In this document: piece by piece, positions 1 through 32,319 of the stretch | How positions within the stretch are numbered: the stretch's first letter is position 1 | Layout of the letters: each line of letters begins with the position of its first letter | DNA from: a virus | IMG/VR virus record: IMGVR_UViG_3300046804_000915 | Location: 1-32,319 of that record | Reading direction: 5' to 3' (one strand) | Length of the DNA: 32,319 nt | Notes under the pieces: model-generated | What the model saw: the letters and a program-made list of their open reading frames with translations, nothing else | The model's database searches: none | Told to the model about the DNA's origin: nothing | Program-made: the position numbers and the translations under genes

Positions 1-67
1 GGATTTGGGAGTATAACTTGCCCGACTTGAATCGTGCGGGTACTATCAGGAGGGAAGGTGTCGGCAT
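1..67 (-). CDS. Tail adhesin, 5' end only (cut by window edge)
   Basis: The start codon is at 65-67 and the frame stays open to base 1, giving 22 codons (MPTPSLLIVPARFKSGKLYS and two more). The full-length gene at 30498-31796 begins with a very similar sequence (MPTPSLILVPARFKTGKLYT), so this is a second allele of the same gene entering from the other end of the circular map. The start lies two bases after the stop of the 57-residue gene, the same arrangement as in the right copy. The part visible here says nothing about the rest of this allele. Confidence 0.75.
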   Translation of the reverse strand, partial: MPTPSLLIVPARFKSGKLYSQI

Positions 68-69
68 TC

Positions 70-243
70 TTAGAAGTTGTAAATCGTAGCAAAGCGACCG
101 AACAGGCAACCGCTCACCGCTGCCTCTGCCGTGGATGCGCCATCAGCATCAGCACGAGCATTGAATGCCGCCCAAGCAGATGCCGATAAGCCACCGCCTT
201 GCAGGGTGGTTATTGGATAGCCGTAACCGTAGCCTATCAGCAT
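70..243 (-). CDS. Small virion-associated protein, 57 aa (left allele)
   Basis: Function not recognised. The protein starts MLIGYGYGYP and ends in an FxRFAxIYNF-like tail; the middle is rich in alanine and glycine. The homologue at 31799-31969 keeps both ends but differs at many middle positions and is one residue shorter, so the gene is under protein-level selection and is not a chance frame. Its ATG overlaps the stop of the upstream 91-residue gene in a TAATG junction, which suggests translational coupling. Its place between connector genes and an adhesin points to a tail or adhesin accessory role (inference). Confidence 0.65.
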   Translation of the reverse strand: MLIGYGYGYPITTLQGGGLSASAWAAFNARADADGASTAEAAVSGCLFGRFATIYNF

Positions 244-518
244 TAGAGGAAGGTGTATCCGATGACGCTTCCGACCGATGGAGTGACGGCAGTAATCTTC
301 CCGCCGTTCCTTCCGCTGATAACTATTCCAGCGGAAACGGACTTGCCGCTCATGGAGTAGGCAGTCAGCAGGTTCTCGCCACCTGTACCCGTCAGAGTCG
401 TGAAGGTTGCAGCAGCGTTGACCACGATGAAGTCGAAGTTCGCACCGCTTACGGCTGCGTCAATGAATTGCATCGTACCACCTTGGCCGAGCATTTGTTG
501 GAGAATTGGAGTTGGCAT
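243..518 (-). CDS. Small structural protein, 91 aa (left allele)
   Basis: No family recognised with certainty. The sequence is short, acid-poor and rich in G, T, A and V, with a likely beta-rich centre (VSAGIVISGRNGGKITAV), as in small phage capsid or tail decoration proteins. The copy at 31969-32244 differs at only two residues, although the DNA carries further silent changes. It is separated from the tail terminator gene by a 31-base A-rich leader and is followed directly by the 57-residue gene. A minor virion or tail-tip role is an inference from position. Confidence 0.6.
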   Translation of the reverse strand: MPTPILQQMLGQGGTMQFIDAAVSGANFDFIVVNAAATFTTLTGTGGENLLTAYSMSGKSVSAGIVISGRNGGKITAVTPSVGSVIGYTFL

Positions 519-549
519 TTTGTATGGGTTGCTTTAGGGTAAATGTAAA

Positions 550-1053
550 TTAAGAGGGAATTTCACAAACGGAGTGGCTGTAGGGTATTTGGAACTGTAG
601 CGTAGCTACCCACCCTGCCGTACGGTCATCTCGGCTCTCTACGAAGCGCGTCAGGTTAACGCTGGTACTTAGCGTCCATTCTTGGCTTGGGTCGTTTGTA
701 AGCGAGCTAATGAAGTCCTGAGCGATTTGCAGTTGGTCGCTTAGAACCTCATCTTCGTTATCCTGCCAACCCAATGTCGGACTGCCCGAAACCACTCCGC
801 CCATCGAGGCAATGGATTCCACCCTGTCAGAGAAATAGACCCCCACCACAAGGCTAAGAGTACCCGCATCCGTAGTCGCTGACTGAACGTCCGCAAACAC
901 CAACGGATAGACGATGCGCTCACGGCTTGGGGTTCGCAGGTTTATCGTGTTGTCCGTCCCGATGGCAAGCGGGTCGCCTGTTCCGAAGGAGTTCACCTGC
1001 GGGTGCGAGTTTGCCAGCGTCAGCAAGGCCTGTTTGATTTTTATCCAAGACAT
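550..1053 (-). CDS. Tail terminator / head-tail joining protein candidate
   Basis: This 167-residue protein lies just after the DUF6712-like connector, where tail completion proteins usually sit. The N-terminal half is a mixed alpha/beta stretch (MSWIKIKQALLTLANSHPQV). The middle carries a conserved-looking NEDEVLSDQLQIAQDFIS helix, and the end has beta strands (WVATLQFQIPYSHSVCEIP). This layout is familiar from short tail-terminator-like proteins of Bacteroidota phages; the exact function is inferred from context. The start follows an A-rich leader without a Shine-Dalgarno sequence. The last codons reappear at 32276-32319. Confidence 0.55.
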   Translation of the reverse strand: MSWIKIKQALLTLANSHPQVNSFGTGDPLAIGTDNTINLRTPSRERIVYPLVFADVQSATTDAGTLSLVVGVYFSDRVESIASMGGVVSGSPTLGWQDNEDEVLSDQLQIAQDFISSLTNDPSQEWTLSTSVNLTRFVESRDDRTAGWVATLQFQIPYSHSVCEIPS

Positions 1054-1098
1054 AGGCTTGTAGTTTCAAAATGTTTTTAGAGTGCGCTCCCATAGAGT

Positions 1099-1680
1099 TT
1101 AGCAGTTATTGCAGTAGGGGTCGTAGCCATACGGCCAAGGTCTATCCAAGCCAGCACCACGGCGCAGGGTTCTTGCGTCCAAGGCCATGCCGGTATTGTA
1201 GTTCGTGCCGTTGGGGTATATCGTGTCAATCGCCGATGGCGGGGAGTTGAACAGCGGATAATCGCTGCGGTTCTCCATGAGGTAGCGGGTAATTCGCTCG
1301 GAGTACCACTCCGCATCGTTCTTCACCTTGTCCGTCAGTCGGGTAATCTCGTCCATGCTCATCTGGGAACTTTCCTCGCTCGTCCTGCGGACCATGCCCT
1401 TGTTCATGTACTTAAACGCCAATACCATGGGTAACTCGTAGTAAAGCCATTGCACCATCGCAGGCTGGATGTAATCCTCAAGCAGGGTGTTGTTCAGCGC
1501 AGTCGTGCTACCGCTGACCACCTGCCCCACCAATTCGCTGTACAGGGCAGACCCAACGATTGGCTGAATCCGCATTTCCTGAACCTTTACGATGGTAGGC
1601 CGTATCTGCGTAAAGCTGACGTTTTCGTTGATGACCGAATTGTCCAAGAGCGTTTGCTCGCTTATGAATAGTGCCTTCAT
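1099..1680 (-). CDS. DUF6712-like head-tail connector protein
   Basis: This 193-residue protein resembles the DUF6712 family found directly after the portal in many Bacteroidota phages and thought to form a head-tail connector. Visible hallmarks are the N-terminal segment (ALFISEQTLLDNSVINENV), the motif QPIVGSALYSELV, and a helical centre with a YYELPMVLAFKYMNKGMVRRT run. The C-terminus is short and aromatic (PWPYGYDPYCNNC). Its ATG overlaps the portal stop by four bases (ATGA), so the two are probably made in a coupled manner. The family assignment is from recall of sequence features, not a search. Confidence 0.7.
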   Translation of the reverse strand: MKALFISEQTLLDNSVINENVSFTQIRPTIVKVQEMRIQPIVGSALYSELVGQVVSGSTTALNNTLLEDYIQPAMVQWLYYELPMVLAFKYMNKGMVRRTSEESSQMSMDEITRLTDKVKNDAEWYSERITRYLMENRSDYPLFNSPPSAIDTIYPNGTNYNTGMALDARTLRRGAGLDRPWPYGYDPYCNNC

Positions 1681-3809
1681 GCTTTGCTGATTTTGTTGCC
1701 TTTACGGATGACGATTTGCTGCTCCCAAACGTGCCTGCATTGCGGACGATTCACGCCATTCTTCATGTGATACCAACCACCCCTGCGGTTCCAAACGGAG
1801 TAGCCCATAATGCTGCTGATGCCGTCAATATCGGCACGAGTGTACACCTTGCCTTGGTCAGCGAGGTCCAGCATCACCTTGCAGAACTCACGGCTGCTGC
1901 TCTTATCCGCATTGCTGAACCCGGCGGCCCAAGCGTATTTGTACCTGACCTCAAGCACAGGCTCTGCCACTTCCTTCACGCCCTTTGGCAGGTTCTTCTC
2001 CACGATTTGGTCGGCAGCACGAGCGATGGGGTAACGGTCTTTGTTCATAAGATAGGCCACACGCTTGGCTACCTTGGCTTTGCTCACGCCAAACTCCTTG
2101 GCCATCTCTTCCACGCTTGCGTCACGGTTCTTCTTGCGATAGGCCTCAATCTTCTTATCCAACTCCTTCTCCTCCTCGCCCAGTTCTGCGAAGGCTTGTC
2201 GCACTTGAGCATCCAAGTCGGAATCAAACCGAATTGGCCTTGAGTTCATGACAACATATTCATCGGCATTGCTGCCAAACTTGCTCGCAACGACCTCCAA
2301 AACCTTGAACTCCTCATCGCCCCATCCAAGGTCGCTCTCGTCGTCTTCCTCACCCCACCACGGTTCGGTCGGGTTGCTGAACTTCTGCTCCTGAACTCCG
2401 AGCAAGGTGTTCACTTCCTCTGCGCTTAAGCCGAATCCAGCGGATAGCATGGTTCGAGCCATCTCCAATGTGATTTTGTCTTGGGCATAGTGCCGCACAA
2501 TCCGCATGAGGTTCTGGTACTCCCTGCCCGATAACTTCTTGATGTTGTCGTTGCTCAGTTGTGCAGGTGCTTGCGGTTGCTCATCGGGTTGCGGGTTAGG
2601 CCCAACCACGTCAGCAGGTTGCTTTTCCAAAGGAGGGAGGCCTGCTTTCTCACGCAATTCTTCGGGGGTCATGATAGTCAGCAGGGCTTGCTCACTCAAT
2701 CGTTCCGTAATCGGCTCAACGGGTATCAATTCGATTCCCTCCACGCCGTTAAACGACGCCAAGTAGTTTATCATCCGCTCCACCTTCCGCACACGGTCGT
2801 TCACATACGTTGCCTTAAACAACTCGTAAGCCTCCACCAGTTCCTGCCTGCCTCCCAGTTGCCCCTCGGTTTTTACGCCGAATAGCATCGGATTGACGAC
2901 ACGGTGCGAGATGAAGATTTCTTGCTGGATGGCTTTGTTCAAGATTTCGAACTGCTTATCCATGTCGCTCGGTGTGAGCGGTTCAAGCGTCGGGGCTTTG
3001 CTTACGTCATCGTTGAAGGTCACCACAAAGCGTCCAGCGTTGTCCGTGCCGCTAAACTTGCGCTTAATCTGCCGCTCAATGTCGCCCTGCTCTTCGGGGG
3101 TCGGGATGCCGTTGTTGAAGTTGATTAAATACCCACCCCAAAAGTTATTCCGCAGGTTGTTGTTGTGGAAGTTGGCTACCTGCACGTCCGCTTCAATCCA
3201 AGCCAAGCCGCCCATGTATTCGGGCAGGGGATAGGACTTCACGCCTGCCGCATACACCCGATAATAGAACAGTTGCTTGCCGATTCGGTTGTCAGGGTCA
3301 AAGGCAGGTATTTTCTCGACATCGCCAATCTTGGGATACAACTGAACCATGTCGTCGTTGTACCACTCGGCTACCTGAAACATCCGCTCTTCTTTGTCAA
3401 CCCTGATTTTCTCGAATGGGATATGCTCCATCTTTGCAATCGTTCCCATCTTATTCCAATGGACGCACACCGCAAAGCCGTTGAAAATCTCCAAGTCCAA
3501 AACGAGTTTCTCGGTGATGTCGTTCAAGTCATCATGCTCACTCAGCCCGTCAAAAAACTTAGCGTAGCGGGCTTGCTGCTCTACGGTCATCTTATCGTTC
3601 GGCTTCCATCCACCGCCAATGATGTAATTCACCTTGCCGTTCACGATAGCGTTGTGCTTGCTGCTTCGGCGGTAGTTGTCCAGCAGGTAGTAGGGGTACT
3701 CGTTGAACGCACCGTAGGTAATGTACTTGCCCGCTTTGTTTTCGAGCATTACGGGGACTTTATGCTCTATCCCAAGCCACTGGGTGAAGTGCTGCGTTGA
3801 CTTGCTCAT
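1677..3809 (-). CDS. Portal protein with long C-terminal extension
   Basis: This 710-residue protein would form the ring at the DNA entry vertex. Residues 1 to about 420 look like a phage portal: N-terminal YGAFNEYPYYLLDNYRRS, a glycine-rich IIGGGWKP turn, and a helical region leading to FISHRVVNPMLFGVKTEG. An acidic linker (WWGEEDDESDLGWGDEE) follows. The last 200 residues hold a charged helix, a helix-turn-helix-like segment (SVEEMAKEFGVSKAKVAKRV) and a compact Cys/His region with NRRGGWYH and CRHVWEQQ. Such CRHxW ends recall head-morphogenesis (MuF-like) domains, so this may be a portal/minor-head fusion. It overlaps both neighbours by four bases. Portal is secure; the C-terminal role is uncertain. 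Confidence 0.8.
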   Translation of the reverse strand: MSKSTQHFTQWLGIEHKVPVMLENKAGKYITYGAFNEYPYYLLDNYRRSSKHNAIVNGKVNYIIGGGWKPNDKMTVEQQARYAKFFDGLSEHDDLNDITEKLVLDLEIFNGFAVCVHWNKMGTIAKMEHIPFEKIRVDKEERMFQVAEWYNDDMVQLYPKIGDVEKIPAFDPDNRIGKQLFYYRVYAAGVKSYPLPEYMGGLAWIEADVQVANFHNNNLRNNFWGGYLINFNNGIPTPEEQGDIERQIKRKFSGTDNAGRFVVTFNDDVSKAPTLEPLTPSDMDKQFEILNKAIQQEIFISHRVVNPMLFGVKTEGQLGGRQELVEAYELFKATYVNDRVRKVERMINYLASFNGVEGIELIPVEPITERLSEQALLTIMTPEELREKAGLPPLEKQPADVVGPNPQPDEQPQAPAQLSNDNIKKLSGREYQNLMRIVRHYAQDKITLEMARTMLSAGFGLSAEEVNTLLGVQEQKFSNPTEPWWGEEDDESDLGWGDEEFKVLEVVASKFGSNADEYVVMNSRPIRFDSDLDAQVRQAFAELGEEEKELDKKIEAYRKKNRDASVEEMAKEFGVSKAKVAKRVAYLMNKDRYPIARAADQIVEKNLPKGVKEVAEPVLEVRYKYAWAAGFSNADKSSSREFCKVMLDLADQGKVYTRADIDGISSIMGYSVWNRRGGWYHMKNGVNRPQCRHVWEQQIVIRKGNKISKA

Positions 3810-4360
3810 AGCGTATGAACTGTGAATGAAAGGGCTGAAATCGTGATGCTTGCACCGCTATCGATTGCGTTGATGTAGATGGTAAATTCATCATTGACCG
3901 CACCTGTTACATAAGCCTCCGTATAAATCGCATGGCCGTTCGTGTGGGTCGTTGTGATGTCCGTCATTGACTGGTCGATGGTCGTGCCGTTCTTAGCGAT
4001 GTAAACCTTGATTTGCGTGTTGTTGTTTTGCGCCAAGACCATAGACGCAGCAATGCGAAGGGTCGCATTTGTTGTGCCTGTGTAGGTCAGCGAGTTGGTG
4101 GTTCTTGAAAAATTGTAGGTTGACAAAACGCCCGATTTCATCGCACTTGTCAACTTGACTTTTTGCCCTTGCGTCGGGGTGAAAGCCGTGTCGGTGTCAA
4201 GGTAAAGGTTTGCAAATCCCCTTTCCCTGTCAAGCGTTGCGGTGTCGGATAGGTCATCGAATAGACCACCCACACGGGCGGCGGTATTCGCCCCTGCGGC
4301 GGTTTCGGTGGTAATCGTTGCGGCACTTGCCTGCAACTGCGTTCTTGTTTGTACGCTCAT
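3806..4360 (-). CDS. Putative appendage or decoration protein, beta-rich
   Basis: This 184-residue protein is of unknown family. It opens with a helical segment (MSVQTRTQLQASAATITTET) followed by a beta-rich body with many T, N and S residues (TTNSLTYTGTTNATLRIAAS). It ends in ASITISALSFTVHTL, the pattern of a small jelly-roll or head-fibre domain. It is joined to the preceding gene and to the portal gene by four-base ATGA overlaps, so it belongs to the structural operon. A virion surface role is likely from composition and position, but I cannot name it. Confidence 0.5.
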   Translation of the reverse strand: MSVQTRTQLQASAATITTETAAGANTAARVGGLFDDLSDTATLDRERGFANLYLDTDTAFTPTQGQKVKLTSAMKSGVLSTYNFSRTTNSLTYTGTTNATLRIAASMVLAQNNNTQIKVYIAKNGTTIDQSMTDITTTHTNGHAIYTEAYVTGAVNDEFTIYINAIDSGASITISALSFTVHTL

Positions 4361-4755
4361 GCGAAGGATGGGTCAAAGGTGGAATCGAATACCCTCACGG
4401 CACTTGCCGCATAGGGTTGGTAGGTGATGGTATTGCTGTAGGTGTTATACGTCAGGCTCACGACCTGTACATACGCCAAGCCTGTTTCAACCACCGCAAC
4501 GGCTGCAGCAACCGTGGAAGAGGTATCGTAAACCTCATACTTATACGAGCCTGTTTCAAGCGACCCCACGGTAAGCGAAAATTTGTCATAGCGTTCGGTG
4601 TATGAAGAAAGGTTGGCCGATTTCAGCAGGGTGAAGTCCGTGCTGACGTTCTTGGCGATGTTGGTCAGCCGCAAGATGTAACGGTCGCCCGTGCTGGCTC
4701 GTTGCGTCCAAGTAACGGTAATCGTGTTCGTGGTGTTGGGGGATAGGTATATCAT
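4357..4755 (-). CDS. Small beta-sandwich structural protein
   Basis: The frame is open from 4944, but the ATG at 4753-4755 (MIYLSPNTTNTITVTW) is the sensible start, since the upstream part overlaps the glycosyltransferase in another frame. The 132-residue product looks like one all-beta domain with alternating hydrophobic strands (DRYILRLTNIAKNV, YKYEVYDTSSTVAA) and resembles phage proteins with an Ig-like or fibronectin-like fold. It is followed by an ATGA overlap with the next structural gene. It is probably a minor virion protein; the exact role is unknown. Confidence 0.5.
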   Translation of the reverse strand: MIYLSPNTTNTITVTWTQRASTGDRYILRLTNIAKNVSTDFTLLKSANLSSYTERYDKFSLTVGSLETGSYKYEVYDTSSTVAAAVAVVETGLAYVQVVSLTYNTYSNTITYQPYAASAVRVFDSTFDPSFA

Positions 4756-4786
4756 CCTTCCCTTAAATGTAGGATGCGCCTGAATT

Positions 4787-5860
4787 TCACAATTTGCGCC
4801 CAACGGCTCGGTACAACTCCGCCCTGCGCTCGGCGGTCTTGGCGATGTCAAAGCGTTCACGCACGTCATCGGCCAACTGCAAGGCCAAATGGCGAGCGTA
4901 TCCGGGGTCGTTGATGAACTTGCGCACCGCCTTGTACCAAGCATCCTTCTTGCCGTATGGTATCAGCAGGCCGTTCTCTCCATGAACGATTATGTCGGTA
5001 TATGGGATGGTTTCGGATGCAATGATAGCCTTGTACATCCACCCTGCTTCCACTACCTTCAGTTCCGATTTGAGGCGGTTAAACTTGGTATCACGGAGCG
5101 GTGCGATGGTTGCGTTGATGAAGTTGTAGCCTCCCACATAGGAGTAAATGTCAGCGGCTTGGATTCTGCCGTAGTTCGCATTCTTGCCATTGCAGGATAG
5201 CATCCGTTCGTAGTCCACATATACGGGGTTCTCGTTCCATCCTCCGAGGTAAATCTTGTACCTCCCATCCAGCGACTTGTCATGGGCGAGCAAACCGAAC
5301 GAATGCTCAACGAGGGCAATATCCTCCTGATGCTGCGCACCGCCAAACCATCCAATCTTAAACTTATCTTTCTCAGGCTCTTCGTCAGGATTGCCCTTAT
5401 ACTGCTGATATGCTTCGTACGGTTCGTTGGGCAGGATAGTGACGTTCTTGTTCAGCAGGCGAATCTTCTGCGCCAAGTGTTCGGTCGTGGTGGTCACATG
5501 GTCAGCCAAGCGGATATGTTCTCGAATCTGCTCATCCAATTTGGTGGACAAATAATGGCGGTACATGATGTGGCCCGATTCAAGTACCCAGTAGTCGTCA
5601 AGGTCTAAGATGACCTTCGCTCCAAACGCCGTGAGAGCCTTGTAAACGCCTCGAATTTGGTCAAGCGTGCCTTGACACCACAGGCGATTAAAAAGCCATA
5701 TATCAACGGTCTTTAGGTCCTCATCCTTGACGTTGGCGATGTTGTCCACGCACACATAATCGAACTCCGTGTAATTGTCGCCGAGGTAGGCGTTGGGCAT
5801 CTCCAAGCGGTAGAAGGAACATCCCGTTGGATGGGCGTTGTAAACGATGCAAATTCTCAT
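4787..5860 (-). CDS. Glycosyltransferase, GT-B fold (family 4-like)
   Basis: This 357-residue protein probably transfers a sugar from a nucleotide donor. The first domain begins MRICIVYNAHPTGCSFYRLE and includes ILDLDDYWVL. A linker with the LPNEPYEAY turn leads to the second domain, with KIGWFGGAQHQEDI and the donor-site region LKVVEAGWMYKAIIASETIP and GENGLLIPYGKKDAW, typical of group 1 glycosyltransferases. The ATG at 5858-5860 is preferred over the in-frame TTG at 5866 because a TAnnTTTG promoter box ends only three bases before it. The gene sits as its own unit behind a terminator, inside the structural cluster. It may glycosylate virion proteins or host surface sugars; the target is not visible. 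Confidence 0.8.
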   Translation of the reverse strand: MRICIVYNAHPTGCSFYRLEMPNAYLGDNYTEFDYVCVDNIANVKDEDLKTVDIWLFNRLWCQGTLDQIRGVYKALTAFGAKVILDLDDYWVLESGHIMYRHYLSTKLDEQIREHIRLADHVTTTTEHLAQKIRLLNKNVTILPNEPYEAYQQYKGNPDEEPEKDKFKIGWFGGAQHQEDIALVEHSFGLLAHDKSLDGRYKIYLGGWNENPVYVDYERMLSCNGKNANYGRIQAADIYSYVGGYNFINATIAPLRDTKFNRLKSELKVVEAGWMYKAIIASETIPYTDIIVHGENGLLIPYGKKDAWYKAVRKFINDPGYARHLALQLADDVRERFDIAKTAERRAELYRAVGRKL

Positions 5861-5863
5861 GCT

Positions 5864-5871
5864 CAAAGGTA
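5864..5871 (-). promoter_or_regulatory. Leaderless promoter -7 box (TACCTTTG) of the glycosyltransferase
   Basis: TACCTTTG on the minus strand matches the Bacteroidota -7 consensus TAnnTTTG exactly. If that box spans about -11 to -4, transcription would begin at or within a base of the ATG at 5860, giving a leaderless mRNA. No clear -33 TTG is visible; TTC occurs at about the right distance, within the terminator hairpin. The same box with the same three-base spacing occurs at 20340-20347. Confidence 0.6.
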
Positions 5872-5872
5872 C

Positions 5873-5904
5873 AAAAAAAAGGCCACCCCCGAAGAGATGG
5901 CCTT
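5873..5904 (-). terminator. Intrinsic terminator after the tail-tube-like gene
   Basis: On the minus strand a 7-bp perfect stem (AAGGCCA / TGGCCTT) closes a 12-base loop and runs into eight further Ts. It ends the transcript arriving from the capsid and tail-tube genes just before the glycosyltransferase promoter. Confidence 0.8.
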
Positions 5905-5942
5905 AACCACTAAACCGACGAGCGTATGAGAACCCGCCGTGT

Positions 5943-5950
5943 CAAAGATA
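5943..5950 (-). promoter_or_regulatory. Possible -7 box upstream of the terminator
   Basis: TATCTTTG on the minus strand matches TAnnTTTG and lies right after the stop of the tail-tube-like gene. A start near 5939 would give a transcript of only about 65 nt ending at the terminator at 5873-5904. It may be chance; no -33 element is evident. Confidence 0.25.
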
Positions 5951-5951
5951 C

Positions 5952-6482
5952 TTACGAACCGCTGATTTGCGTTGCGGAGGCAGAGAAAGTTGTGCTTGTG
6001 ATAAGCAGCATTGGGTTTGTTTCCATTCCCGAAAGCGTCATCTCGTAGCCTGAACGGTCGCCGAATGCAGTACCAGTACCAGCAGTTCCAGCAGTTGCCT
6101 CCAATCCGTTGTCAGCACCAAGCAACCAGTAGCGACTGTTATTGTCTTGCACGATGACAATCAAACGATTGCGAGCCAAGAGACGCAGTTCATTGCGGAC
6201 TGCAACCTGCAACTTGTTGATGGTGAAGGTGACTTCGGGGGTGTAGAAGAGCGTGCCGTTCTCGATGCTGGCATTCAGCGTTTCGGTCATCGAAGAAGTA
6301 GCCTTGGTCAAGTCGTACTCGAAGAACGACCCTGACGCATAACCTGTAAATCCAGTAACCGTTCCGCTGCCGTTGGTATTAACCGAACCTGTGGCGTTGA
6401 AGGCTTGGACATAAATCGTTTTGATGCCTCCGATTGAATCTCGGCATCCGAGGGCGTAGCCCGTAGTTAAGGAGCAGGACAT
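5952..6482 (-). CDS. Major tail tube-like protein
   Basis: This 176-residue protein has the look of a tail tube subunit. It opens MSCSLTTGYALGCRDSIGGI, followed by KTIYVQAF and many strands. A central segment (EVTFTINKLQVAVRNELRLL) is followed by LIVIVQDNNSRYWLLGADNG and GTAFGDRSGYEMTLSGMETN. The YWLLG / GLEAT / GDRSGYEMTLSG series is a recurrent pattern in tube-like proteins of Bacteroidota phages. It lies just after the capsid gene and is preceded by a terminator at 6513-6542, so its dose relative to the capsid may be set by read-through. The start follows an A-rich leader. Confidence 0.6.
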   Translation of the reverse strand: MSCSLTTGYALGCRDSIGGIKTIYVQAFNATGSVNTNGSGTVTGFTGYASGSFFEYDLTKATSSMTETLNASIENGTLFYTPEVTFTINKLQVAVRNELRLLARNRLIVIVQDNNSRYWLLGADNGLEATAGTAGTGTAFGDRSGYEMTLSGMETNPMLLITSTTFSASATQISGS

Positions 6483-6512
6483 AGTGTATTTTTATTTAGG
6501 AGTTGCAAGAAT

Positions 6513-6542
6513 AAAAAAGCGGGGGGAAGTTGCCCTCCCCCC
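6513..6542 (-). terminator. Intrinsic terminator after the major capsid gene
   Basis: On the minus strand a 7-bp G/C stem (GGGGGGA / TCCCCCC) with an 8-base loop is followed by GC and a run of six Ts. It lies in the 66 bases between the capsid and tube-like genes. Partial termination here would give an excess of capsid mRNA. Confidence 0.75.
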
Positions 6543-6548
6543 TTACAC

Positions 6549-7484
6549 TTAGGCCAAGCGGAAGTCAACCATCAAGTCGGGATAGGCGAACTGCACACCT
6601 GCTTTGAAGGCGGCTTGGAAGCGCACTTCATCGTTGTCCTTGGAGTACCACAACTCAAAGTTCTCTTCGTCGCTCAACAAGTCAGTTCCGTAGAACAAGT
6701 TACCGAGGTAGGTGCAGACGATGCGGTTGGTACCAGTTAAGCCGGGAACTGCAACGATGCGGACGTTTGTTCCGGGGTAGATGATGTCACCATCAGCCAA
6801 ACCTTGCAAGTCAACTTGGTTGTACATGACACCAGTTTGCGACTTCATGGCTCCAATCAAGGTGCGGAAGTTATTCCAACCGCAGAAGATTACGAGGTCA
6901 TTGCGGGTCAAGATGGCCTGTGGGATGTCGTTGTACACCTTGTCAAAGATGCTGATGACATTGGAAGTCGTGATACCAACGGAAGCCGATACTGGGTTCC
7001 AAGTGGTGGAGGAAGCGTTGGCGAGAACGGTAGAACCCGATGCAGCATTCAGCAACTGGTTGACACCGCTGAAGTAGGAGTTACCCTGCCAGATGGCGGT
7101 TTCCAAAGCCTCGGCGATGCGGAGTGCCTTCTGCTCGGAGAATGCTTGCTCAAAAGGTACGCCGTCGTATTGGCTACCAGCAGTCAACTGGGATTGCATC
7201 CAGTACTGCTCCAAGGAACGAGGGCAAAGAGCCTCTTGGATTTTCATTACGCCGACGGTGATGTTACGCTGGCTGAATGTGGTGTTGCCTGTTGCAGACC
7301 AACCGCAGACGGTGCCTGACCCGATGTTGGCATCGGTGTCCATGAGGTTAAGGGCGGCGGCTGACTTGATACCAACTTGCTTGGTGAACAGGGCAGCAGA
7401 ACGAGCGGCGAAGACCGCTTTGGTGATGAGGGGCAGCCTTTGCTGCTCGGTGTAAGCTGATAGGTTTCCGAAAGAAAATGCCAT
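6549..7484 (-). CDS. Major capsid protein (HK97-fold candidate)
   Basis: This 311-residue protein follows the protease and scaffold genes, the usual site of the major capsid protein. Features that fit an HK97-type shell protein are an N-terminal helical arm (LSAYTEQQRLPLITKAVFAA), a region with MKIQEALCPRSLEQYW, a long helix ending in RIAEALETAIWQGNS, a central domain with LVIFCGWNNFRTLIGAM, and a C-terminal strand set (DEVRFQAAFKAGVQFAYPDL). The leader before the ATG is of the recurring TAAAAACAAAACC type. A strong terminator follows the stop. No cleavage site can be defined by eye, although the XkdF-like protease upstream suggests processing of scaffold or capsid. Confidence 0.8.
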   Translation of the reverse strand: MAFSFGNLSAYTEQQRLPLITKAVFAARSAALFTKQVGIKSAAALNLMDTDANIGSGTVCGWSATGNTTFSQRNITVGVMKIQEALCPRSLEQYWMQSQLTAGSQYDGVPFEQAFSEQKALRIAEALETAIWQGNSYFSGVNQLLNAASGSTVLANASSTTWNPVSASVGITTSNVISIFDKVYNDIPQAILTRNDLVIFCGWNNFRTLIGAMKSQTGVMYNQVDLQGLADGDIIYPGTNVRIVAVPGLTGTNRIVCTYLGNLFYGTDLLSDEENFELWYSKDNDEVRFQAAFKAGVQFAYPDLMVDFRLA

Positions 7485-7508
7485 GGTTTTGTTTTTAGGG
7501 GGTTAAGG

Positions 7509-8141
7509 TTATTTGGAGTTTTTAAGGGATTGGATTGATTGTGCGATGGCCGCAAAGTTTTGGGCGGCTGATGCCTTCCGTTGCTCCACGATTGCAGAGG
7601 CGGTTGGCTTGGGGGCTTCGGAAGGAAGTTCGGCGACCTTCTCAACGATGTCGGTCATGGTTTCCATCTGGCTTGCAAAGGATGCCATCTTTTCCTTCAT
7701 CTTGCCCATTTCGACTTCCATTGCGGCCTTCATCTCTTCAACGATGGCGGCAAGGTGCTTGGCAACGATTTCCTGCACGGCTTCGGGAGTAAGTCCGACA
7801 CCAGCGGCAGCAGGGGCTTCGGGGGCTTCGGCTTCGGGAGAAACCTCGATTTCAACTTCTTGCGCTGCAACTTCTGCGGCAGGGGCTTCGGCTACAACGA
7901 CCTCGGTGATTTTGCCTCCTTCGGTTTTGACTACGCCAACGCCCTCCACTTGATGCTCTCCATCAGGAGCGGGCAGGGTTGCGTCTTCGGTGATGACATA
8001 AACAGGAGTACCTGCAACGAGGTCGCCATCCACACGGATGACCGTGCCATCGGCCAACTTGTAGTCGGCAAAGGCTTGCTTTTGGGTTGTGAACTTCCGC
8101 AGTTCGGTGCGGAGAGTTTCAATGGCTGATTTTAAATTCAT
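7509..8141 (-). CDS. Scaffolding protein candidate
   Basis: This 210-residue protein is placed between the prohead protease and the capsid gene. The N-terminal 80 residues form a small beta-rich domain (YKLADGTVIRVDGDLVAGTP). The middle is an extended acidic stretch of A, E, P and V (residues about 85-115). The C-terminal half is a long amphipathic helix (IVEEMKAAMEVEMGKMKEKM) likely to form a coiled coil. An acidic, helical, low-complexity protein at this position is typical of scaffolds that are cleaved and lost at maturation. Assignment is from position and composition. Confidence 0.7.
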   Translation of the reverse strand: MNLKSAIETLRTELRKFTTQKQAFADYKLADGTVIRVDGDLVAGTPVYVITEDATLPAPDGEHQVEGVGVVKTEGGKITEVVVAEAPAAEVAAQEVEIEVSPEAEAPEAPAAAGVGLTPEAVQEIVAKHLAAIVEEMKAAMEVEMGKMKEKMASFASQMETMTDIVEKVAELPSEAPKPTASAIVEQRKASAAQNFAAIAQSIQSLKNSK

Positions 8142-8144
8142 AGA

Positions 8145-8738
8145 TTATTGGGATTTGTAGGTTGGTTGAATATGTTGCAAAAAAGCGGTTAAGTCGTCTG
8201 CGAGGCCCGCAAGTGCGACCTCTAATTCCGTGCCTGTGTTCTTCATGCCGAATAACCCCTCCACGGAGAAACCTTTGAAGGCATGGCGATTATCCCACAC
8301 CTCGTCGTTCTCCACCTTGAACGAGCCAAACCATGACCCGTCGGGAGTGTCCTCGTAGCCTTTTGGTGCAAGGATGCCCCGTTCTGCGTCGGTGATGTAA
8401 GATTCAAACATGAACACACCATCGAGTTCGGCGTTGTGGTAAGCGTTGACGTTGTGCTGGTTGCCCTGCTTGAAGTACTTCTGCACGATTTTGCGAATCG
8501 TTGCCTTGTCAAAGACCACATAATACTCGCCGTAGGTTTCGTCCTTGCGGAAGATGGGCGTGTCGGCAAGCATCAGCGGCCCAGTCAGCACCCGGCGTTC
8601 TCCCGTTTCGGCGAAGCGTTGCGGGGTCTTGGCGAAGGCTTGGAAGGGCTTCTCAATGGCAGGCATATCAACAAGGGCCACGAATTGCACGCCTTCATCC
8701 ACCTCATCCACAGTCATTCGGTAAACAGGAAGTTCCAT
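8145..8738 (-). CDS. Prohead serine protease, XkdF-like
   Basis: This 197-residue protein matches the layout of the XkdF-type putative phage serine proteases (Peptidase_S78_2). Visible features are an early VDMPAIEKPFQAF, the strand GPLMLADTPIFRKDE, the helix FDKATIRKIVQKYFKQG, a His-containing NVNAYHNAELDG segment (candidate catalytic His), EDTPDGSWFGSFKV, and the late AFKGFSVEGLFGM with the likely nucleophile Ser. It should cleave the scaffold and mature the prohead. The scaffold start lies only three bases beyond its stop. Confidence 0.75.
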   Translation of the reverse strand: MELPVYRMTVDEVDEGVQFVALVDMPAIEKPFQAFAKTPQRFAETGERRVLTGPLMLADTPIFRKDETYGEYYVVFDKATIRKIVQKYFKQGNQHNVNAYHNAELDGVFMFESYITDAERGILAPKGYEDTPDGSWFGSFKVENDEVWDNRHAFKGFSVEGLFGMKNTGTELEVALAGLADDLTAFLQHIQPTYKSQ

Positions 8739-8755
8739 GCGGGGAGATGTAGGAC

Positions 8756-10252
8756 TTAGCCTAATGTTGCAAATTCGGACAAGCGCCGCACCCTGCTCGT
8801 GGTCTGCTGAATATCCCTCTCCACCACATAGGCTCGCATGGGTTGGGTTCCTTGAAGTTGCCCTCCCGATAGTTCGCCTGTTCCGAGATTCGTGGTTTGC
8901 GGATTCGTGAAGGTAGGGGCAGGGGTTGACGAAGATGTTCCAGCAGGGGTTGGAGGCGGTGTTCCTGTGCTTGTGGATTTGAACTGCGTCTTTGAGATTG
9001 CTGCAACCCTTGCAAGACCTTGGGCGATGGCAATACCAGCAGCAACGGATGCACGAATCGGTGCGGATGGGTCAGGCACAACCATCTGCGACTTGTACGC
9101 TCCCTGTGCTGCGGCAAAGGTGTCAATGATGGTCTGCGCTATTCCTGCCGCTTTGTTGATGTTGAATGCTCTCTTTTGCGATTCCTCGCTTTTCCCCGCA
9201 AAGGCGTTGGCAAGTTCTCCGATAGCGTTGAACCCATCGCTTGCAAGTTTCACCCTTTGCTCCTCAAGGAATTTCTCGTCCTCAAGCCTTTTCTTTTGGC
9301 CTTCGGTTTGACTGTTTGCAAAAGCAGTTCTCCGTGCGCCTTCACGTTGCATTCTCGCAATGTCAGCATCTTCGCTCCTCTTTTGTGCATCCAGTTGTTC
9401 CTCATATAGCAAGAGGTTGGTTTGCTCCATGAAGTCGATGAATGCCTTGTTCTCATCCCTCAACTTCTGCAAGCGTTGGCGTTCCGCTTCGGCGGCTTTT
9501 TTCCTTGCTTCCTCCCGCTTTTTGTCCGCAGCGATAAGTTTATCGGTGTGTTCCTCGTAGGCGTTGCGATAGCGATTCAGCTGCACCTCTTGGTCTTGCA
9601 GGGCTTGTGCTTGCTTGGCCGCTTCCTCCTTCGGGTCGGGTAGGTCGAGGTATCTGCGCACGGCTGCGGTGAGGTCATCCCACTTGGCGATGAGCAACCC
9701 AATGGCCGCAACCGCTGCACCAATACCCGTTGCAAGCAGGGCGATTCGGAATGCCCGCATTGCGCCCGTTGCCGTACCCACGGCCAAGGTGTACAGGTTG
9801 GTCGCTGCCGTGTTGATTCCCATCATTACCGCCGATTCTTTCTGCAAGAGATTGGCCACCTGCTGGACACCGTTGGCAAGGGCCATGGCTCCCTGTACTT
9901 TCAGCATCGCCTTCTGCAAGTCCTCGTTCTCATCGCCGAACAACGCCGCCGCTCCCTGTGCGATTTGAAACCCTGCCGCAATGCCCTGCACCGCTCCCAC
10001 AAAAGCGTCAATGCGCTTGGTATCCGATGCAAGGTTTTTGACCCGTTGGTTTACGTCTGCAATTTCATCCTTGAGTGACCCCGCCTGTTGCTCAAGGCGT
10101 TTGAACGCATCGGTTCCCTGTTGGCCTGCTTCGGCCATGGCAATCAATTCCTTCTGCATTTCACGCAGGCGTTGCTTTGCGCTTTGCGTGCCTGCGCTGG
10201 TGCTATCCTTTAGGGATACTTCTAATGCAATCTCTTTAGTTACGTCTGCCAT
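8756..10252 (-). CDS. Tail tape measure protein
   Basis: The 498-residue protein begins with a long coiled-coil region (residues about 15-75: KQRLREMQKELIAMAEAGQQ and onward). Hydrophobic helices follow, including IALLATGIGAAVAAIGLLIA near 168-187, then a highly charged helical stretch (about 205-300) with RKKAAEAERQRLQKLRDENK. The C-terminus is rich in T, P and G. This is the usual tape measure plan. At roughly 0.15 nm per residue the tail would be about 75 nm, short for a siphovirus. The start overlaps the previous stop in a TAATG junction. It lies after, not before, the putative tail-tip proteins, an unusual order. Confidence 0.7.
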   Translation of the reverse strand: MADVTKEIALEVSLKDSTSAGTQSAKQRLREMQKELIAMAEAGQQGTDAFKRLEQQAGSLKDEIADVNQRVKNLASDTKRIDAFVGAVQGIAAGFQIAQGAAALFGDENEDLQKAMLKVQGAMALANGVQQVANLLQKESAVMMGINTAATNLYTLAVGTATGAMRAFRIALLATGIGAAVAAIGLLIAKWDDLTAAVRRYLDLPDPKEEAAKQAQALQDQEVQLNRYRNAYEEHTDKLIAADKKREEARKKAAEAERQRLQKLRDENKAFIDFMEQTNLLLYEEQLDAQKRSEDADIARMQREGARRTAFANSQTEGQKKRLEDEKFLEEQRVKLASDGFNAIGELANAFAGKSEESQKRAFNINKAAGIAQTIIDTFAAAQGAYKSQMVVPDPSAPIRASVAAGIAIAQGLARVAAISKTQFKSTSTGTPPPTPAGTSSSTPAPTFTNPQTTNLGTGELSGGQLQGTQPMRAYVVERDIQQTTSRVRRLSEFATLG

Positions 10253-12504
10253 TATTCGCTGGGTTCGGGGTTTACAGGATTGGTTGGTGCTTCGTAATTG
10301 GGGTCAGCCGGGTCGCTCGTTATTGGCCCGTTGTAGAGGAACGCAGGGTCATTCGCAATTGGTACGTCGGTAACAGGCACGAAGTCAGCAAGGTTCAGGA
10401 TGCGGCGTAGCGTTACACGGCACGGCTTCATCTGCCCAACGAGGTAGTCGCGAATCTCCAGCAATCGCCAACGGATGCCACCGTAATAGATGGGCTTGCG
10501 GAAGTCGAGTTGGTAGATGTCCACGCTGGAGAGCATCATCGTGAGTTCCAACTGCAAGGCTTCCTTGCTCACGGTTTCATTCACGTAGTTCTTCCAATAC
10601 TTGTTGAAGAGGTTGTTGTTCGTGTAGTTGATGGTACTGCCGCTTGCGTTTACGGCGTTGTAGTACACCAACCGAGGTATCTCAAAGGCAAGGTCGAAGG
10701 TCGGAGCGTAGGGGTTGTCGATGTGACTGACGAAGGGCATCTTTGTTAAATTAACCGCAAGAGGAATCCCTGTTGTGCCTGTAACTCCATATTGGAATCG
10801 CCATGGCCTATCAATGGTATTTAGGTTATATTGCGCTATTCTATATCCTGTCTGCAATGGCTTAAGCGTTCCACTTGAAAGAGTGCCTTCTATATCCCAA
10901 GTTCTGCCAGCAACAATGTCCGTGCTGAACGACGCAGGAATCAAAGTGCCGCAGGAAGTTTCTACCACCTTGTCACCTTTGCCGTAGAAGTTCTGCGTTG
11001 GGAATAGCTTACCACCGTATCCCTCCTTGGCGAGTGGATAAGATTGCTTGTAGGTTTTGGACAAATAGTCGCCCATATCCTTGTACTTGAATATCAGGTT
11101 CGTGCTTGCGTTGGGGTCGCCATTGGTTAGAATCTGCTCGGCATTCTCGTCCGCCTTTTGCGACCAATCCACAGCACCGCTTGCGTAGAAGTCCACCCAA
11201 GGTTCGATGTACAGCAGTTTCGGGTCTTGGGAATCCGCCATGATGTGCAGGTTAAACATCTTCTGCAGGTCTTGAAGGAGGTCGCCTTGCTTTACGTCAG
11301 CAGGCAGGGCGGTGCGCATATCTACCACACCAATGCTTACAGGATTTTCGAGGCAAGTGAACTGAACAGTACCACCTGAATTAAACCTTACCAACGTTGC
11401 GCCTTCAGTTTCATCGTATCTAAACTTTACCACAGCGTTGGCAGGAATGGTCACATTCTCAAAAAGGATGCTACCTGAAAACGGATAGCTTGAACGAGTA
11501 AGGTCAACCGTACCTATTTGCGCAATAGTTGAACTTGTAGCGGTGTTGTAAATATCAAAGTCACCTCCAGCAATACCGTCAAGGCCAAAGGTCACTCCAC
11601 TGACAATATAATTTAGCTGAATGTTCCATCGGGTAGGAACCGTTGGAGCAAGAAACGTGCTGGAAGATGCAACCCAATAACTTGGGCGGTCGTAATAAGG
11701 ATTAACATTATCACGGCTAAACTCGAGGTTTGCGATAGTTGTAAGTGATGCGCTGACTGAGCCTGTTGCTTGCGCAAAGATGTTGCTCCCAGAAAGATTG
11801 GACGTTAGTGTTCCCGCCGCATAGGGCAGCACCAACTTGCCGAAGGTTGCGGAATTGAAGAAGTTGCTTGAGTACCTATACCCCGCCTCGGTGAAGATTA
11901 AATCGACCATCTTCTTGACGTAGATGCTTGGCCCAAGCCTCCACCAAGGAGCCACAAATTCGCCTCTTGTCAAGTCGCTGAATCCCGCCGCATCCACCAC
12001 CCCATAGACGTAACCACTGCTTGCGCTCCCCGATGCCGTCCATGTTCCCGAAACGTGGCCACTCGTTGGCGTGTGGTTCATCCCTGTAACCCCTGCCGTG
12101 TTGACGAGCAGATTCCCCTCGATAGCTTGGTATAATCCCACGTCATCCGTGAACAGGCCGACCTCGTACGTTACCTTGCCCCTCGTCTTGGCCATCGATA
12201 GCAGTTGCAGCACTCCCGAAAAGACCTGCACCCCATCCTCCCACATTGCGGCACGAATCTTCTTGTTCGGCGTAAAGCCGCCCACGAAGGATTGAATGTT
12301 GTAGGCAAAGCCAAAGCATCGCTCGTTGGTCGGCGTGTTCGGCAGGGTGATGGTCTTGCTGAACGACCCCCTGCGCTTGGTTACGTCCTCAATGTCGCTG
12401 ATGCTGTAGGTAATTGCGACGTCCGTGCCGCCCATGGTGTCCAGCACATAGGGCACTTCGACGTTGTTATCGTTCAACGGGTAAGCAATCAGCGTGACAC
12501 TCAT
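10252..12504 (-). CDS. Large tail-tip / baseplate-like structural protein
   Basis: This 750-residue, mostly beta-rich protein starts with ITYSISDIEDVTKRRGSFSK and TITLPNTPTNERCFGFAYNI, a pattern seen in large tail proteins of Bacteroidota phages that act at the tail tip. A globular C-terminal part includes YIEPWVDFYASGAVDWSQKA, LQLELTMMLSSVDIYQLDFR and IYYGGIRWRLLEIRDYLVGQ. The end is a disordered, proline-rich tail. Residues about 230-400 are encoded by DNA that is visibly richer in A/T than the flanks, which suggests a swapped module. It overlaps both neighbours by four or five bases. Precise role (hub, distal tail or tip) is not decided. Confidence 0.6.
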   Translation of the reverse strand: MSVTLIAYPLNDNNVEVPYVLDTMGGTDVAITYSISDIEDVTKRRGSFSKTITLPNTPTNERCFGFAYNIQSFVGGFTPNKKIRAAMWEDGVQVFSGVLQLLSMAKTRGKVTYEVGLFTDDVGLYQAIEGNLLVNTAGVTGMNHTPTSGHVSGTWTASGSASSGYVYGVVDAAGFSDLTRGEFVAPWWRLGPSIYVKKMVDLIFTEAGYRYSSNFFNSATFGKLVLPYAAGTLTSNLSGSNIFAQATGSVSASLTTIANLEFSRDNVNPYYDRPSYWVASSSTFLAPTVPTRWNIQLNYIVSGVTFGLDGIAGGDFDIYNTATSSTIAQIGTVDLTRSSYPFSGSILFENVTIPANAVVKFRYDETEGATLVRFNSGGTVQFTCLENPVSIGVVDMRTALPADVKQGDLLQDLQKMFNLHIMADSQDPKLLYIEPWVDFYASGAVDWSQKADENAEQILTNGDPNASTNLIFKYKDMGDYLSKTYKQSYPLAKEGYGGKLFPTQNFYGKGDKVVETSCGTLIPASFSTDIVAGRTWDIEGTLSSGTLKPLQTGYRIAQYNLNTIDRPWRFQYGVTGTTGIPLAVNLTKMPFVSHIDNPYAPTFDLAFEIPRLVYYNAVNASGSTINYTNNNLFNKYWKNYVNETVSKEALQLELTMMLSSVDIYQLDFRKPIYYGGIRWRLLEIRDYLVGQMKPCRVTLRRILNLADFVPVTDVPIANDPAFLYNGPITSDPADPNYEAPTNPVNPEPSE

Positions 12505-13679
12505 AGGATGTTGTTCTTGTAGGCCACCGCTATCTCAATCTGCAACTGCTGGAGTTGGTCGTTCCGTCTGGTTACAAACTGGTAACTATTGGCGTTGACC
12601 ACCGCTTCCACGAGTTGGCCGTCAAGTTCGAGCCATACCTGCCCCGAGCGAACCAACTCGATGAGCCACTCGCTTTCCGCATCGGTCAGCCAATCGCTAT
12701 TCAAAGCGTACACGTAGTCAAACGACCCTGCCCAAACTTTGTCGTAGGTAAGGGTAGCGTAAACGTCCGAGTTGTAGCCGAAGGTATCTCGCTGCACGTT
12801 CGCTCGCTTGCGGTTCTTTAGGGTAAAGGTGTATGAATCAATCCCGCCGTATTTGTTGATGAAATGCACAGGTTGCGAGTTGAACCGCTGGCATGGCCCG
12901 ATGCTATAGGTGTAGTAAACCGAGAAATTACCTGCGCCTGAATCCTCAAAAGCGATGGTGTACGATGACCCCTCTGCCGTTGGGAATCCCACCGACCCTG
13001 CCTGACCGTCCGAGCATTGCCCTGACGTAAGTGCCTTGAGGTTCATCGGTCCTGCGCCAAAGCGAGCGATTGACCCGCTGACGGATGCAGGAATGTTGAC
13101 AGTAAAAGTGCGGGTTGGGTAGGCGATTTCCGCTCGGTCAAACGGCGTTCCCGACTGCCCTATGCAGAGGAATCCGTAATCCGAGCCGTACACCGTGCGA
13201 GTTGTAGGAGTGGTCAATGCCCTGCTGACGCCATCAAAAATGAATGAGTTGAAGTAAACTCCTCCACTCCAATCAGCCAATTCCAACTGCTCCAAGTTGC
13301 CTGCAAAAGTGATATTCCCCGTCACGTTCGTAGTCGTTCCTGTCTGCACGACAGGCGTACTGCCGTACTCTTCCATGAAGGTCAGCCTGTACCCCGAATA
13401 GAACCCCGAATGGTCAGCAAAGCCCGCCTGCGTCAGCGTTGGTGCTTGCGGTGCGATAAGCGTTTCAACCACCCTGCTCACGTCAAAGAAACCGTAGTTG
13501 GTGGTCGGCAATTTGTCGCACTTGAGCCGTGCCAGCGTGGTCGTGCCTGCTGCGTCCTTGACATCGCAGACATAGCGGTAGTTGGTCGCACTTGTCAGCG
13601 AGCCGCTCACCTTAAAGAGCATTTTGTTGTACACTGGTGTGGCCGCTTGGGGCGACCCTGATAGGACGGATATTGCCAT
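12501..13679 (-). CDS. Tail protein, distal-tail-like candidate
   Basis: This 392-residue protein belongs with the large gene after it. Its N-terminus (VYNKMLFKVSGSLTSATNYR) leads to YGFFDVSRVVETLIAPQAPT. A long beta-rich middle follows, then VHFINKYGGIDSYTFTLKNR and a C-terminal segment LTDAESEWLIELVRSGQVWL and QLQQLQIEIAVAYKNN. This series recurs in tail proteins adjacent to the tip in Bacteroidota phages, but I do not know a settled name. It ends in an ATGA overlap with the 750-residue protein. One base separates it from the gp10-like gene upstream, so the three are probably made together. Confidence 0.55.
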   Translation of the reverse strand: MAISVLSGSPQAATPVYNKMLFKVSGSLTSATNYRYVCDVKDAAGTTTLARLKCDKLPTTNYGFFDVSRVVETLIAPQAPTLTQAGFADHSGFYSGYRLTFMEEYGSTPVVQTGTTTNVTGNITFAGNLEQLELADWSGGVYFNSFIFDGVSRALTTPTTRTVYGSDYGFLCIGQSGTPFDRAEIAYPTRTFTVNIPASVSGSIARFGAGPMNLKALTSGQCSDGQAGSVGFPTAEGSSYTIAFEDSGAGNFSVYYTYSIGPCQRFNSQPVHFINKYGGIDSYTFTLKNRKRANVQRDTFGYNSDVYATLTYDKVWAGSFDYVYALNSDWLTDAESEWLIELVRSGQVWLELDGQLVEAVVNANSYQFVTRRNDQLQQLQIEIAVAYKNNIL

Positions 13680-13680
13680 A

Positions 13681-14280
13681 TTATCGGACTGTTGCTACGC
13701 TGATGGATTTGCCGAGGACTTCGGCGATGTTTTCGGTTAGCACATCCACCATTTCCTTGGTGGCTGCGTTGCTCATGAAGTTGGTGGCCCGTAAGCCTTC
13801 CCTCCGAATCTTATTGGCGATGTTGATGGCAAAGGAACGGTTGGCGGCAATCTTATCTCTGCCCTGCAAAGGGATGCTTTTGAAGGCAATCCATTCTTGG
13901 ATGGGTCGGATAGGTGGCCGCTTATCCCTGTACTGAAACGGACTGTTCGGCGCACGACTGCTGCTTTTCGCACCTTTGACACCAAGGTCCACGAACTTCC
14001 AGTAGTCGTTGGCTACGATAGCAACCACGAAGGAAGTGTCGGTCAGGCTTATTGGTTCAAAGTCAATGCTCGCCGATAGGGAATCGCTTGCAATGGCCCC
14101 TGAATTTGCGAGGTTCTGCTTGGCCAATTTAATGACCCCGTCCAACCATTTCTTGACTATTGCGTAAGACTTATTGTCAATCGCCCCCTCTTCGAGGTTA
14201 ACCCCGAAATCGGGCAACGCTTGCCTCTGCAAGTCGGTCAGTTTCTTGCCTGACCCGCCGACAAATACATCAAACTCCAT
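13681..14280 (-). CDS. HK97 gp10-like tail completion / neck protein
   Basis: This 199-residue protein shows the plan of HK97-gp10-like proteins, which sit at the head-tail joint. A helical N-terminal half (KKLTDLQRQALPDFGVNLEE) precedes strands SLSASIDFEPISLTDTSFVV and the conserved-looking NDYWKFVDLGVKGAKSS. A basic, proline-rich loop follows (YRDKRPPIRPIQEWIAF), then a helical end. The YWxFVDxGxxGxxS...PxRP element is the best clue. It follows the frameshifted tail chaperone reading frame by 32 bases. Confidence 0.6.
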   Translation of the reverse strand: MEFDVFVGGSGKKLTDLQRQALPDFGVNLEEGAIDNKSYAIVKKWLDGVIKLAKQNLANSGAIASDSLSASIDFEPISLTDTSFVVAIVANDYWKFVDLGVKGAKSSSRAPNSPFQYRDKRPPIRPIQEWIAFKSIPLQGRDKIAANRSFAINIANKIRREGLRATNFMSNAATKEMVDVLTENIAEVLGKSISVATVR

Positions 14281-14312
14281 GCTGGTAAATGTAACCCGGT
14301 CAGCAAAGTGTC

Positions 14313-15058
14313 CTACCGCCGCCTCATCCGCTCTGCCTCTTGCCGTTCGGCCTCCAAGATGTCGTGAATGAGCAGCGCATAGTTCAGGAACTCCACGGCC
14401 TTCATTGCAAAGATTGCGTCAAATTTCAGCACATCCTTGTTGGCCATCCTCCAAACCACCATCAGCCAACCGTAGCCAGCGAGCGGGTTCGTTACTGGCC
14501 CTGCACCTTCTTCGTCAGGTGCTTGGAATAGTCGCTCAAAATTTGCAAGTAACTCTCGGAACTTAGCAAAAAAAAACTAACGACCCCCCATACATCGCCA
14601 ATCTTGGCGTGCTTCTTCATGAGTTCAGCCCTCTCGGCATGAGCCGCCCCGTCATACTTCTTGGGAAACCACCCAAGCCAAGCGGCCTCCCTGCACAGGG
14701 TTGCCATGATGCGGTGAAGGTTCTGCACCAGTTGGCGCTCGTCCGTGGTGTTCATATCCATGAGGTCAATCAACTGCCCTGCGGTAAGTTCATCCGTGAA
14801 CACAGTCGGAATCCACCACTTGCCCCCGGCTTTGAACTTGCGCTTGTAGGCGAGTGCAGGCAGTTCGTTCCACTCCTTGATGATGGCCTTGTAGCGTTTA
14901 GTAAGCGAAGCGGCAGGCATATCCCTGACAATGGCGACATCCACTCCCTCCACAATCGCAACCACGCCCAATCGCTTGTCTGCGTCGTTGAGGGCAGGGG
15001 ACAGTTCCAAGGCGGCAATCCGCTGGAATTGGTCGATGGTCAGGTCTTGGAGTTTCAT
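14313..15058 (-). CDS. Tail assembly chaperone, -1 frameshift form (gpGT-like)
   Basis: If the ribosome slips back one base on the T run at 14568-14576, residues 1-163 are shared with the short form and translation continues in the -1 frame to the TAG at 14313-14315, about 248 residues in all. The extension starts FAKFRELLANFERLFQAPDE, then NPLAGYGWLMVVWRMANKDV and MKAVEFLNYALLIHDILEAE, and ends in basic residues. It has normal amino-acid composition and fills the otherwise empty 211 bases before the gp10-like gene. Transcriptional slippage that adds a T would give the same product. A homopolymer error in the assembly is the main alternative. Confidence 0.65.
14492..15058 (-). CDS. Tail assembly chaperone, short form (gpG-like)
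   Basis: The zero-frame product has 188 residues, helical and charged (LTIDQFQRIAALELSPALND, AAWLGWFPKKYDGAAHAERA). In the region coding for GVVSFFLL the minus strand has nine Ts in a row. After this the zero frame adds only 25 residues and stops, while the -1 frame continues for 84 protein-like residues. Two products sharing an N-terminus are the hallmark of lambda G/GT-type tail assembly chaperones, which coat the tape measure protein during tail assembly. The start overlaps the methyltransferase stop (ATGA). Unusually it is separated from the tape measure gene by three other genes. Confidence 0.65.
   Translation of the reverse strand: MKLQDLTIDQFQRIAALELSPALNDADKRLGVVAIVEGVDVAIVRDMPAASLTKRYKAIIKEWNELPALAYKRKFKAGGKWWIPTVFTDELTAGQLIDLMDMNTTDERQLVQNLHRIMATLCREAAWLGWFPKKYDGAAHAERAELMKKHAKIGDVWGVVSFFLLSSESYLQILSDYSKHLTKKVQGQ
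14568..14576 (-). other. Slippery T9 run for -1 frameshift
   Basis: The codons are AGT TTT TTT TTG in the zero frame. After slipping on TTT TTT the next codons are TTT GCT AAG. A T_TTT_TTT heptamer is a recognised -1 slippery type. I did not find a convincing downstream stimulatory stem by eye. Confidence 0.6.
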
Positions 15059-15549
15059 GCTGGGTAGTTTGTGTAATATCCGTAAATCGCATCCCCAACG
15101 ATTAGGTTCAGTTCGGGGTATCTTGACGCAACGATTTCAGGGGTCAGGTCGGGTTGGTAGTGCGTTTCGTGAACATTCCCTTCCCATACTCCCTGCTCGT
15201 AAAGGTAAGGCACGGCAATCATCGCTCTTTTGCTTCCGATTCGGTTCAGTAAATCCCTTGCATCCTTGAGGTTGAGATGCTCAAAGACATCGCCAAGAAT
15301 CAGGTAGGTGTAAGGCGTGATATCAAAATCCCGAATGTCTGCAATAAAGAGTTCCTTGTATTTGGCACGAAGGTCAAAGCGTTGGACATACGGCTCGTAA
15401 ATCTCCACGCCATCCATAGGGATTTCAGGAAGCAGTTGAGCGTATGTTCCGCATCCCACACCCACGTCAAGGACACGGTCATCTGGGCGTAGGACTGAAC
15501 GAATATGCTCGGCGATTCGGTTTTTGTAGAATGGATGCGAAAACGGCAT
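15055..15549 (-). CDS. Class I SAM-dependent methyltransferase
   Basis: The frame is open from 15789, but the part before 15549 lies in another frame of the upstream glycosyltransferase; the ATG at 15547-15549 (MPFSHPFYKNRIAEHIRSVL) follows that gene's stop by two bases. The 164-residue product has the SAM-binding motif I (RVLDVGVGCGTYAQLLPEI), an acidic residue after strand two (DGVEIYEPYV), and the post-motif region YLILGDVFEHLNLKDARDLL, as in small methyltransferases acting on sugars, proteins or small molecules. Placed between glycosyltransferases and a tail gene, it may modify the same glycan. The substrate cannot be told from sequence. Confidence 0.75.
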   Translation of the reverse strand: MPFSHPFYKNRIAEHIRSVLRPDDRVLDVGVGCGTYAQLLPEIPMDGVEIYEPYVQRFDLRAKYKELFIADIRDFDITPYTYLILGDVFEHLNLKDARDLLNRIGSKRAMIAVPYLYEQGVWEGNVHETHYQPDLTPEIVASRYPELNLIVGDAIYGYYTNYPA

Positions 15550-15551
15550 GG

Positions 15552-16301
15552 TCAAAATACGTTGAGGCCATCCGCAATCTTCTTGGCGGTGCTGGCGTGG
15601 TTGGCTTTGTCGAGGTACTGCCTGAACTCCCAATCGGCGTTCATGTCCTCCTTGGTGATGTAGTACGGCAAGTGCCTGACCTCGTAAGGTGAGACCATCC
15701 TTGCACCGCTGATGCAGACACGTTGGTAATGCTCGTGATGGTAGAAGGCGAAGGTTGTGTCCACGGGTGCAAGTTGCAGGCCGTTCCAAATTGGTTGCTT
15801 CTTGTATCGCAGTTCCGCTTGTTGGAAGAACAGGGCATCGGCAGGAACGTCATCCGTGCGAATACCAAGGCCAATCTTATCCCTAACCGTGAACTTGACC
15901 CCATTGAACGGGTCGCCTTCCTCCTGCTCGTACATATACGTCTTGACAGGCAGGTCGTACCAAGCCTCACGCATCCGCAGAAGCGTGTCATCGGGCAGAG
16001 CGGAAAGGTCAAGGTCGGGGTCGGTAACGATGTAGTCAGGGTAACCCATTTGAAATAACTGCATCGGGATTTGAGCCTGCCATGCAACGAGGTGGCCGTA
16101 ATTGCCTCCCGTATGAATTACGCCAACGTCATTTGCTTCAAGTTTCAGTTGCTCGTACCATTCCAGCGTAGGAGCGTAGGTTGAGCCGTTGTCCATGATG
16201 AGAATCGGCCCGACATCCTGCATCCGCTTCAAGTGCTTGACCATTGCCTTTGGCCAAGAGTAAAGATTGAAGTTGGTGATGATGACGGGTATCTTGGCCA
16301 T
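15552..16301 (-). CDS. Glycosyltransferase, GT-A fold (family 2-like)
   Basis: This 249-residue protein starts AKIPVIITNFNLYSWPKAMV and continues with ILIMDNGSTYAPTLEWYEQL, the usual opening of a GT-A domain. A DPDLD sequence after YPDYIVT gives the metal-binding DxD-type motif. The C-terminal half includes GLGIRTDDVPADALFFQQAE and FAFYHHEHY, then a region with RHLPYYITKEDMNADWEFRQ. It lies two bases after the next glycosyltransferase's stop. Together with its neighbours it forms a sugar cassette between the terminase and tail genes. The acceptor, a virion protein or a host surface polymer, is unknown. Confidence 0.75.
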   Translation of the reverse strand: MAKIPVIITNFNLYSWPKAMVKHLKRMQDVGPILIMDNGSTYAPTLEWYEQLKLEANDVGVIHTGGNYGHLVAWQAQIPMQLFQMGYPDYIVTDPDLDLSALPDDTLLRMREAWYDLPVKTYMYEQEEGDPFNGVKFTVRDKIGLGIRTDDVPADALFFQQAELRYKKQPIWNGLQLAPVDTTFAFYHHEHYQRVCISGARMVSPYEVRHLPYYITKEDMNADWEFRQYLDKANHASTAKKIADGLNVF

Positions 16302-16303
16302 GG

Positions 16304-17014
16304 CTAAAACGTGATGATAAACTTATCGGGTGCAGGCCACCCCTTGCATGAATTGTACACGGTCATCCCCTCGGCCTTGCCTATCCAATGCTCTGCCTGC
16401 CATCGGTGTTCTCTCACGGGTTCGCCAAGTTTGCGGATATGCGATGACTTGGCCCACCAAAACGTGCCAGCAAAGTAGGGGTAGCCATCGGGGTTGTTGT
16501 GGTCGGCGATTTGCGGAAATTCCTCCTTGGTCAGCCAATAGGCTCCCACCGCATCCACGTTCTGCAGTTCGGCAAGACACCGCTCCCATGCAACCACGTT
16601 GAAGAAAATCATAGACCTGCACCAAAGTTGGTTTATCAGGCTTGGGTCGCTGCTGCCCTTGGTATGAGCGTAGAGGTAGGCCGCATCCTCCTCTTGGCTT
16701 GCTTTGTACATCTCGGTGAGGGTTGCCTGCTCCCATGCGTTGGTGCGAGTAACGACAACCTTTACCTTGTCTTTTATGAGGGAATTGTCAAGGATTTCCT
16801 TGACCGCTTTGCGCTGGTCAGGCGGCCCAACGATGCCCACCCGAATCTCGTCCAATCGTTCTATCAAGCCGTAGTTGCACAGGGCCATCATGTGCTGGTT
16901 GAGAATGAGTTGCCATTGGCCTCCCCCTCCGCAGTAGATGTGATAGTAGTGGATGAGTTTCATGGGAGCGGGTTCAGTCAAGTCAAGGCCGATGACAGGG
17001 CGGTTGAGTTTCAT
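16304..17014 (-). CDS. Glycosyltransferase-like protein
   Basis: This 236-residue protein shows features shared with sugar-transfer enzymes that act on surface glycans: an early KLIHYYHIYCGGGGQWQLIL, VGIVGPPDQRKAVKEIL, the AAYLYAHTKGSSDPSLINQL segment with an HTKG motif, and a late YPYFAGTFWWAKSSHIRKLG with RWQAEHWIG. The family is not certain. The start at 17012-17014 overlaps the stop of the small membrane gene (ATGA); an internal ATG at codon 18 (MKLIHYYHIY) is the alternative start and would give a more typical N-terminus. It belongs to the sugar cassette with the next two genes. Confidence 0.6.
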   Translation of the reverse strand: MKLNRPVIGLDLTEPAPMKLIHYYHIYCGGGGQWQLILNQHMMALCNYGLIERLDEIRVGIVGPPDQRKAVKEILDNSLIKDKVKVVVTRTNAWEQATLTEMYKASQEEDAAYLYAHTKGSSDPSLINQLWCRSMIFFNVVAWERCLAELQNVDAVGAYWLTKEEFPQIADHNNPDGYPYFAGTFWWAKSSHIRKLGEPVREHRWQAEHWIGKAEGMTVYNSCKGWPAPDKFIITF

Positions 17015-17106
17015 ACCAGTATAGCAAAGATTGCAAAAATCAAGACCAATAGCAGGGCGAATCTGCCAAAAATCAAAAGCGTGTCAAGGATGCGTTCGGG
17101 GTTCAT
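17011..17106 (-). CDS. Small membrane peptide, 31 aa
   Basis: This short frame fills the gap between the terminase and the glycosyltransferases. It begins MNPERILDTL and then has one very hydrophobic segment (GRFALLLVLIFAIFAILV) that could cross the membrane. The start is nine bases after the terminase stop and the end overlaps the glycosyltransferase start by four bases, the same ATGA spacing used by clear genes in this operon. It could anchor or regulate its neighbours, or only be a coupling leader. Function unknown. Confidence 0.45.
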   Translation of the reverse strand: MNPERILDTLLIFGRFALLLVLIFAIFAILV

Positions 17107-17115
17107 GCCCCAAAG

Positions 17116-18294
17116 TTACACCACAACATACTTACCTGCATTACTAACCCTCAATTTGTTAAGGGCCACATACCGCATCGCATCGCAGGCGTGGTTGAAC
17201 GAGTCAATCGGGACCCCCGTGTTCTTGCCCTCCTTGTCGGTCGCCCAAGTGTAGGAGCGCAGTTCCTTGATGAGGTTGGTGGAGTCCTTGGTTACCTGCA
17301 ATTTAAAGCGTTTCAGGATGTCGATGCCGTTCCTGACCGAATCGGGACCTTTTTCAGCAGGTTTGATGTTGAATCCAAGTCGGTAGATTTCCTCGATGCT
17401 CTTCGGTTCTGCTGAATCCGCCACTATCTCCCAAGCCCGGGTAATCCCCAGCGACCGCAGTTTGTCTGCGATGTCTTGGTTGGTGAGGCCCGTAGCGTAG
17501 AGCAGTTCTTGGATGAGCAGACAATCCCCTTGGCGGTAGATAGCGACCAATGCCGTAGGGTCGTTGCTGAAGCCCCAGTCAAGCCCAAGGGCGACGAATT
17601 TCGCACGGCTGACATCGATACCCTCCACGACCTCGAAGTCCTCGTATATCGCGCCCTGAAGCGTTCCAACCTGACCCATGCCGTACACCTTCCACCAATT
17701 CGCCCAATAGGCGGAGGTTTCGGCTTTGGCTCGGTTTAGTTCAATATCGTTTCGAATCGTATCAGGCAGGGCCTCGTTGTCTTGGTAGGTAAGAATCAGG
17801 AACTCCGCATCGGTTTCGGGCAGGACTTCGGTGTGCGCCCAGAACTCATGCGTGGGGTTGAAGTCGATGAATATCTCCTGTGATGTACGGATTGCAAGCT
17901 GGTAGTACGAATCAAAGTCGATGTTGTTGGCCTCGTTGATGTAGAGGATTTGCCGCCTTGCTCCACGAAGGCGAGCCTCGGAATCAGCCGAAAAGAACTC
18001 AATGGTTGAACCGTTAGCGAAGTTGTACTGCAGGAGGGTCTTGTTCCATCGGTCAGGAACCCACCTGTGTGTCCATTGCATGATTTTGGCGAAGTCCTTG
18101 ATGGCTCCCCTGCGTAGGTGAGGCACGGATTCGCTGACTACCGAAATCTCGGACTTGGGATGCTTTGCCGCATGGTCAATCAGCACCGCAAGGATGCCGA
18201 AGGTCTTGGACGCAGACGTGCCGCCTTGGATGACCTTCTTCCGGGCCTGCATGGCCCGAATCTTCTTGATTGCCGTGGTGTACTTAAACTCCAT
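17116..18294 (-). CDS. terL: Terminase large subunit
   Basis: This 392-residue protein is the ATP-driven DNA-packaging motor and nuclease. The ATPase has a variant Walker A at residues 24-31 (GGTSASKT) and Walker B at 116-121 (ILYINE), with TYQDN further on as a coupling-type motif. The nuclease domain has GLDWGFSNDPTAL, EIVADSAEPKSIEEI and SFNHACDAMRYV, supplying the acidic residues of an RNase H-like fold. It is somewhat short for a TerL but both domains are present. It overlaps the small subunit gene by 11 bases. The type of packaging (cos or headful) is not decided by the sequence. Confidence 0.92.
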   Translation of the reverse strand: MEFKYTTAIKKIRAMQARKKVIQGGTSASKTFGILAVLIDHAAKHPKSEISVVSESVPHLRRGAIKDFAKIMQWTHRWVPDRWNKTLLQYNFANGSTIEFFSADSEARLRGARRQILYINEANNIDFDSYYQLAIRTSQEIFIDFNPTHEFWAHTEVLPETDAEFLILTYQDNEALPDTIRNDIELNRAKAETSAYWANWWKVYGMGQVGTLQGAIYEDFEVVEGIDVSRAKFVALGLDWGFSNDPTALVAIYRQGDCLLIQELLYATGLTNQDIADKLRSLGITRAWEIVADSAEPKSIEEIYRLGFNIKPAEKGPDSVRNGIDILKRFKLQVTKDSTNLIKELRSYTWATDKEGKNTGVPIDSFNHACDAMRYVALNKLRVSNAGKYVVV

Positions 18295-18694
18295 CCCCGA
18301 ACAGGGGTTGCTCGATGTGAACCGTATTCTCCTGCTTATCCACCAAGTTGTTGAGGCGTTGCGTGATGGATGGGTTGTAGAACGAAAGCAGGCCGCCGAT
18401 GATTTGGTCTTCCCTTATCTCTTCCCGAATCGCACGGCAGATACCACCGAACTCCTCGTAATAACCCTCTTTGTTCTCAAAATAGTGCTGAACCTCCCCG
18501 TAATTATTGCGACAAAACCGCTTGAATCCCTCAAGGGTTAGCGGCACTTTGCAGGCATCTTCCTTCTTTAACCCGTCCTTGCCGACATACTGCACCCGCT
18601 TCCATTGTTCGCCTTGAGCCTTGACATCCTCCTTGAATGCGGCCCATGCTTTCCCAAGGTCTTCGGGGGTTTTGAATATCCTCGTTGGGTGCAT
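18284..18694 (-). CDS. terS: Terminase small subunit
   Basis: This 136-residue protein is directly upstream of TerL and overlaps it. It begins with FKTPEDLGKAWAAFKEDVKA and includes LTLEGFKRFCRNNYGEVQHY, ICRAIREEIREDQIIGGLLS and NPSITQRLNNLVDKQ. This resembles the small terminase group of P22 gp3-like DNA-packaging proteins common in Bacteroidota phages and prophages. It should recognise the phage DNA and load the large subunit. Its ATG overlaps the previous stop (TAATG). Confidence 0.75.
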   Translation of the reverse strand: MHPTRIFKTPEDLGKAWAAFKEDVKAQGEQWKRVQYVGKDGLKKEDACKVPLTLEGFKRFCRNNYGEVQHYFENKEGYYEEFGGICRAIREEIREDQIIGGLLSFYNPSITQRLNNLVDKQENTVHIEQPLFGDGV

Positions 18695-18834
18695 TAGTAT
18701 TCGATTTTATCAATCAGTGCGTCAATCTTGTCCACGATTTTCATCTTCACTGCAAAAGCGTTGGGCGAGTTGGATTCATCCACAGCACCAATGCAGTCGC
18801 AGAGGGTGGTTATCACCATCATCAGCGAATCCAT
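18694..18834 (-). CDS. Small helical protein, 46 aa
   Basis: This small gene just before terS has its likely start at the ATG at 18832-18834 (MDSLMMVITTLCDCIGAVDE); the frame stays open upstream, so a start further up inside the preceding gene is possible. The end (AFAVKMKIVDKIDALIDKIE) is a helix with heptad-like spacing, so a coiled coil is likely. The TAATG junction with terS supports a real, coupled gene. No family recognised; an accessory role in packaging is only an inference. Confidence 0.5.
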   Translation of the reverse strand: MDSLMMVITTLCDCIGAVDESNSPNAFAVKMKIVDKIDALIDKIEY

Positions 18835-18868
18835 GCGGGCTTGCACCTGCTCGTCACTGCTGGGCGTT

Positions 18869-19330
18869 TTAATCGAGTTCGCCAAGTTCCCGAAGTTTGT
18901 TTCTGCTCCATCCCAATGCAGCCTTGCCACCCCAAAGAAGGTATGAGATGTAGCCGCAGTCGCTGCTGGAATCGGCGTTGTCGTAGTACGTTTCTGCCCG
19001 GCTGAGGTAAGAGTGCATACGTTTGATGGTAGCGAGTGAGATGGCCTCGCCATCTGCAAGCTGCTGCGCCCTGACCTTGCCAGTTTGGGTAGCACACTTG
19101 TTGCCGTTGCGCTCGTTGAGTTCGATACCTCGCTTTGCGTTGTTCCTGACACCTTCTCCGTAGTCGGCATAGGATTCAAAGGCCTGCCGCTTGTGATTAG
19201 CGTATAGGTTGCCGCATACTGCCAGCCTTTGCTGTGCATCGGGGAACTCTGCTCTGGTCTTGGAATCGGACATACAACGACCGAGGAATTGGTCGCTGCT
19301 CTCATTGCTTTGAGGAACTGGTAAGGGCAT
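18869..19330 (-). CDS. Phage structural-module protein, 153 aa
   Basis: The N-terminal part has DQFLGRCMSDSKTRAEFPDA and RLAVCGNLYANHK. The C-terminal domain carries NNAKRGIELNERNGNKCATQ, GKVRAQQLADGEAISLATIK and SYLLWGGKAALGW. I recognise this domain as widespread in phage proteins, often attached to prohead protease or portal proteins, but its biochemical function is not established. Here it is a stand-alone gene in front of the terminase genes. It starts 29 bases inside the end of the preceding gene. Confidence 0.6.
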   Translation of the reverse strand: MPLPVPQSNESSDQFLGRCMSDSKTRAEFPDAQQRLAVCGNLYANHKRQAFESYADYGEGVRNNAKRGIELNERNGNKCATQTGKVRAQQLADGEAISLATIKRMHSYLSRAETYYDNADSSSDCGYISYLLWGGKAALGWSRNKLRELGELD

Positions 19331-19565
19331 GGGTAACGGTCTGCTGATTTTCTTGGGCGAAGGTGTCCGCCTGTTCGTAAATGTAGGAGAGGGCAGATTT
19401 TACGCAGTCGGCACACCACCAATTCGTGTTGGGTCTGCCATGAGCCACGAGGATAGCCTGCAGGTCGCCAACGGCTTCGGGGGATAGTCGCATGAACAGG
19501 GATGCTTGGTACTGCTCCCAATAGTGGCGGTGCTTGGTTGCGAGGATGTACTCGTCTTGGGTCAT
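19302..19565 (-). CDS. Hypothetical protein, 87 aa
   Basis: The frame is open from 19736 but the ATG at 19563-19565 (MTQDEYILATKHRHYWEQYQ) is preferred because it overlaps the stop of the membrane-protein gene in an ATGA junction. The product is helical with a WWCADCVKSALSYIYEQADT segment; the CADC pair could bind a metal but only two cysteines are present. It lies in the small-gene group between the sigma-like gene and the terminase. No family recognised. Confidence 0.5.
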   Translation of the reverse strand: MTQDEYILATKHRHYWEQYQASLFMRLSPEAVGDLQAILVAHGRPNTNWWCADCVKSALSYIYEQADTFAQENQQTVTHALTSSSKQ

Positions 19566-19813
19566 CGGTTGGTCAGTTGCAGGATGACAACGGTAAGCCC
19601 TGCCGAGGCGAGGCCGTACACAGGCGCAAGCATCCAATCGCAGGTCAGCAGGGTCAGGCAAGCCCCGAGCCAAAACGAGAGGCAGGTGATGCAGCTGAAC
19701 GGCTTGTGCCTGCCGAGCCAAGTGCGATACCACCAAGCGGGCAAGACGTGGTACTCGGCAATGGCAAGGGCGGCGAGGCTACTGACGAGCAGCGGGAATA
19801 TCAGTACGTCCAT
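19562..19813 (-). CDS. Small membrane protein, 83 aa
   Basis: Three hydrophobic segments are visible: residues about 3-20 (VLIFPLLVSSLAALAIA), the FWLGACLTLLTC part of the middle, and VYGLASAGLTVVILQL at the end. The middle reads HKPFSCITCLSFWLGACLTL, resembling DUF1360-type membrane proteins with a CxxC near a membrane segment. The start lies 35 bases inside the end of the sigma-like gene. Small membrane proteins with this CITC motif recur in Bacteroidota phages; function is unknown. Confidence 0.55.
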   Translation of the reverse strand: MDVLIFPLLVSSLAALAIAEYHVLPAWWYRTWLGRHKPFSCITCLSFWLGACLTLLTCDWMLAPVYGLASAGLTVVILQLTNR

Positions 19814-20336
19814 GGGTTTTAAGGATTGCTGCTTTGATTTTGGCCTTGGCTTGCTCGATGGAATATATCACCGAGCGGTAGGGAATGCCCGTTTCACGGC
19901 TTAGTTTCTTCATATTCCCCGTGGCCATGTGGAGTTTTAGCAGTTCCTTGTCGTAGGGGAATGCTCCCTCCTTGGCCCACGAATCCATCTCCGCTTCGGC
20001 GATGGCCCACATATCGTCCACGAGGGAACTGTACTCTTCGTGGGTCATATCAGCATTTGGGTTTATTTCTTCGGTGGTGTCGTGGTGGCGGTACTTCTGC
20101 GCAAACTGGTTGTTCTTGCCTCGGTACAGGTTCAGTAGCAAGCGGACAACGTAAAACTTGAAGTACCCCTGCCCATGGATTTGCAGGATTTTGTCGGGGT
20201 CTTTCTCCAATAGGATTAACACGCACTCCTGTTCCAAATCCCGCCAAAGCGGGTCGCCTCCTGTGATGGTGATGCAGGCCTTGCGAATCTCTCCGCTTCG
20301 GTGGAGGTCGAGGATTATTTGTTCCGCTGACGCCAT
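19779..20336 (-). CDS. Sigma-factor-like DNA-binding protein
   Basis: This 185-residue protein is the first gene of the late unit. The N-terminal part (DPLWRDLEQECVLILLEKDP, FKFYVVRLLLNLYRGKNNQF) is reminiscent of sigma region 2, and the C-terminal part (MATGNMKKLSRETGIPYRSV, IYSIEQAKAKIKAAI) forms a helix-turn-helix like region 4. I therefore read it as a small ECF-sigma-like or late-transcription protein. The ATG at 20334-20336 starts three bases after a TAnnTTTG promoter box, so the mRNA may be leaderless; an upstream TTG two codons earlier is less likely. It may direct late transcription, but this is an inference. Confidence 0.6.
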   Translation of the reverse strand: MASAEQIILDLHRSGEIRKACITITGGDPLWRDLEQECVLILLEKDPDKILQIHGQGYFKFYVVRLLLNLYRGKNNQFAQKYRHHDTTEEINPNADMTHEEYSSLVDDMWAIAEAEMDSWAKEGAFPYDKELLKLHMATGNMKKLSRETGIPYRSVIYSIEQAKAKIKAAILKTHGRTDIPAARQ

Positions 20337-20339
20337 GCA

Positions 20340-20368
20340 CAAAGGTATGCAAAAAAAAGGGCCAGCAA
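20340..20368 (-). promoter_or_regulatory. Late promoter, leaderless, inside the terminator
   Basis: On the minus strand TACCTTTG (20347-20340) matches the TAnnTTTG -7 box. A TTG at 20368-20366 lies 18 bases upstream, close to the usual -33 spacing. The ATG follows the box after three bases. The -33 triplet lies in the loop and stem edge of the upstream terminator, so the terminator and promoter share DNA. Confidence 0.65.
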
Positions 20369-20382
20369 TTACGCTGACCCTT
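20351..20382 (-). terminator. Intrinsic terminator closing the replication block
   Basis: On the minus strand GGGTCAGC and GCTGGCCC form an 8-bp stem (one G-T pair) with a 6-base loop, followed by eight Ts. Two further bases each side extend the stem into the T run. It separates the replication genes from the late genes. Just upstream (20383-20440) are additional short inverted repeats (for example CTAC TTAG GTAG). Confidence 0.85.
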
Positions 20383-20440
20383 GGCCGAATCTCACGGTCT
20401 TGCCTCTTATCGGGGTGCTGACCGACTACCTAAGTAGCAC

Positions 20441-20767
20441 TTAATTAGAAATATAGCCTCCGTAAAGATGTAGCAGGTAATCCTGCGCATTGTGTAAAAC
20501 TTGCCTACGGATGTACTTGATTTCAGGCATCGCAATCATGTCCTGCTCGTAGGATTTTTTGTTTTTGATGAGCGTGGAATGAGTTCGCCCGATAACTACC
20601 CCGATTTCGTGGTATTTGAATAGGAAGTCGTTGTAGGCGATGTCGGTGACGATGTTGCGGGCAAGCACGTTCTCCCGCCTGCGATTGGCCGAGCAGATAG
20701 CACTTGGCGTGGTGTTGAAGATTTTGGCTACTTCCTGCACCATGTGGTGAATTACGCTGGTGGTCAT
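20441..20767 (-). CDS. DnaA domain IV-like DNA-binding protein
   Basis: This 108-residue protein resembles the C-terminal DNA-binding domain of DnaA without its ATPase. A helical start (VIHHMVQEVAKIFNTTPSAI) is followed by CSANRRRENVLARNIVTDIA, and then EIGVVIGRTHSTLIKNKKSY, which parallels the GRDHST-type signature of DnaA domain IV. It may bind DnaA-box-like sites in the phage or host genome, either to start replication or to titrate the host initiator. The start at 20765-20767 overlaps the previous stop (ATGA). It is the last gene before the terminator. Confidence 0.65.
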   Translation of the reverse strand: MTTSVIHHMVQEVAKIFNTTPSAICSANRRRENVLARNIVTDIAYNDFLFKYHEIGVVIGRTHSTLIKNKKSYEQDMIAMPEIKYIRRQVLHNAQDYLLHLYGGYISN

Positions 20768-20958
20768 GGCTTTGGGGGGGTTGGGTACATCCAATGAGTA
20801 ACTTCATGCACCCACCATACATCGCCGTGGATGTTGGTGAATGTCGGCGTAGGGTTATCCCTAAGCCATGCCACGGCGTAGTTGCCATCGAGCAGGGCGA
20901 TAAACACCTCCTCCATAAAGTCGGGCATGGTTTGCTTGGTCAGGCGTGTCCATTCCAT
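20764..20958 (-). CDS. Hypothetical protein, 64 aa
   Basis: The start at 20956-20958 (MEWTRLTKQTMPDFMEEVFI) is two bases after the methyltransferase stop; the frame also continues upstream into that gene, but that part is not needed. The product has TPTFTNIHGDVWWVHEVTHW with several aromatic residues and ends PTPPKP. No family recognised. It overlaps the DnaA-like gene by four bases. It appears to be a small accessory gene of the replication block. Confidence 0.45.
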   Translation of the reverse strand: MEWTRLTKQTMPDFMEEVFIALLDGNYAVAWLRDNPTPTFTNIHGDVWWVHEVTHWMYPTPPKP

Positions 20959-20960
20959 GG

Positions 20961-22817
20961 TTATTCGTTTAGCAGGTTTTCTATCTTTTGTATTCTCTCT
21001 CCAATCCACCGCATCACAGGCACGGCCATTGAATTACCGCAAGCCTTGTACCTTGGCCCATCGGGGCATTGGTCGGCTTCCTTGTTGCGGTATGGAATCT
21101 TTGTCCAGTCATCGGGGAATCCTTGTAGGCGTTCGCATTCCTTTGGGGTCAGCCTTCGGATAGCCATAGGGGTTACATAATTATCTGAACCCGAATTAGA
21201 AGCTGTCAATGTTGGACTTGGAAAAGTTGAATCATAGATTCTATTTGTTGAATCATATTTGTTTTCTTCAATTATGAATTCAGTTATAGATTGGTCAAAT
21301 ATATTTGTTTCAATATGCAGTATTTCTTTTAATTGAAACCAATGCTCGGCACTTGGAATTGCGAATGAATCATCCTGTCTAAACCAATGCTCAATTTTTG
21401 TTTTGGGTAAATTCAGCAATTCCGATATTTTATTATTACTGATGTTTTTATGCTTTTTAAGACACCTTTTTAATGAATCAGTATCAACAGGATACTTTCT
21501 GACCAAAACATCTTTCTTGATTTCGTAAAAGGATTTTCTAAAATCAATTGAGTGCATCACCGCAGGGGTTTGACATCGTTGCAACTGCGTCTTTTCTTGC
21601 AGATTCATTCCTCTCATATCTCCACCTGATTGCCAATCAAAAGCCATCGGTTGCAACACGGCTCCAATATGCTCGGTGTCGGATTGTGAGCGAATGGTTT
21701 GCGTGGTGTGGTCGTTGGTGGTGTAATTGTAGGTGTCCACGGCTATCGGTTGCCCAACCAAATGGTCAGTTTCATTATATGGAGCCCATCCCGATGAACC
21801 CTGCATTTTTGCGGTTAATGTTGGGCAAGGCTCTTTGAAGGCTATCGGTTGGGCAATCGCTATGCCACCTTGATTCTTTGAAGGTTCAGGCGTTGTGGTG
21901 TCTAAGGTTTTAGCCACATCAACCGCTCTGCATCCGCTATTGGGATTGGATGATTTCATTGAGTTGGATGACAATGCATCAAACGAATAGGCTATCGGTT
22001 GGGCAACTGCGTGTGGCCCTTTCGCAACCAACGATGACATCGTTTCCCCTTCCTCAATCCTCGGCTCGTATTGTGCGTTCTCACCTTGGTTGAATGCCGC
22101 TCGGTCAATGATTACATTGAAACCATCTGCTCGGCTGTAATCATCACAAGTTGTTTGAAGGGTAGCTGCTATTTCGGATTGTTGGTTTCCTGCAAAGCTT
22201 GTTGCTCCAACGCTTCCTTCAGCATTGGCGGTAACTTCTTCCCTCTTTTTTCTGCTCGGTTTAGTATTCCCTTGCAGGCTTTCTCGCTCAAATAGAACCG
22301 CTGCGGCAACTCTCCAATCTCCAAGGTATCCGACAACAAACACTCTTCTACGTCTTTGGGCGACTCCGAAGTGTTGAGCGTCAAGAACTCGGTAGGCGAA
22401 CCCATACCCGAGTTCCCCCAACGCCCCGAGGAAGGTTCCAAAATCTTTTCCTCCGTTAGATGACAAGACCCCTGGAACATTTTCCCACACGACCCACTTG
22501 GGCTTGAATTTATCAGCGATTGAAAGAAAGGTAAGCATGAGGTTTCCTCGTGGGTCAGCAAGACCTTTGCGAAGTCCTGCAACGGAGAAGGATTGGCAAG
22601 GGGTTCCCCCCACGAGAAGGTCAATTGGTCGTTCATCTGCGATTGGGTTTTGGTTAATGGTTGTCATGTCGCCAAGGTTAGGGACATGAGGAAAACGATA
22701 CTTTAGGACTTCGGAAGGGAATTGCTCGATTTCGGAGAACCATTGCGGTTGCCATCCGAGGTCGTGCCAAGCAACCGAGGCTGCCTCGATGCCTGAACAT
22801 ACGGAACCGTACCTCAT
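20961..22817 (-). CDS. dcm: DNA (cytosine-5) methyltransferase
   Basis: This 618-residue protein should methylate cytosine in the phage DNA, probably against host restriction; no partner nuclease is seen. Motif I is VCSGIEAAS (6-14), motif IV GGTPCQSFSVAG with the catalytic Cys 74, motif VI WENVPG (111-116), motif VIII QRRRRVFVVG (154-163). The late motifs are RRLTPKECERLQGFPDDW and YKACGNSMAVPVM. The recognition region is long: residues about 200-420 contain several copies of a QPIAF/QPIAY-type phrase, and 420-545 are encoded by strikingly A/T-rich DNA (KNISNNKISELLNLPKTKIE). A second gene is nested in another frame at 22169-22636. It starts in an ATGA overlap. Confidence 0.88.
   Translation of the reverse strand: MRYGSVCSGIEAASVAWHDLGWQPQWFSEIEQFPSEVLKYRFPHVPNLGDMTTINQNPIADERPIDLLVGGTPCQSFSVAGLRKGLADPRGNLMLTFLSIADKFKPKWVVWENVPGVLSSNGGKDFGTFLGALGELGYGFAYRVLDAQHFGVAQRRRRVFVVGYLGDWRVAAAVLFERESLQGNTKPSRKKREEVTANAEGSVGATSFAGNQQSEIAATLQTTCDDYSRADGFNVIIDRAAFNQGENAQYEPRIEEGETMSSLVAKGPHAVAQPIAYSFDALSSNSMKSSNPNSGCRAVDVAKTLDTTTPEPSKNQGGIAIAQPIAFKEPCPTLTAKMQGSSGWAPYNETDHLVGQPIAVDTYNYTTNDHTTQTIRSQSDTEHIGAVLQPMAFDWQSGGDMRGMNLQEKTQLQRCQTPAVMHSIDFRKSFYEIKKDVLVRKYPVDTDSLKRCLKKHKNISNNKISELLNLPKTKIEHWFRQDDSFAIPSAEHWFQLKEILHIETNIFDQSITEFIIEENKYDSTNRIYDSTFPSPTLTASNSGSDNYVTPMAIRRLTPKECERLQGFPDDWTKIPYRNKEADQCPDGPRYKACGNSMAVPVMRWIGERIQKIENLLNE
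22169..22636 (-). CDS. Gene nested in the methyltransferase gene (overlapping frame)
   Basis: A 155-codon frame lies wholly inside the methyltransferase gene on the same strand in another frame. The product starts MNDQLTFSWGEPLANPSPLQ and includes GSPTEFLTLNTSESPKDVEE, LEIGELPQRFYLSEKACKGI and LNRAEKRGKKLPPMLKEALE. I recognise this TLNTSE...LSxKACxGILxRAEKRGKxLPPML pattern as a protein found beside or inside Dcm-type genes in other phages, which argues that it is expressed. Its function is unknown; a basic helical C-terminus suggests nucleic-acid or protein binding. It covers the segment coding for methyltransferase motifs IV to VIII. Confidence 0.6.
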   Translation of the reverse strand: MNDQLTFSWGEPLANPSPLQDFAKVLLTHEETSCLPFFQSLINSSPSGSCGKMFQGSCHLTEEKILEPSSGRWGNSGMGSPTEFLTLNTSESPKDVEECLLSDTLEIGELPQRFYLSEKACKGILNRAEKRGKKLPPMLKEALEQQALQETNNPK

Positions 22818-22966
22818 GCCTTTTTAGCGTTAAGGACGTGGCCAAGCAATACCCAGTTCACCCGCCACGGGCTGATGGTTTCGGCATGGTCGGGGGTGAG
22901 GCAAGTAGCACAAGCCTTGCGGATGTGCATTTGCCATCTTCGGAAATCGGTGGGGGTTGGTTTCAT
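22814..22966 (-). CDS. Hypothetical protein, 50 aa
   Basis: The likely start is the ATG at 22964-22966 (MKPTPTDFRRWQMHIRKACA), preceded by the recurring ACTAAACCCTAAACCC leader; the frame is open a little further upstream. The product has a CATC pair and a basic centre, and ends VLNAKKA. It overlaps the methyltransferase start by four bases (ATGA), so it may be coupled to it. No family recognised. Confidence 0.45.
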   Translation of the reverse strand: MKPTPTDFRRWQMHIRKACATCLTPDHAETISPWRVNWVLLGHVLNAKKA

Positions 22967-23002
22967 GGGTTTAGGGTTTAGTAATGCGAAGATATACACA
23001 AA

Positions 23003-23332
23003 TTAGGAACATTCATCCAACATCCGTTGGAAATCCTCAACGCTTCGGATGACTACATACCTGTAGCCAACTGCCTCCACGACCCCCTGCCACCACTTTT
23101 GGGAGAGGGATTGCTTACCCTTTGGGGTTTTAAACTCAAGAAACACCGCACCCTTGGGCGATAGGTAGGTCATGTCAGCAACGCCAGCCGTCAGGCCAAT
23201 GTTTTTAAGGAAGTAACCGTTGGAACGGCTTCGGGGGTTGTTGTGGTTCAGGAATAGCAGACCCTGCTCGTTAGGTCGGAGCATTGCAAATAGCTTAACG
23301 CAGGCAGCCTGAAGGTTGTATTCTTCCATCAT
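23003..23332 (-). CDS. VRR-NUC domain nuclease
   Basis: This 109-residue protein is a minimal VRR-NUC (PD-(D/E)xK) nuclease. The core is GLTAGVADMTYLSPKGAVFL followed by EFKTPKGKQSLSQKWW, giving the D...ExK metal site and the trailing Q. The end (GYRYVVIRSVEDFQRML) matches the family's final strand and helix. Stand-alone VRR-NUC proteins are common in phage replication modules and are thought to cut branched DNA. The ATG overlaps the helicase stop. Confidence 0.82.
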   Translation of the reverse strand: MMEEYNLQAACVKLFAMLRPNEQGLLFLNHNNPRSRSNGYFLKNIGLTAGVADMTYLSPKGAVFLEFKTPKGKQSLSQKWWQGVVEAVGYRYVVIRSVEDFQRMLDECS

Positions 23333-24609
23333 ATTTTAGGGGGTGGAAATTCGTTGGCTTTGGTGAATGGTAGGTGGCACTGGATGTCAGCGGTACCAAG
23401 GGAACCATTGCGATTCTTGCGGACAATGACTTCCATAAGGTCGGCTTCCTTGCTCTTGTCATGCTCGTATGGTCGATAAACAAAAGCGATTTTGTCGGCA
23501 TCAAACTCAAGTTGCCCTGTTTCCCGAAGGTCGCTCATGATAGGGCGATGGTCTGCCCTGCCTTCGGTTGCACGGGATAGCGAAGAAACCACAACCCCGA
23601 ACACCTTCTGCCTCTTGCAGATGGTTTTCAATGTCTTGCTGATGTTGGTCATCTGCTCGATTTTAGGTTTCGGCTTGTCCATCTTGGTTGGCTCAATGAG
23701 TTGCAGGTAGTCGAGATAAAATCCGCAAACGCCGTACTTGGTTTTGAGTTTGGCGATTTCGCCTTCAATGCGGTCGAGGTTGGCTTGGTGCAGGTCAACG
23801 ATATACAGCGGCTTTGACTTAAGGAGGTCAGCCTTTTTCCCCAAGTCGAGAAATTGGTCGGAGGTGATTCGCTCGGTGGGGTTGAGGAAGTGCGACCCAT
23901 CCATCTCCGCAAGGTTAGAAAGCATCCGTTGGCTTAACTGGTCGGCACTCATCTCCATCGTGAAAAACACCACAGGAATGTCAGCCATCGCTTGGTTCAT
24001 GGCTATTTGCAGGGCAAGCAAGGTCTTACCCATCGCAGGGCGACCGCCCAGCAAAACGAACTCGGATGGCTTAAATCCTGTGAGCATACGGTCAAGCGGG
24101 CTGATGAAGGTGGGGTAAACCGAATCCTTGCGTCTGCCCTCCCTCACCTCGTTCATGTTCAGCAGGTACTCCTTGGCGAGTTCGTGTGCGGTTGTTTCCG
24201 ATGCGTTTGTTTCCACGGCTTGCATGGCTTGGTAGCGTGCAAAAGCTCTTGGGATGTCACGGTCAGCCGCAAGGTCGTCCATGATTTGCTGTTCCTCCCT
24301 TGCCTTCCACGCTTGGTTCAGGTCAGCGGCGTAGGTCTTCCAGTCCGAGGTGATAGTAATCCCATCGGCAAAGAATCCAAGGTCGAGGGTTACAAAGGCT
24401 TGATTGTTTTCAACCAGGTATTGGTGGAGGGTAACCAAGTCAACGGGTCGCTCCGCTCGGTGCAAGGCTTCGATGGCTCGGTATATGAACACGTTGTTTC
24501 CCGTGAACAGGCGTTCAGGGATTTGCATGAGGAAGGATGCTCGGTCAATGAAGGCATCCATCAGGCAGGACAAAAGCCTGCGTTCAGCGGTAGCGTGGTA
24601 GGTCTGCAT
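23329..24609 (-). CDS. Replicative DNA helicase, DnaB-like
   Basis: This 426-residue protein unwinds DNA at the phage fork. The N-terminal helical domain (residues 1 to about 110, ERRLLSCLMDAFIDRASFLM) matches DnaB-N. The RecA-like domain has Walker A at 188-196 (GGRPAMGKT), VVFFTMEMSADQLSQRML, Walker B near FYLDYLQLI, the ICKRQKVFGVVVSSLSRATE segment and the late MSDLRETGQLEFDADKIAFV motif typical of DnaB. It overlaps the initiator gene by 26 bases and the nuclease gene by four. Length is near that of bacterial DnaB. Confidence 0.9.
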   Translation of the reverse strand: MQTYHATAERRLLSCLMDAFIDRASFLMQIPERLFTGNNVFIYRAIEALHRAERPVDLVTLHQYLVENNQAFVTLDLGFFADGITITSDWKTYAADLNQAWKAREEQQIMDDLAADRDIPRAFARYQAMQAVETNASETTAHELAKEYLLNMNEVREGRRKDSVYPTFISPLDRMLTGFKPSEFVLLGGRPAMGKTLLALQIAMNQAMADIPVVFFTMEMSADQLSQRMLSNLAEMDGSHFLNPTERITSDQFLDLGKKADLLKSKPLYIVDLHQANLDRIEGEIAKLKTKYGVCGFYLDYLQLIEPTKMDKPKPKIEQMTNISKTLKTICKRQKVFGVVVSSLSRATEGRADHRPIMSDLRETGQLEFDADKIAFVYRPYEHDKSKEADLMEVIVRKNRNGSLGTADIQCHLPFTKANEFPPPKI

Positions 24610-25291
24610 CTTCGGATTGGTTTAGTAGTGGTCTTGCAAAGGTATTGGTGCGGACGATTGCCTCGTCTTCCCAACGAGCTTGATTGATGTAAGTTGCTGC
24701 ATGGGGAACGAACTGAACCTCGGTGTTGGCGTAGAGCCTTGCGATATTGGCGATGGCCTTCTGCTGATTCTCATCGGATAGCTTGGCGAAGGCTTTGGAT
24801 GCTAATTGCTTGGAGGTTTTGCGTGGATACAACGCCCAAAATTGGTCAAAAATCACACAATCTTTCTTCTCCCTCTTCTCTTCTCTCCTCTTCTCTTCTC
24901 TATTGAACACAGGTTCAACATAGGTTGAAGGTAGGTTCAACATAGGTTCAACCTTAGTTGGATTTTCTTCAACCTTAGTTGCCCTCCTTTCGGCACTCCT
25001 TTTGCCTGCTTCGGACATCTTGGTACGGTGCAGGTTTGCGTCTTCCCATTGAATGTCAAGGAATTTAATGAACACGGACGTTCCGTTGGTTTCAACAAGA
25101 TGAACCGCAAGTAACCGTTGCAGATGCCCATCGGCTTCCAGTTCTGCGTGTTCAATTGACATCTCGCATTCAGCGTTCCAATAGACGCAACAAAGTCGGA
25201 TGAAGGCCACCTGCACCTCGGCGGGTTGCCGTGAGATTCGACCCATCATCCAATCGGCTGGGCAGAACTTAAACCATGATATTTGCTTCAT
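24584..25291 (-). CDS. Replication initiator / helicase-loading protein candidate
   Basis: This 235-residue protein lies directly before the helicase. Residues 1 to about 90 (ISWFKFCPADWMMGRISRQP, VQVAFIRLCCVYWNAECEMS) look like a DUF1376-type or winged-helix initiator domain. A low-complexity charged linker follows (REEKRREEKREKKD). The C-terminal part (FDQFWALYPRKTSKQLASKA, VPHAATYINQARWEDE) matches the last domain of phage O-like replication proteins. The linker DNA holds 11-bp repeats (24900-24981) that look like an origin. The start codon lies four bases after the T run of a terminator at 25296-25331, so expression probably depends on read-through. Confidence 0.75.
   Translation of the reverse strand: MKQISWFKFCPADWMMGRISRQPAEVQVAFIRLCCVYWNAECEMSIEHAELEADGHLQRLLAVHLVETNGTSVFIKFLDIQWEDANLHRTKMSEAGKRSAERRATKVEENPTKVEPMLNLPSTYVEPVFNREEKRREEKREKKDCVIFDQFWALYPRKTSKQLASKAFAKLSDENQQKAIANIARLYANTEVQFVPHAATYINQARWEDEAIVRTNTFARPLLNQSEDADLPRYR
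24862..24981. repeat. Iteron-like repeats and pyrimidine tract: putative replication origin
   Basis: On the plus strand four 11-base units stand head to tail at 24911, 24922, 24933 and 24944, with consensus AGGTTCAACAT; the second is a weaker match (AGGTTGAAGGT). A degenerate fifth unit may precede them at 24900. A 13-base direct repeat (TCAACCTTAGTTG) at 24948 and 24969 overlaps their end with 21-base spacing. On the left is a tract of almost only C and T (24862-24900). Eleven is not a multiple of three, so the repeats fall in different codon phases and are not explained by protein repeats. The arrangement recalls lambda, where the origin lies inside the O gene. Confidence 0.65.
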
Positions 25292-25295
25292 GAGT

Positions 25296-25331
25296 AAAAA
25301 AAAAGCCCCAACTGGTAGAGGCAGTCGGGGC
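25296..25331 (-). terminator. Intrinsic terminator / attenuator before the initiator gene
   Basis: On the minus strand GCCCCGACTG and CAGTTGGGGC form a 10-bp stem (one G-T pair) with the 7-base loop CCTCTAC, followed by nine Ts. The T run ends four bases before the initiator ATG at 25291. Its loop is perfectly complementary to the loop of the upstream hairpin at 25360-25387. Confidence 0.85.
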
Positions 25332-25359
25332 AGGGTTAGACGGTACCCTTTTTCTAAAC

Positions 25360-25387
25360 GATTTGCTGACCTCTACTTCAGCAAATC
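25360..25387 (-). promoter_or_regulatory. Perfect 10-bp hairpin with loop complementary to the terminator loop
   Basis: GATTTGCTGA and TCAGCAAATC are perfect inverted repeats around the 8-base loop AGTAGAGG (minus strand). GTAGAGG pairs exactly with CCTCTAC in the terminator loop. Extending into both inner stems, CTG, GTAGAGG and CAG here can pair with CTGCCTCTACCAG there: 13 base pairs with two small bulges. Confidence 0.75.
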
Positions 25388-25397
25388 GCCTTTATTA

Positions 25398-25422
25398 CAA
25401 ATGTAAACTTCGGGCAAATTTA
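25398..25422 (-). promoter_or_regulatory. Two candidate -7 boxes before the structured leader
   Basis: On the minus strand TAAATTTG (25422-25415) and TACATTTG (25405-25398) both match TAnnTTTG, in the gap right after the stop of the nuclease/SSB-like gene. The second would place the RNA start a few bases before the first hairpin. A clear -33 TTG is not seen for either. Confidence 0.45.
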
Positions 25423-25424
25423 CA

Positions 25425-25673
25425 CTAAAACGGCAGGTCATCGCCATCTTTTTGTGGAGATGGTGCAGATTGCTGCTGGTCTTGAATTGGCTCGACCTTG
25501 CCTGACAAGAACTTCCTGCCTCCATTGGATGATTCCCGAATCCATGCGGAGAGCCGCATCTTGGTTCCATCGGGCATGATGATGTCGCCCTTGTAGTCAG
25601 GACGCTTGGGATTGTCGCCCTTGTCGTTGGCGAACAGGCTGAAGGTGTTGGGTTGGGGGATGTAGTTACTCAT
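25425..25673 (-). CDS. SSB-like protein from an internal start
   Basis: The ATG at 25671-25673 is preceded by CTTAAACCCCAACCCAAAAA and CC, the same type of leader as at 27932 and 27802. The 82-residue product has a short beta-rich core (DYKGDIIMPDGTKMRLSAWI, KFLSGKVEPI), a disordered Q/S/P stretch and the DGDDLPF tip. It may bind single-stranded DNA or the host SSB-interacting proteins. It is in frame with the longer ORF, so both forms could be made. Confidence 0.5.
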   Translation of the reverse strand: MSNYIPQPNTFSLFANDKGDNPKRPDYKGDIIMPDGTKMRLSAWIRESSNGGRKFLSGKVEPIQDQQQSAPSPQKDGDDLPF

Positions 25674-26063
25674 GGTTTTTGGGTTGGGGTTTAAGTAATT
25701 GAAAAAATCTTTAATGGGTACTAAATATCCGTTAGAGGTATAATCATCGCCTCCTGATACTATTCGATAGGATTCCATAAATGTAGTAATCCATGAAGTT
25801 GGAGCAATTAATAGTATTGGGTCAATTTTGAAAATATACCAGTCCGACTTTGTTGTAAGTATACCGCTTTTTTTGCCTCGACTTTCAAATTCTATAAATA
25901 CATTCCCTGTTTCTACGGTTTGATAATCATGCTTTATTTCAATAGCATCCGATTGACCTACAAGAGATTTCCCCAATTCGTGTAAAAAATCAGTAACAGC
26001 TTGCTCATGTTCAATCTCCTTATTTAACGCTATGTCAAAACGGTTGTCTTTACCTTTTTCCAT
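25425..26063 (-). CDS. Nuclease-like domain fused to an SSB-like protein
   Basis: The 212-residue frame joins two parts. Residues 1 to about 130 resemble a phage PD-(D/E)xK-type nuclease: SDAIEIKHDYQTVETGNVFI then EFESRGKKSGILTTKSDWYI. The last 82 residues (MSNYIPQPNTFSLFANDKGD to QKDGDDLPF) read as a separate small protein ending in DDLPF, like the acidic tip of bacterial SSB proteins. The nuclease part is clearly A/T-rich, unlike the rest of the operon. The join (NYLNPNPKT) is the translated form of the leader motif seen before other genes, so an ancestral intergenic leader seems to have become coding. One fused product, two products, or both are possible. Confidence 0.6.
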   Translation of the reverse strand: MEKGKDNRFDIALNKEIEHEQAVTDFLHELGKSLVGQSDAIEIKHDYQTVETGNVFIEFESRGKKSGILTTKSDWYIFKIDPILLIAPTSWITTFMESYRIVSGGDDYTSNGYLVPIKDFFNYLNPNPKTMSNYIPQPNTFSLFANDKGDNPKRPDYKGDIIMPDGTKMRLSAWIRESSNGGRKFLSGKVEPIQDQQQSAPSPQKDGDDLPF

Positions 26064-26066
26064 TAA

Positions 26067-26339
26067 CTATTCGTTTGGGTCTTTGATTGGAATTAGGTGC
26101 TGTAAGTCGTTGTTTTTCTTCGGGTCAAACCAGTAATGGCAACGGTGCGAATATAGGTGGCCCGTGGCTCTTAAGTCGTTGAGGATGCGATAAACCACAC
26201 GAATCTGGACGTTGAGTGCCTTAGCTAATTCGGTGGCCCTGTAGGGCTTATCCATCAGCAGTAGGGTGGCGTTTAATCCTGCCACCCTGCCGATGAGTTG
26301 CACGCCTCGCTCTTTCTTTAGGTGCGCTGGCTTCGTCAT
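26067..26339 (-). CDS. Small winged-helix DNA-binding protein
   Basis: The 90-residue product starts at the ATG at 26337-26339, which overlaps the preceding stop (TGATG); a GTG one codon earlier is possible. It is basic at the N-terminus and contains a helix-turn-helix (YRATELAKALNVQIRVVYRI) followed by LNDLRATGHLYSHRCHYWFD, the recognition helix and wing. It may regulate early transcription; it is the only obvious regulator-like gene in the early block. No known repressor family can be named. Confidence 0.6.
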   Translation of the reverse strand: MTKPAHLKKERGVQLIGRVAGLNATLLLMDKPYRATELAKALNVQIRVVYRILNDLRATGHLYSHRCHYWFDPKKNNDLQHLIPIKDPNE

Positions 26340-26782
26340 CACTTGAAGGTTACAGAGATGGACGGCTTAGTTCCCTTGGCAGGGCAAACAGGAACGACCT
26401 CGCCTGTGGCTTCGTCAATCACGGTCATCTTGCCTGCATTGCGGAAAGCCATCTTCAACTGCTCCTCTCGCCCTTTCATGCTTGCTTGCAGGTCGCTCCA
26501 TACTTGGTCATGGGTGTAGTCAGGGGTCATTGCCCCCTCCTTGAGTTGGATGTCAGCACCGAATGCGGAGAAGGTTCTGCCGTTCTTTTCGGCTTCGTCA
26601 CGCACGGCATCCTCGGTGGCTTTGAGGACTTGCTCAACGGCCTTGATTACAGCTTTTAGGCGAACGTGTGCGGCTACTGGATTAACCTCGCCCTCCAGTA
26701 TGCGGAGGGTGAGGGCGGCGGCGATGTCGGCGATTTCAGCCTTGCTGATGTCGCTCTTGGGGATTGTGACGAGGTGGCTCAT
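26339..26782 (-). CDS. Early-region hypothetical protein, 147 aa
   Basis: The frame is open from 26890 but the ATG at 26780-26782 (MSHLVTIPKSDISKAEIADI) overlaps the stop of the preceding gene by four bases and is preferred. The protein is helical, with VRLKAVIKAVEQVLKATEDA and FSAFGADIQLKEGAMTPDYT, and a C-terminal strand pair (KMTVIDEATGEVVPVCPAKG). It looks like a conserved phage early protein placed near recombination genes; function unknown. It lies between the annealing-protein pair and the winged-helix gene. Confidence 0.5.
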   Translation of the reverse strand: MSHLVTIPKSDISKAEIADIAAALTLRILEGEVNPVAAHVRLKAVIKAVEQVLKATEDAVRDEAEKNGRTFSAFGADIQLKEGAMTPDYTHDQVWSDLQASMKGREEQLKMAFRNAGKMTVIDEATGEVVPVCPAKGTKPSISVTFK

Positions 26783-27018
26783 GGCATTGTGGTGGTTTCT
26801 TGAGATAGGAAAAGTTCGTGGAAGGTGTGGATTTTGAAGTTCCAAAGGTGGTGAGGAAGGTGTGCTGAAAACCAAAGCATATCGCCGCAAGTCAAATCAA
26901 AGTGCGATTTATGGCTTTGCAGTATGCTAATAATCCTCTCGCCAAAGCTGGGGTTCTTTTCCTTAATGTCGATGATTGCCTTGAACACATCGGCATTGCA
27001 TTGTTCGAGCAGGGTCAT
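26779..27018 (-). CDS. Early-region hypothetical protein, 79 aa
   Basis: This small helical protein (MTLLEQCNADVFKAIIDIKE, NPSFGERIISILQSHKSHFD) has an aromatic middle (CGDMLWFSAHLPHHLWNF) and ends TTTMP. It overlaps the annealing-protein gene and the next gene by four bases each (ATGA), a strong sign of a real coupled gene. No family recognised. Confidence 0.5.
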   Translation of the reverse strand: MTLLEQCNADVFKAIIDIKEKNPSFGERIISILQSHKSHFDLTCGDMLWFSAHLPHHLWNFKIHTFHELFLSQETTTMP

Positions 27019-27581
27019 GGCTTTTTGAATTTAGCGATTTGGTCTTGGAGGAATTTGATGCCTTTCTCATACCGTGCAGGGGTCATGCCCTTGTGGTCGG
27101 AATACTTGAACCGCTGGTCTTCGGGCAGTTGCTCAACGAGGCGCATGAAGTCAGCCTTTAGGGTTGCCATGTCGAGGTCGGAGTAAGTCGAAACCAAGCC
27201 AAGGCGGTCGGTCAGGTCATCCATATTTGCCTGCTGGGCGATAGCCATGGATACCTCGTTGGCTGATGCGATGGATGTTTCGATGCCGATTCCCAAGGCC
27301 GCAAGGCAGCGACCGAAGGCAGATGTTTCGCAGTTCTCAACATAACTTGTCTTGTTAATGATGCTACTGGTACGGTCTTCGTGTGCGTGTCCTGTTGCCC
27401 TGATGCGGCCTTCGGCATCACGGATGACGGCACGAATGCAGCAGCGGTCGGGTTGCAGGTCAACGAGTTCGGATTCGATGCTCCAATCGGCGTAGGCTTT
27501 CTCGTTGCGGAAGTACAGGAGGCGTTGGTTGACCTCCACATAGTCCTTCCCTTTGATGTTGGTGGTTTTAAATTTGTGCAT
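27015..27581 (-). CDS. Single-strand annealing protein candidate (Rad52/Sak-like)
   Basis: This 188-residue protein shows the N-terminal plan of phage annealing proteins: GKDYVEVNQRLLYFRNEKAY, strands around CCIRAVIRDAEGRIRATGHA, and the conserved-looking YVENCETSAFGRCLAALGIG with ASANEVSMA following. The ETSAxGRxLAxLGxG element is the main clue; I recall it from phage recombination proteins with a Rad52-like fold. A helical C-terminus with basic end (FLQDQIAKFKKP) follows. It would pair strands during recombination with the SSB-like protein downstream. It starts with ATGCACAAATT like the next gene upstream, after a similar leader. Confidence 0.55.
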   Translation of the reverse strand: MHKFKTTNIKGKDYVEVNQRLLYFRNEKAYADWSIESELVDLQPDRCCIRAVIRDAEGRIRATGHAHEDRTSSIINKTSYVENCETSAFGRCLAALGIGIETSIASANEVSMAIAQQANMDDLTDRLGLVSTYSDLDMATLKADFMRLVEQLPEDQRFKYSDHKGMTPARYEKGIKFLQDQIAKFKKP

Positions 27582-27592
27582 TGTTTGGTGGT

Positions 27593-27802
27593 TTAGAGGG
27601 TTACAAAATAATAGTCGTTGACAATTTCATCGTGGTCATTCGTTTCAATGACTTGGGTGTACTCTTCGTGATAATTTGCGTCCCAGTTGTAGGGAAAATA
27701 GTGCTTAGCATTGGCCATAGCCTCTTGCAGGGAGTTGCAGGGAGGGAACTGCTCGCTGGCTTTGCTATACTGCGACCAGTTGATGAGAGTGAATTTGTGC
27801 AT
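27593..27802 (-). CDS. Early hypothetical protein, 69 aa
   Basis: The start at 27800-27802 (MHKFTLINWSQYSKASEQFP) follows the leader CCCTCTAAACCAAAAACC. The product is acidic and aromatic (ANAKHYFPYNWDANYHEEYT, VNDYYFVTL) and reads like a small single-domain protein, possibly a host-takeover or anti-defence factor as is common for first early genes; that role is only an inference. No family recognised. It ends twelve bases before the annealing-protein start, in a second copy of the same leader type. Confidence 0.5.
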   Translation of the reverse strand: MHKFTLINWSQYSKASEQFPPCNSLQEAMANAKHYFPYNWDANYHEEYTQVIETNDHDEIVNDYYFVTL

Positions 27803-27812
27803 GGTTTTTGGT

Positions 27813-27932
27813 TTAGAGGGTTTTGAGATAGGTGATAAGGAAGCGGATAAAAATCCAATAAAAGCCGCCAGCGATGGCAAGCATGGTGATGCAGTGCATG
27901 ACTGCGTCAAAGATGCGTTCAATCTTGTTCAT
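27813..27932 (-). CDS. First early gene: small membrane protein, 39 aa
   Basis: The start at 27930-27932 is preceded by the leader ACACTAAACCCAAAACC and a TAnnTTTG box at 27954-27961. The peptide begins MNKIERIFDAVMHCITMLAI and continues with a hydrophobic, aromatic segment (AGGFYWIFIRFLITYLKTL) that can span the membrane. As the first gene after the early promoter it may act at the host membrane soon after infection. No family recognised. Confidence 0.45.
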   Translation of the reverse strand: MNKIERIFDAVMHCITMLAIAGGFYWIFIRFLITYLKTL

Positions 27933-28081
27933 GGTTTTGGGTTTAGTGTCCGACAAAATTAATACGGCTTTTTCCTTTTGCGACCTCTTGCGTCAAATTT
28001 TTTTTTATTTTTTTTTATGAGCCTACACCCGAAGCGGTATAAATTCCCAATTTTCGGCATAAATGGCATTAATTTTGCGGC
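27933..28081. promoter_or_regulatory. Divergent promoter region
   Basis: This gap separates the minus-strand early block from the plus-strand unit. TAATTTTG on the minus strand (27961-27954) would start a transcript near 27950, 18 bases before the first early gene. TAATTTTG on the plus strand (28070-28077) lies four bases before the ATG at 28082, again leaderless. Between them two runs of nine Ts split by one A (27998-28016, plus strand) may bend the DNA or act as an UP-like element. No -33 TTG is obvious. Confidence 0.6.
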
Positions 28082-28333
28082 ATGACCTACTACTCCACAA
28101 GACCTGCAGAAGCCCTTACCAACGCATTGGAGCGGCTCATGATTTCGATTTCCAACGCCGAACTTGAGCAGAACCACGTTGCCCTGTGCGAATACCGCCG
28201 AGCCTGCGACCTGTTGGGCTACGACCCGAAGATGACCCAATGGCACAACGTCAAGGAAGTCCATGCGTCAGGACTGCCCAACGATGACCCCCACACGATT
28301 GACTACTATCCCCTCCTTAACCCCGAAGAATGA
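28082..28333 (+). CDS. Hypothetical protein preceding the amidase, 83 aa
   Basis: One of only two plus-strand genes. The protein starts MTYYSTRPAEALTNALERLM and has an alpha-helical middle (NAELEQNHVALCEYRRACDL) and an acidic end (DYYPLLNPEE). No family recognised. Its stop overlaps the amidase start (ATGA), so the two are a coupled pair and a lysis-related role, such as control of the endolysin, is possible. A TAnnTTTG box lies four bases before the ATG. Confidence 0.55.
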   Translation: MTYYSTRPAEALTNALERLMISISNAELEQNHVALCEYRRACDLLGYDPKMTQWHNVKEVHASGLPNDDPHTIDYYPLLNPEE

Positions 28334-28758
28334 GACAAATAACCCACCTCGTTGTGCATTGCACGGCCACCCCGAAGAATGCCACCATCGCGTCCATCCG
28401 TAGATATTGGAAGGAAGCCCTTGGCTGGAAGTCCGTGGGCTATCATAAGATAATCGAGGCGAACGGAAACATTGTGCAACTGGCGCCCGATTCGGCCATC
28501 ACCAACGGAGTGCAGGGCCACAACTCAACGAGCCTGCACGTGTGCTACATCGGAGGCAAGGATGAGGATGACCGCACTATCAGCCAAAGGCAAGCCATTG
28601 CGGCGGTGTTGCTCGGTTGGTTGCAGAAGTACCCCACGGCTCGGATATGCGGACACAGGGATTTCGCAGGGGTGACCAAGGACTGCCCTCGCTTTAGTGC
28701 AGAGAAGGAGTACGGTTACCTCTACCTCACGGCAGCGGGAAAGCCTCCGCAGGTGTAG
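28330..28758 (+). CDS. N-acetylmuramoyl-L-alanine amidase (endolysin, T7 lysozyme-like)
   Basis: This 142-residue protein cuts the amide bond between muramic acid and the peptide stem of peptidoglycan. The Amidase_2 fold is shown by THLVVHCTATPKNA with zinc ligand His 10, WKSVGYHKIIEANGNIVQ with the T7-like Tyr, NGVQGHNSTSLHVCYIGG, and RICGHRDFAGVTKDCPRF giving His 109 and Cys 119; Lys 117 sits two residues before the Cys as in T7 lysozyme (K128/C130). No signal peptide is seen, so a holin is required. Its gene is coupled to the small gene before it. It lies convergent to the other putative lysis genes. Confidence 0.9.
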   Translation: MRQITHLVVHCTATPKNATIASIRRYWKEALGWKSVGYHKIIEANGNIVQLAPDSAITNGVQGHNSTSLHVCYIGGKDEDDRTISQRQAIAAVLLGWLQKYPTARICGHRDFAGVTKDCPRFSAEKEYGYLYLTAAGKPPQV

Positions 28759-28833
28759 TTTTTATGGAAAATAATCCCTGTTTTTGGGCGTATAGTGGAG
28801 AATTTATTCCCCAATCCCATCGAAATCGAGGGG

Positions 28834-29718
28834 TTAGTACAACCTATCCGCAGGGGTGAACGTGGCGTGGAGTTGCACCTCTGGGCCTCGATTATCCTTG
28901 CTGCCGTTCCTGCTCGTTTCCAGCTTCATCCAATATCCACCAAGAGGCTTCGGGCCTCGGCCTCGTTCAGTGTGAAAGCCCATGTACCCGCCATCCCATT
29001 CCTCTTTGTACGTCGCAGTACGCAACTGGTGAACAGGCTTTTGAATGAGCGTTTTGGTTTGGCGGTCATAGCGGTGGATGATGTTTTGATGATAGTACAA
29101 TTCATGGACGTGGCCCATCCATGTAAGGTCGTAGCCTTCGGTGGATGCCAGCAGGCGTTGGTCTTGGATGACCCCCTTCGTGACTGGGCCGCCACCTCCT
29201 GCACCGTGGTAGTAGTGGCACACGAAGTTCACACCTCGCAGATGGTCGTGCATCACTCGGATGTCCAGCGTACCTCCGTAGCCACCGACCTCGACTGCTG
29301 ACCCTGTGGCGTAGTTCAAGGTGCTGGCAAAGCGTTGCAGAATGTCGGTTTCCTGATGATGGATTATGCTCGTTTCGTGATTCCCATAACCGAGCAGGAG
29401 CAGGTTCTTGGCGTAGGGGCTGAACCATTCCACCGCCGTGTTGACGATGGAATCCAAATACCTTGCGTTGTTGTGTTCGGGGCGGATGTCCTCCTTGCTC
29501 CGCCTTGGGTCGCCCTTGCCTTGCATTAAACAAAAAAAGTCACCGTTGACGATGACCCCTGCATTGCGGCGTTGTGCCTCCTTAAGATGATTGGCGAGTA
29601 GCGTCCTATCGCAATGGGGATTGTCCCAGTGCAGGTCGCTTATGAGTAGGAACTCCTGCCCTGATTGGCAGGAAAGGTCGTGGATGTTGCGGTGGTGCTT
29701 GGTAAGTGGTAGGAGCAT
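28834..29718 (-). CDS. Calcineurin-like metallophosphoesterase
   Basis: This 294-residue protein has the five metal-binding blocks of the family in order: LLISDLHWDNPHCD, GVIVNGDFFCLMQGKG, LLLGYGNHETSIIHHQ, VNFVCHYYHGAGGGG and LTWMGHVHELYYHQN. It should hydrolyse phosphodiester or phosphomonoester bonds; the substrate (nucleic acid, nucleotide or protein) is not visible. Phosphoesterases of this kind are common in phage genomes, often near tail or lysis genes. Its start overlaps or abuts the previous stop at 29718, so it is the last gene of the late operon. Confidence 0.85.
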   Translation of the reverse strand: MLLPLTKHHRNIHDLSCQSGQEFLLISDLHWDNPHCDRTLLANHLKEAQRRNAGVIVNGDFFCLMQGKGDPRRSKEDIRPEHNNARYLDSIVNTAVEWFSPYAKNLLLLGYGNHETSIIHHQETDILQRFASTLNYATGSAVEVGGYGGTLDIRVMHDHLRGVNFVCHYYHGAGGGGPVTKGVIQDQRLLASTEGYDLTWMGHVHELYYHQNIIHRYDRQTKTLIQKPVHQLRTATYKEEWDGGYMGFHTERGRGPKPLGGYWMKLETSRNGSKDNRGPEVQLHATFTPADRLY

Positions 29719-29990
29719 CAGGCTTGACGTAGGGTTGCGTTCTCGGCTTCAAGCACTTGGATTGTGTTCTCCAAACACTCTATCCGCTCTCGCAAAGCTA
29801 CGATTTCATTCCTTAGTTGCGCCAATTCCTTCTGCTGTGCCTCTGCCGTCTGCTGCCACATCGCCAGCACCGCTTGGGCTTGCTTCACCTGCAGGCTATC
29901 CGCTTGGAACTTACCCCGTGTGAGCCAAGCCACAGCACCGCCAACGATTGCGCTGACCGTGCCGATTACGGTGGTTTCGATTAGGTTCAC
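29718..29990 (-). CDS. Membrane-anchored coiled-coil protein (spanin-like candidate)
   Basis: The 90-residue product has one N-terminal membrane segment (about residues 7-24, VIGTVSAIVGGAVAWLTR) and then a long coiled coil (QQKELAQLRNEIVALRERIE, CLENTIQVLEAENATLRQ). It follows the holin candidate with a four-base overlap. Such a plan fits an inner-membrane spanin or a holin partner, but no outer-membrane lipoprotein partner is seen. Role in lysis is an inference from order. Confidence 0.55.
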   Translation of the reverse strand: MNLIETTVIGTVSAIVGGAVAWLTRGKFQADSLQVKQAQAVLAMWQQTAEAQQKELAQLRNEIVALRERIECLENTIQVLEAENATLRQA

Positions 29991-30211
29991 GGCTTCGGTT
30001 CGGCAGGGGCGTTGTACTTGCTAACGGCCATCCAGCTGACGGAAACGATGCTGATGATTGCGCCGATGATTTCGGTGAGGGCGGTTGCGTCAAGGATGCC
30101 TTTGGCTACGAGGGTTCCGCCGATGAAGGTGAGTAAGTGGCGAAGAAGTGCGATGATTGCTGACTGCATGATGTTGGGGTTATTGGGGTTACGCTTGCGG
30201 AATAGTCGCAT
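29987..30211 (-). CDS. Holin candidate (Pam3 gp28-like)
   Basis: The 74-residue frame contains two likely membrane segments, LLTFIGGTLVAKGIL and IIGAIISIVSVSWMAVS, separated by a short acidic turn, and ends KYNAPAEPKP. This matches the small Pam3 gp28-type putative holins. It should make the membrane pore that releases the amidase. The start could instead be the ATG at 30167-30169 (MQSAIIALLRHLLTFIGG), which follows TAACCCCAATAACCCCAACA, a leader of the type used elsewhere here; that would give 60 residues. Confidence 0.6.
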   Translation of the reverse strand: MRLFRKRNPNNPNIMQSAIIALLRHLLTFIGGTLVAKGILDATALTEIIGAIISIVSVSWMAVSKYNAPAEPKP

Positions 30212-30222
30212 AAGGGGAAATG

Positions 30223-30498
30223 TTACTTGGGTTGGGGTGTTGCAAATTCTTGGTAGTCACTCTCGTATTGCGCATCCCAACCGAGGAAGGAATGCACACC
30301 GCAGGGCTTGGGCCACACCTGATGACGCACCCAATACGATGGCTCTGCGCCTTCCCAAAGGATGTCCACGCAGTACGCTTTGGCGTTGTCGGGGTTCACA
30401 TGGCCCAATTCTACGCAGGTATTCGGCTCTGCCTCCGCATCGTGAATGGCGCGAAAGTCAGCGTAATTGGCGAACTCGTATTTGCGGAAGGTCGGCAT
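30223..30498 (-). CDS. Small conserved-type phage protein after the adhesin
   Basis: This 91-residue protein (MPTFRKYEFANYADFRAIHD, CVELGHVNPDNAKAYCVDIL, HSFLGWDAQYESDYQEF) has two to three cysteines and several tryptophans. I recall similar small proteins after tail or adhesin genes in Bacteroidota phages but know no function. Its ATG overlaps the adhesin stop (TAATG), suggesting coupled expression and perhaps assembly or chaperone help for the adhesin (inference). Confidence 0.55.
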   Translation of the reverse strand: MPTFRKYEFANYADFRAIHDAEAEPNTCVELGHVNPDNAKAYCVDILWEGAEPSYWVRHQVWPKPCGVHSFLGWDAQYESDYQEFATPQPK

Positions 30499-31796
30499 TA
30501 CGGCGTGGTGAGGGCGGCGAGTTGAGCGTTGGTCAGGCGAGTTGTGTAGAGGGCGGCGGCACGGATGCGGTCGTTGAGATTGCTACCTGCTAAACCTGTT
30601 TCTGAATTTCCAAGGAAAATGGCTGAACAAGCTGGAACCAAAGCAGATGTATCAGTACCGACTTGCGAGCCATTGATATAAAATGCGTAGTCGTTTTCTT
30701 TATATGCAACCGCAATTTTGAATATACCAGCAACTTGTGACGATGAATTAATGTCAACTTGTGATGCCGTAGAAACGGTCGCCAATAATCTTATTCTATT
30801 GGAGGTGTTAAATATAATTATGATTCTATTGTTGGACGTTCCATCGCTAAGTCCAATTAGCCTTGAAGGAGATGGGAAATTCCTCACATCCACCTCCGCA
30901 TAAATCGTTCCCTCCGTCTGCCCAATACTCCCGCTGACCGCTCCGCTGACCGAAACAACATCGGCGTTGCGGGTTATTGACCCTGTGGTGGTGGGGATGT
31001 AGGAGGTTGCAATGGAGCCTGTTTCGAGTTGTGCGCCCCAGATGTAAACCGTAGAACCACTTGCCGTAGATGGAAGACCAGCTGAGATTGTTGATGTAGC
31101 ACGAACTCCTATAATACTGGTAGCAGGCGTGTAAGATGCGGTAACAGTCATGTTACATCGATACCATCCGTTGCCGTAATTTTCGATGCTTGCTCTTGTA
31201 AGAGTAAACCCTGCGCCAACAGTTCCACTTGTACCTAATGCCCCTGTGTCAAGTCGAAATGCTTGACAAACGCCTGATGCATAGTTTGATGAAGTTCCAT
31301 CATTGACAGTTAAAGTAATACCACTTGTAAGGGCAAAGCTATCAGCTTTTGCAAATAAAGAGAATGTGTGCGTTGTTCCGCTGGTAATTGCCGCAATGGT
31401 TTGTCTTAATCTCCCTGCAACTGATGTTGCTTCAATTAGTGTTCCATTTGCATTGTTAAATGGTGATGTGAATCCAGATGTAATGTTTAAGTTATTTGCC
31501 GCCCAAGTCGTGACAAAGTTCTCACTCTGCAAAGCCAAATTCGACCCACTCGGCTCAACAAGCAACGCAGGACACCCGACCACCCCACCGCTGGCGAAGT
31601 AGTCCAAGCGAGGGATGCCCGATGCCACACTCTCAATCAACCCACTCGCATTCACACGGGTCGCAGTAGTCGCACGGGTTACATTGAAGTCGCCCGATGC
31701 ACCAAGCACCGTGCCTCCCGATGTGGTCGCAACAGGGGTGTAGAGTTTGCCTGTCTTAAAGCGTGCAGGAACAAGTATCAGCGATGGTGTCGGCAT
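30498..31796 (-). CDS. Tail adhesin with LamG/concanavalin-like domain
   Basis: The frame opens at 31838 but the ATG at 31794-31796 (MPTPSLILVPARFKTGKLYT) is supported by the second copy at 1-67. The 432-residue protein has an N-terminal part with FNVTRATTATRVNASGLIES and RLDYFASGGVVGCPALLVEP, likely for attachment to the tail, then a carbohydrate-binding-like domain (residues about 110-270), and a C-terminal LamG/concanavalin-type domain with FKIAVAYKENDYAFYINGSQ and RIRAAALYTTRLTNAQLAAL. It probably binds host surface glycans. Parts of the binding domains are more A/T-rich than the flanks, which fits module exchange. The allele at the left window edge differs. Confidence 0.7.
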   Translation of the reverse strand: MPTPSLILVPARFKTGKLYTPVATTSGGTVLGASGDFNVTRATTATRVNASGLIESVASGIPRLDYFASGGVVGCPALLVEPSGSNLALQSENFVTTWAANNLNITSGFTSPFNNANGTLIEATSVAGRLRQTIAAITSGTTHTFSLFAKADSFALTSGITLTVNDGTSSNYASGVCQAFRLDTGALGTSGTVGAGFTLTRASIENYGNGWYRCNMTVTASYTPATSIIGVRATSTISAGLPSTASGSTVYIWGAQLETGSIATSYIPTTTGSITRNADVVSVSGAVSGSIGQTEGTIYAEVDVRNFPSPSRLIGLSDGTSNNRIIIIFNTSNRIRLLATVSTASQVDINSSSQVAGIFKIAVAYKENDYAFYINGSQVGTDTSALVPACSAIFLGNSETGLAGSNLNDRIRAAALYTTRLTNAQLAALTTP

Positions 31797-31798
31797 TG

Positions 31799-31969
31799 TT
31801 AGAAGTTGTAGATTGCAGCAAAGCGATTGAACAGGCATCCATCCACGGCAGCCTCGGCAGCGGTCGCACCATCAGCCGTAGCCCTTGCGTTGAAGACACT
31901 CCATACCCCAGCAGCAATTCCTCCTTGCAGCATTGATGTCGGATAGCCGTAGCCGTAGCCGATTAGCAT
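31799..31969 (-). CDS. Small virion-associated protein, 56 aa (right allele)
   Basis: This is the homologue of the 57-residue gene at 70-243. It starts MLIGYGYGYPTSMLQGGIAA and ends GCLFNRFAAIYNF. The ends match the left copy and the middle differs by many residues and one deletion. The stop is two bases before the adhesin start and the ATG overlaps the stop of the gene before it (TAATG). The pattern of conserved ends and variable centre suggests a protein that contacts the variable adhesin (inference). Confidence 0.65.
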   Translation of the reverse strand: MLIGYGYGYPTSMLQGGIAAGVWSVFNARATADGATAAEAAVDGCLFNRFAAIYNF

Positions 31970-32244
31970 TACAGGAAGGTATAACCAATGACGGAACCTG
32001 CGCTTGGAGTAACGGCCGTAATCTTGCCGCCATTGCGACCGCTGATGACGATGCCAGCGGAAACGGATTTGCCGCTCAATGAGTAGGCAGTCAGCAGGTT
32101 CTCGCCACCTGTACCCGTCAAGGTCGTGAAGGTTGCAGCAGCGTTGACTACGATGAAGTCGAAGTTCGCACCGCTTACGGCTGCGTCAATGAATTGCATC
32201 GTACCACCTTGGCCGAGCATTTGTTGGAGAATTGGAGTAGGCAT
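31969..32244 (-). CDS. Small structural protein, 91 aa (right allele)
   Basis: This copy is identical to the product at 243-518 except for Met to Leu in AYSLSGKS and Val to Ala in TPSAGSV. Several additional silent base changes distinguish the two copies, so this is not a verbatim assembly duplication. Same leader and same TAATG junction to the 56-residue gene. Function not known. Confidence 0.6.
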   Translation of the reverse strand: MPTPILQQMLGQGGTMQFIDAAVSGANFDFIVVNAAATFTTLTGTGGENLLTAYSLSGKSVSAGIVISGRNGGKITAVTPSAGSVIGYTFL

Positions 32245-32275
32245 TTTGTATGGGTTGCTTTAGGGTAAATGTAAA

Positions 32276-32319
32276 TTAAGAGGGAATTTCACAAACGGAG
32301 TGGCTGTAGGGTATTTGGA
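32276..32319 (-). CDS. Tail terminator candidate, 3' end only (second copy)
   Basis: The last 14 codons of the gene at 550-1053 (FQIPYSHSVCEIPS and stop) are repeated here and cut by the window edge. This shows that the right end continues into the same gene order as the left end, supporting a circular map. Confidence 0.8.
   Translation of the reverse strand, partial: QIPYSHSVCEIPS

Follow-up and report, generated by a model that had tools for sequence, protein, structure and literature searches.

A predicted leader RNA with complementary, covarying loops ahead of replication genes in environmental phages

The c4 RNA of phages P1 and P7 and the CI RNA of satellite phage P4 serve lysogenic immunity in temperate phages, c4 by blocking translation and CI, after processing, by Rho-dependent termination. 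The P1 and P7 types differ in the pairing segments of c4. Kissing loops are known from ColE1, where the opposite-strand transcripts RNA I and RNA II act on the replication primer. In the immI operon of P1 and P7, c4 appears as the C4 antisense RNA (Citron and Schuster 1990, as referred to in PMC8198154 and PMC12197685). In plasmids pT181 and pIP501, the rep mRNA is attenuated by an antisense RNA from the opposite strand (PMC5703833).

We analysed a 32,319-nucleotide stretch of viral DNA (the window; positions 1 to 32,319 of IMG/VR record IMGVR_UViG_3300046804_000915) that carries a putative leader RNA with two complementary loops. In logic, c4 and P4 CI appear to be its closest counterparts. 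As in these systems, the pairing segments of a phage RNA lie in the operon of their own target and on the same strand, and the paired segments differ between types with complementarity kept, here in 22 classes. Pairing of c4 and CI lowers the expression of downstream genes, a likeness that rests here on the proposed attenuation. Unlike in c4 and CI, the target loop belongs to the intrinsic terminator, the genes serve replication and 22 codes exist. Moreover, a search of 14 long contigs found no tyrosine integrase and one of 12 contigs no resolvase, the contigs possibly being incomplete, so that no lysogenic context is evident for a role in prophage immunity. The element shares with ColE1 RNA I and RNA II the fully paired 7-nt loops of intact hairpins, whose sequence would set specificity and incompatibility, but it uses one strand and a terminator.

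On the minus strand of the window, the region leading from the SSB-like gene to the initiator gene contains two TAnnTTTG boxes, hairpin 1, hairpin 2, an intrinsic terminator and the initiator ATG, in this order. The box directly 5' of hairpin 1 (TACATTTG, 25398-25405), a Bacteroidota-type -7 box, is present where an earlier, sequence-only reading had placed it; the second is located upstream (25422-25415). Both are overlapped by the inverted repeat TGTAAATTT-N5-AAGTTTACA (25402-25424, not assigned to a strand), a possible operator, whose TGTAA...TTACA is in part retained among family 1 relatives. The RNA is predicted to begin at hairpin 1. The sequence-only reading described this as a perfect 10-bp hairpin at 25387-25360; the hairpin is real but longer, with a core of 11 bp (25388-25378 with 25369-25359) that RNAfold extends to 14 bp (25391-25356). 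The pairing part of its loop, GTAGAGG, occupies 25370-25376. The same reading recognised two hairpins, both of which we confirm, but missed a third between them: hairpin 2, which in folding has 5 bp (25349-25332), with AGGGT...ACCCT in the window class, and has conserved counterparts of different sequence in relatives (GGTCT/AGACC in L013, AAGTG/CACTT in L310). The terminator hairpin follows (25331-25305, 10 bp, stem conserved across loop classes). Its loop CCTCTAC (25321-25315) is, as had been claimed, exactly complementary to the loop of hairpin 1. A run of nine T (25304-25296) marks the predicted 3' end of a leader RNA of approximately 96 nt and stops 4 nt before the ATG at 25291, in agreement with the intrinsic terminator proposed earlier for this position. 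The leader folds with -43.5 kcal/mol (z = -5.5), and none of 200 shuffled sequences is equally stable. Three hairpins in identical order are found in the fold of every representative. In the L002 element, hairpin 2 has grown to about 55 nt and the loop match is kept, indicating a variable linker length.

The first gene behind the element encodes the replication initiator (24584-25291, minus strand; PHROG primosomal / replication initiation protein) and is followed in the replication operon by a DnaB-like helicase gene (23329-24609, minus strand). The upstream neighbour is an SSB-like protein (25425-25673, minus strand), which constitutes the C-terminal part of a 212-aa ORF (25425-26063) and which some relatives, L010 and L013 among them, encode as an ORF of its own. 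Among relatives, the first downstream gene encodes RepO/primosomal-type initiators, DUF6291 proteins, VapE/BT4734-type primases, a ParB-like/methyltransferase protein or a DUF3223 protein. In L009 and L010 other genes displace the initiator, and the element is still found 3' of the SSB gene. The element thus appears tied to the promoter position of the replication operon and not to one protein. Control of the initiator, as suggested from the window, fits the position of the element in front of a replication gene, but the element is not specific to this initiator.

In approximately 170 non-identical relatives both loops have diverged and their complementarity is kept over 6–10 bp. A complementarity filter was used in collecting the later set of 172 regions; the unbiased count of loop matches therefore comes from a scan with the terminator stem alone, which yielded 73 different elements, 71 of them true and 2 unrelated terminators. 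An exact complement of at least 7 nt to the element's own terminator loop is present upstream in 70 of the 71 true elements, somewhat further upstream in L002 than in the others. Loops of another class were matched in 3 of 949 tests and shuffled upstream sequences in 40 of 1,460, which bears out the earlier estimate that the loop match exceeds chance. The test that the sequence-only reading had set for its own refutation, unpaired loop changes or a missing first hairpin among relatives, also came out in favour of the idea. The single exception, L117, combines the hairpin of one class with the terminator of another; L249, which turned up later, carries one loop mismatch caused by one changed base. 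L117, which looks like a hybrid of two classes, and L249 are either natural intermediates or assembly chimeras.

Covariation was assessed in two alignments, with 18 sequences of family 1 and 12 of family 2. The seven loop-loop positions are paired at 98.4% and 100%, with double-sided changes in 5/7 and 6/7 of them, respectively. The covariation scores of 0.665 (family 1) and 0.719 (family 2), against 0.225 and 0.184, are reached by none of 500 shuffles, and shifting the partner segment abolishes the signal. The terminator stem is almost invariant in these alignments; hairpin 1 is variable and contains compensatory changes. A family 2 covariance model built with the window left out recovers the window element (46.7 bits) and L310 (24.9 bits). 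The modelled loop duplexes of 20 classes average -9.0 kcal/mol for cognate and -2.5 kcal/mol for non-cognate pairs; the cognate pair is the best, or within 0.1 kcal/mol of the best, in all 20 classes, and a few class pairs cross-react by this measure. The covariation shows that the loops base-pair, a signal compatible with pairing in cis or in trans. Together with the fold, it supports the structured leader starting at hairpin 1, with true loop-loop pairing, that had been suspected from the window. The further suggestion that complementarity reaches 13 pairs by entering both inner stems (CTG/CAG) holds for the window class only: other classes pair in the loops and at most 1–2 bases beyond. Since the stem extension is not conserved and pairing is essentially confined to the loops, an antiterminator switch that breaks the terminator stem finds no backing. 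The 7-nt terminator loop of most classes has a nearly constant C at position 1 and A at position 6, opposite G and U in loop 1, while the other positions vary freely; this may reflect a structural requirement of the kissing complex.

The initiator protein, used as a query, retrieved about 40 viral contigs with readable upstream regions. In total, the elements comprise 22 terminator-loop sequences, at least three architectures and at least five kinds of first gene. In the contigs retrieved with the initiator, both loops depart from those of the window and are matched with each other, as CTGGAAT/ATTCCAG, CCTGAAT/ATTCAGG, CTGCGAC/GTCGCAG, CTGCAAT/ATTGCAG, CTGCTAT/ATAGCAG, CCGGAA/TTCCGG and CCGTAAT/ATTACGG. 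The second family shares the terminator stem with the window and has a different middle part (GACGTAAGCAAAGCC...), promoter sequence and set of loops, each of them matched: CTACGAC, CCTTCGAC, CCTGCGAA, CACCAC, CTGGTAT, CTGGTACC, TCTGCTAC, AGTGCGAA and CCTCCTAC. The third architecture is built on a different terminator, GCCCCCC-TT-TCG-loop-CGA-CT-GGGGGGC, with the matched loops CTGCTAC (L310, L313) and CTCTTAC (L352, L356). L013 has a further distinct set of stems around the middle hairpin described above, and its loop CCTCACA is matched by TGTGAGG; the loop pairs of L010 and L317 are CCTCAAT/ATTGAGG and CCGCAA/TTGCGG. In L309 and L312, approximately 250-40 nt 5' of a primase gene, the loop ATTGGAACC or ATTCGAACC finds its match GGTTCCA or GGTTCGA in a larger terminator-like hairpin. 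The two differ by a single covarying pair (GGAACC/GGTTCC versus CGAACC/GGTTCG) and are a candidate fourth architecture.

When loop class is mapped by parsimony onto gene phylogenies, about 51 changes are required in all. They number 14 in 35 initiators (shuffled mean 22.5), 12 in 24 primases of one type (12.0) and 8 in 18 DUF6291 genes (10.8); other gene groups show 10 in 18 (11.7), 5 in 9 (5.8) and 2 in 20 (2.0). On these trees, the association of loop class with the downstream gene is loose. Different classes are found in 13 of 37 pairs whose downstream 700 nt are at least 99% identical. The element is exchanged between L131 and L140, with both flanks approximately 99% identical, and L251 and L171 differ in hairpin 1 and in the terminator loop and have the middle in common. 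In the sequences compared, the two loops of a pair almost always switch together. Several classes can occur in one metagenome, as in sample 3300020043 with CTGGAAT, CTGCTAT, CTGCAAT, CCGGAA, TCTGCTAC and CCTGCGAA.

Outside these viral contigs, our searches gave no relative of the element. No Rfam 15 family scores above its gathering threshold (the best sub-threshold match is Spot 42, 26.8 versus 80 bits), consistent with the earlier remark that no known RNA family could be recognised. Blastn of the element against 50,697 phage records and 72,556 plasmids gave no match, and a search with 12 kb of the window found no close relative among phages. Scanning cellular genomes with the terminator pattern retrieved ordinary terminators only; in about 40 cellular terminators that share the stem core such a hairpin is absent, the exceptions being an isolated 8-nt match (L234) and matches of 6 nt. 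The covariance model produced one weak match in 296 Bacteroidota genomes (L369), without loop complementarity. No kissing element is present in the distant initiator relatives L056-L081, no clear element in the sequence of the isolated relative phi46:1, and no room for one 5' of the primase in the annotation of further isolated relatives, P12024L/S and the Flavobacterium phages mumin9-1 and snusmum6-1. Within the window, other sites complementary to the loops are scattered 7-mers inside genes, none of them extended. The open-access literature library that we searched yielded no description of the element.

Relatives of the window's terminase are found in Flavobacterium phages (51% identity) and relatives of its portal protein in Nonlabens phages; together with the promoter box, they point to Bacteroidota hosts. 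Judging from gene content, a lytic or non-integrating lifestyle is likely, with which plasmid-like lysogeny is compatible. Several other features of the window were noted. The contig ends (18-593 and approximately 31747-32319) carry stretches of about 578 bp that are 84% identical and contain near-identical 91-aa ORFs; probably, these represent repeated domains of tail proteins and not a terminal repeat. Between its conserved blocks, the DNA cytosine methyltransferase encoded at 20961-22817 contains a long insert. Inside this gene, in another frame of the same strand, a 155-aa ORF (22169-22636, minus strand) reads like a real phage protein and is possibly an overlapping gene.

We propose that the three-hairpin leader, consisting of hairpin 1, hairpin 2 and the terminator, controls the phage replication operon through premature termination. 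Judging from the anatomy, most transcripts would end at the terminator and release the RNA of about 96 nt, whose loops could kiss those of other copies in trans. The pool of leader RNA would then report the number of genomes of the same loop class and set the read-through into the replication genes. In one version, loop 1 of the nascent RNA captures the terminator-loop sequence before the 3' arm of the terminator is made, resulting in read-through; leader RNA acting in trans would block loop 1 and restore termination. The loop sequence would thereby serve as a self/non-self or incompatibility code among related phages. Such self-specific attenuation, in which the leader kisses the loops of sister transcripts and provides an incompatibility code for replication genes, has in our estimate an even chance of being correct. 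We lean towards action in trans because the diversity of codes has no evident reason in cis, the released leader is a natural diffusible product and rough geometry points the same way. With hairpin 2 folded, most classes by this geometry cannot, or can only just, bridge the distance for kissing in cis (64 Å in the window, where 75-87 Å are needed; 45 versus 73-84 Å in L310), which mildly favours trans.

A switch acting only in cis, in which the loops of one RNA would pair during transcription and alter the strength or timing of the terminator while loop sequences drift through recombination and compensatory change without any identity meaning, is the main rival and a serious possibility, if not one that we expect to be right. 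The covariation would be explained without a second molecule, and the high local concentration favours pairing in cis whenever hairpin 2 opens. The reach then increases to 113-189 Å, so that linkers of 17-29 nt suffice, and in L094, L160 and L013 the rough geometry permits contact even with hairpin 2 folded. Concerted exchange within one cassette of about 100 nt would account for the switching, and ordinary mosaic recombination among near-identical phages could generate it with no selection for codes. However, a purely cis-acting switch offers no obvious reason for 22 classes and so many switches among close relatives; hairpin 2, kept with different sequences, shortens the linker and strains kissing in most classes, and the terminator stem is not invaded by the pairing. 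That the loop match is an artefact, either a 7-mer that matches by chance in a single genome or a repeat at the DNA level without an RNA role, deserves practically no credence: a lone 7-nt match would be weak evidence, but the covariation and the match to the own loop across the stem-only scan contradict it, as do the cellular terminators that share the stem core and, bar isolated short matches, have no such hairpin.

The strained cis contact in most classes, together with the fact that one small phage RNA carries both complementary loops, would also suit self-assembly, with loop 1 kissing loop 2 of the next copy and the resulting dimers, rings or chains playing a structural role at the replication origin, similar to phi29 pRNA. 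Phage and bacterial RNAs such as phi29 pRNA and GOLLD, ROOL and OLE have loop-loop contacts between identical copies that are kept by covariation (PMC12286853), kissing-loop homo-oligomers of GOLLD and ROOL among them, and the present loops are likewise able to pair between copies. We consider this arrangement improbable. A strong terminator closes the element immediately in front of a gene, in a replication operon, and the phage has an ordinary Terminase_3 large terminase for packaging, whereas pRNA serves DNA packaging; GOLLD and ROOL form cages from hundreds of nucleotides, unlike the short leader described here. To our knowledge, no protein partner is known for such an assembly. Conventional antisense attenuation, with an opposite-strand RNA governing the leader, is less probable still. 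It would share with pT181 and pIP501 the leader terminator just 5' of a replication gene, as well as the logic of copy control and incompatibility (PMC5703833), but the antisense RNA of these plasmids is automatically complementary, whereas both partners of the present pair are encoded on one strand and must co-evolve. Of 169 related elements, 168 have a TAnnTTT[GA] box upstream on their own strand, extending the earlier observation in the window, and just 6 have an opposite-strand TAnnTTTG box in the 300 nt downstream; there is no regular opposite-strand promoter, which argues against such an antisense RNA. The downstream genes are, moreover, wholly different between phages, and the loops stay matched within one strand.

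The element appears to represent an undescribed and widespread family of regulatory RNAs in environmental Bacteroidota phages. Its loop-loop evidence is unusually clean, with many compensatory switches in otherwise near-identical genomes. If self-specific attenuation does operate in trans, the phages possess a naturally occurring repertoire of 22 or more loop pairs, most of them distinguishable by modelled energy, which could explain how related phages discriminate self from non-self inside a cell. We tentatively suggest, as a somewhat unlikely extension, that the leader is an RNA barcode in phages with no detected integrase, each of them bearing one of at least 22 loop codes, and that it acts by recognising only transcripts of the same code and limiting the replication of same-code genomes per cell. 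If true, this would be a form of RNA incompatibility, or kin discrimination, in which both halves of the lock are located on one strand and are switched together. The loop code makes clear predictions for co-infection and for transcription termination.
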